Shown here one piece after another: positions 1-64,000 of a stretch of 64,000 nucleotides of DNA. The notes under the pieces are model-generated. The model saw nothing but the letters and a program-made list of their open reading frames with translations. It did no database searches and had not been told where the DNA came from. Source of the stretch: Psychrobacter piscatorii (GTDB lineage: Bacteria > Pseudomonadota > Gammaproteobacteria > Pseudomonadales > Moraxellaceae); NCBI RefSeq assembly GCF_904846415.1, contig NZ_CAJHAR010000001.1, positions 1 through 64,000 on the forward strand. The letters run 5' to 3'. Position 1 is the first letter of the stretch, and every line of letters begins with the position of its first letter. Made by a program: the position numbers and the translations under genes.

Positions 1-51
1 AGGCTTAGATGCGTATAGTTCATGGTTGCAATCTCACTTTGGTCGGTGGAT

Positions 52-87
52 AAAGACTTTGATGCTAGCGCATCTAGGTCTTTTTTT
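52..87 (+). terminator. Rho-independent terminator of a gene off the left edge
   Basis: AAAGAC and GATGC pair with GCATC and GTCTTT around a TAGC loop, with a small 3x3 internal loop, and the right arm runs into seven T. It fits the end of a plus-strand gene lying left of the window. On the minus strand the T-tract is weak. Confidence 0.75.
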
Positions 88-148
88 CACCTTGCATTTG
101 GTATTGCACTTCATGTGTTAATCTAAGATTTTTATGATTACAAAGCAA

Positions 149-185
149 ACGCTCTAACGGCGCAATTCAATCGCCATCAGAGCGT
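149..185 (-). terminator. Hairpin just after the epimerase stop codon
   Basis: ACGCTCT (149-155) pairs with AGAGCGT (179-185), and inside them GGCG (159-162) pairs with CGCC (172-175). It starts three bases beyond the stop codon of the epimerase gene. The T-tract on the minus strand is interrupted (TTTGCTTTG), so it may be a weak terminator or only an mRNA-stabilising hairpin. Confidence 0.45.
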
Positions 186-187
186 AC

Positions 188-1501
188 TTATATTATCGAG
201 TATATCCTACATAGGGATTGGGTTTTTGTTTCGAGCATCTGTGTGAGTAATCCACCAGCTACCGACGCAGAGATGGGAATCAATGGCGTTACAGTGGCTT
301 GAAAGTCATGATAAAGATCTTCGCGCGTTGGATATACGACCGTACTTAAGTTGCCATATGCATCTACCTCATGACGCCAACCGCCATGCTCAAGATCAAT
401 CAAAGTACTGGCAATATAATCCCAAGCTAAGCGGTAGTAATGTTCAAAGCGCGGATCATCCGTACGGCGCGATAGCATTAGCGCGGTATTAGCCATCTCA
501 GCCTGTACCCAGTAAGGACGGTTTGGTATTGAAATCTCATCATCCCAGCCGATGGTATAGACCATGCCAGATTGACCGTCAGGTGCCCAGCCGCGCTCGA
601 TAGCACTATCAAATAATGCGATAGCATCAGGTAGCAGCCAATCAGGTACGTCATAACCATGGGCGATACAGGCAGACTCAACTTTCAGCAGCAGTCCTGC
701 CCATTCTGCAAAGTGACCGGGTGTGAGACCCCAAGGCCTCAAATCATCAGAAGGCTCGTTGGCATCGTAATCAGGCAATAGATTCCACCCACTATCAAAA
801 TGTTCAGGTAGGCGACCATCGTAATTACTAGGCATATGATGACCGAAACGCTTGGCTAAGTGTAGTGCGCGATCGAGCCAACGCGTTTCACCCGTGGCAT
901 CTACCAGTGCTAAGCAGGCTTCAGTCGTATGCATGTTGCAATTGGCGCCGCGATAATCTTCAGGATCAGACCAGTCAGCCGCAAAAGAAGGTAGCATCGA
1001 TTGCTCATCTTCTAGCCAGAAGTGCTCATCGATAATATTTATCGCTGCTTGCATGAGCTCTGAACCGCGCGGGCGACCAGCAATGCTAGCAGACGCACCA
1101 GCAAGCGCGACAAACGCATGCAGATAGGCGTTTTTGCGTGATGGGTTTTCATGAGTTGAAGAAGCATCACTGAACCAACCGCCATGTACCGAGTCGCGTA
1201 ATGGGCCATCAAGCAACGCATCTAGGCCATGGTCAGCAAGTGTTGCTGCACCCGGTACGCCCATTAGTGCCGCTAGCGCATAGCAATGCACCATCCTCGC
1301 AGTGATGATGCTCTTTGCTGTGTCATCTACCATGCTCCCATCGTGACCGAGAGTAGCAAACCCTGATGGCACGCGCGCTTTGGCATAATGTTCGAGCAAA
1401 CGTTGCCCTTCAGCGAGCAACCAACGGCGATGAGTACTGCTATCTGCCCAACAGACAGATAGCAGGTCAGAGGAGTCAGGAGAATCCATGATATCAGCCA
1501 T
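188..1501 (-). CDS. AGE-family sugar epimerase/isomerase (YihS or mannose isomerase-like)
   Basis: Predicted cytosolic (alpha/alpha)6-barrel enzyme of the N-acylglucosamine 2-epimerase superfamily, which interconverts aldoses and ketoses or epimerises sugars at C2. At 437 residues it is close to the usual 390-430. Family marks are N-M-H near residues 189-191, P-G-H-x-x-E-W near 261-267 and a late active-site-like His near 398 (LYHDF). The ATG overlaps the end of the SDR gene by 8 bases, with GGAGG 11 bases upstream, so the two are translationally coupled. The pairing with a dehydrogenase suggests sugar or polyol use. The substrate (mannose, sulfoquinovose, N-acylglucosamine or another) cannot be decided from sequence. 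Confidence 0.82.
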   Translation of the reverse strand: MADIMDSPDSSDLLSVCWADSSTHRRWLLAEGQRLLEHYAKARVPSGFATLGHDGSMVDDTAKSIITARMVHCYALAALMGVPGAATLADHGLDALLDGPLRDSVHGGWFSDASSTHENPSRKNAYLHAFVALAGASASIAGRPRGSELMQAAINIIDEHFWLEDEQSMLPSFAADWSDPEDYRGANCNMHTTEACLALVDATGETRWLDRALHLAKRFGHHMPSNYDGRLPEHFDSGWNLLPDYDANEPSDDLRPWGLTPGHFAEWAGLLLKVESACIAHGYDVPDWLLPDAIALFDSAIERGWAPDGQSGMVYTIGWDDEISIPNRPYWVQAEMANTALMLSRRTDDPRFEHYYRLAWDYIASTLIDLEHGGWRHEVDAYGNLSTVVYPTREDLYHDFQATVTPLIPISASVAGGLLTQMLETKTQSLCRIYSII

Positions 1502-2309
1502 TGGTAATCATGCCTCCGTTTATGTGTAAGGTCTGACCAGTCACAAAGCTACTGTCTTGGCAAGCAAGAAATACATAGGCAGCACCCATCTCACGTGGCT
1601 GACCCATGCGCCCCATTGGTGAGGACATGGATTCTAAAATATCTTTATCAAAGTCTTTAAATACCAGTTGAATCTCGCTCACCACAGGACCTGGTGCCAC
1701 CTGATTGACGCGAATACCACGACTAAGTAGTTGTTGCGATAGCGCGCGAGTGTAGCCGACGATAGCGCCTTTGGTCGCGGTGTATGGCACCAATACATCA
1801 TTGCCGACATATGCATTTACTGAGGTGGTATTGATGATGCTATCACCTTCTTTCATATGCTCAAGGGCGGCGCGAGTTGCATAAAACATTCCTGCCATAT
1901 TGACATCGAAATGCTGTTGCCAGTCTTCGTCACTGACCTCAGACAAATCATGATACGGCTTTTGCATACCTGCGTTATTGACTAGCACATCAATGCCGCC
2001 CCATTGTGCCACGACGGCTTCTACTGCCTCTTTGCAACTACTGCTATCTGCCGTATCACCCTGCAATACCAACGCATCTGTGCCTTCTGCTTCAATACCT
2101 TCACGCGTCTCATTTGCGCTCTCTTCGTCAGAGTGATAAAGGATGGCAACTTTGGCACCTTCACGTGCCATGTGAAAAGCCACTGCACGACCGATACCGC
2201 TGTCTCCGCCAGTGATTAAAACGCGCTTATCAGCCAGTTTTCCTGAGCCTTTATAGTTATCATTGATGTATTCAGCAGGTGGCATCATGCTGTCGATTTG
2301 GTCTGTCAT
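1494..2309 (-). CDS. SDR-family NAD(P)-dependent oxidoreductase (YghA-like)
   Basis: Classical short-chain dehydrogenase/reductase of 271 residues. The N-terminal extension (NDNYKGSGKL) followed by the nucleotide motif TGGDSGIGRA is typical of the YghA/glucose-dehydrogenase-like branch. NNAG and the catalytic set S...YTATKGA are present, as is a C-terminal INGGM. It likely reduces aldehydes or oxidises a sugar or polyol with NADP(H) in the cytosol. AAAGGA lies 8 bases before the ATG. It is the first gene of a two-gene minus-strand operon with the AGE-family enzyme, which starts within its last codons. The exact substrate is unknown. Confidence 0.85.
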   Translation of the reverse strand: MTDQIDSMMPPAEYINDNYKGSGKLADKRVLITGGDSGIGRAVAFHMAREGAKVAILYHSDEESANETREGIEAEGTDALVLQGDTADSSSCKEAVEAVVAQWGGIDVLVNNAGMQKPYHDLSEVSDEDWQQHFDVNMAGMFYATRAALEHMKEGDSIINTTSVNAYVGNDVLVPYTATKGAIVGYTRALSQQLLSRGIRVNQVAPGPVVSEIQLVFKDFDKDILESMSSPMGRMGQPREMGAAYVFLACQDSSFVTGQTLHINGGMITNG

Positions 2310-2928
2310 AATCTGTATCCTTTGTTCTTTTCAGGTATTGTTTATTGTTATTACAGCAATCCTATGACGCTGGCATCAGTATTTTTATAATGCTATTTTA
2401 GGATGTCCGCCTCATAGTCTTGCTAGCAGTCATCATAATACCCAAATGCGTTTTTTGAAATATTACTCGGTTAATGTTTGGTAATTTAAAGATGCAGTTA
2501 TGATACTTATTACCATGGACAAATACTAAGCAAAAAGGATATTGAGAAAATATTAATTAATAAAGCGATCACCGTCTAAGACAGACGGTATGAGACATTG
2601 GGTGATTTGGAAAAATGTAAAGACGCGGCAAAAAATAGGCATTTAGTTGAAAGGCTCACTCGGATAGAGACTCAGTCTATATAACAAAGCTTATACACAA
2701 GCGGCAAGCCATTTTATGTTTACCCCAGTGGCCGCATATATGTGTAGCAGTTAGCTAATACATTAATAAATCGCACTTTGTCTAAAGCGGCATAAATATG
2801 ACATATATCTATAAAAGCGATAATCTGATTAATAAAAAAGGCTGCCATACTAGCGACAGGTTATACTGGTATGCTGGCACCGGTATTTTCATGAGTAATA
2901 TGAAGATGACCACTCATAGGATTTGATA
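2310..2928. other. Intergenic region between divergent SDR and nudL
   Basis: About 620 AT-rich bases without a credible gene. It should hold the divergent promoters of both neighbours. A 7-bp stem (ACCGTCT at 2571-2577 with AGACGGT at 2583-2589) has no T-tract. I see no tRNA or riboswitch. Confidence 0.5.
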
Positions 2929-3663
2929 ATGACCGTACCCGAAAATATTGATTTTTTTAATAAGTTTAGCGTTGCTGTCCCAAGCTTTATTCGTCATCCC
3001 ACTCTCAGAAAACTGGCCGAGCGAGTGCAACAGGAGACATTGAATGCGCTTACGAGTCCGGCGATGTCCGAGAGTGGCGACACCTCACAAAGTACACGTA
3101 TTTTGGACAGCTTATATCAGACACCTATTGCTGATGCATCGATATTGGTCGCGATCACTCATGAGCGTAAACCAAAAATATTATTGACGCGCCGAGCCGC
3201 TCATATGAACAGCCATGCGGGAGAGGTCTCCTGTGCAGGCGGCAAACACGAGATAGGTGATGGCAACAACGTCGTGACCGCGTTACGTGAAGCCTGTGAA
3301 GAGACGGCGCTACCACCTAATAAAGTGCAATTACTGGGACAACTACCGATCCAAACGTCCAAAAGCGGTATGAGCGTACGTCCAATTGTCGCACTCATCG
3401 CCCCAGGTCTGGTGTTAGTTCCTGAAGTGGGAGAGATATCACGTATTTTTTGGGCGGATTTAGAGTCGTTAGTCAACCAGCCAACGGTGGAGTATGCGGT
3501 AGAATATAAAATGCAAGAACAAACCGCGACCATACTGACGCCGAGCTGGCAAGTGGATGGTGAGACGGTGTGGGGACTGACAGGGCGCGTCATTGCCAAT
3601 CTGCTAGAAACAGGATTCGATCGTCAGCTAGAATGGTATTACCGCGTAGAAAACAAACGCTGA
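2929..3663 (+). CDS. nudL: Nudix hydrolase, CoA pyrophosphatase type (NudL/YeaB-like)
   Basis: Predicted cytosolic Nudix enzyme that splits CoA or its derivatives into 3',5'-ADP and phosphopantetheine. The UPF0035-type signature LLTRR...HAGEVSCAGGKHE is followed by a Nudix box ending REACEETAL (about residues 100-130). The spacing between its Asp and RE matches the CoA-pyrophosphatase branch rather than the generic Nudix box. At 244 residues it is slightly longer than E. coli NudL because of a roughly 50-residue N-terminal extension. I chose ATG at 2929: AGG ends 8 bases upstream, whereas the in-frame TTG at 2923 is only 2 bases from it. It is a single gene converging on the next one. Confidence 0.8.
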   Translation: MTVPENIDFFNKFSVAVPSFIRHPTLRKLAERVQQETLNALTSPAMSESGDTSQSTRILDSLYQTPIADASILVAITHERKPKILLTRRAAHMNSHAGEVSCAGGKHEIGDGNNVVTALREACEETALPPNKVQLLGQLPIQTSKSGMSVRPIVALIAPGLVLVPEVGEISRIFWADLESLVNQPTVEYAVEYKMQEQTATILTPSWQVDGETVWGLTGRVIANLLETGFDRQLEWYYRVENKR

Positions 3664-3686
3664 TAAATGTCATCTACTATGGTCAT

Positions 3687-5039
3687 CTACTTATAATAAT
3701 CATCATTTTTCTTGAGCCACCAGTTCATATTGTCTTGGCGTTTGGCACGAAATGCTTCTAATTTTTGGGCGACCGTTGCATTGTGCTGCCGCGCAGTATC
3801 AAGGGCAAAAAGAATCGGCACGGAAGACAATACGCCAAATCGTATCTTTGATTTTGGTAAAGCTAAGCCGTCACCAATATCATCACCAACCAAAGTGCGC
3901 GTCACACTGGCGTTGACCATCTCCACAAAGCGTCCACGGCGATTGTCTTCGCCCATTAACTGACGCGGCAGATCATGCAAGGCTTTTGCCAGTGGCTGCC
4001 CCATCTTAAAGTCTAGCTGCTGTATAGATAGGTAGGTATACAGCCATTCCCAGCTAGCCGCTTCATCTTTTGGCAGACGCGCTAAATCAACGCCCATCCA
4101 GTAGCTGGCAAGATTCCATAAGTGCAAAATACCTTCCGCTTCCTCAGAGCTAATACGAGCGCCGAGCAGTCGTAGGCCGCGCATAATCAATAATGAAAAC
4201 TGTAAATGGGTGGCAATCATGTCAGTTTGGTTAATCGGCACGCCCCAATAATCGGTATTCCAGCTACCATCAGGATTGTGATGTTGGTCGGCGTTTGGTA
4301 TCACGCCAGCTGCCGCATTGCCCTTACCTTTGAGCAAGTTTTGCCGTACCAATGTATGAATCTGACGTACTTTGATGGATTGTCGCCAGCCCTCAGAGCC
4401 AATCGCCAATACTTGATCGATAGGTTGAGAGTGGTTGCGCATGCTCATATCCGATTGTGGATGTTCAGACACCGCCAGGATATAGGCATAGGTACGCATG
4501 AGCCGTGGTAGCGCATCGTGCATCAACGCGCCAGTTTGAATGAGTGGTAGTGATAGCGCTGGGATGCTATAACCTGCCATCAGCGCGACATTACGCAATA
4601 GCCAAATGAGCATCAATGGATAGCGTCGATAGGCGACCGCACCGATTTGCGCGAGTTTGGGATCGAACCAATCAGGATGACTGCTAAATTGCTCGGTTAG
4701 TGTATTAAATGAGGCATTGATTGCGAGGTCACTATTTGGGTCTAGATCATTGCCGCCGCTGATAATCTGTTGTAGGGGCTTTGCAAAGCGGATATTGTTA
4801 GCGGCCAAATCATCTGCGAGTGGATCGCCAATATCGTAGCCGGCGACTATCTCCTCTAGTAGCTTAGGCGAGATAGCAAAATCTTTTGGCAGTAGATATC
4901 GCTTAATTCGCTTTAACACTTGCAAATCACTATGGTCATCGATAGCAGTTGTACGCCCATGACGCAAATAAGACGCTGTTGATGGATGCTGCGTCTTATT
5001 GGTGGGGATATTTGCAGTATTGCTGATTTTCTTATCCAT
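3687..5039 (-). CDS. Oxygenase MpaB-like / DUF2236 family protein
   Basis: 450-residue protein resembling the MpaB/rubber-oxygenase (latex-clearing-protein-like, DUF2236) family, which includes heme-binding oxygenases. Features that fit are the aromatic Arg/Tyr stretch RRYPLMLIWLLRNVALM, the region HPDWFDPKL, and HLQFSLL followed by a helical segment. ATG at 5039 is preferred over GTG at 5051 because the AAAGG that would serve it overlaps the GTG. There is no signal peptide. The substrate is unknown. It stands alone, downstream of the nhaA terminator and convergent with nudL. The family call rests on overall pattern and is only moderately secure. Confidence 0.65.
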   Translation of the reverse strand: MDKKISNTANIPTNKTQHPSTASYLRHGRTTAIDDHSDLQVLKRIKRYLLPKDFAISPKLLEEIVAGYDIGDPLADDLAANNIRFAKPLQQIISGGNDLDPNSDLAINASFNTLTEQFSSHPDWFDPKLAQIGAVAYRRYPLMLIWLLRNVALMAGYSIPALSLPLIQTGALMHDALPRLMRTYAYILAVSEHPQSDMSMRNHSQPIDQVLAIGSEGWRQSIKVRQIHTLVRQNLLKGKGNAAAGVIPNADQHHNPDGSWNTDYWGVPINQTDMIATHLQFSLLIMRGLRLLGARISSEEAEGILHLWNLASYWMGVDLARLPKDEAASWEWLYTYLSIQQLDFKMGQPLAKALHDLPRQLMGEDNRRGRFVEMVNASVTRTLVGDDIGDGLALPKSKIRFGVLSSVPILFALDTARQHNATVAQKLEAFRAKRQDNMNWWLKKNDDYYK

Positions 5040-5369
5040 ATGATCAAACACCTTTATAAGTCAGCTATAAAACAACATTCGTATCGTATGAGCGATCCAT
5101 AACCATCACTTATAAGCGTTAATTGATGGATTCAATGAATCTCGTTGTCTTTGTATCGTACTGATACGAGATTTTAGGTCACGTATTTCATCAGATAAGA
5201 ATAGCAGTCTTACACGCGCGTCTTTCGCACTAACGATAGGGCAGACATGATATATTGGATATTCTCGTCTGCCGACATTACAATTATTGCTGATGCTACA
5301 GCTGGTTCATTAACAATAAGCAACCTTGGCTAAATCCCTATTTTTCATTAACAGGTTTTGCAGATAATA
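5040..5369. other. Leader region upstream of the MpaB-like gene
   Basis: About 330 bases without a gene. It contains two possible hairpins: AATCTCGT (5138-5145) with ACGAGATT (5166-5173), and GGCAGAC (5240-5246) with GTCTGCC (5267-5273). The promoter of the MpaB-like gene should be here on the minus strand. Confidence 0.45.
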
Positions 5370-5405
5370 AAAAGCGACTTATAAGCTAATAGGCTCATAA
5401 GTCGC
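5370..5405 (-). terminator. Terminator of nhaA
   Basis: GCGACTTAT (5374-5382) pairs with ATAAGTCGC (5397-5405), with an inner AGC/GCT pair. On the minus strand the stem is followed by TTTTTATT. It lies 12 bases after the nhaA stop. Confidence 0.75.
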
Positions 5406-5416
5406 TCGTTTTGTTA

Positions 5417-6619
5417 TTAATGAGAGCGAGTCAAATCGACTGATGTGCCGCTGACATTATCTTTCAAGCTCACTTTGAGCATGATGTAACCTGCGATACC
5501 AGAGACGATAGAACCCATGATGATACCCAAGCGCTCGTCAAACATAGTCGTATCACCTGCAAATGCGAGGCCGCCAATGAATAAACTCATGGTAAAACCA
5601 ACACCGCACAATAGCGCTGCGCCGTAGATTTGCTTATAGTTCATACCTTTTGGCATGGTTGAGATACCAAGCTTAAAGATTAACCAGCACATAATCATGA
5701 CGCCCAACTGCTTACCAATAAACAGACCTGCGGCAATACCTAGTGGCACTGAATGGAATAATTCAGCAAGACCTGCACCTTCGAGTGAGATACCCGAGTT
5801 GGCAAAAGCGAATATTGGCAAAATACCAAAGGCGACGGTGTTATGTAGGTCATGCTCTAGCTCTTCAAGCGGAGAGTGCTCAGGATCAGTGCGGTCAAAC
5901 ATAGGAATAAATAGTGCTAAGACCACACCAGCCAGTGTTGCATGGATACCCGATTTGAGCACTGCAATCCACATGATAATACCAATAAGTAGGTAAGGCG
6001 TGATGCTAGTAACGTTACGACGATTAAGAAGGTACAAGAATGGTAGACATAGGCCAGCCAATGCTAACGACTCTAATGATAAATCGCTGGTATAAAACAG
6101 AGCGATAATCAAAATTGCACCGATATCATCAAAGATGGCAATAGAGACCAAAAAGACTTTCAGAGAGTTGGGTACACGGTTGCCAAGAAGGCTCAAAATA
6201 CCAAGCGCAAAAGCAATATCCGTTGCCGCAGGAATGGCCCAACCTTTCCAAAACTCAGGCTCATTGTAGTTAAAGAGTAGATAAACAATCGCAGGCATAA
6301 TCATACCGCCCAGTGCTGCACCAGCTGGCAGGATAATCTGCTTGACGTTAGACAACTCACCAATCAATACTTCACGCTTGAGCTCAAGCCCGACCAAGAA
6401 AAAGAAAACAGCCATTAGACCGTCATTGATCCAGTGGTGAGCATCTTTGGCAATCGCAAACTCGCCAATTTGAATGGCAACTGGTGCGTGAATAAAACCT
6501 TCGTACCAAACATTAAGAGGGGAGTTGGCAATGATCATTGCAGCAACGGCAGCCAATGCTAAGACGATACCGCCCGCTGCCTCAAATTCAAAAAATGCCT
6601 TAATCCTTCGTATTGCCAT
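5417..6619 (-). CDS. nhaA: Na+/H+ antiporter NhaA
   Basis: Inner-membrane antiporter that exports Na+ or Li+ in exchange for protons and is important for pH and salt balance. The 400-residue sequence reads as about twelve hydrophobic helices. It has the family motifs [22 protein letters not shown] and the ion-binding pair in [13 protein letters not shown] at 6619 was chosen over an upstream ATG at 6661 because GAGG sits 5-6 bases before it and NhaA normally begins just before the amphipathic [10 protein letters not shown] helix. It is monocistronic, with its own terminator. Confidence 0.97.
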
Positions 6620-7118
6620 ATTATCCTCATCTCCTAAGTACAATTTACTAAATAATCTCAAATATCCACGCTACTATTCATGACGATATAGCAAGCAGAT
6701 AAAAACAGTTTCTCACACTCTTATTAATATAGACAATAAAATACGCTGAAATAATGCCATTAGCCTATTATATCGTCTCAATGATAGTGACATTATAAAG
6801 GCGATGCGACGAGCAAAATAGTTGTAAGTCGTTAAATCTTTTTAACAAACTGTCCGTTATATGAGAGATTTGGAACACTATTGGCTAAATCTAGCAGACT
6901 TTGTGACGTTTTTGGCTTTTTTTGCAGTTTTATATCTATAATGATCGACGCATTATGACGTTATCTCATGTCTTAAGAAGTTTTCAGGAAATTTATCGTC
7001 TTATCACTACTATTACCAACAATAGTTATTACCAACGATAGTAGTGTCATTAGTAAGTTTTTAGCCTAGTATCTGAGGCTTCCTTTTCTTTTATCACCAT
7101 ATTTTGTAGGTCAGCATT
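6620..7118. other. Divergent promoter region of nhaA and the first TSUP gene
   Basis: About 500 AT-rich bases without a gene. The right half holds a 16-bp tandem duplication framed by inverted repeats, listed separately. The rest shows no structure I can name. Confidence 0.5.
7005..7046. repeat. 16-bp tandem duplication flanked by 9-bp inverted repeats
   Basis: TATTACCAACAATAGT (7011-7026) is followed directly by TATTACCAACGATAGT (7027-7042), one mismatch. CACTACTAT (7005-7013) and ATAGTAGTG (7038-7046) are perfect inverted repeats enclosing the array. It ends 72 bases before the TSUP start codon, a position suited to an operator. Confidence 0.75.
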
Positions 7119-7874
7119 ATGGACTTAACCTTCTCACTAGAGATTATTTTGATGCTTACGGCTGTCGCAGCATTGGCAGGATTTATTGATGCGATTGCTG
7201 GCGGCGGCGGTCTGTTGACCATACCTGCTATGCTATTGGCCAATATTCCACCAGTGCTCACGCTCGGCACCAATAAGCTACAAGCTGCTTCTGGCGCATT
7301 GGCCGCATCCATTACTATGATAAAAAAGGGCGTCGTCAAACCGCAGCGTATTAAAGTTGCTATTATTGCCGCGTTTATCGGATCAGTCTTGGGTACCATT
7401 GCGGTGCAGATGTCACCACCTGATTTGCTCGAAAAACTGATTCCTTTTTTGATTGCCGCTATCGGTATTTATACCTTATTTGCCCCTAGGCTTGGTGAGG
7501 TAGAGGCGGCTCCCCGCATATCAGAGGGTAAGTGGCAAAAAGGGGTGGCACCTTTGATTGGTTTTTATGATGGGTATATTGGTCCCGGCACAGGGATGTT
7601 TTTTGCGCTGGGCAATGTGGCACTGCGCGGTCGTCAGATTATTGAAGCGACAGGCACCGCAAAAGTGTTGAATCTATCGACCAATATTGGCTCATTGATA
7701 TTCTTTATCTTGGGTGGCAATGTACTGTGGAAAGTGGGATTGGCAATGATGGTTGGGCAAACCGTTGGCGCGTATTTTGGTTCACATATGGTCGTCAAAG
7801 GCGGTAGTAAGCTGATTCGTCCGATGATTGTACTGGTGTGTTTGGCAATGTTGACCAAATACGTTTTTGGCTAA
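7119..7874 (+). CDS. TSUP-family transporter (TauE/SafE-like)
   Basis: 251-residue inner-membrane protein of the TauE/SafE (TSUP) family, which exports or imports sulfite, sulfoacetate or related anions. The first helix carries the typical AALAGFIDAIAGGGGLLTIPA and the second half has the matching repeat PLIGFYDGYIGPGTGMFFALG. Around eight hydrophobic segments are visible. TAGG lies 8 bases before the ATG. It has no partner gene and converges on the symporter gene, with which it shares a terminator. The substrate cannot be told from sequence. Confidence 0.9.
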   Translation: MDLTFSLEIILMLTAVAALAGFIDAIAGGGGLLTIPAMLLANIPPVLTLGTNKLQAASGALAASITMIKKGVVKPQRIKVAIIAAFIGSVLGTIAVQMSPPDLLEKLIPFLIAAIGIYTLFAPRLGEVEAAPRISEGKWQKGVAPLIGFYDGYIGPGTGMFFALGNVALRGRQIIEATGTAKVLNLSTNIGSLIFFILGGNVLWKVGLAMMVGQTVGAYFGSHMVVKGGSKLIRPMIVLVCLAMLTKYVFG

Positions 7875-7904
7875 ATGAGAGTAACCATACTTATGATTTA
7901 CCTC

Positions 7905-7940
7905 AAAAAAAACCTCAGCCAATGTGACTGAGGTTTTTTA
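7905..7940. terminator. Bidirectional terminator between TSUP and symporter genes
   Basis: AACCTCAG (7911-7918) pairs with CTGAGGTT (7928-7935). There are A-runs on the left and T-runs on the right, so it can serve both converging genes. Confidence 0.85.
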
Positions 7941-7969
7941 TTTTATAAATGTCTATCTAGCAGAGGTGA

Positions 7970-9346
7970 TTAGTGGCGACGATCAACGTCATCGTACTCA
8001 CTACCCATGATGCCATCATTCATGACTTTAGAGAATTCACGCTCGTTGTCTTCATCGATATGACCGTCAAACACGTCTTTGGCACCAGCATTAGGATCGT
8101 TATAAATAGCAAGATCCATTTTGCCTTCTGATTTTGCCACGATAGCAGTCACTGCTGCATCACCACCAACGTTCACGGCAGTACGTAGCATGTCTAGGAT
8201 ACGATCCACACCTAGAATCAGACCAATACCTTCGATTGGTAAGCCAACTTGGGCAAATACCATAGATAGCATGATCAGACCGACACCAGGGACACCCGCC
8301 GTACCGACAGAGGCCAGTACTGACATCAAGATAACGGTTAGATATTCGGTCACGCCCAAATCAATACCATAAATATTGGCAATAAAGATGGTCGCTGTAC
8401 CCTGCATGATGGCTGTACCATCCATGTTGATGGTGGCACCAAAAGGAACGGTAAACGAAGCCACTGAGTTATTCACACCCATACGTTTGGTAACGGTACG
8501 CAAGGTAATCGGAATGGTCGCGTTTGAGCTTGACGTACTAAACGCAAAGATTTGTACTTCGCGCATTTTTGCCAAAAAGGTCTTGATAGATAGACCTGAA
8601 GAGACTTTTAGTACAATCATCATAGTAACGAAGAAATGGAAGGCCAAAGACCCAACCAATACTGCCATATAGCTTAGTAGTGACAAAATTAATTCAAAGC
8701 CTAGCTCAGACATCGCCTTAGCTAACAGCGCAAATACACCATAAGGGGCTAGGTTCATAATGATTGTCACCATCTTTAAGATGACTTCATTGATAAGCTC
8801 TAGACTTTGAACTAAGCCTTTGGCAGGTTTACCCACCATCAAAATACTGATACCGATTAGAATGGCAAAGAAAATAATCGATAGCATGTCGCCATTTGCC
8901 ATCGCACTGATGGGATTTGATGGGATAATGTTTGAGAACACATCAAGCAGCGGTGGCGCTGATGCAGCTTCAAACGTGGCTTCAGATTCGATATTCATGC
9001 CTTTACCGATACCAAATAGCACACCCAATCCAATCGCCGTTGCAATAGCAAGCGCGGTTGTCATCATATAGATCATAAATGTTTTGGTACCAATACGTCC
9101 TAGCAGACGGATATCACCGATGCCACACACACCACAAATCAGTGAGATAAGTACTAAAGGTACGACCAACATTTTTAATGAGTTAACAAATAGCTTGCCG
9201 ATAATAGCAAAGGCACCATTTGTGATATAAGTATTAACGAAGCTGCCTTCGCCATTTAATCCTGAGTAGTTTAAAAATAGACCCAGTATGATACCGAGCA
9301 CCATGGCAACGATAATCTTGCCTGTCAGTCCCATGTTTTTCCACAT
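7970..9346 (-). CDS. Dicarboxylate/amino acid:cation symporter (DAACS family)
   Basis: 458-residue inner-membrane secondary transporter of the glutamate/C4-dicarboxylate family (GltP/DctA-like). Visible marks are the serine-rich re-entrant loop STSSSNATIP, the segment FGATINMDGTA (the NMDGT motif that binds Na+ or H+ and substrate) and the second hairpin with GTAGVPG and VDRILDMLRTAVNV, whose Arg and Asp contact substrate. ATG at 9346 has AAGGA 8 bases upstream; the upstream starts at 9367 and 9394 lack a ribosome site. The C-terminal acidic tail is about 50 residues. Glutamate, aspartate and C4-dicarboxylates are all possible substrates. Confidence 0.9.
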   Translation of the reverse strand: MWKNMGLTGKIIVAMVLGIILGLFLNYSGLNGEGSFVNTYITNGAFAIIGKLFVNSLKMLVVPLVLISLICGVCGIGDIRLLGRIGTKTFMIYMMTTALAIATAIGLGVLFGIGKGMNIESEATFEAASAPPLLDVFSNIIPSNPISAMANGDMLSIIFFAILIGISILMVGKPAKGLVQSLELINEVILKMVTIIMNLAPYGVFALLAKAMSELGFELILSLLSYMAVLVGSLAFHFFVTMMIVLKVSSGLSIKTFLAKMREVQIFAFSTSSSNATIPITLRTVTKRMGVNNSVASFTVPFGATINMDGTAIMQGTATIFIANIYGIDLGVTEYLTVILMSVLASVGTAGVPGVGLIMLSMVFAQVGLPIEGIGLILGVDRILDMLRTAVNVGGDAAVTAIVAKSEGKMDLAIYNDPNAGAKDVFDGHIDEDNEREFSKVMNDGIMGSEYDDVDRRH

Positions 9347-9732
9347 ATCCGTATCCTTTGTGTGCATAACAGCGCTATAGTCAGCGTCACCCAAATCTAT
9401 GTGACCGTGTTTACCAATCTAACTATAATGCGTGTTATGACTATTAAGTTCTTGTGATTGTCGCTTGATGTCACATTTTCGAGGACAATATAAAAGAATA
9501 GTTAAGGGCACTGCAAGATTTTTTTTATCATTTTATTCTGAGAGAATAATCCCTGTCACAACTATGTGCCCATAAAATAGTGATTATTTATTGTAAACGG
9601 TTTGTTTCTGATATGAAACAATATATTCATGAAAGAGTTTTTAGGGTAAATGGATATATCAAACTATTGATATTAAACCAGTGTTATCATTTTGATGTCA
9701 TAAAATACGTTTGCATTTTGGCAACTCCAAAA
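9347..9732. other. Intergenic region upstream of the symporter gene
   Basis: AT-rich region of about 390 bases with no credible gene. It includes a 17-bp palindrome TTATTCT-GAG-AGAATAA at 9533-9549, a possible operator for the minus-strand symporter gene. Confidence 0.45.
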
Positions 9733-9769
9733 AAAAGCCAGACTGTCGCGTGTGGACAGTCTGGCTTTT
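9733..9769 (-). terminator. Terminator of fadE
   Basis: A perfect 15-bp stem: AAAAGCCAGACTGTC (9733-9747) with GACAGTCTGGCTTTT (9755-9769), loop GCGTGTG. The uninterrupted T-run is on the minus strand, fitting fadE, whose stop lies about 70 bases away. Confidence 0.88.
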
Positions 9770-9839
9770 GAATTTTTATATTTATCGTCATGAATAATTA
9801 CGATACTCATGAGTTTACGCGTTTGAATTGACCTTTTAG

Positions 9840-12746
9840 TTATACCTTGTCATCTTCTTCGCGTTCGCGCGGCAGATGCGTCTGATCATCTGAGGTTTGA
9901 AGGTGTTTGTCACTTGCGCTTTCGTCGACCTCATCAGGTGGAGCAATGTGGCGACTGTGGTTGTTACTCATACGCTCATTGAGGTGTGACTCTGCATCAC
10001 GATAACGATGATCAAGCGCTTCGGCTTCAGGATTTGATTTCTCAAAATTCGCCTGTGACTTGATCTCTTTCACAGTATCTTGCTCACTGACCATTTCTAC
10101 ATCACCATCGCTCTCATAGCCGTGATTGGGATTGGCATCACCAGTCTGTGGTTCTGTAGTTGTCGTATCATTTAACGCATGCGTGACTGGCATCTCACCG
10201 TCAGTCGATACGCTACTTTTGTCTTTTGCTTCTTTTTTTAGCTCTGCATAGTTTGTTAGTTGATTGACAGCGTTTTCGAGCGTATGTGGATTATCGCGCT
10301 CTTGAGCTTCTGATAGGTGCTTATCAAATACATCGGTTAATAATGAATCAAAGCGCATGGCATTGTATTGAATCAGCACTTCAGCCTCTTCTTCAGTAAT
10401 ACCGCCATTTTGGCTCGCATGTACCACATGGTCTTCGAAGGTTAGGCCTTCAAAGCTATCCTGATGTTCTGCCTTTTTGAACTTCTGCCACAGTGGTTCG
10501 ATCTCAACCAAGGTCTGATAAGCATGCTCCATACGGCCTGTCACATCATCTGGGTCGATATTGTAATAAACCATGGTTTTGAGATAATCGCGGAATGGAT
10601 TGGCAGCAAAATCATCCATAAAGGTATCACCCAGCTGACGTTTTAGCTCATCGCTTGCTGGCGTAAAGATACGTCCACTTGGGAAAGTCACAAAGCTCAC
10701 CACATTGGCGGCCATGCGATTAGGGAAGTTGGCAAAGAAAGATACAAAAGCTTCTTGAATCGTGTATAAGCTGTTTTGTAGCGCAACTTCAGCATGTAAA
10801 CGCTCAGCTTCTGATTTACTACCATGCTCATAAAATTGCAAAATAGCCGTCGCGATAAATAAGTGGCTATGAATATCCGCTAAGCGACCAGACAGCATCT
10901 CTTTACGTTTTAGATCCCCTGCTAACAGTCCTAACGCCATATCCGCAGTCAATGCAAAGCAAGCACTGAGACGGTTGATATGCTTGTAATAAGGACGAGT
11001 AAAGGCATCAGCAAAACGTGGCGCATTATCACTACCACCGACGTAACCTGCGATAAACGCTTTTGCACCGCGGTTAAAGGTATAGCCTAAATGCTTAAAG
11101 AAAAGCGTATCGAATTTTTCAGTCGCTGCTTTTTTATCCTCACTCTGTAGCAGTTGCAGCTCATCGAATAGATAAGGATGACAACGCATCGCGCCTTGAC
11201 CAAAAATCATCAGCGAGCGGGTCAAAATGTTGGCACCCTCAACAGTGATAGATACAGGAATTGCTTGATAAGGTATCGCTAAGAAGTTACGTGGGCCCAT
11301 CTGTACGGCACGACCACCAACGACATCCATACCATCATTGACCACACTACGCATGGTTTCGGTCGCGTAGTATTTAGCCATTGCAGTCATTACTGATGGC
11401 GTACCACCTTGGTTTAACCCGCAAGTCACCAAATGACGGAACGCCTCTAACATATAAGTGTTACTTGCCATGCGGCTGGTGGCGTCCTGTACACCTTCAA
11501 ACTTACCGACTGATATTTTGAACTGCTCACGAACTTTCGCAAACGCGCCGACAGACAGATAGGTCATTTCACTGGCTGAGGTCGATAGAGCAGGCAAGGA
11601 GATACCACGACCCACGCCTAAGCACTCCATCAGCATACGCCAACCGCGACCGGCATTTTCGACACCGCCAATGATGTAATCTAGTGGGATAAAGACATCT
11701 TTGCCATCGACCGTACCATTCATAAATGGCGAGCCAATTGGGTTATGACGTGGGCCCGTGACCACCCCTTCGTGATTGGCGGGGATCAGTGCACAGGTGA
11801 TACCGTAATCGGTTTTGTCCGGATCTCCAAGCAGCCCTTCAGGATCATGCATCTTGAAAGCCAAACCCACGACAGTAGCGATAGGGGCTAACGTAATCCA
11901 GCGTTTGGAGAAGTTCATACGCAGACCAAGTACCTGCTCGCCTTCATGCGTACCATAACAGACGACGCCTGTATCAGGAATCGCACCTGCATCAGAGCCT
12001 GCCTCAGGTCCGGTCAAACCGAAGCAAGGTACTTCATCACCTTTGGCGAGACCCGGTAGCCAGCGCTGTTTTTGCTCGTCCGTGCCATAGTGCATTAGTA
12101 GCTCACCAGGACCGAGCGAATTGGGTACCATACAGGTCACTGCAGCAGTCGGTGAGCGCGACGCGATCTTACTCATCACACGGCTTTGCGCGTAAGAGCT
12201 AAATTCTAAACCACCAAACTCTTTTGGAATAATTAAACCTAAAAAGCCATTACTTTTGATAAATTGCCACGCTTCAGGTGACAGCTCTTTATCTTTGTGC
12301 TGGATTTGCCATTCATCGAGCATGGCGCATAACGTTTCTACTTCGTTATCAATGAAGCTTTGCTCTTCTTCTGACAGCTGCGGATAAGGATAATTAGCAA
12401 AAGCTTCCCAATTTGGGGCACCCATAAATAGCTCTTTTTCCCACCAGCTAGTACCAGCATCGAGCGCTTCACGCTCCGTATCACTCATACTTGGCATCGC
12501 ACCGCCTAATGCTTCGTAGACCGGTTTGGTAATCAAAGATTGACGGATAGGTGTGATGAGTAAAACCAAACAAAGCAATGCGATCGGTACGCCCAATATC
12601 AGGGACAGTGGGCTGATAATCGCGGTAACAACGACGGTAATCAGGGCAACGACGCTGCCCGTAACCCGTGACAAGGACAACAAAAAGATGGCCAAGACCA
12701 CGGCTAATTGAATGATGACTGCCAAAATAAACAAGCCAATTGCCAT
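9840..12746 (-). CDS. fadE: Acyl-CoA dehydrogenase FadE with a long C-terminal tail
   Basis: First enzyme of fatty-acid beta-oxidation, an FAD flavoprotein forming trans-2-enoyl-CoA. Two or three hydrophobic segments (residues 1-65) anchor it to the membrane, as in E. coli FadE. The acyl-CoA dehydrogenase core follows, with CFGLTGPEAGSDAG, KRWITLAP and GGRAVQMGP, then the FadE-specific C-terminal domain. The protein has 968 residues against roughly 815 for E. coli FadE. The excess is a hydrophilic tail of about 140 residues from around position 830, rich in Asp, Glu, Ser, Thr and Asn. AGGAG lies 6 bases before the ATG. It is monocistronic with a strong terminator. Confidence 0.93.
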   Translation of the reverse strand: MAIGLFILAVIIQLAVVLAIFLLSLSRVTGSVVALITVVVTAIISPLSLILGVPIALLCLVLLITPIRQSLITKPVYEALGGAMPSMSDTEREALDAGTSWWEKELFMGAPNWEAFANYPYPQLSEEEQSFIDNEVETLCAMLDEWQIQHKDKELSPEAWQFIKSNGFLGLIIPKEFGGLEFSSYAQSRVMSKIASRSPTAAVTCMVPNSLGPGELLMHYGTDEQKQRWLPGLAKGDEVPCFGLTGPEAGSDAGAIPDTGVVCYGTHEGEQVLGLRMNFSKRWITLAPIATVVGLAFKMHDPEGLLGDPDKTDYGITCALIPANHEGVVTGPRHNPIGSPFMNGTVDGKDVFIPLDYIIGGVENAGRGWRMLMECLGVGRGISLPALSTSASEMTYLSVGAFAKVREQFKISVGKFEGVQDATSRMASNTYMLEAFRHLVTCGLNQGGTPSVMTAMAKYYATETMRSVVNDGMDVVGGRAVQMGPRNFLAIPYQAIPVSITVEGANILTRSLMIFGQGAMRCHPYLFDELQLLQSEDKKAATEKFDTLFFKHLGYTFNRGAKAFIAGYVGGSDNAPRFADAFTRPYYKHINRLSACFALTADMALGLLAGDLKRKEMLSGRLADIHSHLFIATAILQFYEHGSKSEAERLHAEVALQNSLYTIQEAFVSFFANFPNRMAANVVSFVTFPSGRIFTPASDELKRQLGDTFMDDFAANPFRDYLKTMVYYNIDPDDVTGRMEHAYQTLVEIEPLWQKFKKAEHQDSFEGLTFEDHVVHASQNGGITEEEAEVLIQYNAMRFDSLLTDVFDKHLSEAQERDNPHTLENAVNQLTNYAELKKEAKDKSSVSTDGEMPVTHALNDTTTTEPQTGDANPNHGYESDGDVEMVSEQDTVKEIKSQANFEKSNPEAEALDHRYRDAESHLNERMSNNHSRHIAPPDEVDESASDKHLQTSDDQTHLPREREEDDKV

Positions 12747-13048
12747 GACTATCTCCTGTGAAATACTGAATAAAAAGCGTGAAAAATATAAAAGATAAGA
12801 AACGTGTGAATAACGATATTTATTGTTTTGTCTTACGTCATTGTAATGGATACATCGATAATAAAAATATATATAAGCAAACTATAATACTACCTACTAA
12901 TATGAAACAGTTGTCGATGACTATCAAGAGCCAAAATGCTACGCTCTGTCGATAATATGTATCAGGTATCATGCCCAATAGACTCTAATGAAGAGGGTTT
13001 GCCAAGCAGCTCAAATTTGCTGACCAGTTAAGCGATCAGTGTTATGAA
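12747..13048. other. Region between fadE start and radC end
   Basis: About 300 AT-rich bases that should carry the fadE promoter on the minus strand. I see no gene and no clear terminator for radC. Confidence 0.4.
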
Positions 13049-13732
13049 CTAACCAAAAGGCGCAAGGCAGCTTTCGGCATAAGATAAGGTATCGTTGCGG
13101 CCAACGATTATGTGATCAACAAGAGAGATATCTAATAAGTCACACGCTTTTTTTAGCTCATAGGTCAATACATTGTCTGCTGTTGATGGCTTGGCATCGG
13201 TATGAGGATGGTTGTGCGCGATGATAAGTTGGCTCGCCGCGTGGCTTAGAGCGTGCCGTAGTACATGCTTGATACAGACAGAACACGATGAGATACCGCC
13301 GGTGAAAAGTATCTCAAAGTTTAAAAGGTTCAAGGCATTGTCTAGACAGAGGACTGCAAATACTTCACGATGCTCACCGCGTAACTGGGTGCTGATATAA
13401 TCTTTGACCACTTGCGAGCGCCCAAGCGCTTGCCCCGTTTTTAGCTTACTATCCAGATAACGTGTACCCATCTCAAGCGATGCCAATATCTGAGCATACT
13501 TGGCGGGACCGATCCCATGGCAAGCAAGAACGGTTTGTTGCGGGGCGGCAAGCAGCTCAGCTAGACTGCCAAACTGATCAATCAAATGACGCGCGAGCTC
13601 AATTGCTGACTGTGACTGCGTACCCGTACGCAAAAATATGGCCAGTATCTCCGCATCAGACAAATGAGCGGCACCGAATTTCAATAACTTTTCGCGTGGT
13701 CTGTCATCCTCATGCCAGTCTTTAATCGCCAT
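13049..13732 (-). CDS. radC: RadC family protein (JAB/MPN domain)
   Basis: 227-residue RadC-type protein. The N-terminal helix-hairpin-helix-like part (LSDAEILAIFLRTG, GIGPAKYAQI) is followed by the JAB1/MPN metalloprotease-like domain with the metal motif HNHPHTDAKPSTAD and a late VDHIIVG. The historical link to DNA repair is disputed, and the biochemical role of RadC is unsettled. ATG at 13732 is preferred over GTG at 13738, which overlaps the AAGGAG ribosome site. It is divergent from coaBC, the usual radC-coaBC arrangement. Confidence 0.92.
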   Translation of the reverse strand: MAIKDWHEDDRPREKLLKFGAAHLSDAEILAIFLRTGTQSQSAIELARHLIDQFGSLAELLAAPQQTVLACHGIGPAKYAQILASLEMGTRYLDSKLKTGQALGRSQVVKDYISTQLRGEHREVFAVLCLDNALNLLNFEILFTGGISSCSVCIKHVLRHALSHAASQLIIAHNHPHTDAKPSTADNVLTYELKKACDLLDISLVDHIIVGRNDTLSYAESCLAPFG

Positions 13733-13860
13733 TGCCACTCCTTAAGAATAAATTGCTACTTGTTATCTGAGGTAAATACGGAAAATTTTACCCAATTTAT
13801 CTCATAGTTGTTACTATAAGCGCAATTTTATCTTTTCACTTTTTTATTGATGCCACGCTT

Positions 13861-15252
13861 ATGTCCAATATTGTGCTTGCTATTACCGGCGGTATCGCCG
13901 CTTATAAATCTGCTATATTTGCCCGCCTGTTGATTAAGGCAGGCTTTGATGTGCGCGTCATTATGACGACAGGCGCACAAGCATTTATCACACCGCTGAC
14001 TCTGCAAGCGTTGACGGGTAATGAGGTGCATGTCTCGTTGCTCGATGAGCAAGCTGAGGCAGGCATGGGGCATATTGAGCTCGCTAAGTGGGCAGACTTG
14101 ATTGTCATCGCACCTGCGTCAGCCAATACGCTCGCACGTCTGGCTATGGGAATGGCTGATGATTTGTTGACCACAGTGTGCCTTGCCACAACAGCGCCAG
14201 TCATTATCGCTCCTGCCATGAATCAGCAGATGTGGGCGCATCCTGCGGTAAATCTGAATGTACAAACCTTACGTGATATGAACTATCAGATTATCCAGCC
14301 AGCCAGCGGTGAGCAAGCATGTGGTGATGTGGGCGCAGGGCGGTTGCCTGAGCCTGAGCAGTTGTTGGCCGAAGTGCTCCTGTTCAAAGCAATGAACACG
14401 ACGCCGCAATTATTAGCAGGCAAAAGAGTGGTCATTACCGCAGGACCTACAGTAGAAGCGATCGACCCTGTGCGCTATTTATCCAATCATTCTTCAGGAA
14501 AAATGGGCTTTGCCTTAGCGCGTGCTTGTGTGGCTGCTGGCGCAGAGGTGGTCCTAATCGCTGGTGGTAAAGTGGCATTGCCTACGCCGCTTAATGTCAC
14601 GAGAATTGATGTGCTGTCTGCTAAAGACATGCTAATCGCTGCCCAGCAATGTGTGGATGGTACGCATAGCGATCTTCAACTGGATTTTGAAGATGAGCAT
14701 GACCATTCTCATGAACACGCACATGAACATGAACATAACCATCCTCACACTCATGAGCACCATCATAGCGATTGTGGTTGCGGTGATGAGCATGAACTAC
14801 CGCAGGCTTATACTGAACACCAATTCGTAAAGGCAGATATCTTTATCGCGACCGCCGCAGTAGCAGATTATCGTACTGAAGAAGCCGCACCGCAAAAAAT
14901 TAAAAAGACGCAAGATGCTATGAATCTCAGCTTGGTTAAAAACCCTGATATTTTAGCGACGATTTCTCTTGCTCATCCAGAATTATTTGTCGTTGGTTTT
15001 GCCGCAGAAACACAAGATGTCGAGCGTTATGCGCGTGGTAAGCTCGCCGCAAAAGCGCTAGATATGATCGCCTGTAATGATGTCTCACGGGCAGATATTG
15101 GTTTTGCTAGTGACGATAATGCCATGCAGGTATTTTTCTCTGAGCGCTATGAGCGTGATGCGATAACGTTAGACAAAACCAGCAAAGACAAAATCGCTGA
15201 GCGGTTAGCCAGTATTATTGGTGAAACAATCGCTCAACGTCAAAATAGCTAG
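13861..15252 (+). CDS. coaBC: Bifunctional CoaBC with a histidine-rich insert
   Basis: Makes 4'-phosphopantetheine for coenzyme A. The N-terminal CoaC flavoprotein (phosphopantothenoylcysteine decarboxylase, about 1-185) shows TGGIAAYK, PAMNQQMW and AGRLPEP. The C-terminal CoaB synthase (from about 190) shows TAGPTVEAIDPVRYLSNHSS and AAVADYR. Between residues about 270 and 320 lies an insert absent from the E. coli enzyme: residues 280-311 alternate His with Asp, Glu, Ala and Asn, about 14 His, ending in a Cys-Gly-Cys-Gly pair (305-308). That looks like a Zn or Ni binding segment inside the CoaB half, just before the conserved AAVADYR. At 463 residues the protein is about 55 longer than usual. 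No strong ribosome site precedes the ATG. Confidence 0.95.
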   Translation: MSNIVLAITGGIAAYKSAIFARLLIKAGFDVRVIMTTGAQAFITPLTLQALTGNEVHVSLLDEQAEAGMGHIELAKWADLIVIAPASANTLARLAMGMADDLLTTVCLATTAPVIIAPAMNQQMWAHPAVNLNVQTLRDMNYQIIQPASGEQACGDVGAGRLPEPEQLLAEVLLFKAMNTTPQLLAGKRVVITAGPTVEAIDPVRYLSNHSSGKMGFALARACVAAGAEVVLIAGGKVALPTPLNVTRIDVLSAKDMLIAAQQCVDGTHSDLQLDFEDEHDHSHEHAHEHEHNHPHTHEHHHSDCGCGDEHELPQAYTEHQFVKADIFIATAAVADYRTEEAAPQKIKKTQDAMNLSLVKNPDILATISLAHPELFVVGFAAETQDVERYARGKLAAKALDMIACNDVSRADIGFASDDNAMQVFFSERYERDAITLDKTSKDKIAERLASIIGETIAQRQNS

Positions 15253-15294
15253 TGGTATAGACATAGGCGCTGAGCCTCAAATGGTATAAACAAT

Positions 15295-16077
15295 ATGACC
15301 AACATAGCTGGTAACGATAGCACTCAGATGCTAGTGCTGACGCTCATTTTTGCGCTGGCATCGCTGCTACACGGTATTAGCGGACTTGGCGCGACGCTTG
15401 TGACGACTACCGCGCTTGCTAGCATGTATCCATTGCCACATGCCATTGTATTGGTGATCTTCCCCTCGCTAGTGGTCAATCTCATGACTTGGCTAGCAGG
15501 TGGCGAGCGCACTATTTGGCAAAATTTTATCTACTATGGCAGACGCTATTGGCTGCTTGCGCTTACTAGCTTACTAGGTAGTATTCTAGGTGCGAAGCTA
15601 CTGCTATGGGTCGATAGCGCTTATATCCTTTTATTGTTGGCGGCGGTCATTGCCTTTTACGTCGTGAGTAGCTTGCTCGGCAAACAAATCCGCTTACCAG
15701 ATACGAAGCCCATGTTGATAGCCGTTGGTTTTGGTGCAGGCGTCATTGGCGGCTCAACCAATGCGATGTCGACCATCCTGATGATGTATTTGCTCTCTGC
15801 AAGTGACGATAAAAACACCATCGCCAAAGTGGGTAACATGTGCTATTTCTTAGGAAAGATCGCACAAATTATTGTACTGCGTGAGCCTATCATGGCGTTG
15901 AGTAGCGGTGAGTGGCAGCTGATTGCCTTGCTCAGTGTGATATCTATTGTTACGCTTTTAGTCGGGATTCGTCTACGTCGTTATTTGCCACAAGCGCGTT
16001 TTCGTCAGCTTATTTTATTGATTCTAATCGTGCTTGGAGTGCGCGTAGGCTGGCAAGGCGTGACCGCATTATTATAA
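15295..16077 (+). CDS. TSUP-family transporter (second copy)
   Basis: 260-residue inner-membrane protein of the TauE/SafE family, with about eight hydrophobic helices. Two half-repeats are visible (LASLLHGISGLGATLVTT near 20-40 and GFGAGVIGGSTNAMSTILM near 140-160). It differs from the TSUP protein at 7.1 kb by having STNAMS in place of the glycine-rich GPGTGMF in the second repeat, so the substrate probably differs. It begins 42 bases after coaBC and may be co-transcribed with it. It converges on the deacetylase gene. Confidence 0.85.
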   Translation: MTNIAGNDSTQMLVLTLIFALASLLHGISGLGATLVTTTALASMYPLPHAIVLVIFPSLVVNLMTWLAGGERTIWQNFIYYGRRYWLLALTSLLGSILGAKLLLWVDSAYILLLLAAVIAFYVVSSLLGKQIRLPDTKPMLIAVGFGAGVIGGSTNAMSTILMMYLLSASDDKNTIAKVGNMCYFLGKIAQIIVLREPIMALSSGEWQLIALLSVISIVTLLVGIRLRRYLPQARFRQLILLILIVLGVRVGWQGVTALL

Positions 16078-16138
16078 TCAAAGTTGCCAGAACGAGTTCA
16101 ACTCTGAAATTATTCTTATCTTCTGAGTGAATTTAGTA

Positions 16139-17053
16139 TCAAACCATTTCACCAAAATAAATCTGCTGTGCCACTCGAAAGGTATTGCAGTGCGCCTCGA
16201 CCACATCTTCGATATCTTCTGAATAGCCACCGCCCATGACAATGGCAATCGGGATATTGACTGACTTTGCTTGCTGCAATACATATTCATCACGCGCCTT
16301 ACATCCTGCTTGTGTCAGTCCAAGTTTGCCGAGCTTATCGGTAGCGAGTACATCGACAGCAGATTGATAAAAAATCATATCGGGCGCAACCTCAGCGATT
16401 AACCGTGGGAGTGTGTCTTTTAATATCTCTAAATATTCGTCATCACCAGCATCGTTTTCCAATTCAATGTCTAGGTCTGATACTTGCTTGCGAAACGGAT
16501 AATTCTTGGCACCATGCATACTAAAGACAAAAACGCGTGGCTCATCGTGCATGATGCTGGCGTTGCCATTGCCTTGATGAACATCCAAATCCACAATCAA
16601 AATTTTCTTCGCTTGTCCGCGATTTAGTAATAAATTGCTAGCGATACAGACATCATTGAACACACAAAACCCTTCTCCATGATCGGCAAAAGAATGATGG
16701 GTGCCACCTGCGACATTCATGGCCACACCATATTGCTGAGCATATAGCGCGCACTCATAGGTTGCATGGGCAATATAACGACCGCGCTCCACCAACTGCG
16801 GTGTCATCTCAAACCCAATTGCTCGAGCGGCTTTGCGTGGTAGTGTTTGGGTTTTGAGCTGATACCAATACTCTGCTGTATGAGTGGTCAAAATCTCCTC
16901 TTCGCTTAAGCAGGCAGGGGCAAAGAAGTTATCTTGACTGATCGTGCCCTCACTCAATAAGCGCTCAGGAATCATAATATACTTTTGCATGGGGAAGCGG
17001 TGCTTTTCGGGCACAGAATAACGAAAGACGTCAGAGTAGGCAATTTTTAGCAT
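16139..17053 (-). CDS. Histone deacetylase-like protein (class II/AcuC-type)
   Basis: 304-residue Zn-dependent hydrolase of the arginase/deacetylase fold, expected to remove acetyl groups from polyamines, small amides or protein lysines in the cytosol. Motifs in order are GGTHHSFADHGEGFCVFND (catalytic His pair and substrate loop), VDLDVHQGNG (Zn ligands Asp and His), FSMHGAKNYPF, and a late GGGYSEDIEDVVEAH. The length is normal for the bacterial class. No ribosome site is evident before the ATG. It is not next to acuB or polyamine genes, so the substrate is open. Confidence 0.9.
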   Translation of the reverse strand: MLKIAYSDVFRYSVPEKHRFPMQKYIMIPERLLSEGTISQDNFFAPACLSEEEILTTHTAEYWYQLKTQTLPRKAARAIGFEMTPQLVERGRYIAHATYECALYAQQYGVAMNVAGGTHHSFADHGEGFCVFNDVCIASNLLLNRGQAKKILIVDLDVHQGNGNASIMHDEPRVFVFSMHGAKNYPFRKQVSDLDIELENDAGDDEYLEILKDTLPRLIAEVAPDMIFYQSAVDVLATDKLGKLGLTQAGCKARDEYVLQQAKSVNIPIAIVMGGGYSEDIEDVVEAHCNTFRVAQQIYFGEMV

Positions 17054-17162
17054 AAGAATTCTAGCTTAATATTGATGGTTTTTTGGATATACAAATAGAT
17101 AGATGAGCGACCGCTGAGTGCGGCCTTATTGCGTAAACTATATGAGTGAATAAACTGACGCA

Positions 17163-17936
17163 TTACTGAACAAACTGCGTCGGTAAAAAGAATGTGCGTG
17201 CATCTGATTGCTGGCGCAGCTCTGTCAGTAATGTCTGCATGTCTTCAGCAGGGTCCTGATTATTAATCAAATCGCCAAATAGCTCGCTTGCAACCGTGGT
17301 CATCGCAACAACGCTTTGTAGTGAGTGTTCAATGATCTCAGTATCGATACCGACCGCTTCGACATCGATCGCGTTTTTGTAGCGTATTTCCCCATCATTG
17401 ACATCCATCTCTAGGTTACCAATGAGCATGTCGTAGTTAATTTGAGTGATAAGTAATAGGGCAGCGCTCTGATGACTCTCTGGTATCAAAAATGGCAAAA
17501 TGCCATAGATTGCTAACAGTTTATTTTTTTCCTGAACACGAAACAGATAACCACAGTCGATTTGTTTATGACGCATTCTTAGGGACAAATGATGCGATTG
17601 CTGGCTGTCATTGGCTTTGGGACGATAGTGCGTATAGTGCCATTGCTTGTCATTGAAGTATTGTTTTAGACAGTCAACAATGGGCATGTCGCTATGATTT
17701 TGTGGTTCTGAACTTGGGTTGTCAGTTTTGAGGTGAGACGCATCTGCTTGCGCTTTTTCGTTGCTTTGAATAGTATCGTCTTTGGGCGCAGTTTTAGAGG
17801 TAGTATTATCAATGTCGCTGTCAGCAAGTGATGACTGTGCTGGCTCGTTTATACCATCGATTACTGACTGCGGTGCGGAAGCCGTCAGTAATCGTTTGAT
17901 TTTTTGCCATAAGCTGAGTTTATTGGGTTGACTCAT
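17163..17936 (-). CDS. YbjN-domain protein
   Basis: 257 residues. The first about 90 are hydrophilic and low in complexity (Ser, Asp, Asn, Lys). Residues about 95-240 resemble the YbjN/SMAD-like fold: DCLKQYFNDKQWHYTHYRP, then LLAIYGILPFLIPESHQSAALLLITQINYDMLIGNLEMDVNDGEIRYKNAIDVE. Proteins with this domain act as type III secretion chaperone-like or stress factors in enterobacteria, but the role is unknown here. It lies 30 bases downstream of the hypothetical gene on the same strand, so the two are probably co-transcribed. Confidence 0.6.
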   Translation of the reverse strand: MSQPNKLSLWQKIKRLLTASAPQSVIDGINEPAQSSLADSDIDNTTSKTAPKDDTIQSNEKAQADASHLKTDNPSSEPQNHSDMPIVDCLKQYFNDKQWHYTHYRPKANDSQQSHHLSLRMRHKQIDCGYLFRVQEKNKLLAIYGILPFLIPESHQSAALLLITQINYDMLIGNLEMDVNDGEIRYKNAIDVEAVGIDTEIIEHSLQSVVAMTTVASELFGDLINNQDPAEDMQTLLTELRQQSDARTFFLPTQFVQ

Positions 17937-17966
17937 AATAGTATGCTAACAAATAAAAGTTATAAA

Positions 17967-19076
17967 TTAATCGTGGTTAAGAGCCAAACCTTCTTTGATA
18001 GCAGGCTGCGCATAGAATGCTTCTAGCATGTCACGAATATGAGCCGCTAACCAAGGCGTTTCAATGGCGTCGTATACGATGGGTAATAGAGCGCTGCTAC
18101 ATTGCGCCATCGCTGCGTCATCGATGTGCAAACTCGCCGCAATGGTAGCTATCGTATCAGACTGATGATTGGCATACCAAGTATCAATACTCGCTGATAC
18201 CAAACTGTGCAAATAGGGTGACAGTCGCAGACGATTGTAGCTTTGCTGGATACCCGCTTCGATATGGTCGATACTACTGTTATTAGGCTCATCGCTTAAG
18301 TAGGTTTGTAGTTCACTGATTGGTTGGTCTTTGATACGATCCCAGCCCATGACCATCAGACGTGCGACTTCTTCATTTGACAAGTGTTCTTGTGCATTGG
18401 CCTCGGCTTTGCGCGTCAAGTCTTTGATATTGCGATGCAAATACGTTTGTAGTTTTTCATCGAGGTTTCTGTTGGTCGCTTTCTCAAATGAGCTGCGCCC
18501 AAGCTTCATCAGTTTACCAACGCCGCCCGCTTTATCAAGCGTGGTCTCCATAAAGTCATTGATAGCGTGATAGAGCGTTTGGGTCAACAGATCGGCAAAG
18601 GTTTCGTTACCCACCAGCGTATGAATGAGGACGTTACGCTGCTGCTCATGGCTACCAATATAGTCAGCAAGAGTCTGAACTTGGGTGTCATCGACCAGCT
18701 CAGACAAAGGCACGTTGTCATTGACTGGATGATAGATAATGGTATGCAAAATATCACGGATATCTGTACGCATCACCTCAGTCATTGGCTGATTTAACAG
18801 CCAGTCTTTCATTAAATGCTGTAAATGGTCACAGGTAATATATTTGCTTAAGGGCTGCGCGCCAAACCACTGCCAAGCTTCCATCGATAACGGCTCGGCC
18901 TGCTTGTGCAACCACTGCTGCATGAAATCAACTTGCGCATCGATCAAACTGTCTATCGTCAAGCGGCTGGTTAATGGCGCTTTTGACAATTCGGTGTCTG
19001 CATTGTCATTGTTGGTCTCTGCATCTGGCATTTGATTTTGGCTATCTTGTGAAGTCTGCATAGGTTTTGAAGTCAT
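17967..19076 (-). CDS. Conserved hypothetical protein, all-helical
   Basis: 369 residues that I do not recognise. The first about 40 are polar and probably disordered (Gln, Asn, Asp, Ser). The rest looks helical and acidic, with no membrane segment, signal peptide or catalytic motif. A basic patch near 190-225 (KLMKLGRSSFEKATNRNLDEKLQTYLHRNIKDLTRKAE) divides two similar-looking helical halves. It is the first gene of a two-gene minus-strand unit with the YbjN-domain protein and is divergent from ccmA. Good codon structure over the full length supports a real gene. Confidence 0.75.
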   Translation of the reverse strand: MTSKPMQTSQDSQNQMPDAETNNDNADTELSKAPLTSRLTIDSLIDAQVDFMQQWLHKQAEPLSMEAWQWFGAQPLSKYITCDHLQHLMKDWLLNQPMTEVMRTDIRDILHTIIYHPVNDNVPLSELVDDTQVQTLADYIGSHEQQRNVLIHTLVGNETFADLLTQTLYHAINDFMETTLDKAGGVGKLMKLGRSSFEKATNRNLDEKLQTYLHRNIKDLTRKAEANAQEHLSNEEVARLMVMGWDRIKDQPISELQTYLSDEPNNSSIDHIEAGIQQSYNRLRLSPYLHSLVSASIDTWYANHQSDTIATIAASLHIDDAAMAQCSSALLPIVYDAIETPWLAAHIRDMLEAFYAQPAIKEGLALNHD

Positions 19077-19238
19077 ATTTTGAGGTCGTATTTTTTTGAG
19101 GTCGTACTTTTTGAAGTAAGAGTAATCGACAATTTGTTATACTGTGTGTTTGTGGTGAGCATAGGGTATTATGCCACGAACATTACCTTTGTTTGTGATG
19201 AATATTGACTGCTGCTTGATAAATAACCAGAGGTTTTG

Positions 19239-19868
19239 ATGACGGTTTTGGATACGCCTGTACTAACGCTTGATGAGATGACGGTTCAGCGCGGCGAGAT
19301 ACCGCTCTGTGAAGGGGTGACGCTGCACCTGTCTGCCGGTAGTATCTGTCATCTGATTGGGGCAAATGGAACCGGAAAGACCACGTTACTCATCCAGCTG
19401 GCAGGATTATTACCCATTCTGTCAGGAGAGGTTACTTATCAAGGGCAAGCGTGTTTGCCTATTCAACCTTTATATGTTTCGCATCAGTTGGGTATCCATC
19501 CGAATCTAACTGTGGCACAAAACCTGATATTTTTATTGAATTTATATGGCATCACGCCTAGCGCTACCGATATTGATGATGCGCTCACATGGGTAGGGCT
19601 ACAAGGGTTCGAAACGATCAGCTCAAGCCATCTGTCCGCTGGTCAGACGCGGCGTATCACGTTGGCAAGATTGTATTTATTGACGCCAGCTGTCACACCG
19701 CTCTGGTTACTTGATGAACCGTTTACGGCGCTAGATGTCGATATGGTGGCACGTATGGAAGCACGGTTATGCGACTTTGCGCAGGCTGGCGGCTCGATAC
19801 TCATGACCAGTCATCAGGCAGTGGGTGTCGCCAATCAAATGCTTGATTTGTCAGATTACATGGTCTAA
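19239..19868 (+). CDS. ccmA: Heme exporter ATP-binding protein CcmA
   Basis: ATPase of the CcmAB complex of system I cytochrome c maturation. It drives release of heme-loaded CcmE from CcmCD on the periplasmic side. 209 residues with Walker A GANGTGKTT, signature LSAGQTRRITLARL and Walker B LWLLDEPFTALD. ATG at 19239 has AGAGG about 5 bases upstream; the TTG at 19236 directly before it is too close. It is the first gene of the ccm cluster, followed after 45 bases by ccmB. Confidence 0.95.
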   Translation: MTVLDTPVLTLDEMTVQRGEIPLCEGVTLHLSAGSICHLIGANGTGKTTLLIQLAGLLPILSGEVTYQGQACLPIQPLYVSHQLGIHPNLTVAQNLIFLLNLYGITPSATDIDDALTWVGLQGFETISSSHLSAGQTRRITLARLYLLTPAVTPLWLLDEPFTALDVDMVARMEARLCDFAQAGGSILMTSHQAVGVANQMLDLSDYMV

Positions 19869-19913
19869 ATGTGACTGCTATCAGTACCATCAGTATCGGT
19901 AAAAGGATGAATA

Positions 19914-20660
19914 ATGACAGACAGTCCAACGCAAGTGAGCACAACCATAACCGCGAATAAAAACTCAAATGTTATTGTCACAACGCCGCGCAGTATTGGG
20001 TTTATGCAGTTGTGGCGCCGTGAATGGCAAGTCAAGCAGCAAGGGGCGGTGCAATGGTTGTACCCATTGGTACTGTTCTTAGTGATTATCACCTTGTTTC
20101 CACTAGCGGTCGGTAGTGAGCCTGCGTTATTGCAGCGTCTTGGCGTATCAGCCGTGTGGATTGCTGCATTGCTGTCACTGGTAATGGGTGTTGATGGCTT
20201 GTTCAAGCCTGCGCTTGATAATGGTACGCTTGCACAATTGGTCGTGGCCAAAGCGTCACTACCATTATGGGTGCTGATTAGACTGGTCATTCACTGGATT
20301 TTTAGCAGTGGTATTGTGGCATTGCTTAGTCTGCTTGCTGTGCCGCTATTTCAACTCAGTTGGTTTGAAGCGTGGATATTGATGGCGTCTATCGTGACAG
20401 GCAGTCCGATGCTTTTGATGCTATCCGCAGTCGCCAGTAGCTTAACGCTATCATTGAAGAATGGCGCGGTGCTAGTGCCTTTGATTGCGTTACCGATGCA
20501 GTTGCCAGTATTGATTTTTGCCACAGGCGCGGTTGACTTATTTGCCACTGGCCTGAATGGTCTGCCGATCTTGGCCTTATTGCTGGCAGGAAGTATCATA
20601 TCTGTCTTAGTCATGCCGTGGGTGATTGCGCTGACCCTAAAAATGTCATGGCTCAATTGA
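19914..20660 (+). CDS. ccmB: Heme exporter permease CcmB
   Basis: Six-helix inner-membrane partner of CcmA. The 248-residue protein has a polar N-terminal stretch of about 30 residues and then the family start FMQLWRREWQVKQQGAVQWLYPL. A later conserved segment reads GSPMLLMLSAVASSLTLSLKNGAVLVPLIALPMQLPVLIFATGAV. AAAGGAT lies just upstream of the ATG. Normally ccmC follows at once; here an IS982 element begins 100 bases after the ccmB stop. Confidence 0.95.
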   Translation: MTDSPTQVSTTITANKNSNVIVTTPRSIGFMQLWRREWQVKQQGAVQWLYPLVLFLVIITLFPLAVGSEPALLQRLGVSAVWIAALLSLVMGVDGLFKPALDNGTLAQLVVAKASLPLWVLIRLVIHWIFSSGIVALLSLLAVPLFQLSWFEAWILMASIVTGSPMLLMLSAVASSLTLSLKNGAVLVPLIALPMQLPVLIFATGAVDLFATGLNGLPILALLLAGSIISVLVMPWVIALTLKMSWLN

Positions 20661-20751
20661 TTAATGTATTTGCCATATATTAGAAACCCAGTCGTCTAAA
20701 TCCAGTTGTCTGAACTCCATGTATTAACATCGTGTTGAAAACGGGCAATTT

Positions 20752-20760
20752 TGCTATAAT
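20752..20760 (+). promoter_or_regulatory. Former extended -10 promoter box at the IS insertion site
   Basis: TGCTATAAT is a consensus extended -10 (TGnTATAAT) directly left of the insertion sequence. Joined without the element it would lie about 140 bases upstream of ccmC, so it may be the old internal ccmC promoter. The insertion duplicated its last five bases. Confidence 0.45.
20756..20760. repeat. Left target-site duplication of the IS982 element
   Basis: ATAAT directly abuts the left inverted repeat and matches ATAAT at 21789-21793 on the other side. Confidence 0.65.
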
Positions 20761-20780
20761 AACCCCAGTTCGGGATAAGC
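20761..20780. repeat. Left terminal inverted repeat of the IS982 element
   Basis: AACCCCAGTTCGGGATAAGC. It matches the reverse complement of 21769-21788 at 19 of 20 bases; the difference is at base 8. An ACCCC end is typical of IS982-family elements. Confidence 0.9.
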
Positions 20781-20804
20781 CACATTGTAACTCATTGATA
20801 CTAT

Positions 20805-21686
20805 TTACAATGTTGCTACCTGTCCCTGCTGAGGCATGTTTTTGATGGTGGGTTTATAGGGAAACCAGCAATAAGCAATTAAACCTGACAGCAAGTTTGT
20901 GATAAACCCCGTGACACTACGATGGCGTGAGTGTTCGATTTGGCACAAGTTTTTAAGCTCTCCAAACACCGTTTCAACCAAAGAGCGATGATTGAGTAGT
21001 GCCTCATCCATAGGCTCAAGTAATTGGGGTTTCATATTACGCCGAAGTTTAGTTATCAACGTGGTATCACTGTGTTTTGTGAGCCACGCGTTTAGTGCTT
21101 TACTGATGTATCCTCTATCACCAAACAGCTTACCAAATAACGGCGTTGTCATATCCTTAACAGGCACTCTGTCATCCGTATTACCCGCAGTGACTTTAAC
21201 AGATACAAGCTCGCCCTTATGATTGATAATGGCGTGTAGCTTAAAGCCATAGAACCAGCCCATGCTGCTTTTGCCTCGGGTTGCAAGTCCCTTAAAGACT
21301 TTATGACGGTAGATACGCTTGTTATGACAAACTGCTATCTTGGTTGAATCAATATAGCTGATACCCGTACAGTCGCCCATCATGCTTTGCAAGTAGCTGC
21401 ACAGTGGCATGATACTGCGCGGCACAAGCTCTATAAATCGCGAGTAGCTCGGCAGATTTGGAAATTCCCGTTTCATCATGCCAAGCATGTGATGGTAGTA
21501 AAACGCCTTAAACTGTCGATAACGTAATTGATGAAACAGTACCAAGATGGTCATAATCTCTGCTACACTTATCTGGCATACTCTTAACCTTTGGTGTCCC
21601 GTTGCGATTAAATGAGCGTCAAACTCAGGTTTGAATTGCTGATAAAAGTCGTCAATATGGCAGTATAGTTCGGTTAGGTTGTCCAT
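20805..21686 (-). CDS. IS982-family transposase
   Basis: 293-residue DDE transposase. Catalytic residues fit Asp113 (YIDSTK), Asp190 (FGDRGY) and Glu238 (LVETVFGELKNL). The segment GWFYGFKLHAIINHKGE is the hallmark of the family. The frame is uninterrupted and of full length, so the enzyme may be active. The gene ends 44 bases inside the left end and starts about 100 bases inside the right end of the element, which therefore carries no passenger gene. Confidence 0.95.
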   Translation of the reverse strand: MDNLTELYCHIDDFYQQFKPEFDAHLIATGHQRLRVCQISVAEIMTILVLFHQLRYRQFKAFYYHHMLGMMKREFPNLPSYSRFIELVPRSIMPLCSYLQSMMGDCTGISYIDSTKIAVCHNKRIYRHKVFKGLATRGKSSMGWFYGFKLHAIINHKGELVSVKVTAGNTDDRVPVKDMTTPLFGKLFGDRGYISKALNAWLTKHSDTTLITKLRRNMKPQLLEPMDEALLNHRSLVETVFGELKNLCQIEHSRHRSVTGFITNLLSGLIAYCWFPYKPTIKNMPQQGQVATL

Positions 21687-21768
21687 GTAAGAAGTCCTTT
21701 TTGCTTAAGTGGTCTTGGTAAACTTACTTTAGCAACTTCGGACTTCTTTTTTTATCTTTTTTTTGAGC

Positions 21769-21788
21769 GCTTATCCCGAATTGGGGTT
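21769..21788. repeat. Right terminal inverted repeat of the IS982 element
   Basis: GCTTATCCCGAATTGGGGTT, the inverted copy of the left end with one mismatch. Confidence 0.9.
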
Positions 21789-21793
21789 ATAAT
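21789..21793. repeat. Right target-site duplication of the IS982 element
   Basis: ATAAT directly follows the right inverted repeat and matches 20756-20760. Confidence 0.65.
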
Positions 21794-21922
21794 AGTCAAT
21801 TGAATACGTAAACAGCTCTTTGTAGATTCTATCCAGTGTTTAACGCCAGCAGGTGAGCTGATAGTGTGCTTTTGTAGGCCACGTCGGTCATGACCAGTAA
21901 GCTGTGTAATAGGTTTATTCCC

Positions 21923-22711
21923 ATGCCCAACCTGAATAACGTCTCGTCTCCTAGCCTATGGCAGCGCATTTGGCAGGGCTTCTTGACCACTGTAGGCACC
22001 AAGCAGTTCTTTCGGATTTTTAGTCCTTGGGTCAAGTGGCTCGCGATATTAGCCAGTCTCTGTTTGCTTATTGGTAGCGTATGGGGTCTTGCTTTTGCGC
22101 CGCCTGATTATTTGCAGGGCAATAGCTACCGTATTATTTTTATCCATGTCCCAGCAGCCAGTCTTGCTATCTCTATTTATTTTTCCCTTGCCGTTTTGGG
22201 GGTGATTTATTTGGTGTGGAAAATTAAGACCGCCAGTCTGGTCGCGCAGGCACTTGCTCCGATGGGGTTTTTGCTCTGTGTGATCAGTTTGCTCACAGGG
22301 TCTATTTGGGCAAAGCCAACCTGGGGGACCTACTGGGTATGGGATGCGCGTCTCACTTCAATGCTGATATTAGCGTTTCTGTACGCAGGGGTGATGGCGC
22401 TGTTTGCTGCCTTTGAGCACACGGCCAATCGTGGTAAAGCGGCTGCTATTTTATCTATCGTGGGCGCGGTAAATCTACCGATTATTAAATATTCAGTAGA
22501 ATGGTGGAATACCTTACATCAAGGTGCCACTTTTAGTCTGACCGAAGCACCGAAGATGTCAGCTGATATGTGGATGCCACTGTTGCTCATGATTATCGGC
22601 AGTTATTTACTGGTCGCGACCATGGCGATTTATCGTACCAATACGCTGATCTTACATCGTGACCAAGGCAAAGCATGGGTCAAAGAATACATTCGCGCTC
22701 AACACAAATAA
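21923..22711 (+). CDS. ccmC: Heme handling protein CcmC
   Basis: Six-helix inner-membrane protein that presents heme to CcmE. The tryptophan-rich heme loop is seen in KPTWGTYWVWDARLTSMLIL, and conserved periplasmic histidines in IFIHVPAA and AFEHTANRGK. 262 residues from ATG at 21923, which has an AGG about 9 bases upstream. An in-frame ATG at 21890 would add 11 residues but has no ribosome site at a suitable distance. It is separated from ccmB by the IS982 element and followed by ccmD after 16 bases. Confidence 0.95.
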   Translation: MPNLNNVSSPSLWQRIWQGFLTTVGTKQFFRIFSPWVKWLAILASLCLLIGSVWGLAFAPPDYLQGNSYRIIFIHVPAASLAISIYFSLAVLGVIYLVWKIKTASLVAQALAPMGFLLCVISLLTGSIWAKPTWGTYWVWDARLTSMLILAFLYAGVMALFAAFEHTANRGKAAAILSIVGAVNLPIIKYSVEWWNTLHQGATFSLTEAPKMSADMWMPLLLMIIGSYLLVATMAIYRTNTLILHRDQGKAWVKEYIRAQHK

Positions 22712-22727
22712 CGGCTAGGAACCTACT

Positions 22728-22949
22728 ATGCAGCCTTACTTTTATAGCCTATCTGAGTTTGTCGCCATGGGTAAGCATGGGGTCTTTGTGTGGTCATGTT
22801 GGGCGATTACCATCGGCGTGATGCTGGCCTTTATTATTTATAGTCGCAGACAAAGACAAGCGCTTATCAAGCAGCTGACTATACAGCAAGCGCGTCAGGC
22901 ACAGCGCACGACCAAAACATCCACACCGATCACCAAGCAATCCGACTGA
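22728..22949 (+). CDS. ccmD: Heme exporter protein CcmD
   Basis: Small single-helix protein (73 residues) that stabilises the CcmC-CcmE complex. It has the typical opening YFYSLSEFVAMGKHGVFVWSCW, one membrane helix (about 19-42) and a basic C-terminal tail with the RRQRQALI motif. AGGA lies 7 bases before the ATG. It belongs to one transcription unit with ccmC. Confidence 0.92.
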   Translation: MQPYFYSLSEFVAMGKHGVFVWSCWAITIGVMLAFIIYSRRQRQALIKQLTIQQARQAQRTTKTSTPITKQSD

Positions 22950-22966
22950 GAAATTATCTTAATATC

Positions 22967-22989
22967 AGGGTTTTAGCGTAAGAAACCCT
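22967..22989 (+). terminator. Weak terminator-like hairpin after ccmD
   Basis: AGGGTTT (22967-22973) pairs with AAACCCT (22983-22989). It is followed by ATCCTTTT rather than a clean T-run, so it may only reduce read-through into ccmE. Confidence 0.35.
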
Positions 22990-23080
22990 ATCCTTTTACT
23001 GACAAAAATATGACCTCGCGAGTAGCTATAGGGCTTATTGATTTGTCCGAAAAATGCTATCATATGATCATTAGAAGATT

Positions 23081-23132
23081 ACGATTAGAAAGATTTTTTG
23101 ACAATGTTTATTGAAAGCGTTTTTCTAATCGT
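23081..23132. repeat. 11-bp inverted repeat upstream of ccmE
   Basis: ACGATTAGAAA (23081-23091) and TTTCTAATCGT (23122-23132) are perfect inverted repeats 30 bases apart. A TTGACA (23098-23103) lies between them. It may be a regulatory site or a leader hairpin of ccmE. Confidence 0.55.
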
Positions 23133-23203
23133 CGTTTCTTTAATATTTTCTGTTTTATGGGCTAATTGTCTTTAAAACAGAGACTCATCAACGAGGTAGA
23201 GGT

Positions 23204-23707
23204 ATGAATGCAGTTCGTCGGAAAAAGCTGATGTGGGTGATGTTTACGCTGGCAGGTGCAGCTGTAGCAGTCATATTGGTTATTTATGCTATTGGGCAGC
23301 AAACCGACTATTATTTTGATGCGACCGCTATCGCTCAAGGTGAGGCGCCTCAAGACAAGCGTATCCGTGCTGGTGGTATGGTGGTTGCAGGTAGTGTGCA
23401 GCGTGCAGCAGACAATCCATTGAATGTTGAGTTTGCGATTACTGACTTTCAATCAACCGTACCTGTGACTTATCAAGGTATTTTGCCAGACTTATTTGCC
23501 GAAAACTCAGGCGTCGTAGCCACGGGTAAAATGCAGGGCGATACTTTTGTCGCTGGTGAAGTATTGGCAAAGCATGATGAAAACTATATGCCACCAGAAG
23601 TCGCTAAATCCATGAAAGAAAACAATCGTAATGGGGTAGCAGTACCTTCTTCTGAACAGTATAATCCTGCCGAAAGAATTCATGAAACTGAAACCCTGCA
23701 ACAGTAA
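23204..23707 (+). CDS. ccmE: Periplasmic heme chaperone CcmE
   Basis: Membrane-anchored OB-fold protein that binds heme covalently and passes it to the CcmF/H ligase. 167 residues, with one N-terminal helix (about 8-30). The heme-binding His124 is in the conserved [13 protein letters not shown] and Tyr128 follows it. GAGG lies 7 bases before the ATG. A gap of 254 bases separates it from ccmD and a strong terminator follows. No ccmF, ccmG or ccmH follows here, unlike the classical operon. Confidence 0.96.
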
Positions 23708-23731
23708 TAATGATAAGTATTGATTACATAT

Positions 23732-23762
23732 AAAAAGGCCACCGATAATCGGTGGCCTTTTT
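23732..23762 (+). terminator. Terminator of the ccm genes
   Basis: AAAAAGGCCACCGA (23732-23745) pairs with TCGGTGGCCTTTTT around a TAA loop. The stem is long and GC-rich with a T-run. The A-run on the left also makes it usable for the converging aldo/keto reductase gene. Confidence 0.9.
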
Positions 23763-23824
23763 GTGCATAGTACTAAGCTATTTAACTGATTGCTTATTTA
23801 ACTAATTATTCAAGTAACTGATTA

Positions 23825-24673
23825 CTAGTCATCCCATACAGGGCTATAGTCAGGATGCTCAATCTTACGACCATCAGAACTTGCTAGCTTACCGATTCTT
23901 TCTAATTCATCTGCACTCAACTCTACTTTAATGGCGTCTAAATTGCCTTGTAAGTGGTCAGGGTTAGACGTTTTTGGAATAGCAACACGGTCTTTATCCG
24001 ACAAAATCCATGCCAATGAAATCTGCGCTGGCGTTACGTTATGCTTATCTGCAATCTCTTTGATAATATCATTATCAAATACATCGCCACGAGCGAGTGG
24101 TGAATAAGCTTCTAGCAAAATATGATGGTTGTTCAAAAAGGTTTGTAATGTATCTTGCTTAATGAACGGATGAAATTCAACTTGGTTTACGACAATAGGT
24201 ACATCCGCATATTTTTCAGCTTCAGTGATGTTAGCAATATTAAAGTTCGAGACACCGATATGACGCGTTAGACCTTGCTTTTGTAATTCACACAATGCGG
24301 GTATAGTCTCAGATAATGGTACGCGGTCATCAGGCCAATGTAGCAACAATAGATCGACATAGTCCACGCCCAAATTTTCTAATGACTTTTGAGCAGCAGC
24401 TTTCAGCTTTTCTGGCTCAAACTTCATGTCATCAGGAAAAATTTTGGTGGTTAAGAAAAACTTATCACGAGCCACGCCAGACTGCTTAATACCTTCGCCA
24501 ACTTCTTTTTCATTGTCATACGCTTGAGCGGTATCAATATGCTCATAGCCCATCTCTAGACCCTTTTTGACCACATCTATGCAGTCTTGACCAGTTGACT
24601 GCCAAGTACCTAGTCCTAGAACGGGAATATTGGCTTTTCCAGCGGTACGAATATTATAGTTTTTAGTACTCAT
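23825..24673 (-). CDS. Aldo/keto reductase (diketogluconate reductase-like)
   Basis: 282-residue NADPH-dependent reductase of the AKR superfamily. Motifs are GLGTWQ, EMGYEHIDTAQAYDNEKEVGEGI (Asp and Tyr of the catalytic tetrad), LLLHWP (catalytic His) and GVSNFNI. The lysine is in FFLTTKIF and the cofactor region in IPKTSNPDHLQGN. It would reduce small aldehydes or keto sugars in the cytosol. AAGGA lies 7-8 bases before the ATG. It is a single gene that converges on ccmE. Confidence 0.92.
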   Translation of the reverse strand: MSTKNYNIRTAGKANIPVLGLGTWQSTGQDCIDVVKKGLEMGYEHIDTAQAYDNEKEVGEGIKQSGVARDKFFLTTKIFPDDMKFEPEKLKAAAQKSLENLGVDYVDLLLLHWPDDRVPLSETIPALCELQKQGLTRHIGVSNFNIANITEAEKYADVPIVVNQVEFHPFIKQDTLQTFLNNHHILLEAYSPLARGDVFDNDIIKEIADKHNVTPAQISLAWILSDKDRVAIPKTSNPDHLQGNLDAIKVELSADELERIGKLASSDGRKIEHPDYSPVWDD

Positions 24674-24956
24674 ATTTTTATCCTTATTTTATTTATAATT
24701 TATAGTATGTTTTGAGTTAAAAATGGTTTTAAGCAAAACATTTAATACAGTTGATACTAGTAGAAAAACTTAGCGAACCTAAGCATTTGTTTAGCTTATC
24801 TAATAATCAAGCTTGTCTACTATAAGAAAAACTGGAGCAAAGTGGAAGAGTGTGTGACGCATCCCTACAAAGGACAAACAGGCTGTAACGTGATTTTGAT
24901 CACCAGTTAGAATGTATAAAATGTTTAAAAGTGCAAAACCTCAAACTCAATGCCAT
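24674..24956. other. Region upstream of the aldo/keto reductase gene
   Basis: About 280 AT-rich bases with no gene. It is the likely promoter of the reductase gene on the minus strand. No other signal was seen. Confidence 0.4.
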
Positions 24957-24989
24957 AAAAAAACGCCCATCACGGTTAAGTGATGGGCG
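24957..24989 (-). terminator. Terminator of the metNIQ operon
   Basis: CGCCCATCAC (24964-24973) pairs with GTGATGGGCG (24980-24989). On the minus strand the stem is followed by TTTTTTT. It lies about 50 bases after the metQ stop. Confidence 0.88.
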
Positions 24990-25040
24990 CCGATAATCAT
25001 TGAAATACCCTTATATTTGGGTACTTATGATTTTAATATC

Positions 25041-26021
25041 TTACTGAGCAGCGGCTTCTGTAGTTGCAGTGTCTGCAGTTTCAGTTTTGGCAGCAGTGTC
25101 TGTCTTTGCGCTGTTATCAGAACCCCAGATTTTTGGGTACTTATAGCCAGGGAAGGTTTCGTGAGCATACTTTTTGAAAGCTTCTGAGTTATAAGCGTTG
25201 GTGACATCTTCGACCCATTTCTTACCAGCATCAGCAGATTTGATCGCTGACCAGTTCACATAAGCAAAACTTGGCTCTTGGAACAATGCTTCAGTCAGCT
25301 TGATGCCAGAGTCAGTTGCATAGTTACCGTTGATTACTGCAAAGTCAACTTCATCACGCGCGCGTGGTAATTGAGCGGCTTCTAGCTCAACGATGTCGAT
25401 ATCATATTTGCTGTTGTCAGCGATGTCAGCTTTTGATGCAGTCAATGGGTCGATATCGTCTTTTAGCTTAATCCAGCCAAGATCGTCCATCATGACCAAC
25501 GCACGAGCAAAGTTACTTGGATCGTTCGGTGCAGACACACTCATGCCTTTGAATGCTTCATCTAGGCTAGATTTTTTACCTGAGTAGATACCAAGTGGAG
25601 CTGTTGGTACTTGGAATACTTCAACAAGATCAAGGTTGTTCTCTTTTTTGAAGGTGTCAAGGTAAGGCTTGTGCTGGAAGATGTTGATATCCAAATCGCC
25701 TTCAGCCAATGCAAGGTTAGGACGAACATAATCAGTAAACGCAATCAACTCAACCTCATAACCCTGAGCTTCAAGAGTTCCTTTCACTTGGTTACGAACC
25801 ATATCAGCAAAATCGCCTTCAGTCGTACCGATAACGATTTTGGTATGTTCAGGATCGATGTCGCTAGTGCTAGCAGCAGTTTCTGCAGTGGCACCTTCGG
25901 TAACAGGCTCTTGATTCGCTTCTGGCGCTGATGAGTTGCTGCAACCAACTAAGACCAAACCTGATACGCCAACGGCGGCAAATGCGGTGGCTAACTGACG
26001 GCTGATATCTGTTAATTTCAT
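25041..26021 (-). CDS. metQ: MetQ/NlpA-family substrate-binding lipoprotein
   Basis: Binding protein of a methionine-type ABC importer. 326 residues. The signal peptide ends in the lipobox LVLVGC, so Cys27 is lipidated. A Ser/Thr/Glu-rich linker follows, then the NlpA fold beginning at KIVIGTTEGDFADMVRNQ with the typical FQHKPYLDTFKKEN. The C-terminal 20 residues are Ala/Thr-rich. AAGGA lies 6 bases before the ATG. It is the last gene of metN-metI-metQ, set apart from metI by a 169-base gap with a terminator-like hairpin. Confidence 0.92.
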   Translation of the reverse strand: MKLTDISRQLATAFAAVGVSGLVLVGCSNSSAPEANQEPVTEGATAETAASTSDIDPEHTKIVIGTTEGDFADMVRNQVKGTLEAQGYEVELIAFTDYVRPNLALAEGDLDINIFQHKPYLDTFKKENNLDLVEVFQVPTAPLGIYSGKKSSLDEAFKGMSVSAPNDPSNFARALVMMDDLGWIKLKDDIDPLTASKADIADNSKYDIDIVELEAAQLPRARDEVDFAVINGNYATDSGIKLTEALFQEPSFAYVNWSAIKSADAGKKWVEDVTNAYNSEAFKKYAHETFPGYKYPKIWGSDNSAKTDTAAKTETADTATTEAAAQ

Positions 26022-26075
26022 AATATGTCCTTAATAATGAATGGGATTGAGTAAAGCGTTTATCGTCGATACATT

Positions 26076-26112
26076 AAAAAAGCAACATTATAAATAGTAA
26101 TGCTGCTTTTTT
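26076..26112 (-). terminator. Terminator-like hairpin between metI and metQ
   Basis: AAAAAAGCA and CATTA pair with TAATG and TGCTTTTTT around TAAATAG, with one 1x1 mismatch. The arms give T-runs on both strands. Inside the operon it may act as an attenuator or processing site, or show that metQ has its own promoter. Confidence 0.6.
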
Positions 26113-26190
26113 GTGAGCGCTGAGACAAGGGTTGAGTGTTGCCAAAAATAAACCTAGTCGCTCGCAATGTCAAGTATTCTCTAAAGCGGT

Positions 26191-26877
26191 TTAACGTTTG
26201 TCTAAACGATTGGCGAGCCAGTTGCCAGAGGCTTGAATCGATATAACCATGATGGATAGTACAATCACGATAAAAATCATCACCTCGGTCTGATAGCGAT
26301 AATAGCCATAACGAATGGCCAAATCACCCAAACCACCACCGCCAATCATACCAGCCGCCGCTGAGTAAGATAGCAAACTGATACACAAAATGGTGACAGA
26401 GAGTACCAAACCTGAGCGCGCTTCATTGAGCAGCACTTTGATGATAGTAAAAGGCCTGGCGCCCATCGACTCGGTCGCTTCAATAATACCGCGCGGTACT
26501 TCACGCAAATTTTGCTCAACCAAACGCGCAAAATAAAATGAACCTGCAATCGCCAGTACGAGCGATGCGGCAATCGGACCGATACCAGTACCGACGATGG
26601 CCTTGGTAAACGGACTCATCGCAATCATCAAAATTACAAAAGGGAAGGCGCGCATAAAGTTAGTAATGCCGCCGAGCACGCCATATAGTGTTTTGTTTTG
26701 CAAAAACTGGCGATCACTAGACAAAAACAAGAATACGCCAAAGAGCCCACCGATAAGGATAGCGACCGTGGTTGAAATACCAAGCATGACGAACGTATCA
26801 ACAAACGCGCTCACAATCTCTTTGCGTAGGGCAAGCAGCTTGTCTATAGAGGCGGATAATTCAGTACCAGTTAACAT
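26191..26877 (-). CDS. metI: MetI-type ABC transporter permease
   Basis: 228-residue inner-membrane permease with five or six helices. The EAA coupling loop reads EATESMGARPFTIIKVLLNEARSGL. Typical of MetI are the early TGTELSASIDKLLALRKEI and the later GGGGLGDLAIRYGYYRYQ. ATG at 26877 has AGGAG 8 bases upstream and begins 19 bases after the metN stop; the upstream start at 26907 would overlap metN. Confidence 0.93.
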   Translation of the reverse strand: MLTGTELSASIDKLLALRKEIVSAFVDTFVMLGISTTVAILIGGLFGVFLFLSSDRQFLQNKTLYGVLGGITNFMRAFPFVILMIAMSPFTKAIVGTGIGPIAASLVLAIAGSFYFARLVEQNLREVPRGIIEATESMGARPFTIIKVLLNEARSGLVLSVTILCISLLSYSAAAGMIGGGGLGDLAIRYGYYRYQTEVMIFIVIVLSIMVISIQASGNWLANRLDKR

Positions 26878-26896
26878 ATCTATTTCTCCTGCCTCA

Positions 26897-27667
26897 TTAG
26901 TCCTCAACGACTAAGCCTTTGCCAATCGGGGTAGTTGCCTGAATCAGACCATCTCGTACATCGGCCACTTCTAATAGCTGACCTTGATGCAATAATGCTG
27001 CGCGATCACAGAGTCTGCGAATGACGCTCATCTCATGGGTTACGATGACGATGGTCACACCAAGTTGATCATTGATATCGCGCAAACAAGTCAGCAAACT
27101 GCGAGTCGTTGCAGGATCAAGCGCACTGGTTGGCTCATCGGCCAGCAATACTTTTGGACTCGGTGCAATCGCGCGGGCAATACCGACACGTTGCTTTTGC
27201 CCACCGGATAGCTGCGCAGGATAATGTCCAGCGCGATCTGTCAAATCGACAATCTCAAGACATTCCATAACGCGTTTATGAATATCGCGGCTAGGGTAGC
27301 CTGACACTTTTAAATTAAATGCTACGTTGTCAAAAACCGTTTGATTAGACATGAGATTAAACTGCTGAAAAATCATACCGATATTGTGACGGGCGATACG
27401 CAGTTCACTGGCAGATAGCGTGGTCAAGTCAGTACCGTCTATCACCACTTGGCCTGAATCTGGACGCTCAAGCATATTAATCAAACGCAATAAGGTGGAT
27501 TTACCTGCGCCTGAATAGCCCATTAGACCAAAAATCTCGCCTTGTTTGATAGTCAGAGATGTCGGCTCAACAGCAGTAAACCAATGTGGTTTGCCGTCTT
27601 TGTCTTTGATTGATCGGTCGCTTAAAAAACTTTTGGTCACATCGTTTAAGACAATCATGTCATTCAT
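26897..27667 (-). CDS. metN: MetN-type ABC ATP-binding protein lacking the NIL domain
   Basis: ATPase of the importer, with Walker A GYSGAGKST, signature LSGGQKQRVGIARA and Walker B VLLADEPTSALD followed by the H-loop VTHEM. It has 256 residues from ATG 27667 (262 from the TTG at 27685), whereas E. coli MetN has 343. The missing part is the C-terminal NIL/ACT-like domain that binds methionine and shuts the transporter down. Residues about 20-30 carry a short insert (SDRSIKDKDGKPHWFTA). The start has no good ribosome site, so its exact position is uncertain. Confidence 0.9.
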   Translation of the reverse strand: MNDMIVLNDVTKSFLSDRSIKDKDGKPHWFTAVEPTSLTIKQGEIFGLMGYSGAGKSTLLRLINMLERPDSGQVVIDGTDLTTLSASELRIARHNIGMIFQQFNLMSNQTVFDNVAFNLKVSGYPSRDIHKRVMECLEIVDLTDRAGHYPAQLSGGQKQRVGIARAIAPSPKVLLADEPTSALDPATTRSLLTCLRDINDQLGVTIVIVTHEMSVIRRLCDRAALLHQGQLLEVADVRDGLIQATTPIGKGLVVED

Positions 27668-27921
27668 GGAGGGCTCAAAATTCAATAAATTTTTTAATGG
27701 TCATCGTGTGTCGTTATGCTTCTATTACTAGATAAGAAGCCCATCAAAACAACAACAGTCAATAACCGTATAATAAGGGGCGGTAATATAGCATATTATC
27801 AGCCACTTTGGATATGCACATCCGTGACTGACTTATGATGAATAGCTATTAAGGAAGGAATGTTTGAGGGGTATCAGTGGCAGTAATATTAACAAAGCAA
27901 CATGTTTTCAAATATAGCTGA

Positions 27922-29997
27922 CTACTCATGCTGATTGTAATGAGGGTCATGCTTAACGGGTATGGCGACTAAGAAGCGAGTATGACCGTTTAGCGTATCA
28001 GTAGTGATCCGCCCTTGATGCGCGGTGACAATCTGTGAAACCAAAGATAAGCCCAAACCAGAACCTTTGTTTTTCTGCTGCAATCGTACGAATGGGCTAA
28101 ACACTTCTTCGCGTTTCTCTTCAGGAATACCTGTGCCTTCATCAATCACTGCTAGCACCGCGTATTTCGGTAGTGGGCGCACAGGCTCAGTTTTTGCCTT
28201 TTTTAGATGCTTAGCAAATAAGCCTTCTTTGCGCGGTGTGGCTGAGGCTTCGTTATTATTTTGGGTGTTGGCTTTAGTGCCGTTTTTCGCTTTATCTTTG
28301 TTGCCATTTTTGCTGATAGTTGTATCAGTTGCTACTTTGTCAGTTTTTCGATTGCTATCATTTTTAAGAGCATGCGCACGATTATCGATTGTTTCATTTG
28401 TAGATTCGATAAAATCATTATGTACGGATTTCTTAGCGTCTTCATTAGAGTCTAGGGTGTCTTTAGAATCAGGAATGGCCTTCCAAATCACTTTATCTAA
28501 ATCGGTGCTAGCAATATGAGCATCAAGTTTTACAGAGCTTGGGGTGTTTCTAATAAGGTTAAGATCTGTATTCATATCAGCATTTACATCTTCATCGACT
28601 GCTAGATTTTCGCCATTCTTGTAGATTGGCGGCGCTGGCAAGACAGCTATTGGCTCGACTGACTCCGTTTTGTCTTTATTGCTCAGAGTAGAGTCAGCAT
28701 TTTCGAGTGAAGCAGATTCGTGTGCATCACTGTTGGTATCAAGCGACTCTTCATAAGAGTCAAAATCCAACAAGCTATTATAATCGGTGAAACTGCTAGA
28801 GAGCACGGTCTGCAATAGGTAATCAGGAACAGTGCCAGCCTCTTCGATAGTCTGAACGCCGTACAGTAACACGGTAACGGGCGGCTTGCCGTGAAGCATG
28901 GCATTGGTCAGTAGATTACGGATGAGATGAGTCAACATTGATGATTGACCATCAATCATGATGTGCTCACCAATCAGCGTGGCTTCAGGATAGTGCTGAC
29001 GTTCTTGATTGACCAAATCGTATAAATCCAAGTTTTCAATTTGCTGCAGCGCATGACCTGCATCTAGACGACTGACCAACAATATACTTTCGACCAAATC
29101 ATTGAGACCTGACAGATCGCGAGTGATGGCATGAGCGCGTTTATCAAACTTGGCTTTGGTGTCAGACGGTAGAGCACCAGCCAACATATCCATCATTTCA
29201 ACCTGCAAGCGAATGCGCGTGATAGGCGTACGCAGCTCGTGAGAAGCATGCGCCAGTAATAAATTATTGGCATCAACGAGGTGCTCAATCTTTTGCGCTG
29301 CTTGGTTGAACCCACGCGCCAATGAGGCAATTTCGTCATTACCACGCGCGTTCACTCGAACCGTAAAATCCCCATCGCCTAACTGAGCCATCTGCTGACT
29401 TAACTGATCGATACGCCATGTCATGGTACGGGCAATCAGCCACAGAACACCTGCCATGATAATGAGCAGCAACAAAGTACCCGTAAACAGATTCAGCGCT
29501 GCAGAAAGTACGGGCTTTTTAGGAGGTAAACGTGACTCATACAGCAAAGTATAGCCAGTGCTGCTATAGACTTGAGCCTGCTTAGTAGGGGAGGTATCTG
29601 CAAATGAAGGGAAAACACGTGAAAATAAAGATGGCGTAGGTGGTAGCTCTAGTGGCAAATCGCTATTATCGGTTTGCATGAGCAGCCGACCTTCGCTATC
29701 GTACAAGCCCATTTTGGCCTGTAGTGACTCATCAAAAATATCAAAGCTTTTTTTGACAACAGCCAGCATAAATCGTGATTGTAGGCGATTGTCCTTACTA
29801 ATAGAGATGTTCAACTCGTGCAGAAACGGATCAATTTGACCCAAAATCTGCGTGGCCAATATCTCTGAGCGGATTCCTGCGTCCTTGTCATGCACCAGCT
29901 GGGTCAATAGCACCATAGCAACTGCAAATAAAGTAAGTGCCAGCATAACGCTGGCAAATAGTTTGGCAAATACGGAACGAAAACCCAATTGCTGCAT
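27922..29997 (-). CDS. Sensor histidine kinase with a large insert in its ATPase domain
   Basis: Membrane histidine kinase, 691 residues from ATG 29997 (699 from a GTG at 30021; the numbers below use the GTG). Order: helix about 18-40, periplasmic sensor about 45-165, helix about 170-195, HAMP, HisKA with HELRTPITRIR (His261), then an ATPase domain with N-box NLLTNAMLHG (Asn373) and DEGTGIP (Asp627), and GSGLGLSLV. The N-box to D-box distance is 254 residues; ordinary kinases have about 25-35. The extra part, about 400-610, is rich in Ser, Asp, Asn, Glu and Lys and looks disordered. The gene follows its response regulator by 76 bases. The signal is unknown. Confidence 0.9.
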   Translation of the reverse strand: MQQLGFRSVFAKLFASVMLALTLFAVAMVLLTQLVHDKDAGIRSEILATQILGQIDPFLHELNISISKDNRLQSRFMLAVVKKSFDIFDESLQAKMGLYDSEGRLLMQTDNSDLPLELPPTPSLFSRVFPSFADTSPTKQAQVYSSTGYTLLYESRLPPKKPVLSAALNLFTGTLLLLIIMAGVLWLIARTMTWRIDQLSQQMAQLGDGDFTVRVNARGNDEIASLARGFNQAAQKIEHLVDANNLLLAHASHELRTPITRIRLQVEMMDMLAGALPSDTKAKFDKRAHAITRDLSGLNDLVESILLVSRLDAGHALQQIENLDLYDLVNQERQHYPEATLIGEHIMIDGQSSMLTHLIRNLLTNAMLHGKPPVTVLLYGVQTIEEAGTVPDYLLQTVLSSSFTDYNSLLDFDSYEESLDTNSDAHESASLENADSTLSNKDKTESVEPIAVLPAPPIYKNGENLAVDEDVNADMNTDLNLIRNTPSSVKLDAHIASTDLDKVIWKAIPDSKDTLDSNEDAKKSVHNDFIESTNETIDNRAHALKNDSNRKTDKVATDTTISKNGNKDKAKNGTKANTQNNNEASATPRKEGLFAKHLKKAKTEPVRPLPKYAVLAVIDEGTGIPEEKREEVFSPFVRLQQKNKGSGLGLSLVSQIVTAHQGRITTDTLNGHTRFLVAIPVKHDPHYNQHE

Positions 29998-30073
29998 TAA
30001 ACAATCTCTGTTATTGGACACTAATATCGACTGAGCTTAATATACTCTCTATCGATTAATCCATCTTTTACGA

Positions 30074-30796
30074 TCAAACCTGATCAGTGGCAAATTGATA
30101 ACCAACACCGCGCACCGTGATAATGCGTTTTGGTTGACGTGGGTTGTCTTCGATCAAAGCACGCAAACGTGAAATATGCACGTCAATGGCACGATCGATG
30201 TTATCTGAGCTGTCGTCATTTGGCATTGCCTGCCAAAGCTGCTCGCGATTTAATACCTTGCCAGAATGAGTAGCAAAATAGTGTAGTAATTGGAACTGAT
30301 GCGTCGTTAAACGTACAGGCTCGTCATCGATAGTAACTTCGTGACTGTCAGGGAACACACTCAAACGACCAAAGGTTAAGCTATCTGACTGGCTATCTGC
30401 TTGGTTTGGTTGCTCATGACGGCGGATAACCGCACGGATACGGGCAAGAAGCTCACGCGGCTCGAAAGGCTTTGCGATATAGTCATCAGCACCCATCTCC
30501 AGACCTAACACGCGATCAGTTGTATCCCCTTTTGCGGTCAACATGATAATAGGCACTTTATTGGTCATATTATTCTTGTTGCCACGAATTTTTTGACATA
30601 CTTGCATGCCATCCATGTCAGGCAACATCAAATCAAGTACGACCAAATCGATATCACGCTCTTTAGTATCTAACAGATCAAGACCTTCTTGACCCAAACC
30701 TGCATGATGGACGTCATAGTAATTCATGGTCAAATAATCACTGATCAGCTCTGCTAAATCTGGATCATCTTCAATCAATAAAATCTGCTTGCTCAT
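30074..30796 (-). CDS. OmpR-family response regulator
   Basis: 240 residues: receiver domain (about 1-120) with acidic pair Asp11-Asp13, phosphoacceptor Asp55 in LVVLDLMLPDMDG and the lysine of IAKPFEPRELLARIRAVIRR. The winged-helix DNA-binding domain (about 140-235) shows LTTHQFQLLHYFATHSGKVLNREQLW and RAIDVHISRLR, ending in RGVGYQF. AGAGGA lies 6 bases before the ATG. It is the partner of the downstream kinase and most likely controls this unit and the nearby adaptor lipoprotein, but no operator is recognised. Confidence 0.95.
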   Translation of the reverse strand: MSKQILLIEDDPDLAELISDYLTMNYYDVHHAGLGQEGLDLLDTKERDIDLVVLDLMLPDMDGMQVCQKIRGNKNNMTNKVPIIMLTAKGDTTDRVLGLEMGADDYIAKPFEPRELLARIRAVIRRHEQPNQADSQSDSLTFGRLSVFPDSHEVTIDDEPVRLTTHQFQLLHYFATHSGKVLNREQLWQAMPNDDSSDNIDRAIDVHISRLRALIEDNPRQPKRIITVRGVGYQFATDQV

Positions 30797-31101
30797 GGGA
30801 TATCCTCTAATTGTTGTTATAATTTGCCAAAAGTCTAATGTGCGCTAGTCGCTTAATCATGATACATGATAGAAGTATCAATAATTTTTACATTCTATGC
30901 CATTAAACCTTTGAGCCTCTAAGTTTTCAGGTGTTCTAGAGTACTGAACTATCATGATGATAAAAATACGTAGTGATAAAAATAGTCCTAAATACTCGGA
31001 TAGTGCTATATATAATACGACTATATTGCCCAATGATGCTGTTACAAAACAAGATAGGCTTTGTTAATGTTTCTACCAAATGTAACTGTCAGCATGAATT
31101 G
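30797..31101. other. Region between the response regulator and the adaptor gene
   Basis: About 300 AT-rich bases. It holds the promoter of the two-component operon and the 3' end of the adaptor transcript. No clear terminator or gene was seen. Confidence 0.4.
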
Positions 31102-32358
31102 CTATGACACGATGACTTTTTTGCCTTCAGAATCAATAGGTAAGTCAGCCAAGCAAATTAAACTATCGTTACTCACACCAGCAATCAAATATTGTTGCGT
31201 GGTCGGATCATACTCAACAACCTCAATAGGCTGGCGTGTCAAACGCTGGTCTTGGCCAATAATCCAGACATTAGCTGTTAAGGGTTTAAGCGGCATGTAT
31301 GGCGGTTTTTGTAACTCTGTTAAGTCAACATCATGTAAGGCGCGCTTAGGCACGATAGTACCCACATCTATTTGTCCATAATTGACTCGCCCCGTGACCT
31401 TCATTTCTGGTTTTAGCTTGTCACGGCTGGCTTCATTGTCAATGACGTTAACATACACCAACAGTTTTTTTGGCTGGCTGGTAGGCACAAGCTTACTGAC
31501 CTGACCTGTAAACTTGTCAGTGATACCTTCGGTCGTAAAATTGACAGTCTGACCAACTGAAAGCTGAGGCTCCGCTTGAATGGGAAGTGTAGCCGCAAAG
31601 TGCAATTTGGTCTCGTCACTAAGTTCTAATAGGGGAGTGCGCGCCGCCATTTTTTCACCAGTGGTGGCATATAGGTTTTCTACACGACCTGAAAAGCTAG
31701 CAGTTATCGTCACCAAATTATATTGTGGGTTTGGTTTTTTATTATCAGCTTTTACACCATTACTATCGGCGTTATCACTATTATCTGTCACAAGGTTTGC
31801 TGCTGACGACTCTTCTTTATCATTGCTAGTATTATTTACATTAGCATCATTATCAACAGATAAAGTTTTAGTAGGTTTAGGATCAGAGTTGTCGTCAATA
31901 CTTGGTGTATTCTCTGGTTTCTTATTATTGGTAGTGCTTGTCACTATCTCTTCTTTAGAAGAGTTGGCTTCTGTAGATGTGTCTGATTTTACGGTAGGAT
32001 CGCTCACCGCCGCCAAACGCCTGACAACTAGTAAGGGCGTACCTTTTTCTACCCATTGACCTTCGCTAACGAACGTTTTTTCTATATTGACTGGATGTAC
32101 TGCAACAAATTTGGTTTGTTTGATAGGTTCGATGCTACCTTGCAGCCCTAGACTTGGCTGATAACGTGAGGACTTTATACTTAGTATGTGTTCAGGCGTC
32201 ATCGTAACACTATCACTGGTAATGACAACGGGGGAGTCTGCCGTTGCCGTGTTTTCAGGAGCGACTGATTCATTCTCAGGTGGTGAGGGCTGACAAGCAG
32301 CAAGCAATAAAACGCTGAGCAAGTAAAGGCTTTTTTTGGAATGTTTAAAGGCTGTCAT
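31102..32358 (-). CDS. HlyD/RND-type periplasmic adaptor lipoprotein
   Basis: 418-residue membrane-fusion-protein homologue. A signal peptide ends in LLLAAC, a lipobox. The first lipoyl half (FVAVHPVNIEKTFVSEGQWVEKG, about 85-105) and the second (VTITASFSGRVENLYATTGEKM, about 210-235) are clear. A beta-barrel domain follows (VGQTVNFTTEGITDKFTGQV). Between the lipoyl halves, where these proteins usually carry an alpha-helical hairpin that docks to TolC, lies a stretch of about 90 residues rich in Ser, Thr, Asn, Asp and Lys. No pump or TolC gene is adjacent. It shares orientation with the two-component genes and may be their target or accessory factor. Confidence 0.85.
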   Translation of the reverse strand: MTAFKHSKKSLYLLSVLLLAACQPSPPENESVAPENTATADSPVVITSDSVTMTPEHILSIKSSRYQPSLGLQGSIEPIKQTKFVAVHPVNIEKTFVSEGQWVEKGTPLLVVRRLAAVSDPTVKSDTSTEANSSKEEIVTSTTNNKKPENTPSIDDNSDPKPTKTLSVDNDANVNNTSNDKEESSAANLVTDNSDNADSNGVKADNKKPNPQYNLVTITASFSGRVENLYATTGEKMAARTPLLELSDETKLHFAATLPIQAEPQLSVGQTVNFTTEGITDKFTGQVSKLVPTSQPKKLLVYVNVIDNEASRDKLKPEMKVTGRVNYGQIDVGTIVPKRALHDVDLTELQKPPYMPLKPLTANVWIIGQDQRLTRQPIEVVEYDPTTQQYLIAGVSNDSLICLADLPIDSEGKKVIVS

Positions 32359-33036
32359 AGCAGTTACCGTTATAGTCGTCGCTTCATTATATAGTGAATA
32401 GATACGCGGTGGAACAATTGCGCCATACTTACTAATCTTAAGTAGCGTAAGCGTTTGTCGTAAGAAAACAGATGTGGTTGCCGACTTATTAAATAAGAAC
32501 AGCGATTTATGATACTCATTAGTTAGAACATTAATTCGCTAATGACTGGAAAAGCATCAATAACTGTGCTAAAACAAACATAACGAAATACTGTGATACA
32601 TTTTTATCACAAAAGAAAATTATTCAGCAATGTGGTTATTGATTCTATATAATGCAGGAATATCATAAAGTTGGTTGCCTCGTAGTTTGAATGACGTTGT
32701 CACTGACAGTAAGTAAGTTCAAAATTTTTGAGTATTTTAAGAGATAATACGACTTTGCTTGATGGTTATAGAAGTAAAATATTGAGCCTAAAAAGCTAAG
32801 AACCGCACTCAATTTTATGAGCTTATTACGAGCAAAGTGCGTATAGTAACTCATGTTGACGCTGTGTTTGATGGGCAGACACTGATAAAAGGTATTCACT
32901 GTCATAAAATGTCTAATAAAATCTTAGTCTTTTGTATTGGTCTAACATTGACTGATATCATGACTTAAGATGATCGTTAGAGCTTTATATAGACAGAGAG
33001 CGTTACGAATAAATAGTCGTTCATAGGATAATGATA
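32359..33036. other. Intergenic region upstream of pilG
   Basis: About 680 AT-rich bases. It should hold the pilG promoter and, on the other strand, the promoter of the adaptor gene. A minus-strand frame of 80 codons (32663-32905) has one hydrophobic stretch but no ribosome site, and I do not call it a gene. Confidence 0.45.
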
Positions 33037-33414
33037 ATGGAAAATAATTTTGAAGGTTTAAAAGTAATGGTGATTGATGATTCAAAAACCATTCGCCGTA
33101 CCGCAGAAACCTTGCTACAAAAAGCGGGTTGTGAAGTCGTAACCGCTATAGATGGCTTCGATGCCTTAGCAAAAATTGTTGATAACAACCCAGATATTAT
33201 TTTTGTCGATATCATGATGCCGCGCTTAGATGGCTATCAGACTTGTGCACTCATAAAAAATAACCCTGATTATGCTAATAAACCCGTGATTATGTTGTCA
33301 TCTAAAGATGGCTTATTTGATAAAGCCCGTGGCCGCATCGTCGGATCTGATGAGTATTTGACCAAACCATTTAGTAAAGATGAGCTTTTTGATGCAATTA
33401 ACCAGTACCGTTAA
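33037..33414 (+). CDS. pilG: Twitching motility response regulator PilG
   Basis: Single-domain CheY-like regulator of 125 residues. It promotes type IV pilus extension when phosphorylated by ChpA. The acidic pair is in MVIDDSKTIRR, the phosphoacceptor Asp58 in IIFVDIMMPRLDGYQTC, and the conserved Lys in YLTKPFSKDEL. ATG at 33037 has AGGA 8 bases upstream; the ATG at 33031 is only 2 bases from it. First gene of the Chp cluster. The 183-base gap to pilH is longer than the others in the cluster. Confidence 0.95.
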   Translation: MENNFEGLKVMVIDDSKTIRRTAETLLQKAGCEVVTAIDGFDALAKIVDNNPDIIFVDIMMPRLDGYQTCALIKNNPDYANKPVIMLSSKDGLFDKARGRIVGSDEYLTKPFSKDELFDAINQYR

Positions 33415-33597
33415 TCAGCTCTATAGACTCAAATATAGTGATTGCTAAGATTAAAAATAATGACTCACTATTTAAGTGACTAACATACTAAATGATTAGC
33501 ATAAAAATAAATCACGAATAAGTTGTTGGGCATCATTTTCAATCTTTTTATCAACAATATATCTTCATAGATATTTTAGAAAATAAAGGAAAATCCT

Positions 33598-33960
33598 ATG
33601 ACTACCGTTTTAGTCATTGACGACTCGCCATCAGAAATGGCGAAATTTCGCGACATGCTTTCCAAAAATAATTTTCAAGTATTAGAAGCATCAAATGGCG
33701 AGCAGGGCTGTCAGATGGCAGCTGATCACCTGCCAGATGTCATCTTAATGGATGTGGTCATGCCAGAAATGAACGGTTTTCAGGCTACGCGAAAAATCAC
33801 TCGTGGTAAAACCACCGCTCATATACCTGTCATTATGATTAGTACCAAAAATCAAGAAACCGATAGAGTGTGGGGCAAGCGTCAAGGTGCCAAAGAGTAT
33901 ATGAATAAACCAGTCGATGAAAATGGATTGGTCAATATGATTCGCAAAGTGATGGAGTAA
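33598..33960 (+). CDS. pilH: Twitching motility response regulator PilH
   Basis: Single-domain CheY-like regulator of 120 residues. In Pseudomonas PilH opposes PilG, acting as a phosphate sink or retraction signal. Acidic pair in LVIDDSPSEM, phosphoacceptor Asp52 in ILMDVVMPEMNGFQATR, Lys in YMNKPVDENGL. AAGGA lies 7 bases before the ATG. pilI begins four bases after its stop. Confidence 0.95.
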   Translation: MTTVLVIDDSPSEMAKFRDMLSKNNFQVLEASNGEQGCQMAADHLPDVILMDVVMPEMNGFQATRKITRGKTTAHIPVIMISTKNQETDRVWGKRQGAKEYMNKPVDENGLVNMIRKVME

Positions 33961-33963
33961 CTT

Positions 33964-34494
33964 GTGGCCTCTAGAGGATTTATTGAGCTTCTGCGTCTAG
34001 CAGACTTGGCACGTGCGCGCAAAAGTGGTCGCCGCGGTGGTCAAGAGTTTGATTGGCAAGGGGTGGTATTTGAGATTGGTGGGCAGCGCTTAGTTGCCCC
34101 TATGGGTCAGGTATCAGAGGTATTATCCATGCCAGAATATACTAGCTTACCTCTAGTAAAGTCTTGGATGCTAGGTATTGCCAATATTCGCGGACGATTA
34201 CTACCTCTGACGGATTTGTCACACTTTTTACAAGTGCCAAGTCGCTTGTCACAGCTAAGCCAGCGAAAAGTTATTGTAATCGATCATGACAATAACTTTT
34301 CAGGGCTACTAGTCGATCAAGTGCTTGGTATCGAACAATTCACTCAGGAACAATATCGCCCAGAAGCGATTGATTCCAATTCACCATTTGCACCTTATAA
34401 CCATGGTAAGTTTTTGAAAGACGAGCAGGAGTGGTACGTTTTCATGCCAAGCTTGCTGGCACAGGATCTGCAGTATTCAGATGCTGCGATATAG
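33964..34494 (+). CDS. pilI: Chemotaxis coupling protein PilI (CheW-like)
   Basis: 176-residue CheW-domain protein linking the PilJ receptor to the ChpA kinase. The CheW fold runs from about residue 28 (VVFEIGGQRLVAPMGQVSEVL) through GIANIRGRLLPLTDLSHFL and VIDHDNNFSGLLVDQVLGIEQF. It starts at GTG, three bases beyond the pilH stop, with GGAG 6 bases upstream inside the pilH end, so it is translationally coupled. Confidence 0.94.
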   Translation: MASRGFIELLRLADLARARKSGRRGGQEFDWQGVVFEIGGQRLVAPMGQVSEVLSMPEYTSLPLVKSWMLGIANIRGRLLPLTDLSHFLQVPSRLSQLSQRKVIVIDHDNNFSGLLVDQVLGIEQFTQEQYRPEAIDSNSPFAPYNHGKFLKDEQEWYVFMPSLLAQDLQYSDAAI

Positions 34495-34668
34495 TAATCG
34501 ATAATAGAAGACCTATTTATTCGGTAACGACAGATTGATAGCGACTGACACGATACAGTGGGATGTCAGTATTTATACAGGCTTTGCTAATCATTGTTTT
34601 GATAACAATAAGATTGTCAAAGTCAGTCACGATAAGACTTTGACGATTGTTTGAAAGGAATACGCAAG

Positions 34669-36084
34669 ATGAGTGATGTTAAAAGAAAACCTGTAGCTGG
34701 CGTGGGCCAAACAGCAGTAGATGGCAAAAGCTCTGATAGTACATGGAAATTGTTGTTAGGATTTTTTGTGCTATTAAGTTTGGCCTGTCTGATTTGGCTG
34801 ATCAACTCCCTATCAACGGTAAGTCAATACTTTGATAGCTTTGATCAATCGGTTGTTTTACCGGCGGCGATATTTGCAGTCGGAGCCGTGGGTATTATGT
34901 TTGCCTCATATCAGTTGCTCAAGCAACGTGGTGGATCGGAGCGTTTACTGATTGAAAAAGAAACGTTACGCCGCCGTCAAGAAGCAGAAGCAGAGTCTGA
35001 ACGAGCTCGTCAAATTCAAGAAGAAAACGAACGTAACCAGATCGCTATTCTACGCCTACTTGATGAGTTGGGTGATTTGGCAGAAGGTGATTTGACGGTC
35101 AATGCTACCGTATCAGAAGACTTTACAGGGGCAATTGCTGACTCAGTAAACTTCGCAATTGACCAATTACGTCAATTGGTCTTGGTTATTAACAGTACCG
35201 CTGACCGAGTTGCACAGTCTTCAGATCAAACGCAGATGAATGCTGTTGAGCTTGCTGAAGCTTCTGAACATCAAGCGCAAGAAATTGCTGGCGTATCAGC
35301 CGCTATTAATGAGATGACCGTGTCAATTGACCAAGTTTCGAATAATGCGTCAGAGTCTGCGACGGTTGCTCAGCGTTCAGTTGCCATTGCCTATAATGGG
35401 GCAGAAGTTGTACAGCGTTCGATTGAAGGTATGAACGTTATTCGTGATCAGATTCAAGAGACGTCTAAACGTATCAAACGCCTTGGTGAGTCTTCGCAAG
35501 AGATTGGTGATATCGTTGGCTTGATTAACGATATTGCAGACCAAACCAACGTTTTGGCATTGAACGCCGCTATTCAGGCATCGATGGCAGGTGAGGCCGG
35601 TCGAGGCTTTGCGGTTGTTGCTGATGAGGTTCAGCGTCTGGCTGAGCGTTCAGCGAATGCGACCAAGCAGATTGAAACCTTGGTAAAAACCATTCAGGCG
35701 GATACTAATGAAGCTGTTATGTCGATGGAATCGACGACATCTGAAGTAGTACGTGGTGCTCGTTTGGCAAAAGATGCTGGTGAAGCACTAGAAGAAGTAC
35801 AGAGCGTTTCTAACACGTTGGCTGACTTGATTCAGAACATCTCAAATGCTGCATTACAGCAGGCTGAATCTGCTGGTCATATTTCTCATACTATGAATAT
35901 CATTCAAGATATTACTTCACAAACCTCATCTGGTACGCTTGCCACAGCACGTTCTATTGGTGAGTTGAGTGAAATGGCTGCCGCACTACAAGAATCTGTT
36001 ACCGGCTTTAAAGTATCGAACGATGATGAATTGTTAGATGATGAAATGACTCACTCTGAACGAACCTTATCGGAAATTGTCTAA
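34669..36084 (+). CDS. pilJ: Methyl-accepting protein PilJ without a periplasmic sensor domain
   Basis: Receptor of the pilus chemosensory system. 471 residues, against about 680 for Pseudomonas PilJ. Helix 1 (about 24-46, [20 protein letters not shown]) and helix 2 (about 62-84, [20 protein letters not shown]) are joined by only about 15 residues. The PilJ-type periplasmic domain that senses pilin is therefore absent. A coiled coil and HAMP-like region follow. The signalling domain has the conserved tip around [18 protein letters not shown] and [23 protein letters not shown] at 34669 has AAAGGA about 9 bases upstream. Confidence 0.93.
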
Positions 36085-36258
36085 CCTTTTAGCTTGAATG
36101 TTGAAGCGGTATCGATACGTTTTTTACATAAGGTTTTAATTAAAATGCTGTATAGGTTCTGATGCCGTGCAGCAGTGATAATAGCAGGTGACGTGAACAA
36201 TCATACACAAGCAAAAAAGGCTCTATCTAATACATTTGAACCTGTATGGGGTGACGAG

Positions 36259-37131
36259 ATGATACAGGGCGATAGTGCTAATTTGCAGCAGTGGCAGCGA
36301 TATATAGAACAAGAGATTGGCTTCATATTGCCAAATATGCAGCTGCAGTGGTTGACCAATGCCATTGACCATACAGCAACGTTAAATGGACTCACTACCC
36401 AGCAGCTATGGCATCAGTTGCCTAAAGATAATGAAATTCGCCAGCAGTTGTTGGATAAGGTGCTGATTCATGAGAGTCGCTTTTTTCGCCATAGACCTTC
36501 TATAGCCTTTATCACAAAATATGCAGCAAATTATCAACGAGCAAATAAAACGGATACACCATTTCGCATTTGGAGTGTTGGTTGTGCAAGTGGGCAAGAG
36601 ACTTGGTCGCTGGCTATGAGTATGACAGCCGCGCAGTTGTCCAATCACGTGATACTGGGAACAGATGTGAGCGAGCAGGCGATTACAAACGCGCGGTTAG
36701 GACAATATGATAAACGGCAGCAGTCATTAATTCCTCAAAATTGTCAGCAGTTTGTTCACCCTTTGATCACCAAGAATGCAGGTACTGAGCTGAGTATGGC
36801 TGATGCTTCTAGTAAAGCAGAAAGGTCTATCAATACTCACGTTGATTGGCAAGTAGCGCCGGCTTTGCGACCTTATGTTAGCTTTGCTCTGCACAATGTT
36901 ATTGAACAAAAACCACCCACTTCGCATCTCCAAAATGTGATTATCTGCCAAAATATGCTGCTGTATTTTCGTAAATTTGATCAGCGTGATATTTTGGCAC
37001 GTTTATCAGAGCAGTGTGCGATAGAGGGATATATTATATTGGCTCCAGGTGAGGCGTTGTTTTGGCGTCCTTCGAATATGCGCCGTATTGCGCACCCACA
37101 AGTGAATGTGTGGCAAAAAATTAGTGCCTAA
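36259..37131 (+). CDS. pilK: PilK, CheR-type receptor methyltransferase
   Basis: SAM-dependent methyltransferase predicted to methylate glutamates on PilJ. The N-terminal helical CheR domain (QWQRYIEQEIGFILP) comes first. The Rossmann domain has ESRFFRHRPSI, the SAM loop IWSVGCASGQETWSLAM, ILGTDVSEQAI and NVIICQNMLLYF. ATG at 36259 follows GGGGTG at 5 bases and gives 290 residues, the usual PilK size. In-frame GTG codons at 36193 and 36175 would add 22 or 28 residues with weaker ribosome sites. It is followed after 30 bases by chpA. Confidence 0.9.
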   Translation: MIQGDSANLQQWQRYIEQEIGFILPNMQLQWLTNAIDHTATLNGLTTQQLWHQLPKDNEIRQQLLDKVLIHESRFFRHRPSIAFITKYAANYQRANKTDTPFRIWSVGCASGQETWSLAMSMTAAQLSNHVILGTDVSEQAITNARLGQYDKRQQSLIPQNCQQFVHPLITKNAGTELSMADASSKAERSINTHVDWQVAPALRPYVSFALHNVIEQKPPTSHLQNVIICQNMLLYFRKFDQRDILARLSEQCAIEGYIILAPGEALFWRPSNMRRIAHPQVNVWQKISA

Positions 37132-37161
37132 ATTAGTGCCTAGACGAGTTAGGATAAACCT

Positions 37162-40100
37162 ATGAAAAAGCAGCCCAATGACATAGTGACGCTTGAGTGG
37201 TTGTCGCCACTGCTCAATCAGCAATTATCACAGATATCTGATGGCTGGCAATCAGGTGCTGAAATCGACAGTTATCAACAGATGACATCGCACTACCATC
37301 AGATTAGCGGCGCGCTGACGATGATTCGCTTGCCTCTACTAGCAGATATTGCCAATAAGTTGAGCCTTATGGCGAGCTTGGGGGAGAGTGATGATCTGTC
37401 TACTAGAAACTGTCAAATAGGCAAGTTTTCTCATAAGTTGTTACAACATGCGCTCAACCAATATGCGCGTGTAGGCAAATACAACCGTGCTCTAATAAAT
37501 AAAGCTACTAATGAGCTTGCCCAGATACTATCGCAACGAGGTGTGGAAGCAGACGCGTTTATAGATGCTACTGATACCCAGCACGATCATCGAAATAACG
37601 ATGATATTCATGAAGATATTGTTCATGAAGATATTGTCAATAGCATTCAGATCGCAGTACCCACGAGTAATGTCACGACCAATTTGGAAGATCAGCACTA
37701 TCAGCAGATGTTACTGGTGTGGCGACAGCAAGTACAAAAATTGCTGGTTGCCAATAGTAATCAGGCACCTGTTCTACAGGTTTTAGAAAAAGTTAGTCAA
37801 TATCTATGGCAGACCACTCAAGACAATGATTTACAGCGCCTATGGTATTTGACTCAATTGTGGCTGAGTGATCTTGCTCATAATGAAGCGCCGTTACCTG
37901 AATATTATGCGCCACTATTAGGTCAGCTTGATCGCGTCATAGAATCTGCTACTCAGCCAGCCCAGTTATCTTCGAGCCTTGTCAAAAGCTTAATCACCAG
38001 TGTCTATATCCAGCTCAGCTATTTAGAAAGTAGTAGCGAGCGAACTCAATCTATCCTTAATGACGTATCACAGCACGGGCCTGCGACCTCACGTTTTTTA
38101 ACGCGATTACTCAGTGAGATTGAGACCTTTATCTTTAATCTAGATAAGCCAGATACGCTAGTCAATCCTCTACGACATATACAAGGCCAGCTTGAGAGTC
38201 GAGGTTGGGTACAATACGCGTCGCAAGTCGAATCAATCCTTACCGATTTAGAGCAAGCACGCTTGTCAGAGGCAGAGTTTACGCAGCAGCAATGGCACAT
38301 TGAGCGCAAGCTACAAGAGCTCTATAGTGCTATTTATGATACCGAGCAGGCAATATCACTCAAAATCGGCGCTGCTGCTTCTTTTGCTACTATACCTGAA
38401 GCGTTTGATAGCAGTGATGTAAAGGGTGAAGATAGACATGAATCAGTTTCTAATGACAGTGATTTACGTGAGCTACGTATTGCCGTTGAGGAAATCAAGG
38501 AAGGCTTTAACGAGTATATACAACGTCAAGATATTCAGTCTTTACCAGCCATTGCTGACTTTGACAAAATTGCCCATGCTTTTGATGATATGGGACTGCC
38601 AGTCATTAGTGAGACGATAGAAAATATAGGTAGTATATTCACGCAACTGCTCACTCACGAGATTGCTGTACTTAGCTGGGATGTGACCCAAGCCTTGGCA
38701 GAGAGTCTGACCTCGATTGAATTGTTACTCGACTATCTTGCGCAACAAGTCTTTGATCAAAACTTACTGACGCAGGCAAATGAGTATGCAGCGAAAGCAT
38801 CACAGCTTCTTCATGCGTATGTGACATCACCAGAAACGATTAACGAGACATGGCTGACGCAAAAGCCAGTCGCGATGAATGTGCTTCGTTATGATGATAG
38901 TGGTGAGATCGCACCTGTGATCAGTTCAGATGATGAAACGGTGATAGCAGCGCAAGATACCACTGATACTAGTCCTAATGTAGAGAGTGACGCATTGCTG
39001 CGTGCTCGTGAACAAGTCAAGCCTGACAATTTTGAAGTTGATGAAGAGATTCGTGACATCTTTATCGAAGAAGTCACTGAAGTAATTGACGATCTGGAGG
39101 ATTTTCTGCCTATTTGGCAGCAGGATGCACAAGACTTAACACCATTGACTGAGGTGCGTAGAAGCTTTCATACCTTAAAAGGCTCAGGCCGCATGGTTGG
39201 TGCCTTTAGCATCAGTGAGATGGCATGGTCAATAGAAAACCTACTTAACCGTCTGTTGGATAAAACACTCCCTGTAACAGACGATGTCGTACGTCTGGTG
39301 ATAGAGACGGCGGAACGTTTGCCAGTGCTACTGACAGATTTTGCCGCACAACAATCACCGAGCTTTGATCCTGCTATTACTATTCTACAAAGTAGTAACC
39401 TAATGGCGCAGCAGCCTGTCAATGCTGGTTTAGATACGTTTGAGACTGGAATCACTGAAACATCAGTTGAAGTAGCGTTAGGTATCAATGACTCTGACTC
39501 AATGGATGATTTATCGTTAGAAACATTACTTTCGAGCGTTGATGCTGCTGCAGGAATAGATTCTGAAAGCAATAATACAAATGTACTAGCATCGCTATCT
39601 GGTTTAGAGATTCCAGCAGTACTTGTCCCGTTTATGCAAGAAACCGAGCAATTAGCAGCCGATGCGAATGATGCAGATCCTGATATTAAAGAGATATTTA
39701 TAGAAGAGGCCGAGGAAGTACTTGCCGAAATCGTACCTTTATATGAAGGTTGGCAGCTAGCATCGACTGACCTAGACGCCTTAAAAGATATCCGTCGCGG
39801 TTTTCATACCCTAAAAGGCTCTGGCCGCATGGTGGGCGCTAACTACACCGCCGAGCTAGCATGGGCGATAGAGAATATGCTTAATCGCGTATTGGATCAT
39901 AGTGTTGTTGTCTCAAGCGATATGGGTCAGCTGATGTCAGATGTATTGGCCGCTTATCCTGAAATGTTAGTAGCATTTGAAAACAATAGCCAAGATTACC
40001 CAGCTTTAGTGCCTTTATGGATTGCCTGCGCCAATGCCTATAGTAAGCAACAGGGTGATGCGTTTAGTTACTCTCGTTTATATGAGCAAGCAACAAGCCA

Positions 40101-43100
40101 TTCTGAAGATGACGCCGCGCAAGAGCCCGTATTGGCGACTAGCATAGACGAAGCCAATCCTACCTATGATGAGACTAATGAAGCGATAGACATGACGTTA
40201 CAGACCTTCCATTCTGTCAACGAAAAAATGGCAGAGGCAACCGTCGTTCTAACGCCTCAAAGCGAAGAAGAAAAAGCATTTTGTAAGATATTTATTGATG
40301 AAGCAGAAGAGTTACTTCATCACATTGATCAATTTGTCAGCGACAATCAAGATCAGCAGCTTATTGAGATAACGGATGAAATAGTACGTGCATTCCATAC
40401 GTTGCGAGCTGCATCTGGCTCCAGTGCTTTGGCTGCTATCAGCGAAGTTAGCGCAACAATAGAGCATAGTTTGGAGCTATTGCAGCAGCAAGATACAGCG
40501 ATGAGCGCCCAACATTTAGAGGCTTTAGCGCAATCTGCCAAGCTGATAAATGGTTATTTAAGTAGCTACAAACAAAATATTCAGCAGCGTAGTGTTATAG
40601 AAGAAGATTCACACAGTCAGCAAGAGCAAGACATAGCGTCATTGCAAGCAATGCTGGCTGAGCAGTATGTCATTAGTGATGCTGATGCGACCGTTGTTAC
40701 TGATAGCAAACCAACGATAGAAGAGCTATTAGATAATAATATCGATACGTTATTAGATGCTGAGTGGGAGTTAGAAGAGGCGCTTGGTCATGCTGAAACA
40801 GAACACAGTCAAGACTATATCGCGCAGCAAATTTCACAAATCACCTGTTTAATAGATAAAGCTCAAGCATTTCCAAAATTCATTACCGTTCTGAATGAGC
40901 TTGGTAATGCCTATAGATACCTGAGTGATAATATTGATAAAGCGAGAGATAGAGATATCCAATCTATTCTACTGTCGGGTCATGCCCAGTTGATTGGTCT
41001 ATTCGATGCGCTAGCTGGTAGTACGTCACTGAAAATAGACCAGCAGGTAATGAGTGATCTACAAGGTATCTATCAAAATGATAGCCTTGATGATAACGAC
41101 GAAGGCTTTGTAGTTCGAGCTATTTCGGCACCTGAAATCCAATTTGAAACGATTGATACGGATATTGAGCTATTAGAGATTTTCTTAGAAGAAGCTCAAG
41201 AGCTTGATAATGCGCTAGATGAGAGTTTCAATAAATGGCGTGACGATATTACTAATATCAACTCGCTAAAAGTATTACAGCGTCATTTGCACACCATTAA
41301 AGGTGGCGCACGGATGGCTGGCATTCGTAGTATTGGTGATCTAACTCACGAAGCAGAAAGTGTTTATGAGTCTTTTGTAGAAAACAGACGGGAGCCGACG
41401 ACACAATGGCTTGAGATTATGCAAATGGTGCAAGACACGATGTCGCAACAAGTGATGCATATCGTGAATCATAAAAAATCTTTTTTTACCTCAGAGCTTA
41501 TTGAGCAGTTAAAAGTACTTGAAAGGGAAAAAACCTTACCAGAAACGGTAGAGCTGATCATACCAGTACCGAAAAACTATTTTGAACCAGACGTCCAAAA
41601 CGTAGTGGAGGATAAAGCTAATATCAGTACTGAGACATCAGAATTGCTCAGCCTAGATACCATGATTAAGCAATCATGGGCTAATGGGTTGCCTGATCCA
41701 GACATATTAGCAGTGTTCTTAGAAGAGGCAGAAGAGCTTACCAATCGTAATAAATACCTGCACTTGTTCTTAAACGACACAAACAATACCACAGCATTAC
41801 AAGCGCTTCAGCGAGATCTGCATACCATTAAGGGCGGTGCCCGAATGGTGACTGCGTCCGGTATTGCTGATTTGGCTCATGAGATGGAGTCGGTTTATAC
41901 AGACTTTGTGAGTAACCGTCGTCCCCCTACTCAGAAAGTATTAGAATTGCTAGTTGCCAGTCATGATTGGCTTGCCGATGCCGTATTTATTCTTCAACAA
42001 AATGTGAATCCACCAACGCCTGCACTATTAATCGAGGCGTTAGAGCAGTTTGGGAGAAATCCTGATAGTCTCAAACAAGTTCCTAAAGAATCTCTACAGT
42101 CTCAGCGCGAAGCAATTTTGATTGCCAAAGAAAATCAAGACTCTCACTATCTTGCAAAAGATATTAGCGAGATGCCATCTATGTTCAGTAACACTAATGA
42201 GGAAGATGACAGCACTAGTAGTAATGAAATGATTCGTATCTCAGGTGGTCTGATTGAGCATATGATTAACTTATCTGGTGAGTCAGCGATTAACCGTGCC
42301 CGTATTGATATGGGTATTAGTAGTTTGACTAACAGTATTGAAGAGATGGGTACAACGGTACAGCGACTGGCAGATCAGTTACGCCGTATGGAGATTGAGC
42401 TTGAAGCTCAGATTTTGTCACAGATAGATGATGAGCTCATTGATAATGAGGATTTCGATCCACTAGAAATGGATCAGTATTCTTCACTGAATCAATTGTC
42501 AAAATCATTGACAGAATCTGCCTCGGATTTGGTTGATATCAACCATACTTTACTAGAAAAGACTCGTGACAGTGAAAGCCTATTGCTACAGCTATCGCGG
42601 ACACAGACTGAGTTGCAAGATGGGCTGATGAACTCGCGTATGGTGCCATTCACGCGTCTGACACCGCGTCTTGAGCGTATTGTTCGTCAGACCGCTAATG
42701 AGTTGAACAAGTCCGTTGAGTTGACAATCATTAATGCTGATGATGAGATGGATAGAACCATCTTAGAACGTATTACTTCACCGCTTGAGCATATGCTACG
42801 AAACGCTGTCGATCACGGTATCGAAACTACCTCGACGCGTCTCAAAGCAGGCAAAGAACGTAGTGGGCATATTACGCTTGAGGTCCATCGAGAAGGTAGC
42901 GAGATTGTTATCCAACTATCAGATGATGGCCGTGGTATCGATGTAGAGGCGGTACGCAATAAAGCTATCTCTCAAGGTCTTATTGATGCAAACGATGATA
43001 GTCTCTCTGATCTTGATATCATGCAATATATCTTCAATGCTGGACTGAGTACCAGTAAGCAAGTGACACAGATCTCTGGCCGCGGCGTTGGCATGGACGT

Positions 43101-44070
43101 TGTGATCAGTGAAATCCGTCAATTAGGTGGTTCCGTCTCGGTTGTTTCAGAGCTTGGCAAAGGCTCTAACTTCACGATGCGTTTGCCATTGACCGTCGCT
43201 GTGTCTGACGCTTTGGTCGTGCGCGCAGCAGATCGCTACTACGCCATACCATTGGTACAGATCGAGCGCGTGGTACGTGTCAACCCAGAAAAGCTATATG
43301 ATTACTATCAGTCAGATGCTGCCACCCTGAACTTTGAAGATACCGAATACCGTGTACGCTATCTAAACGAGATTCTATCAGGTAATAAACTGAATGAGCT
43401 GGTCGTCAATACCAACACCAGTCTGCCGCTGATTATTATTAAAAACCGTACGGGACAAAACATCGCACTACAAGTTGATCAAATTGCAGGATCACGTATT
43501 GAAGTGGTTGTTAAACCCCTAGGCCAGCAATTATCGAATATACCGGGTATTTCAGCTGCTACTATCATGGGCGATGGTTCGGTGATGCTCATTTTGGACC
43601 TGATTGCGTTAATGCGAAATGCGCAGCTGGTGAAGAACAGCTCGAAATCTGCCAGTGCCAAGCGAGGACGTATAGAGTCCAAATCGACGGTGTTAGTAGT
43701 CGATGACTCCGTGACCGTACGTAAAGTGACCTCTCGTTTCTTGGAGCGTCAAGGGTTCAATGTGGCGGTTGCAAAAGATGGTATCGATGCGCTCGAGATA
43801 TTACAGGACACGACGCCAGATATGATATTGCTAGATATTGAGATGCCGCGTATGGATGGCTTCGAGGTGGCGACTCAGGTCAGATTCAATAGTCGATTGC
43901 AACATATCCCAATTATTATGATTACCTCACGTACTGGCGAAAAGCATCGTGAGCGTGCTCTAGAGATTGGGGTAAATGACTATATGGGTAAGCCATTCCA
44001 AGAAAAAGAGTTGCTTGAAAAAATCCAAAGACTACTTGGTGAAGAGGTCAGCCTAACTAATGAAGGATAA
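37162..44070 (+). CDS. chpA: ChpA, giant hybrid CheA-type histidine kinase
   Basis: Central kinase of the pilus chemosensory system, 2302 residues (Pseudomonas ChpA about 2470). N-terminal degenerate phosphotransfer-like regions come first. Hpt modules follow with likely phospho-histidines at 670 and 882 (HTLKGSGRMVGA), 1079 (HTLRAASG, degenerate) and 1377 and 1554 (HTIKGGARM). Then come a CheA dimerisation helix pair (about 1690-1830), ATPase with RNAVDHGIE near 1880 and DDGRGID near 1920, a CheW domain (about 2010-2150) and a receiver with phosphoacceptor Asp2225. Two Hpt pairs look like internal duplications. TTAGGA lies 7 bases before the ATG. chpB overlaps its last 11 bases. Confidence 0.95.
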   Translation: MKKQPNDIVTLEWLSPLLNQQLSQISDGWQSGAEIDSYQQMTSHYHQISGALTMIRLPLLADIANKLSLMASLGESDDLSTRNCQIGKFSHKLLQHALNQYARVGKYNRALINKATNELAQILSQRGVEADAFIDATDTQHDHRNNDDIHEDIVHEDIVNSIQIAVPTSNVTTNLEDQHYQQMLLVWRQQVQKLLVANSNQAPVLQVLEKVSQYLWQTTQDNDLQRLWYLTQLWLSDLAHNEAPLPEYYAPLLGQLDRVIESATQPAQLSSSLVKSLITSVYIQLSYLESSSERTQSILNDVSQHGPATSRFLTRLLSEIETFIFNLDKPDTLVNPLRHIQGQLESRGWVQYASQVESILTDLEQARLSEAEFTQQQWHIERKLQELYSAIYDTEQAISLKIGAAASFATIPEAFDSSDVKGEDRHESVSNDSDLRELRIAVEEIKEGFNEYIQRQDIQSLPAIADFDKIAHAFDDMGLPVISETIENIGSIFTQLLTHEIAVLSWDVTQALAESLTSIELLLDYLAQQVFDQNLLTQANEYAAKASQLLHAYVTSPETINETWLTQKPVAMNVLRYDDSGEIAPVISSDDETVIAAQDTTDTSPNVESDALLRAREQVKPDNFEVDEEIRDIFIEEVTEVIDDLEDFLPIWQQDAQDLTPLTEVRRSFHTLKGSGRMVGAFSISEMAWSIENLLNRLLDKTLPVTDDVVRLVIETAERLPVLLTDFAAQQSPSFDPAITILQSSNLMAQQPVNAGLDTFETGITETSVEVALGINDSDSMDDLSLETLLSSVDAAAGIDSESNNTNVLASLSGLEIPAVLVPFMQETEQLAADANDADPDIKEIFIEEAEEVLAEIVPLYEGWQLASTDLDALKDIRRGFHTLKGSGRMVGANYTAELAWAIENMLNRVLDHSVVVSSDMGQLMSDVLAAYPEMLVAFENNSQDYPALVPLWIACANAYSKQQGDAFSYSRLYEQATSHSEDDAAQEPVLATSIDEANPTYDETNEAIDMTLQTFHSVNEKMAEATVVLTPQSEEEKAFCKIFIDEAEELLHHIDQFVSDNQDQQLIEITDEIVRAFHTLRAASGSSALAAISEVSATIEHSLELLQQQDTAMSAQHLEALAQSAKLINGYLSSYKQNIQQRSVIEEDSHSQQEQDIASLQAMLAEQYVISDADATVVTDSKPTIEELLDNNIDTLLDAEWELEEALGHAETEHSQDYIAQQISQITCLIDKAQAFPKFITVLNELGNAYRYLSDNIDKARDRDIQSILLSGHAQLIGLFDALAGSTSLKIDQQVMSDLQGIYQNDSLDDNDEGFVVRAISAPEIQFETIDTDIELLEIFLEEAQELDNALDESFNKWRDDITNINSLKVLQRHLHTIKGGARMAGIRSIGDLTHEAESVYESFVENRREPTTQWLEIMQMVQDTMSQQVMHIVNHKKSFFTSELIEQLKVLEREKTLPETVELIIPVPKNYFEPDVQNVVEDKANISTETSELLSLDTMIKQSWANGLPDPDILAVFLEEAEELTNRNKYLHLFLNDTNNTTALQALQRDLHTIKGGARMVTASGIADLAHEMESVYTDFVSNRRPPTQKVLELLVASHDWLADAVFILQQNVNPPTPALLIEALEQFGRNPDSLKQVPKESLQSQREAILIAKENQDSHYLAKDISEMPSMFSNTNEEDDSTSSNEMIRISGGLIEHMINLSGESAINRARIDMGISSLTNSIEEMGTTVQRLADQLRRMEIELEAQILSQIDDELIDNEDFDPLEMDQYSSLNQLSKSLTESASDLVDINHTLLEKTRDSESLLLQLSRTQTELQDGLMNSRMVPFTRLTPRLERIVRQTANELNKSVELTIINADDEMDRTILERITSPLEHMLRNAVDHGIETTSTRLKAGKERSGHITLEVHREGSEIVIQLSDDGRGIDVEAVRNKAISQGLIDANDDSLSDLDIMQYIFNAGLSTSKQVTQISGRGVGMDVVISEIRQLGGSVSVVSELGKGSNFTMRLPLTVAVSDALVVRAADRYYAIPLVQIERVVRVNPEKLYDYYQSDAATLNFEDTEYRVRYLNEILSGNKLNELVVNTNTSLPLIIIKNRTGQNIALQVDQIAGSRIEVVVKPLGQQLSNIPGISAATIMGDGSVMLILDLIALMRNAQLVKNSSKSASAKRGRIESKSTVLVVDDSVTVRKVTSRFLERQGFNVAVAKDGIDALEILQDTTPDMILLDIEMPRMDGFEVATQVRFNSRLQHIPIIMITSRTGEKHRERALEIGVNDYMGKPFQEKELLEKIQRLLGEEVSLTNEG

Positions 44071-45061
44071 TGCACGTGTTTTAGCACTGCGACAAAAAAA
44101 TAATAATGAGATTAAAGTGCTGGTGGTGGCAGAAGATCATCGCCAGCGTGTGGCTTTTTCGGACACCGTACGTAGTTGCGGTTTCACGCTTGTCGGCTGT
44201 GTATCATGGGCTCAGTGGCAAGAAAAAAGTGAGCTGTCTAATGTAGATATCGATATTTGGCTCATAGACAGTGATTATGATGACAGTGTTGCAACCGCAA
44301 CGACAGCTTCCAAATCTGCTGCTGTCTTGGTGGGTTTTAGTCAGGCACCCTATCTTAACGAAGCACAGCAATATGCCAAATGGCAGCGTAAGTTAAAACG
44401 CAAACTGGCGAAGCTACTGGCGCTACCAACCTTACTGGATACTGCTGCACATAAGAGTGATGATGCTGAAAGAAGTTGGCAATATGTCGTATTTCTGGGT
44501 GCATCTATGGGTGGTCCTAGTGCAGTAAAAGAGTTTTTAGATAATGTACCAGCGACACTGCCAGTGTGCATTTTATTGGCGCATCACTTCAATCAGACTA
44601 TGATTGGTACATTACCAAGGATACTTAATCGCCATAATGATTGGCGCTGTGAGGTTATCGCTTCCTCGCAGCGTTTGCGAGCAGGACAATGTCTTATAGC
44701 ACCGATCGATAAGCAGATTGTCTGTGATTCGGCAGGTCGGGTGATACTGTTGGAGCAAGCGTGGAGCGGTGAATATAAGCCTGCTATTGGTCAGCTTCTT
44801 AAAAATACCAGCGATGTTTATGGTAGCGATCTAATCAATATTATATTTTCGGGCATGGGTAATGATGGCTCTCAGTATTTGGATATGGTTCAAGACAACA
44901 ACAGCCAGTTGTGGGCGCAAGACCCTAGTCTGAGTGCATGTCCGAGTCAACCTCAGGCTATTATTGATTCAGGGTATTGTGGTTTCGTTGGTAGTCCGAC
45001 AGATTTGGCAAAAAAACTGACTGATTATATTGGTGAAAGGGCAGCAAGCCATTCACGCTAA
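44060..45061 (+). CDS. chpB: ChpB, CheB-type methylesterase
   Basis: 333-residue receptor methylesterase/deamidase, the counterpart of PilK. The C-terminal catalytic domain has Ser149 in LGASMGGPSAVKEF, the His in LLAHHFNQTM and the Asp in GMGNDGSQYL, which form the CheB triad. The N-terminal domain (about 14-105) looks like a receiver (VLVVAEDHRQRVAFSDTV) with IWLIDSDYDDS in place of a clean phosphorylation site, so control by phosphorylation is doubtful. Start overlaps chpA by 11 bases; a GTG slightly downstream, with AAGGAT before it, is an alternative. Confidence 0.9.
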   Translation: MKDNARVLALRQKNNNEIKVLVVAEDHRQRVAFSDTVRSCGFTLVGCVSWAQWQEKSELSNVDIDIWLIDSDYDDSVATATTASKSAAVLVGFSQAPYLNEAQQYAKWQRKLKRKLAKLLALPTLLDTAAHKSDDAERSWQYVVFLGASMGGPSAVKEFLDNVPATLPVCILLAHHFNQTMIGTLPRILNRHNDWRCEVIASSQRLRAGQCLIAPIDKQIVCDSAGRVILLEQAWSGEYKPAIGQLLKNTSDVYGSDLINIIFSGMGNDGSQYLDMVQDNNSQLWAQDPSLSACPSQPQAIIDSGYCGFVGSPTDLAKKLTDYIGERAASHSR

Positions 45062-45078
45062 CTGATTGTGAGCGACGT

Positions 45079-45576
45079 ATGAAACAAATTTTGAAACACT
45101 CATTTGAAGCGGTAAGTTTACTGACCACGAATAATGGTATGCTTGATGTGACTATCGTGCCAGCATCTAACCAACCTGATTGGATCATTCCGAGCAGTTT
45201 GATTTTGAGCGTCGAGGATTATCAAGAGCGTATATCCACGTATCAGTGGCAAGAGCAAAATCTTGCTGTCTTTCACTTGTTACCGCAAGATAGAACACCA
45301 GAGAAAATCATCATACTAGAGGGTAACACCACTGAGCATCGATTTGCTTTGCAAACGGCAGGTGAGCTGCGCCAATTACAAGCTCGTATTTCTGACGTCA
45401 AAGATACAGAGCTTCCCGAGCAGTTTGTAGATACTGGTGTTGATAAAATAGAAGGGCAGTCTGACGAAAACGTTGTGCTCTCTTATCTGTATCAGACTGT
45501 TATGATTGACGACAATGTTTATTTGGTACCAGATTTAGACAAAATTGCGCATCATTTGGTTAATTTAGATAACTAG
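45079..45576 (+). CDS. chpC: ChpC, CheW-like coupling protein
   Basis: 165-residue second coupling protein of the Chp system. The CheW-like fold is visible in WIIPSSLILSVEDYQERISTYQWQEQNLAVFHLLPQDR and in IIILEGNTTEHRFALQTAGELRQLQARISDV. It starts 17 bases after chpB and is the last gene of the cluster; chpD and chpE of Pseudomonas are not present. In Pseudomonas ChpC connects the kinase to receptors other than PilJ. Confidence 0.85.
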   Translation: MKQILKHSFEAVSLLTTNNGMLDVTIVPASNQPDWIIPSSLILSVEDYQERISTYQWQEQNLAVFHLLPQDRTPEKIIILEGNTTEHRFALQTAGELRQLQARISDVKDTELPEQFVDTGVDKIEGQSDENVVLSYLYQTVMIDDNVYLVPDLDKIAHHLVNLDN

Positions 45577-45717
45577 ATTCTCGTCTAAGTTTCAGTTATG
45601 CTTCACCTCATAGGTAGTATCCGAGCAATGCTGATTACTTTTTGTTATTGAATGAGTTGCTGTCCTATATATAATATCAATTATAAATAATGCTTAATAA
45701 AAACTATAGAGCCGCTC

Positions 45718-46239
45718 ATGAATAATTCTAATGTATCAAAATGGTCGCTCAGCAGTCGTATATTTCATTGGATCAGTGCAGTTTTATTGTTGATCACATG
45801 GGTAATGATATTGCTGTATGAAAATCTCGATAGCAATCTATATATCGGATTTCACAAAGCGTTTGGGGTAAGCTTGTTGTTTTGGATGATTGCGCGAGTT
45901 ATCAACCGCGTCTTTACCAAAGCGCCACCGTCTATACCAATGCCAAAATGGCAATCGATGGTCTCTAAGTTGTCGCATTTTGCTCTTTATGCCATTCTGA
46001 TCGCTATGCCACTTGCTGGTTTATTGATGACGGTATATGGTGGTCGTCCTGTCGATATCTTTGGTTTATTCCAAATACCCGTGTTTGTGACTCCTGATAG
46101 GAGTTTGGCACGCTTTTATAATGATTTACATACTGATATTATTTGGCCGATGATTATCGGTTTTACAGCGCTCCATATTGGTGCTGCCTTGTATCATCAG
46201 TTTATCAAAAAAGACAATTTAATATCGCGTATGAAATGA
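45718..46239 (+). CDS. cybB: Cytochrome b561 family protein
   Basis: 173-residue inner-membrane diheme cytochrome b. Four helices are visible, with heme-ligand histidines in SSRIFHWISAV, LYIGFHKAFGV, SKLSHFALYAI and GFTALHIGAALYH. It moves electrons between quinol and an unknown acceptor; E. coli CybB oxidises superoxide to feed ubiquinone. It is a single gene with a weak ribosome site, and it shares a bidirectional terminator with minE. Confidence 0.9.
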   Translation: MNNSNVSKWSLSSRIFHWISAVLLLITWVMILLYENLDSNLYIGFHKAFGVSLLFWMIARVINRVFTKAPPSIPMPKWQSMVSKLSHFALYAILIAMPLAGLLMTVYGGRPVDIFGLFQIPVFVTPDRSLARFYNDLHTDIIWPMIIGFTALHIGAALYHQFIKKDNLISRMK

Positions 46240-46307
46240 TCTGCCATTGATCAATGCTCGGATGCTATATACATACATCACGCCGTACCAATAAACTTAA
46301 AGATGCA

Positions 46308-46340
46308 AAAAAGCCCTAAGTACATTACTTAGGGCTTTTT
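46308..46340. terminator. Bidirectional terminator between cybB and minE
   Basis: AAAAAGCCCTAAGT (46308-46321) pairs with ACTTAGGGCTTTTT (46327-46340) around ACATT. The A-run and T-run suit both converging genes. Confidence 0.9.
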
Positions 46341-46386
46341 AAGTGATAAATGACAGTGCTTACGGTCTAAAGGTCTGATTACAAAT

Positions 46387-46680
46387 TTACTTTTTGTGTT
46401 CAGGTAAATTGATGTTCATCTCTAATACATCCAAGCTATCTTCCGAGCGATGATTGATATTGACATCATCAATCTGCACGCCATTCACATATTTGTTGAC
46501 CACTTCTAAGATTTCACGCTTCATTTTTTCGATACGATCAACCGTTAGGCGGTTATTTAGACGATTTTCGCTAGCTACGATAACCTTGAGACGTTCGGTA
46601 GCTAGATTGGCACTGCCTGCGCTACTGCTATCGTCAGTACCAAATAGGCTACTCCAAAATCCTTTTTTCTTAGTCATCAT
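46387..46680 (-). CDS. minE: Cell division topological factor MinE
   Basis: 97-residue ring protein that activates the MinD ATPase and drives Min oscillation. The N-terminal membrane-binding stretch [10 protein letters not shown] and the MinD-contact helix ([18 protein letters not shown]) are followed by the dimerisation domain ending LEMNINLP. Its ATG overlaps the minD stop (TAATG), so translation is coupled. A second ATG directly follows. Confidence 0.95.
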
Positions 46681-47492
46681 TAACCCCCAAACCAGCGCTG
46701 TAGTAAACTCTTTTTCTTCACATCAATATGACGTAGTGGACGCTCTTCGCCTAAGAAACGGGCGACGATATCATCATAACATTGACCAGCAACAGAGTCG
46801 GTATAATGAATAACAGGCTCACCGTGGTTCGATGCTTCGAGCACAGAATGGCTCTCAGGCACAACGCCGAGCAATGGTACTTTTAGAATATCATTAGAAA
46901 TAGTATCGATGTCCATCATCTCATTCGCAGCAGCACGTTCTGCATTGTAACGAGTGATGACCAAATGCTCACGTACAGAGCCTAGGTTTTCTTCAACTTT
47001 TTTCGTTTGACTTTGCAAAATACCGATGATGCGATCCGAGTCACGTACTGAAGAGATTTCAGGATTGGTAACAATGATGGCTTCGTCAGCGTGATACATG
47101 GCCAACTGTGCACCGCGCTCGATACCAGCAGGTGAGTCACAGATGATATAGTCAAACTGTTTAGACAGCTCAGTCATGACCTCTGCGACACCTTCGTCTG
47201 TCAGTGCGTCTTTATCACGCGTCTGACTAGCAGGAAGGATATACAGGTTTTCAAGCTGTTTGTCTTTGACAAGTGCTTGTGACAAGCGTGCGCTACCGGT
47301 AATGACATCAACGAAATCATAAACAATTCGGTTTTCACAACCCATGATCAAGTCTAGATTACGTAGACCTACATCAAAATCAATTACAACCGTTTTATAG
47401 CCACGCAATGCTAAACCAGCGGCAAAAGAGGCACTTGTCGTGGTTTTGCCCACACCGCCTTTACCTGAAGTGATTACAACTATCTTCGCCAC
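46680..47492 (-). CDS. minD: Septum site-determining ATPase MinD
   Basis: 270-residue ParA/MinD ATPase that recruits MinC to the membrane at the cell poles. Deviant Walker [10 protein letters not shown], switch residues in [16 protein letters not shown] and [13 protein letters not shown], and the C-terminal amphipathic membrane helix [11 protein letters not shown]. It starts at GTG with AGGAG 9 bases upstream. It is co-transcribed with minE but set apart from minC by a 414-base gap. Confidence 0.97.
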
Positions 47493-47906
47493 AATGGCAC
47501 ACTCCTATGAATCAATGGGATATCTTTTATATAAATAGCACAATTGCATGGTATTTATCTACTAACTATATATGTACTATCTGCGAAGCTAGCCTAGCAT
47601 AAATATACAAGGATTTATAGCAAGTCTATATTAAAGCAGAAAAACAACTGAGATATGAGCTATAAAAGGCTTTTGCTTATAAATTGCACAGTTAACAGCG
47701 ATAATTTTTAGCCGTTTGATAGCTATTTAAATATAAGGCAAATAACGTCAAAACCAACACTTAATAATAGCTCAATTGTAACGATTAATTTGATATATCT
47801 TGTTTTATTTATCTGACACAGCAGCTTATATAATTAAGGCTTACCTTACCCAGTTTACTTTACTAGACAATCACCTAACCGTTTATTATTTTTAACCGAG
47901 TAATCG
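47493..47906. other. Spacer between minC and minD
   Basis: 414 AT-rich bases between genes that normally sit close together. No gene is seen. It probably carries a separate minDE promoter on the minus strand. Confidence 0.5.
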
Positions 47907-48734
47907 TTAAGCTTCATCCATCACGATAAATACTAGGCCTTCACCTTCCACAAACTTGACTTGCACCGGTTTGTCTATCACGTGATCTGGCAGATTGTCT
48001 CGTAAGCAATACGTCCCAGCAACGGAAACCAATGAAGGGTTGAAAACTTGGCAAAAAATGCGGGCATCTTTGTCGCCCGTTGCACCTGCAACCAAGCGAC
48101 CTTGCGCACGCCCATAGACATGCAGGCTATTGTCGGTGATTGCCTCAGCACCATTGTTGACACTGTTGGTCAAAATCAAGTCGCCGCCAACATGGTTTAA
48201 GCTTTGTCCTGAGCGCAGCATTTGGTCATAGATTAGGCTGGTTATATGCTGAGCACTTAATAATGTCTCATCTGGAAGACTAGAGATGGTAGTTTCAGTG
48301 GCAGGTATATTTGCCGCACTCTCGGTGCTAGTAGCGTTGGCTGATTCTGTGCCATTATCTTCTTTGGGTTTATTGGACGGTGTAGGGGCTGTTTTGCTAG
48401 GTACGATACGTTCGATACGTTTACCATCTGCTGGAAATATGGCCAAACGTTGCTCGCGCGCTTGATCATCAAGTAGGCCTGTCACCACACCGATAGGTTG
48501 CAGCCCCCATGACCATAATAACTCTACTAAGGCGGATAAATCTTGCTCGACCGCGCTGTCGATAAGGATTGGGATATTACTGGATTTGTTGCTCAGCGTT
48601 TCAGCAAGTTGGGCTTCAATAGCACCTAGATCACTGGTATTGAACTGTAAACGTGAAAAAGTTAGCATCTTGCCATATAGGGCTAAGGCTGGTGCTGCGC
48701 TTGCAGTCTGATTATTATTGTCTGAAACTGTCAT
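47907..48734 (-). CDS. minC: Septum site-determining protein MinC
   Basis: Inhibitor of FtsZ ring formation. 275 residues. The N-terminal FtsZ-binding domain (about 15-110) has FNTSDLGAIEAQLAETL and LVELLWSWGLQPIGVVTG. A polar linker of about 65 residues, rich in Ser, Thr, Asn and Glu, follows. The C-terminal beta-helix domain that binds MinD has SGQSLNHVGGDLIL, LHVYGRAQGRLVAGATGD and ARIFCQVFNPSLVSVAG. The linker is longer than in E. coli (total there 231). AAGGG lies 7 bases before the ATG. Confidence 0.94.
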   Translation of the reverse strand: MTVSDNNNQTASAAPALALYGKMLTFSRLQFNTSDLGAIEAQLAETLSNKSSNIPILIDSAVEQDLSALVELLWSWGLQPIGVVTGLLDDQAREQRLAIFPADGKRIERIVPSKTAPTPSNKPKEDNGTESANATSTESAANIPATETTISSLPDETLLSAQHITSLIYDQMLRSGQSLNHVGGDLILTNSVNNGAEAITDNSLHVYGRAQGRLVAGATGDKDARIFCQVFNPSLVSVAGTYCLRDNLPDHVIDKPVQVKFVEGEGLVFIVMDEA

Positions 48735-48810
48735 ATATAAACCCTTAAAAATAATTCTATCACTGTATTCACGGTGTCATTTTTATTATCGTGTCATGTT
48801 AGTAGACATA

Positions 48811-49902
48811 CTATAGATTTAGCATGTCTTGGTGTTTCCATTGCTGTACTTTTACTTGTGCTTCAAATGCAGTCAAACTGTCATCAATGATACTCGAAAT
48901 CAATGTATCAAGCGCAGTATTATCGGTATCTATTTGGGCGATACCACTGGCAATAGCGACCATCAATGAGTCGAGGCGCTCAGGGTCAAGCAGGCGCTTA
49001 TTTAACGCATAAACAACATTTTCACCAATATTATGTCCGACATGCTGTAGCTGCGATTCAATCAAATGACCAGCGATGGGTATCATACGCAAATAGCGTC
49101 GTAGCTCAGGAGTATTGGCTAAGCCTTCTTCAATGGCGTTGCCCATGTCGCTAGCCAACATGCTGCCGCCACCTGATGAGGCAGTCAGCTCCTGCAATTT
49201 TGGCGCAAGCTCGGAGCGAAGGATAGATAATACGGCCGCTTCAATCTCGGCACGGTTACGTGTGATGGCTGATTCAATAAATGATTTGTGCGTTTCAGGA
49301 TTGGTCAATTCCTGTCTAAAGTTTTGGATAGTCGTCAAGATGACACGATCCGATAGCTCTTCTAGTAGTAGGTCAATATAGAACTTGATACGGTTGATCC
49401 ATGGCTGCGGCAGTACTTGATAGCCAAGCTGGTACAACCGACGCCCGATAACGACTGCCCTAAATAACCGTAACAAACGCAGTTGCGGAAAACAGCCCAA
49501 GACTTCATACCAATGGACAAAAGGGAAGAAAAACCAGCGATAGTAAAATTTTTCTTTGATTGCAATCGCCCAGCGTAACAGCAGCTCACTAACCAAAAAT
49601 ATAGTAAAAAACCCACCAGCGGTACGTAACGGCTCATGCAAGGTAGCCTGATACCAGTTGAGCCCCTCGCTGACTGACAGCCATTGTGCAGCATTACTAC
49701 TAAAATCGCTCATCAGTACCGCGTCAATACTGATCAGTAATAAATCAATACTGATGGCGATGATCATTACGATGTCGTAAGTGAGCTTTAGGCGACTTGG
49801 CTGCGGGCGATCCGGTCTTGGCGGCTCACTGGTTGCAAGATGAGGCGAAACCGGTGCGGTCGTAAGAGGCGGGCTAGGAGGAGGAGAGGCGGGCACAGTC
49901 AT
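48811..49902 (-). CDS. Membrane protein with a voltage-sensor-like S4 segment
   Basis: 363 residues. A proline-rich N-terminus (about 1-38) precedes about three to four hydrophobic helices (about 43-65, 90-112, 120-140). A strongly basic helix, LRLLRLFRAVVIGRRL (about 143-158), spaces Arg every three or four residues like the S4 of ion channels. No pore loop with a selectivity motif is visible. The cytosolic C-terminal half (about 170-360) is helical. It may be an orphan voltage-sensor-like or scaffold protein; homologues are usually annotated as hypothetical or ion transporter. An alternative GTG start 6 bases downstream has better ribosome-site spacing. Confidence 0.65.
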   Translation of the reverse strand: MTVPASPPPSPPLTTAPVSPHLATSEPPRPDRPQPSRLKLTYDIVMIIAISIDLLLISIDAVLMSDFSSNAAQWLSVSEGLNWYQATLHEPLRTAGGFFTIFLVSELLLRWAIAIKEKFYYRWFFFPFVHWYEVLGCFPQLRLLRLFRAVVIGRRLYQLGYQVLPQPWINRIKFYIDLLLEELSDRVILTTIQNFRQELTNPETHKSFIESAITRNRAEIEAAVLSILRSELAPKLQELTASSGGGSMLASDMGNAIEEGLANTPELRRYLRMIPIAGHLIESQLQHVGHNIGENVVYALNKRLLDPERLDSLMVAIASGIAQIDTDNTALDTLISSIIDDSLTAFEAQVKVQQWKHQDMLNL

Positions 49903-50228
49903 ACCTTATAAGTGATAAATGGTACAAAAAATGAGTAAATTTCTAATGAGTATTCAAAAATAACCATCGAAAATTTATGAGTTCATGATTAGTCACATTA
50001 TCAATGAATAAGGCTAAAAAACAACCCATCTGCGATTAAAATTTACGCATAATAATTTATAACCTATAAAGCGAGCATCGCAAATAAAATGCTCGCTTAT
50101 TATTATCAGTATTTTTTTGGTCGATTACTCCATAACTCATTGCGAGTACTGCTCGCTTTTATAGCTTATTTTGCTATGATTTATTGTTCCTGTATACAAC
50201 GTATTTGATACTTGATAAAGGGAGCACT
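49903..50228. other. Region upstream of the S4-like membrane protein gene
   Basis: About 325 bases, very AT-rich, with no gene. It should hold that gene's promoter. A hairpin at 50071-50096 is listed separately. Confidence 0.4.
50071..50096 (-). terminator. Hairpin, possible terminator of the acyltransferase gene
   Basis: GCGAGCAT (50071-50078) pairs with ATGCTCGC (50089-50096). Only a short interrupted T-run follows on the minus strand (TTTATAGG), so termination may be weak. Confidence 0.5.
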
Positions 50229-51206
50229 TTAGCAAATGTCTTGAGCATTAGGACTGGTTTCAGGGCTTGTCTCAAAATCAGCCAGCATGTCAGTGATACG
50301 CTGATCTTTTTGACGCCAGATGTGTTCAACCCAGTCAAACATTTGCGCTTTTATTTCTTCATTATTTTCGTAGCCGCCCTGCTTAATTCCCTCAAACAAC
50401 GCATCTGGTATATCGATATATCTTAGATCCACACCCAGACGTTTGATATTGCCTTTCCACAGGTCACTATAGCTTGGTACACCGTCAGGATAGACGATGG
50501 TCACATCCAGTATGCCATCAATGTCCTCGCCTAGAGCGTTAATCGCAAGGGATAAGCCGCCAGCTCGTGGTTTTAGCAAGTGCGTATAAGGAGACTGCTG
50601 TTTGGCGTGTTTGGCTTTGGTAAAGCGGGTGCCTTCTAGATAGTTTAGCAAGGTGAATGGCTTGTCTTTTAAAAGGGCACAGGCACGCTTGGCCTCTTCG
50701 ATATCTTTACCTTTGAGTGCAGGGTTTTTGGCGATGGCTTCTTTAGAGTGCCTGCGCATCATGGGGAAATCTAAAAAGTAAAAAGCTTGCCCAACGATAG
50801 GAATATAGATCAGCTCAAACTTAGTAAAAAAACGCGTCAATGGCAGGCGCTTTTCGCCAATATACTGCACGATGCTGGTATCGACCCAAGATTGATGGTT
50901 GCTGACCAGAAGGTATTTACCATCGATACGAATATCATCTGGTAAGCTGATACGCCAGTCTTTACGAGGCAGCATGTCATCGATTAGGGCACTATTGCTG
51001 CTGATCCAATAAGTCGCGATTTTGATGACCGCTTTATCTGCGATAGGCGCACCCGTAATGACCTTGCCGACACCCATTAACCACAAAGGAATACTACCAC
51101 CGAAGCTATTGGCTGCAATGACGCCTGTTGCCGTGGCTAGAGAAACAGCTTTGCCCAGTTTAGGCGTGCGTTTATGTAGATTTCGAATGGTGGATGTCAG
51201 TCGCAT
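50229..51206 (-). CDS. PlsC-type acyltransferase (YihG-like)
   Basis: 325-residue membrane-associated glycerolipid acyltransferase. Motif I NHQSWVDTS (His-x4-Asp catalytic pair), motif III EGTRFTKAKH and the downstream LKPRAGGLSLAINALGEDIDGILDVTIVYPDG place it in the YihG/LPLAT branch that acylates lysophosphatidic acid or related lipids. A hydrophobic N-terminal part (about 18-55) anchors it. AGAGGA lies 6 bases before the ATG. It is monocistronic. Confidence 0.88.
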   Translation of the reverse strand: MRLTSTIRNLHKRTPKLGKAVSLATATGVIAANSFGGSIPLWLMGVGKVITGAPIADKAVIKIATYWISSNSALIDDMLPRKDWRISLPDDIRIDGKYLLVSNHQSWVDTSIVQYIGEKRLPLTRFFTKFELIYIPIVGQAFYFLDFPMMRRHSKEAIAKNPALKGKDIEEAKRACALLKDKPFTLLNYLEGTRFTKAKHAKQQSPYTHLLKPRAGGLSLAINALGEDIDGILDVTIVYPDGVPSYSDLWKGNIKRLGVDLRYIDIPDALFEGIKQGGYENNEEIKAQMFDWVEHIWRQKDQRITDMLADFETSPETSPNAQDIC

Positions 51207-51657
51207 GCTTGATCCTCTTGGTTCCGTTTAATTAATTAAGTAAGCCATATATTTCACAAGTCGATGTGTTCAAATATTGCCAAAACTGCTCATATGATTG
51301 ATGATCAATAATCCAGTGAACTAAGCGCTAATCATAGAAAAGTTACTGGTTAATCCCTGATAAAGCGGTCATTTGACGATGAGCAATTTGGTGACATAAT
51401 TTTAGCAGAAACGTTTCGCAGTGTACGAGTGTAAACGTGACTAGTGATAGCAAGGAACAGCTATTGGATAGTTTAAATGCTAAGAAATACCGCAAAGTTA
51501 ATCTGCACTTCTCATACATAGGTGTGACAAAATATTACACAGAGTTAGATTGTAATTGCCATAATAATGACGAAAGTAAATAAGTACTTAATAAGATTAA
51601 CGGACAATCTTGATAAAGCACGATTTATAATATTTTTAAACTTATAGAGGAAATATC
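51207..51657. other. Divergent promoter region of the acyltransferase and OmpA-like genes
   Basis: About 450 AT-rich bases between divergent genes. No gene or clear motif was seen apart from expected promoter positions. Confidence 0.4.
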
Positions 51658-52314
51658 ATGCGTAATACATTATTAATTGCAGCAGTAGCATCAGGTCTAG
51701 CACTTAGTGGTTGTACGACTGATCCAAACACTGGACAGCAACGTTTGAACAAAGCGGCTCTAGGCGGTTTGGTTGGTGCAGCAGGTGGCGCAACTATCTC
51801 AAAAGCAACAGGCGGTGACAAAACTGGCCGTGATGCTGCTATCGGTGCTGCACTTGGTGCTGGCGTTGGTTACTACATGGAGCGTCAAGCTCGTCAGCTT
51901 GAGCAGCAAATGGCTGGTACAGGCGTGACTGTTAATCAAAACCCAACCACTGGTAACATTGATCTTGTTATGCCAGGTAGCATCACTTTCTCGTTTGATG
52001 ATGCAACACTTAACTCATCATTCAAGCCAACGCTAGATAAGCTTGCTTCAACCATGAACCAGTATAACCAGAACACAATCACGATTGCTGGTCACACTGA
52101 TAGCCAAGGTTCAGCATCTTACAACATGGGTCTGTCACGTGATCGTGCTTACTCAGTTGCTAACTACCTAACTGCTCGCGGTGTTGCTTCTAACCGTATC
52201 AACGTAGTCGCTTATGGCGAGTCACGTCCAGTTGCTACTAACAACACTGAATCTGGTCGTCAGCAAAACCGCCGTGTTGAGCTAACGGTTAATGCACCAC
52301 AAAGCGTAAACTAA
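51658..52314 (+). CDS. OmpA-family outer-membrane lipoprotein (YiaD-like)
   Basis: 218-residue lipoprotein. The signal peptide ends in LALSGC. A glycine-zipper region (about 35-80, GGLVGAAGGATISKATGG and AIGAALGAGVGYYMERQ) is followed by an OmpA C-terminal peptidoglycan-binding domain (about 105-215) with FSFDDATL, IAGHTDSQGSASYNMGLSRDRA and NRINVVAYGESRP...NRRVEL. It links the outer membrane to peptidoglycan. GAGG lies 6-7 bases before the ATG. The codon use (strongly biased, few rare codons) suggests high expression. Confidence 0.93.
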   Translation: MRNTLLIAAVASGLALSGCTTDPNTGQQRLNKAALGGLVGAAGGATISKATGGDKTGRDAAIGAALGAGVGYYMERQARQLEQQMAGTGVTVNQNPTTGNIDLVMPGSITFSFDDATLNSSFKPTLDKLASTMNQYNQNTITIAGHTDSQGSASYNMGLSRDRAYSVANYLTARGVASNRINVVAYGESRPVATNNTESGRQQNRRVELTVNAPQSVN

Positions 52315-52372
52315 TCGACAGTTCCATATAACTGTTTGGTAGGTGCGAATGATTTTTACGCCCCTATCTAGC

Positions 52373-52405
52373 AAAAAGAGTCAGCAATATGCTGGCTCTT
52401 TTTTT
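52373..52405 (+). terminator. Terminator of the OmpA-like gene
   Basis: AAAAAGAG and CAGCA pair with TGCTG and CTCTTTTTTT around ATA, with one mismatch. It lies about 60 bases after the stop codon. Confidence 0.85.
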
Positions 52406-52553
52406 ATGCGTTAAATTTTGATTGATCAAACTCGATAGTTAGAAGAGTGCGAGTATAATGTCTGCTGTCTCAAACAGAATAGTACTCGTTTAGCGTTTGA
52501 TAACATTTTATAAAATCGTCATAAAGATTAATGATTATTAATATAAAATTAAG

Positions 52554-52574
52554 TATTGATAATGATTATCAATA
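52554..52574. promoter_or_regulatory. Fur box overlapping the -35 of the imelysin operon
   Basis: TTGATAATGATTATCAA (52556-52572) is the core of a perfect 21-bp palindrome and matches the GATAATGATTATC consensus for the iron repressor Fur. It covers the -35 (TTGATA, 52556-52561). Iron-loaded Fur bound here would block RNA polymerase. Confidence 0.88.
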
Positions 52575-52584
52575 ACACTATAAT
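52556..52584 (+). promoter_or_regulatory. Sigma-70 promoter of the imelysin operon
   Basis: TTGATA (52556-52561), 17-base spacer, TATAAT (52579-52584): consensus -10 and near-consensus -35 with ideal spacing. It lies about 155 bases upstream of the first imelysin gene. Confidence 0.8.
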
Positions 52585-52740
52585 TTGTTAGTGTTTTATT
52601 ACTGAATAGTTACAAGCTTGATAATATGCGATAAGCATAAATATACGAAATCAAATCAGCTGATTAAGGCGTGATTTGATAATCGATATGATGGAAGCCA
52701 TTTAACCAAAACGAATTTTACTATCTCTTTGAGGATTTGT

Positions 52741-54198
52741 ATGACGATTACCACAGAAACACGCCGTAAGATTTTACCAACTACTTTAGCTGTTGCACTT
52801 GCAGGATTGTTAATGGTATCGGGCTGTACCAAAAAAACCGAAGAAGACACTGCTGCTACTGAGACGCAGACAGAGGTTGTAAGCACAGAAACAGGCGACA
52901 ATACAGATATATCAGCTGCCGAAAAAGCACATATTGATAGACTGATGATCAGCTATGCAAACATGGCACACGCCGCTTACAAAGACTCGCTAGATACTGC
53001 TAAGACATTACAAGCAGCGGTAGATACCTATGTTGCGACGCCAACTCAAGCCAACCTTGATGCGGCAAAAGCTGCCTATAAAGCTGCGCGCCAGCCGTAC
53101 TCACAGACGGAAATTTTCCGTTTTGATGAAGGGTTTGTGACGGCAAATGATAAGCGTGCTATCAATAGCATCGATAGCTGGGAAGGTCAGATCAATGCTT
53201 GGCCACTGGATGAAGCGCTGATTGATTATGTCAGTGATGACTATCAAGGCGAATACAACAGTCAAGAAAATATCATCAATAGCGACAGCATTACGGTCGG
53301 TAGTACCAAGCAAGATACCAGCACAATTACACCTGAACTGCTTGCAGAAATGAATGAGATCGGTGGTAGCGAAGCCAATGTAACGACTGGCTACCATGCG
53401 ATTGAGTTTATGCTATGGGGTCAAGACACCAATGGCGTAAAAGAAGGCGCGGGTAATCGCCCAGTCACCGACTATATGACAGAAGCTGGACAATGTACCA
53501 GCGGGGATACGGTCAATGAAGATGCCAGTATTTGTGAGCGCCGTGGTGAGTTTTTAAAAGCCGCTACTCAACTACTGGTAGATGATTTGACTGCGATGGA
53601 AGCTCAGTGGCAGCCTGATACCGAAAATACTTTACGCAGTGATTTGATGGCGCGTAAATATGACAATGGCCTGCGTCAGATTATGTACCAAATGGGCAGT
53701 TTAGCCTTGGGTGAGTTGGCCTCTGAGCGTATGCAGGTCGCTTTTGTCACAGGGTCTACCGAAGATGAGCACGAATGCTTTAGTGACTTGACGCATCTGA
53801 GCTATGCCAATAATGCCCGCGGTATTCAAAACGTCTTTAATGGTAGCTACCAGACAGTCGCTGGTAAAACAGTCGGTGGCTATGGTATTAAAGACTATCT
53901 CGTTGACAGCGGTCATGTAGAGGAAGCTGACAAATTGGCTGCTGACTTTAGCAAAGTCGAAGGTGCATTCAACGTCATCGTTGAAAAGGGTGAGAAAGAA
54001 GACATCAAAATTGACCAAATGATTGCAACGGTTGGTCAAGCAAGTCAAGAAGGTGTCTCTGCTGAAGAACAAAATATCCGTCGCGGCTGGGTAGAGGCAG
54101 GTATTAATAGCTTGCAAGAGCTGACCGCTGGTATCGAAAACGCCGCAAAAGCCGTTGGTATTGATAATCTTGATGCAGATGCAGGATCACAGTTTTAA
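52741..54198 (+). CDS. Imelysin-family iron-regulated lipoprotein (IrpA/IcmP-like)
   Basis: 485-residue periplasm-facing lipoprotein (lipobox LLMVSGC, Cys29) with a full imelysin domain. The hallmark GxHxxE motif appears as TGYHAIEFMLWGQD. An earlier segment (PYSQTEIFRFDEGFV) and a second four-helix half with a similar layout follow. Imelysin proteins take part in iron or heme uptake by an unresolved mechanism; a protease role was proposed but no protease site is evident. GAGG lies 6 bases before ATG 52741. First gene of a Fur-controlled cluster. Confidence 0.92.
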   Translation: MTITTETRRKILPTTLAVALAGLLMVSGCTKKTEEDTAATETQTEVVSTETGDNTDISAAEKAHIDRLMISYANMAHAAYKDSLDTAKTLQAAVDTYVATPTQANLDAAKAAYKAARQPYSQTEIFRFDEGFVTANDKRAINSIDSWEGQINAWPLDEALIDYVSDDYQGEYNSQENIINSDSITVGSTKQDTSTITPELLAEMNEIGGSEANVTTGYHAIEFMLWGQDTNGVKEGAGNRPVTDYMTEAGQCTSGDTVNEDASICERRGEFLKAATQLLVDDLTAMEAQWQPDTENTLRSDLMARKYDNGLRQIMYQMGSLALGELASERMQVAFVTGSTEDEHECFSDLTHLSYANNARGIQNVFNGSYQTVAGKTVGGYGIKDYLVDSGHVEEADKLAADFSKVEGAFNVIVEKGEKEDIKIDQMIATVGQASQEGVSAEEQNIRRGWVEAGINSLQELTAGIENAAKAVGIDNLDADAGSQF

Positions 54199-54453
54199 GC
54201 GCATTTTTGATGATTAAAGGCTTTTTATTATATTCATCATACTGAGTCAACTTATTATTAAGTAACAAGGCTCACTTTTATAAAATATAGATTGGATCTC
54301 ATATATACGTTGTCGATTACGGTCGGCAACGTATTTTTGCAAGTATCAAAATAGGCCGATAGGTCGGTGTTCCGAACCAATATGTCGATGACTAGATATG
54401 TAATCGTCATCGGCTTTTATGGTTCTACTCTAAAACCAAGGCATTTAATTTTT

Positions 54454-56103
54454 ATGAAAGCCATTTATACCAAATCCTCTGCTTTTCCTTTCTCCTCTAG
54501 CATAATACAAAATTTGCCATCCAAACTTGCACTTATGATGATGGGGACGGTGGCACTGAGCGCATGTCAACCGGCTGATAGCGTGTCAAATGAGACTTCG
54601 GATAATGAGAGCGTCGCAAGCACCAAGGAAAAAGCTCAACCGCTCACCTCTGAACGTGCCGAAAATATAGAAGCACTGGCTGGCGTGCCGATGCAGCAAC
54701 TGATCAGCTTTGATCCGCAAGAGATCAAGCAGGGTGGCGACTCTGGTATCAGTATTACCAGTGCTGAAAGCTACTCTAAGCCTTCATCGAACCTGACGGC
54801 GTCGCGTAAGGGCTCGTTTTTCATTGGTAATGCATTCTTTAAGCAGCCTTGGGTCGTCGCTCCTGCCAGTACCGACAGTCGAGATGGGCTTGGTGCGCTA
54901 TTTAATGTTGCCGCTTGTCAGTCTTGCCATATCAAAGATGGTCGCGGTCATGCGCCCATGTCGGCCGATGATGACGCAGACAGTTTATTGCTTCGTCTAT
55001 CGATGCCAGCAACGACAGATGAGCAGCGACAACAGCTACAGGACTCGCTGATTGAAAAGGTCGTCCACCCCATGTATGGCGGGCAACTGCAAGACCGCGG
55101 TATTCAGGGTGTACCTGCTGAAGCCAGAATTGCGGTGCAGTGGACAGATAAGCCAGTCACCTTTGCTGATGGGCATGTTGAGACGCTACGTGCGCCAACT
55201 TTTAATTTGACTAACTCAGGTTATGGCGCTTTTGACGACGCAATGATGGTATCACCGCGAGTGGCGCTCCCGATGATTGGGCTTGGGCTACTAGAGCAAA
55301 TACCTGATGATGATATTAAGAAACAGGCAGGCAATAAGAGTAATAGCGACATTAGTGGTAAGTTCAATTGGGTAATGGATCCACAGACTGGCAAACGTGC
55401 GCTTGGACGTTTTGGCTGGAAAGCCGGTCAAACCAAACTGATTACTCAAAATCAAAGTGCCTTTAACGAAGACATGGGTTTGACGTCAAACATTCGTCCT
55501 CATGAATCCTGTATGCCGACACAGACCGCCTGCTTAAATGCGACAACAGGCGCTGATGAGCAAGGCAATGGCAAACCGCCTGTGGAAGTGAATGATGATG
55601 TTGCCAAGTTTGTGGAGTTTTATACCCGTAACTTAGCGGTGCCCCATCGCCGCAATGCGGATAATGAGCTTGTGCTGGCGGGCAAAAAGCGATTTTATAA
55701 CATGGGCTGTCAAAGCTGCCATACACCAAGATATCAGTTGCCAAAAACTGACGATGATCATCTTGAGCAGCATGGACAAGTGATTTATCCTTATACAGAT
55801 TTGCTATTGCACGACATGGGTGATGCTCTCGCTGATCGTACCATCGCGGGTAAGCTACCACCAAAAGACGCTCAAGTTGAGTTTTTAGCCAATTCTTATG
55901 AATGGCGCACGCCCGCACTTTGGGGCGTTGGACTTGCACAAACGGTTGATCCACAAGCGACGTTTTTACATGATGGACGCGCTCGTACGCTGATGGAAGC
56001 GGTCCTTTGGCACGGCGGAGAAGCCGAAAAGCAACAGCAACAAGTATTGAAATTAGACAAGCAAGGTCGCGCCGAGCTAAATGCGTTTCTAAAGTCGCTA
56101 TAA
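54454..56103 (+). CDS. Di-heme oxidoreductase (thiol oxidoreductase family, COG3488-like)
   Basis: 549-residue lipoprotein (signal ending VALSAC) with two c-type heme sites, ACQSCH in NVAACQSCHIKDGRGHAP and GCQSCH in NMGCQSCHTPRYQ. A further Cys pair (HESCMPTQTAC) lies between them. The C-terminal PALWGVG...FLHDGRARTLMEAVLWHGGEA is typical of the family, which resembles MauG/CcpA-type peroxidases. It sits in the periplasm or at the membrane surface. ATG at 54454 keeps a normal signal peptide; a start at 54367 would add an unlikely 29 residues. Second gene of the iron cluster. Confidence 0.88.
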   Translation: MKAIYTKSSAFPFSSSIIQNLPSKLALMMMGTVALSACQPADSVSNETSDNESVASTKEKAQPLTSERAENIEALAGVPMQQLISFDPQEIKQGGDSGISITSAESYSKPSSNLTASRKGSFFIGNAFFKQPWVVAPASTDSRDGLGALFNVAACQSCHIKDGRGHAPMSADDDADSLLLRLSMPATTDEQRQQLQDSLIEKVVHPMYGGQLQDRGIQGVPAEARIAVQWTDKPVTFADGHVETLRAPTFNLTNSGYGAFDDAMMVSPRVALPMIGLGLLEQIPDDDIKKQAGNKSNSDISGKFNWVMDPQTGKRALGRFGWKAGQTKLITQNQSAFNEDMGLTSNIRPHESCMPTQTACLNATTGADEQGNGKPPVEVNDDVAKFVEFYTRNLAVPHRRNADNELVLAGKKRFYNMGCQSCHTPRYQLPKTDDDHLEQHGQVIYPYTDLLLHDMGDALADRTIAGKLPPKDAQVEFLANSYEWRTPALWGVGLAQTVDPQATFLHDGRARTLMEAVLWHGGEAEKQQQQVLKLDKQGRAELNAFLKSL

Positions 56104-56186
56104 TAAGGTCACTGTAATACAGTCACCATGATAAAGTCAGCATAAAAACGCTATAAATTACTACCTATAACATTACCGAGAAATCT

Positions 56187-57338
56187 ATGAAAATAAATCA
56201 CGCTTTGGCGATGGCGCTATCTGCATTGAGTGCCGGGCTGCTGATCAGCTGTGTCAAACCTGCGGACGACAACAAATCTGCAGAAGTGGATAGTCAAGAA
56301 GTTGCACAGAACAACTCGACTACTGACAGCTCAGCAGAAAGCAGTAAGGAAAGCACTGCGCAGATCGTTGCGGTAGATATCAGTCCTGAGACTCAAAAAA
56401 CGTATTTGACGCATGTGGCAGATGATATAGTGATTCCTGCGTATGCTGATGCAGCAAAGCAAAGTGATCTGTTAAATGAATTGGCGCAGAAACATTGTCA
56501 GCAAGCACCCGTCAGTGGCGATGAGCTACAAGCATTACGTGCGCAGTGGCTAGTATTGGCACAAGCATGGTCGAGTGCTGAGATGATTAATTTTGGTCCT
56601 GCGACTGCCAGTATGAGCAATCTGTACATCAATTATTATCCTGATGAGCGCGGACTCGTACATAGCGGCGTGGCTGACTTGATTGCTGCCAATCCAACCC
56701 TAACGCCAGAGCAGCTCGAGGGCGAGAGCGCTATCGTACAAGGCGTGCCAGGATTGGAAGAAGCCTTATTTGCCAATGAGAGCTTGAATGCTGGTCAATG
56801 TGCTTACGTGATTAGTGCCAGTAGTGCCTTGAGCACACGCCTAAAGGACATCGAAAAAAACTGGCAGCAAAACGCGACTGAGTTATTGGCGATAGATCAA
56901 ACAGCTGAGAGCGATCAAGGCTTAAATCAATGGATCAACTCTCTACTGTCATTGGTTGAGACCATGAAATCTAACGCCATTGATCAGCCACTCGGTCTAA
57001 CGGGTAAAGCAAAAGGTCATTTACCAGCTGCTACCGCTGGTCAAAGCCGCGCTATTATCAATGCAAAACTAGATGCCATCAATAAAGCCATGACGGATCC
57101 CGTATTGACGGCGATTCTTAGCAGCAATGATGAGAGCACAGTGGCTAACAATCTATCGACGGCATTGGCTGACACCACGACCCTATTGGCACAAATGCCA
57201 GAAGATTTATCAAACGTAGATAAAGACGATCAGCAGGCGCTATATGACCATCTCACTACCGTCACTCGCTTGATTAAACGCGAGTTAATCCCAGCTCTCG
57301 GTATCCGAGTGGGCTTTAATAGCACCGATGGCGATTAA
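56187..57338 (+). CDS. Second imelysin-family lipoprotein
   Basis: 383-residue lipoprotein (lipobox LLISC). The imelysin-like fold has WSSAEMINFGPATASM early and GVPGLEEALFANES where the first imelysin has GYHAIEF. The histidine of the GxHxxE motif is therefore a Pro here, as in the shorter GLPALE-type branch. The two imelysins are probably not redundant. A Ser/Thr/Glu-rich linker follows the lipid anchor. Weak ribosome site. The DUF1513 gene follows at once. Confidence 0.88.
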   Translation: MKINHALAMALSALSAGLLISCVKPADDNKSAEVDSQEVAQNNSTTDSSAESSKESTAQIVAVDISPETQKTYLTHVADDIVIPAYADAAKQSDLLNELAQKHCQQAPVSGDELQALRAQWLVLAQAWSSAEMINFGPATASMSNLYINYYPDERGLVHSGVADLIAANPTLTPEQLEGESAIVQGVPGLEEALFANESLNAGQCAYVISASSALSTRLKDIEKNWQQNATELLAIDQTAESDQGLNQWINSLLSLVETMKSNAIDQPLGLTGKAKGHLPAATAGQSRAIINAKLDAINKAMTDPVLTAILSSNDESTVANNLSTALADTTTLLAQMPEDLSNVDKDDQQALYDHLTTVTRLIKRELIPALGIRVGFNSTDGD

Positions 57339-57365
57339 GTGATGTTTATGACTAAAGGCAATACG

Positions 57366-58895
57366 ATGTCAGATGATGAGCGTCATGACAGATCATATGA
57401 GCCAAAAGCCAGTTCAGTAAGCCGTGAGCTCCTGACGACCTCACTGCTCACGGCAGTCGGCACCGCGGCTTTGGTCGGTATTCACCATCGTTATCGTAAG
57501 CAGCAGCATCCAGATGCCAGTCTAAAAGATTATGTGGCGGGTATGCGAGCGCAGTTACAAGCATTGCAATCGGCCACTGGGTCAACGCCAAACCTCAAAC
57601 GTTTTCGCTATGCTTGTCAGCAAGTAGCGGTGACATGGCAGCAGGCTTATCATCAAGCGATAGATGATAATAAGAGTGACATTCTTGATCTTACTGCTAT
57701 GCATACGACGACGTTGCTGGCACGACCTGTTCGCTGGGTCAGCGGTGTCGCATCTATGCCAAAAAATACCGCTTCATTGAATCAAAATGAGCATGATTTT
57801 GGCGTGGTAGGTATCGATGCCGATAGACAGCTCGTTTGGCAGACGACCATGCCTGAGCGTGTCCACGACATCGTTGTTCAGCCTGTACCTGTTACTGTAC
57901 TGGATGCCCAAGCTCAGCATAGCAATGTCGAACAAAGACGCGATGTCGTTGTGATGGGGCGCCGTCCAAGCGAAAGGTTCTGGGTACTTAATACGTCAAA
58001 TGGGCAAGTACAGCATGCGATTACAGCTGATGTAAACCGTCATTTTTATGGTCATGCTTGTTATAGCTTAGATGGGAAGTTGCTCTACGTAACTGAAAAT
58101 GACACAGTTAGTCTGGCAGGTAAAATTGGTATTTATGATGCTAACGATGCTTATAAAAAAGTAGCAGAGTTTGACTCCTATGGTATCGGGCCGCATGAAC
58201 TGATTATGCATCCTGATAGCGAAACACTAGTAATTGCAAATGGAGGCATCAAGACTGAGCAGGCCTCACGTGAAGAGTTAAATTTAGATACTATGCGACC
58301 ATCGCTGGTCTACCTGAATCGTCATGATGGCACACTGCTTGAGCAAGTGACTCCCGAGCATAATCAGATGAGTATACGCCATTTAGCGATGCACAATAAT
58401 GGCACTGTCATGATCGGTATTCAGTTCCAAGGCGAAAAGCACATCAATGTACCGTTGGTACTGACTCACCAGCGCGGTGATGTCAGCTTTACGCCCCTGA
58501 CTATGCCGAATAATCAATGGCAACGTTTTCACCAATATATCGCAAGCGTAGCCGTCGATAGCGACCGTAATTTGCTCTGTGTGACCACTCCGATTGGGGG
58601 CTGTGCAGCGATTTATGATTTGCACACTCGTGAATTGATTGACGATGTGAGTTTGCCAGATTGTGCAGGGGCATCCGTCCTATCCAGTGCTAGTAGCTCA
58701 GCTAACAAAGTCGACAATTCCATCGAGTCATCAGGATTTATCGTGAGTGATGGGCAAGGGCAGTTAACAGCGTTAAGAGTAAGTGTTTCTTCAGAAGTTA
58801 AATTAGACGCAAACGATGCTGAACAACATGCTCGTATTATAAAGGATAGTAAGTTGCATATGATGTCCTTTGATAACCATTTGCAAGCGTTATAG
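57366..58895 (+). CDS. DUF1513 family protein (predicted beta-propeller)
   Basis: 509-residue protein. A single hydrophobic segment near residues 26-40 (LLTTSLLTAVGTAALVGI) probably anchors or exports it. The rest has repeated beta-strand blocks of a propeller type: FGVVGIDADRQLVWQTTMPERVHDIVV, GHACYSLDGKLLYVTEND and GPHELIMHPDSETLVIANGGIKT. ATG at 57366 has AAAGG 7 bases upstream and is preferred over the GTG at 57339 that touches the previous stop. DUF1513 genes recur next to imelysin and di-heme oxidoreductase genes; the function is unknown. Confidence 0.85.
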   Translation: MSDDERHDRSYEPKASSVSRELLTTSLLTAVGTAALVGIHHRYRKQQHPDASLKDYVAGMRAQLQALQSATGSTPNLKRFRYACQQVAVTWQQAYHQAIDDNKSDILDLTAMHTTTLLARPVRWVSGVASMPKNTASLNQNEHDFGVVGIDADRQLVWQTTMPERVHDIVVQPVPVTVLDAQAQHSNVEQRRDVVVMGRRPSERFWVLNTSNGQVQHAITADVNRHFYGHACYSLDGKLLYVTENDTVSLAGKIGIYDANDAYKKVAEFDSYGIGPHELIMHPDSETLVIANGGIKTEQASREELNLDTMRPSLVYLNRHDGTLLEQVTPEHNQMSIRHLAMHNNGTVMIGIQFQGEKHINVPLVLTHQRGDVSFTPLTMPNNQWQRFHQYIASVAVDSDRNLLCVTTPIGGCAAIYDLHTRELIDDVSLPDCAGASVLSSASSSANKVDNSIESSGFIVSDGQGQLTALRVSVSSEVKLDANDAEQHARIIKDSKLHMMSFDNHLQAL

Positions 58896-58938
58896 TACAT
58901 AGCCATCGGTACAGTTATTGTCATTGAGGAGATAAAGC

Positions 58939-59592
58939 ATTAGCTTAGACACCAATTTAGATACTGTTAGAGAGCAGCTCGCACAGGCAAGCATTGAGCT
59001 GCACATCAGCAAAAAGCGTGTCAAAAATATCAATTTTCGCTTAAAGCCTTATATGTTGATGGTCTCTACACCGATGCATGTCAGTACATCACAAATGTTA
59101 CATGCTGTGGCTAAGCGGGTGCCGTGGGCTATTGAACATCATCATCAAGTATTAGAGCAATACAAACGTAGACAGAGTATGTCGTCTGACATTTCAGCTG
59201 ATAATAATTCAGTTTTATTATGGGGTACAGCGCAATCATTTACGCTAAGCCCTGATAAAAAAATCACCTACTATCGCCAGCAGCTCTCCGATGTCATGCC
59301 GTCGCTATTTGAGAAATGGCAGCCAATCGTTGGTGCTTACGCCAATGAGATACGATTAAAAAAAATGCACACACGCTGGGGCAGTTGCAACACGCGTGCA
59401 AAGCGAATTTGGCTATCCGTTTATCTTCCTGCCTATCCTATCGAATGCACCGAATATGTCATCGTCCATGAACTGTGCCATTTGCATCATGCCAACCATA
59501 GCCGTGCGTTTTGGCAAACGGTTGCAATCGCGATGCCAGATTATCAGCAATGGCATAACATATTGGCGGGTAAGACAGGTCAGTTGGATTAA
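58939..59592 (+). CDS. YgjP-like M48-type metallopeptidase domain protein, ATT start
   Basis: 217 residues of the YgjP/DUF45 (WLM-related) family. The zinc motif HELCH is in EYVIVHELCHLHHANHSRAFW and TRWGSC precedes it, as in YgjP. The reading frame opens after a stop at 58933 and has no ATG, GTG or TTG before ATG 59053. Yet residues encoded upstream of 59053 (IELHISKKRVKNINFRLKPY) look like the conserved first strands of the family. An ATT at 58939 has GAGGAG exactly 7 bases upstream. I therefore take ATT as the start; a start at 59053 (179 residues) would cut the domain. Confidence 0.7.
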   Translation: MSLDTNLDTVREQLAQASIELHISKKRVKNINFRLKPYMLMVSTPMHVSTSQMLHAVAKRVPWAIEHHHQVLEQYKRRQSMSSDISADNNSVLLWGTAQSFTLSPDKKITYYRQQLSDVMPSLFEKWQPIVGAYANEIRLKKMHTRWGSCNTRAKRIWLSVYLPAYPIECTEYVIVHELCHLHHANHSRAFWQTVAIAMPDYQQWHNILAGKTGQLD

Positions 59593-59698
59593 ACATGTCA
59601 TCTAAATAATGTAGATAATTTCAACAAGCCTGATATGATAAGAAATAACGATATAAATTGTGTCGTTTAAATAATAGTTTTATATACAGGGATGTCAT

Positions 59699-60301
59699 AT
59701 GGAAAACGTCAACCAAGCTGAGTTTTGGCAGGAGCGTTATGAGAAAAACAGTATCGGCTGGGATATGGGGCAAGTATCGCCACCTCTCAAAGCTTATATT
59801 GATCAGCTACCTCAAAGCGTCAAAAATCAGGCGATATTGGTAGCAGGTGCTGGTAATGCCTATGAAGTAGGCTACTTATATGAGCAAGGGTTTACCAATG
59901 TCACGTTGGTCGATTTTGCGCCTGCACCGATTGAGGCGTTTGCAGCGCGCTATCCTGATTTCTCATCTGAGCAGTTAATTTGTGCGGATTTTTTTAGTTT
60001 GTCAGCTGAGCAGTGTCAATTTGATTGGATACTTGAGCAGACGTTTTTTTGTGCGATCAATCCATCGCGACGTGATGAATACGTGCAACAGATGGCAATG
60101 CTGTTAAAGCCACAAGGTAAACTGGTTGGGTTGTTGTTTGACACGGATTTTGGACGCAAAGAGCCACCATTCGGCGGCAGCAAAGAAGAGTACCAGCAGC
60201 GTTTTCAAAGTCATTTTGATATCGATATTATGGAGCCCAGCTATAATTCACATCCAGCACGGCAGGGTAGTGAGCTATTTATAAAGCTGCGAGCGAAGTA
60301 A
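59699..60301 (+). CDS. Thiopurine S-methyltransferase-like SAM methyltransferase
   Basis: 200-residue class I methyltransferase of the TPMT/TehB-like group. NQAEFWQERYEKNSIGWDMGQVSPPL is the typical TPMT opening. ILVAGAGNAYEVGYLYEQGF is the SAM loop, and WILEQTFFCAINPSRRDEYVQQM the family centre. In bacteria members methylate thiols, selenite, tellurite or halides. The 3' end overlaps the converging HD gene by 23 bases. AGGGA lies upstream of the ATG. Confidence 0.88.
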   Translation: MENVNQAEFWQERYEKNSIGWDMGQVSPPLKAYIDQLPQSVKNQAILVAGAGNAYEVGYLYEQGFTNVTLVDFAPAPIEAFAARYPDFSSEQLICADFFSLSAEQCQFDWILEQTFFCAINPSRRDEYVQQMAMLLKPQGKLVGLLFDTDFGRKEPPFGGSKEEYQQRFQSHFDIDIMEPSYNSHPARQGSELFIKLRAK

Positions 60302-60950
60302 GCTCGCGCTTGATATTATCTCGAGCTTGTGTTTCCAACTGATTGTAGTAATGGTCAGTTAGATAAAGCTTGGGATGTGCTAGTAATCCTTGCAACACTG
60401 CAGTGCGCCCATCACGGTAGTTGTCAGCGGCAACATGCTTATATTCTTGACGTATCGCCTTTGCATATTGCTCATATGCAGGCCAAGGCGTACCCAAGAT
60501 ACTCAAATCCATATCTAACAGATATGCCGCATCACTGTATTTTTCACTGTCTATCAATACATCTATCTGATGATTAGCCGTCATCATAATGAGAGCGTAG
60601 ATCTGCTGGCATTGCTCTGTGCTTAGATAAGGGCTCAAAACATCTGTCGCAAACTCAGCACTTTTTAGCTCGTTGTCGGAGCGTGCTGGGTCGTATATTA
60701 CATCATGATAGTACAGTGCTAATGCAATGATATGCGGCTCAGACAGAAACTGCTTAATATTCTCAAACTGTACCAATAACTGCTCAATGTGATTGAGTGT
60801 ATGGTAAGCACGTTGTGGTTCGCCGTAGCGCGTCACGATATCTTGCCAAAGCCTATCTATTTGCTTTGGCAGGATATCGCTGGTCATAGCTGACAAATGC
60901 TGTGCAAAGCACTTGCCAAGCTCATCATGCTTATTTGAGACAGTTTTCAT
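60279..60950 (-). CDS. HD-superfamily metal-dependent hydrolase (predicted)
   Basis: 223-residue HD-domain protein. Metal ligands are in YHTLNHIEQL, ALYYHDVIYDP and the late DMDLSILG, an order typical of the small 'predicted metal-dependent HD phosphohydrolase' group. The substrate, perhaps a nucleotide, is unknown. Its end overlaps the TPMT-like gene tail to tail. No ribosome site is evident. Confidence 0.85.
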   Translation of the reverse strand: MKTVSNKHDELGKCFAQHLSAMTSDILPKQIDRLWQDIVTRYGEPQRAYHTLNHIEQLLVQFENIKQFLSEPHIIALALYYHDVIYDPARSDNELKSAEFATDVLSPYLSTEQCQQIYALIMMTANHQIDVLIDSEKYSDAAYLLDMDLSILGTPWPAYEQYAKAIRQEYKHVAADNYRDGRTAVLQGLLAHPKLYLTDHYYNQLETQARDNIKRELTSLAAL

Positions 60951-60990
60951 ATGTCATTTTTTCACTATGACCGTGGTAAAAATGGTTTGA

Positions 60991-61902
60991 TTATTCTTTG
61001 TTAGCCACTGCGTCTTTAAATGCTTTATTAAACACCTCACCAAGCAAGCTAACATCATCGACACGCGCATAGTTCAGACGGGTGACAAAGGCAATATGGC
61101 GATGCGGCCCGTCTTCAGCCAATGGTATGGCGACGGCATTCTGGTTTTGCAGGTGTAGCTGATCGAGCGCCATTTCAGGCACTAGCGTTGTGCCCATATT
61201 GGCAAGTGCCATTTGAATCAAAGTGTTTAAACTGGCATCTGAGAAGCTTGATTTCATTTGTGCGCGGTCGAAATGACAAACAGACAGGGTCTGGTCAGTT
61301 AGGCAGTGTCCTTCACCAAGTAGCATGAGGTTGGCAGTTGCCAGTTCGTCAGCATTGATGGTCTCAAGCTTGGCATGTATGTCATCTTTTGGAAATACAG
61401 CAAAGAAGTCTTCACTCCAAAACTCAAAACTGTGTAGCCCATCTACCGCATAAGGTAGCGCAATAATAGCGGTGTCGATATGACCGTAGCGTACCTGTTC
61501 AAGCAAACGCTCTGTCTGTTGTTCGACGATGGTCATACGGAACTCTGGATATTGTGCACGCAGCGCAGGCAGTACTTTTGGCAGCAAATAAGGCGCAATC
61601 GTCGGAATGATACCGACAGTCATGGGATAGGCGAGCGGCGTCTGATGGCTATGAGCACGCGTGGTCAAATCGCTGACCTCAGAAAACACTCGCTGCGCCC
61701 GTGTGAGGATGTCTTGACCGATAGGGGTAATCAATACCTGTTTATTGTTGCGCTCAAAAATCTGAGTATCTAGCTGTTTTTCTAATTCTGCGATACCCAA
61801 ACTTAGTGCAGATTGCGAGATATTGCAATCTTCAGCCGCACGTTTAAAATGACGATGTTTGGCGACGGCTAGGGCAAACTCAAGTTGTCGTAAAGTAATC
61901 AT
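60991..61902 (-). CDS. oxyR: Hydrogen-peroxide sensor OxyR
   Basis: 303-residue LysR-type regulator. The N-terminal winged helix (TLRQLEFALAVAKHRHFKRAAE...SQSALSLGIAELEKQL) is followed by the regulatory domain with the redox cysteines Cys200 and Cys209 in LGEGHCLTDQTLSVCHFD. These match Cys199 and Cys208 of E. coli OxyR, which form a disulfide on peroxide. GAGAGG lies just before the ATG. It is divergent from ahpC across 268 bases, so it very likely controls ahpC and perhaps itself. Confidence 0.95.
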   Translation of the reverse strand: MITLRQLEFALAVAKHRHFKRAAEDCNISQSALSLGIAELEKQLDTQIFERNNKQVLITPIGQDILTRAQRVFSEVSDLTTRAHSHQTPLAYPMTVGIIPTIAPYLLPKVLPALRAQYPEFRMTIVEQQTERLLEQVRYGHIDTAIIALPYAVDGLHSFEFWSEDFFAVFPKDDIHAKLETINADELATANLMLLGEGHCLTDQTLSVCHFDRAQMKSSFSDASLNTLIQMALANMGTTLVPEMALDQLHLQNQNAVAIPLAEDGPHRHIAFVTRLNYARVDDVSLLGEVFNKAFKDAVANKE

Positions 61903-62170
61903 AAAACCTCTCTGTTAGTGGGTTTTTAATGCAATTTATTATGTTTGGTCAACCTTTATAAGGTAGCAAATTACCAATTAAGCACCAATGATAAAATGTA
62001 GAGATAATAGTTTAACAAGTTTAATAAAACAAAACATCATATTAAAAACTTTTAACTGGATTAACCGTAGAATTCGCGTATAGTTTGTCAGGTAGCCCAG
62101 AGAGCTAGAGGGCTAATTGAAAAAACCATATAAATAATTTCCAATTTACTTAACTATAGAGGAGCCAACC
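61903..62170. promoter_or_regulatory. Divergent oxyR-ahpC control region
   Basis: A likely ahpC -10 is TATAGT at 62079-62084, with no good -35, as expected for an OxyR-activated promoter. I could not fix an OxyR site by eye. Confidence 0.45.
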
Positions 62171-62737
62171 ATGGCGTCTATCATCAATCAAGAAATCCCA
62201 GAATTTTCAGCAGATGCATACGTAAACGGTGAGTTCAAAACCATCACTTCAGAAGACGTAAAAGGCAACTGGGCGATTTTCCTATTTTACCCAGCTGATT
62301 TCACGTTCGTTTGCCCAACTGAGCTAGAAGACATGGCCGCTCATTATGACGAGCTAAAAGGTCTTGGTGTTGAAGTATACTCAGTATCTACTGACACGCA
62401 TTTCACGCACAAAGCATGGCATGATTCTTCAGAAGCTATCGGTAAAGTACAATACCCAATGATCGGTGATCCTACTGGTAAAATCACTCGCGGCTTTAAT
62501 GTTATGATTGAAGAAGCAGGTTTGGCTGAGCGCGGTACGTTCTTAGTAGATCCTGATGGCTTGATCCAAGTAGCAGAAATCCACGCTGGGGGTATTGGCC
62601 GTAGCGCAAAAGACATGCTACGTAAAGTAAAAGCAGCTCAGTATGTTCGTGAAAACGACGGCGAAGTTTGCCCAGCAGCTTGGGAACAAGGCGGCGATAC
62701 ACTTAAGCCAAGTCTTGACCTAGTTGGTAAAATCTAA
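62171..62737 (+). CDS. ahpC: Alkyl hydroperoxide reductase AhpC
   Basis: 188-residue typical 2-Cys peroxiredoxin that reduces H2O2 and organic peroxides with electrons from AhpF. The peroxidatic Cys48 is in [12 protein letters not shown] and the resolving Cys167 in [14 protein letters not shown] lies 6-7 bases before the ATG. Codon use is strongly biased (high expression). It ends in its own terminator, and ahpF lies further on with a separate promoter region. Confidence 0.97.
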
Positions 62738-62806
62738 GTAGCTATTTCATCCCTTAGATAAAGTAGTGCTGAATTTCATACTTCTATGGGAATCAGTTCT
62801 ACAAAT

Positions 62807-62842
62807 AAAGACCCCATTAACTGATGTTGATGGGGTCTTTTT
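62807..62842 (+). terminator. Terminator of ahpC
   Basis: AAAGACCCCAT (62807-62817) pairs with ATGGGGTCTTT (62830-62840), loop of 12, then TT. It can also serve the converging DUF465 gene. Confidence 0.85.
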
Positions 62843-62903
62843 ATGGCGCTAGCTACAATCTTATGAGTCTTATTTGTTGATCATAAGCGTAGTAGGCGTA
62901 GTA

Positions 62904-63152
62904 TCAGGCGCGAGATTGTTCTTTATTTTTATCAATAATCTTATAAATCTCGTCTTTGAGATATAATTTACGCCGTTTCATTTGTTCTATTTCTTCTTCA
63001 CGGCTGGCATGCTTGACTAGATCTTTTTCGAGGTAATTAATCTTTTGGTCAAGCTCGGTATGTTCATCAAAAATACTCGCAAAATGACTGTCTTTGAGCT
63101 TAAGTTCGGCAATAATATCTCTATTATCGTGGAAAGTATCTGTTTTTCTCAT
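62904..63152 (-). CDS. DUF465 (YdcH-like) small coiled-coil protein
   Basis: 82-residue helical protein. HDNRDIIAELKLKDSHFASIFDEHTELDQKINYLE followed by EEEIEQMKRRKLYLKDEIYKII fits the DUF465/YdcH family of two-helix hairpins, role unknown. ATG at 63152 has AAGGA 7 bases upstream. A longer frame opening at 63281 adds 43 residues without family character and no ribosome site. It lies between ahpC and ahpF on the opposite strand. Confidence 0.82.
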   Translation of the reverse strand: MRKTDTFHDNRDIIAELKLKDSHFASIFDEHTELDQKINYLEKDLVKHASREEEIEQMKRRKLYLKDEIYKIIDKNKEQSRA

Positions 63153-63513
63153 GTGTTCATCCTTGTCATGAAACGCAAGCTTGTCACAAGCAGTGCGTAT
63201 TGTTTTAAAAAGACGGCTTAACTTAAGAACTATTCTCGATTGTAGCGAAAAAATAATCCAGTTACTATCGCTATTATCCACCAGTGTATTTGTATTTAAT
63301 TAATTAAACCTATTAACGATTGGTTTTATAAAACTTAAGGTTTGAGTTTCTCAGCTTGCCCAAATGCTGTGAACACCTGATAATAGGGTCATTCAAGAGC
63401 GAAAGTTCGATATATACAATGTTTTTTATAAAATTATTAAGTGTAAGAATTTCATATTTAGGCGTGCAGCATGACAGTTGCCGTTACATATTCAGTCATA
63501 ATGAGGAACAAAC

Positions 63514-64000
63514 ATGATAGATCAGAATTTATTAGACGCAGTTAAGACATATAGCGAAAACATGACGCGCCCGATTACTTTTGTATTGGGTAGCGGTGAG
63601 CACAACAAACGCGCTGAACTCATTGATTTTTTGACCAAGATTGCTGGTACAACTGTCAAAATTAACTTCGATGCAGAAGCGACTGATGACAGCCTGCCAA
63701 GCGCGATTAGTTTTAAAGTAGTCAGTCATATCGATGGAGAGGCTGCTGACACAGGTATCGTATTCAGTGGTATTCCTGGTGGTCATGAATTTACCTCATT
63801 GATTCTAGCCATTTTGCAAGCGGGTGGTCATACGCTAAAATTGGATGACGGTATCCAAAAGCTGGTCAAGCGCTTTAATAAGCCATTACAGTTCCAGACC
63901 TATGTGTCATTATCGTGCCATAGCTGCCCAGAAGTGGTTCAGGCGTTGAACCAATTTGCGCTACTAAACGATGGTATCAGCAATGAGATGATCGATGGCG
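63514..64000 (+). CDS. ahpF: Alkyl hydroperoxide reductase subunit F, 5' part
   Basis: The first 162 codons are present and the gene runs off the right edge. The sequence covers the tandem thioredoxin-fold N-terminal domain of AhpF, with the redox motif CHSCPEVV near residues 131-138 preceded by QTYVSLS, as in E. coli (CHNCPDVV). AhpF is the FAD/NADH-dependent reductase of AhpC. GAGGA lies 7 bases before the ATG. The FAD and NADH domains lie beyond the window. Confidence 0.95.
   Translation, partial: MIDQNLLDAVKTYSENMTRPITFVLGSGEHNKRAELIDFLTKIAGTTVKINFDAEATDDSLPSAISFKVVSHIDGEAADTGIVFSGIPGGHEFTSLILAILQAGGHTLKLDDGIQKLVKRFNKPLQFQTYVSLSCHSCPEVVQALNQFALLNDGISNEMIDG

Follow-up and report, generated by a model that had tools for sequence, protein, structure and literature searches.

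The chemoreceptor PilJ has lost its periplasmic sensor repeatedly and separately among Psychrobacter relatives. The form analysed here lies in a window of 64,000 nucleotides, i.e. the whole stretch of Psychrobacter piscatorii DNA that was studied, and the first-pass annotation had seen in it a possible distinct branch of surface sensing. We put in its place a sensor lost several times over, in a receptor that stands alone and yet remains constrained.

Psychrobacter forms a natural series of full, half and no domain, whose comparison tests directly what the domain does; whether the periplasmic domain of PilJ is the surface sensor, and how PilJ senses surfaces, is the question that this series addresses. 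It tells besides that a sole chemoreceptor can repeatedly lose its ligand-binding domain (LBD) and yet stay under strong selection. No prior description of a recurrent PilJ domain loss was found in searches of the open-licence PubMed Central literature.

A hairpin receptor within the pil-chp cluster

In the window the genes follow the order pilG, pilH, pilI, pilJ, pilK, chpA, chpB, pilJ thus holding the PilJ position of the cluster:

33031..33414, + strand: pilG, response regulator (PF00072, synteny)
33598..33960, + strand: pilH, response regulator (PF00072, synteny)
33964..34494, + strand: pilI, CheW-like coupling protein (PF01584)
34669..36084, + strand: pilJ, 471 aa, periplasmic domain absent, sole MCP found in the genome (PF00015, E 1.3e-42; hydropathy; profile search)
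34750..34806, + strand: transmembrane helix 1 (TM1), residues 28-46 (hydropathy; model helix 19-51)
34807..34848, + strand: periplasmic loop of 14 residues, site of the type A deletion junction (hydropathy, alignment)
34849..34905, + strand: transmembrane helix 2 (TM2), residues 61-79 (hydropathy; model helix 58-139)
34906..35043, + strand: juxtamembrane coil from TM2 to the HAMP-like region, residues 80-125 (continuous model helix)
35365..35913, + strand: MCP signalling domain, residues 233-415, which includes the conserved tip for kinase control (Pfam, rate comparison)
36175..37131, + strand: pilK, CheR-type methyltransferase (PF01739)
37162..44070, + strand: chpA, hybrid kinase of 2302 aa with Hpt domains, HATPase, CheW and receiver (domain search)
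44060..45061, + strand: chpB, CheB-type methylesterase (PF01339)
45079..45576, + strand: open reading frame of 165 aa at the chpC position, conserved in the genus (synteny)

The Chp pathway had been described as otherwise complete, which holds for pilG, pilH, pilI, pilK, chpA and chpB; however, the frame at the chpC position (45079-45576) matched neither CheW nor any other family, and a PDB profile search gave nothing below E 0.6. Its assignment to ChpC is unconfirmed by family and structure searches, and the frame is kept as a candidate for a strongly diverged ChpC. The order of the cluster is preserved in the loci read.

The pilJ frame opens with the ATG at 34669, AAAGGA standing at 34654, codes over 34669-36081 and ends at 36084 without interruption. 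This open frame, and the same short form in separately assembled relatives—Psychrobacter sp. Ps6 (99%), P. piscatorii and P. pacificensis (93%)—exclude a frameshift or a deletion unique to this sequence. The orthology is indicated by the best matches in 19 genomes of the other families of the order, with 61-76% cytosolic identity and frames mostly of about 700 aa.

The PilJ/HBM-type periplasmic LBD of about 260 residues is missing from the protein by Pfam, hydropathy and ectodomain profile alike. The two helices had been placed about 15 residues apart; hydropathy gives 14, and the AlphaFold model agrees on the hairpin, with a helix at 19-51, a break of 6 residues and a helix at 58-139 (mean pLDDT 75; its pTM of 0.35 suits it to the order of the helices only). 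The protein thereby has the architecture of CetA-type hairpin receptors, i.e. two helices, a short loop and no LBD, and is best filed as an LBD-less variant of PilJ, not as a standard PilJ. The MCP signalling domain is the single Pfam family above cut-off, with no Pfam match to HAMP; a HAMP region is nevertheless presumed, and the helix break at 140-148 of the model is consistent with a HAMP connector. As PF13675 (PilJ N-term) is silent on the tested full-length Psychrobacter and Moraxella forms too, its absence from this PilJ is uninformative, and the comparison of folds was used instead.

Distribution and repeated loss of the domain

PilJ was matched at E <= 1e-90 in 306 of the 348 genomes of the family survey. 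It is present in 101 of 105 Psychrobacter genomes and absent from the other 4; 13 of the 101 carry the full domain, 3 about half of it and 85 none, the last count taking in three broken or doubtful copies (G030, G016 and G321). Direct reading of the N-terminus gave the architecture for 110 loci, among them some that are two views of one gene; for the remainder it was deduced from frame lengths and an ectodomain profile. This profile, built from the full-length forms, matches in 16 of the 105 genomes of the genus, always within the PilJ frame, and has no match over the window's genome; a separate gene supplying the domain is thus discounted. The cytosolic identity to the window's PilJ is 87-94% for full-length, 75-77% for half-domain and 78-100% for domain-less Psychrobacter forms. 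pilJ seems interrupted in two genomes, G030 (L110) and G016 (L030, L226).

Whether the loss is common to Moraxellaceae, as the first-pass annotation had asked, receives a divided answer: it extends over most of Psychrobacter and 4 of the 6 genomes of g29, a group that we take to be Moraxella, but not over the whole family. In g35, which we also take to be Moraxella, the frames are long in all 10 PilJ-bearing genomes; in g23, presumably Acinetobacter, the LBD is kept, and PilJ is long in all the matches listed except that of G162, whose frame is of 609 aa. At the level of the class, a PilJ-like match at E <= 1e-80 occurs in 61 of 143 genomes, including that of the window and one other member of the family. 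Among the 59 outside the family a membrane hairpin is found in three (G370, G411 and G384), two short frames being left out of this count, G441 and G373, the latter at a contig edge. The PilJ of G388, from another family of the class (L254), carries a Tar-like domain where the PilJ domain would be expected (PF02203, with a sub-threshold E of 1.6e-4), likely a domain swap within the same receptor. Besides, the record BMPS01000032.1 (L245), titled Streptomyces cinereus JCM 3040, bears a Moraxella-type pilJ and is probably mislabelled or contaminated.

The full-length Psychrobacter ectodomain (model with mean pLDDT of 91) has as best structural matches 7zjr and 8wdf, both of P. aeruginosa PilJ, with TM scores of 0.80 and 0.79 at 18% identity. 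Since it folds like the P. aeruginosa domain, the full-length state is the older one, from which the short form derives. In a tree of 25 long ectodomains, g35, the pair G341/G342 and the main Psychrobacter group hold together; two Psychrobacter, G294 and G317, branch outside the rest of the genus, G338 is placed unlike in the rpoBC tree and g29 is very distant. Single exchanges may have taken place.

At least 12 changes between the three architectures are required by a protein tree of 60 genomes built on rpoBC; its well-supported branches force 8 for short PilJ and 7 for long PilJ, the broken pilJ of G030 being scored as short. A single loss marking one branch is ruled out by this tree. The recurrence of the short form, together with the at least five junctions described below, speaks against a distinct branch of surface sensing. 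Furthermore the P. aeruginosa domain is unneeded for twitching, according to PMC10896506, so that no new sense has to arise when it is lost.

The deletions differ in their ends. Type A, found in the window and in most species, ends after a D-F-N-Q-like motif and lacks, relative to the full-length Psychrobacter forms, 231 residues in nearly all rows; in the window's row and some others the automatic gap placement is ambiguous, and the type was read by eye from the shared motif and the length. Type B (P. coccoides, G022) retains the final turns before TM2, with 225 residues gone, and type C (P. aestuarii, G337) lacks 235 residues, while types E (G350) and F (G021) retain most of helix 1; the junctions of the short forms of g29 are different again from the Psychrobacter types. 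Ten classes (A to J) were counted initially, but some may be derivatives of others (D of A, C of B, G of F, J of I), and A and H are no more than one residue apart. The alignments show at least five in-frame junctions that differ clearly (A, B/C, E, F/G and I/J), besides one partial deletion.

Rows of type A lie dispersed among full-length relatives, and one type A clade is rejected on the cytosolic tree, from which G030 was left out (AU p 3.5e-25). For the N-terminal and TM2 segments taken alone a single type A clade is not rejected (p 0.27 and 0.41), these segments being short and of little power. The simplest account of this scatter would be that species have exchanged the 5' half of pilJ; a regain of the domain through recombination would fit it too, and convergent deletion is conceivable.

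A lone receptor under constraint

All 26 genomes searched with PF00015 gave a single MCP above cut-off, with a further, sub-threshold match in G298; one MCP per genome tested makes PilJ the only receptor. The median dN/dS of its cytosolic part is 0.021 for short, type A forms (83 pairs) and 0.017 for full-length forms (7 pairs), at high dS. The slowest region is the tip, with a mean difference of 3% in type A (24 short-form genomes) and 5% in long forms; one row of the alignment A4 was left out for a stop, and G030 does not enter the rates. The kinase-control function is thus under strong purifying selection.

The type IV pilus machinery seems kept in the genus: the PilB model is matched at E <= 1e-150 in 104 of the 105 genomes, in 95 of them above the family cut-off, and the weaker matches may be other ATPases of the class. 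In five genomes (G005, G311, G318, G339 and G023) the sole matches to the PilB model are frames of 431-484 aa, which match from about profile position 161-174, so that the N-terminal domain of PilB seems missing or very diverged there; G035, a relative of most of the five, has no match to the model at E <= 1e-150. A class III cyclase occurs once in the window's genome. Over 30 genomes it is matched in 20, in several architectures and in one case below cut-off, with no pattern by eye relative to the architecture of PilJ.

The adaptation enzymes are less steady. pilK and chpB are both present in 10 of 25 loci with a domain-less or half-domain PilJ against 9 of 13 full-length Psychrobacter loci, and the loss of the domain shows no association with the loss of these enzymes (the independent-pairs test was not significant). 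Among these 38 Psychrobacter genomes, 13 are without both genes and 6 without one, irrespective of the PilJ domain; over the tree sample with outgroups pilK changes 12 times and chpB 13 times. For these tree-based tests of gene content, loci below 9 kb, genomes without marker sequence and G030 were left out, 38 Psychrobacter remaining, and the values of the window were entered by hand from its domain searches. A strict methylation-site motif has one match or none per protein (17 proteins). Where adaptation is kept without an outside sensor, this suggests internal tuning or a cytosolic input.

Possible workings of the short receptor

We favour, at a probability of about 0.6, that the short PilJ is a sensor-blind activator and scaffold which keeps the signalling of ChpA on for pilus control. 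An in-frame deletion of the HBM-type LBD from the ancestral full-length receptor produced the window's PilJ. The remainder would be a module for kinase control, anchored in the membrane, which keeps PilI and ChpA together in a signalling array and needs no periplasmic ligand. The Pil-Chp output—control of the pili by PilG and PilH, and cAMP where a cyclase is present—would be kept at an internally tuned level, by way of methylation (PilK, ChpB), the assembly of the array and possibly cytosolic partners. We infer that PilJ is active in a ligand-independent manner and that neither chemotaxis nor surface input passes through a PilJ ectodomain here; this suggests that the pilus control system of Psychrobacter mostly runs without an outside signal.

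P. aeruginosa and Acinetobacter baylyi supply the experimental background, no PilJ phenotype of Psychrobacter having been found in searches of the open-licence PubMed Central literature. According to PMC10896506 and PMC12632253, P. aeruginosa makes a stable PilJ when residues 39-303 are removed, with wild-type twitching but with chemotaxis lost; the mutants of that study are said to show raised cAMP, and the deletions 74-273 or 80-273 nearly abolish twitching. In A. baylyi the deletion of pilJ leaves the Pil-Chp-controlled placement of pili intact, as reported in PMC9596432. The natural forms lose nearly the whole domain, which brings them nearer to the 39-303 construct, and the placement of pili in A. 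baylyi is independent of PilJ; both lead to the reading as a sensor-blind activator and scaffold.

The likeness to these systems has its limits. The window's PilJ shares with P. aeruginosa PilJ the kinase-control domain and the place in Pil-Chp, and the full-length Psychrobacter forms share the fold of the LBD, but the window's form is without it; moreover P. aeruginosa has 26 predicted MCPs (PMC12632253) versus one in the window's genome. The mutant without 39-303 (PMC10896506) likewise keeps both helices and an intact cytosolic part with the LBD gone; the Psychrobacter form, however, is natural, conserved across species and, to judge from the numbers, has a somewhat longer loop. A. baylyi is a relative within the family whose pili are placed without need of PilJ, but it has no pilK, chpB or chpC according to PMC9596432. 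In g23, presumably Acinetobacter, the LBD is kept and the two loci that we read gave no pilK or chpB match; many Psychrobacter are the reverse.

Three observations go against a sensor-blind receptor. The adaptation enzymes persist in many domain-less lineages, which is odd if nothing is sensed. The juxtamembrane stretch is slow in type A, which may point to a newly arisen constraint close to the membrane. Finally, by analogy with the laboratory constructs, a short remnant of the ectodomain can harm twitching, and the type A cut lies between the two kinds of construct.

The first-pass annotation had concluded that the receptor must sense something in the membrane or cytosol, or take input from another protein. 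The domain being missing, some other input is indeed needed, if any, but a hairpin acting as membrane sensor lacks a clear sign. The other protein, in a reading that we find possible though doubtful, would be a stand-alone Aer-type PAS protein that acts in trans on PilJ as CetB is proposed to act on CetA. A PAS search found such a protein in 14 of 23 genomes; that of the window's genome, of 166 aa on contig C8, matches the PAS structure 8dik of the aerotaxis receptor at E 1.9e-37 and keeps the N, RHPD and W positions, which we take to serve in FAD binding. Its gene belongs to a group (L267:1967-5066, G000 contig C8) that codes for a roadblock/LC7 protein, the Aer-type PAS protein and a phosphonate-binding-like protein of cytosolic appearance, three genes whose order recurs at L281, and for two further proteins of unknown kind.

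At E <= 1e-25 the PAS protein occurs in 78 of the 105 Psychrobacter genomes (78 of the 101 with PilJ, none of the 4 without), in 5 of the 6 g29 genomes, in two of g23, one by a weak match, and in 9 of the 22 g35 genomes (9 of the 10 with PilJ, none of the 12 without), one of these being a partial frame of 100 aa. PilJ is thus present in 94 of 94 carriers of the stand-alone form, a co-occurrence that carries no correction for kinship. The pairing, the Aer-type match and the lack of a second MCP above cut-off in the 26 genomes checked favour a bipartite receptor; so does the precedent of Campylobacter, whose hairpin receptor CetA is thought to be served by the PAS protein CetB (PMC2628428). C. 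jejuni likewise has an LBD-less hairpin receptor and a stand-alone PAS protein, but there, as in PMC2628428, cetA and cetB are neighbours and co-transcribed, whereas the Psychrobacter PAS gene is unlinked, on contig C8 with pilJ on C1, and its role is that of a candidate only. No PAS match was found among the 12 proteins scanned in the cluster and the downstream flank of pilJ.

Nor does the PAS protein follow the loss of the domain in Psychrobacter: it is present with 10 of 13 full-length and 68 of 85 domain-less forms (Fisher p 0.72), and absent from 17 domain-less and all 3 half-domain genomes. In a sample of 50 genomes with outgroups, three more outgroups being left out, it is even associated with full-length PilJ (Fisher p 0.004), the tree-based pairs test being not significant. 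In six other genomes (one g34, five g36) the PAS match lies inside much longer proteins, and the five of g36, which are without PilJ, carry the related PAS within proteins of 780-940 aa. The PAS protein as a cytosolic input to PilJ is thus a possible lead, not a finding. In its widest form, to which we give little credence, the Pil-Chp system of Psychrobacter and Moraxella would have turned inward-looking, the hairpin PilJ being read in trans by an Aer-type PAS energy sensor. If true, a PilJ read by PAS would make the periplasmic domain dispensable and explain its repeated deletion while the adaptation enzymes often stayed.

It is improbable, in our opinion, that the two helices themselves detect inner-membrane pilin, the state of the membrane or temperature. 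Intramembrane-sensing histidine kinases are a class whose membrane helices serve as sensor, and PilJ of P. aeruginosa contacts pilin; this contact, the two helices with a loop of fewer than 25 residues and the adaptation enzymes retained in the window's genome are what such a sensor would have. However, between type A pairs the share of differing sites is 46% for TM1 and 54% for TM2, with 8% in the cytosolic part, against 44%, 36% and 7% in full-length forms; relative to the cytosolic part the rates in type A versus long forms are 5.7 versus 6.5 for TM1 and 6.7 versus 5.2 for TM2. These figures come from pairs at 2-15% cytosolic distance, unmatched by kinship, with G341 and G342 left out and alignment gaps over TM1 in three type A rows. 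Behind TM2, a juxtamembrane stretch of 12 residues evolves somewhat more slowly in type A (3.7 versus 6.0), which favours a sensor near the membrane, but the helices themselves are not constrained as expected of an intramembrane-sensing receptor, a conserved membrane face is absent and the length of the loop varies across deletion types. The helices thus appear, by sequence, to lack a clear sign of a conserved sensing surface.

That the receptor is in decay, chemotaxis being unselected in these bacteria, we hold for very improbable: the apparently broken pilJ of G030 and G016, the 4 genomes of 105 without PilJ and the coming and going of pilK and chpB would agree with it, but the dN/dS stays about 0.02, the tip differs by 3% on average over the 24 short-form genomes, nearly all genomes listed have an uninterrupted frame and the loci read keep the order of the cluster.
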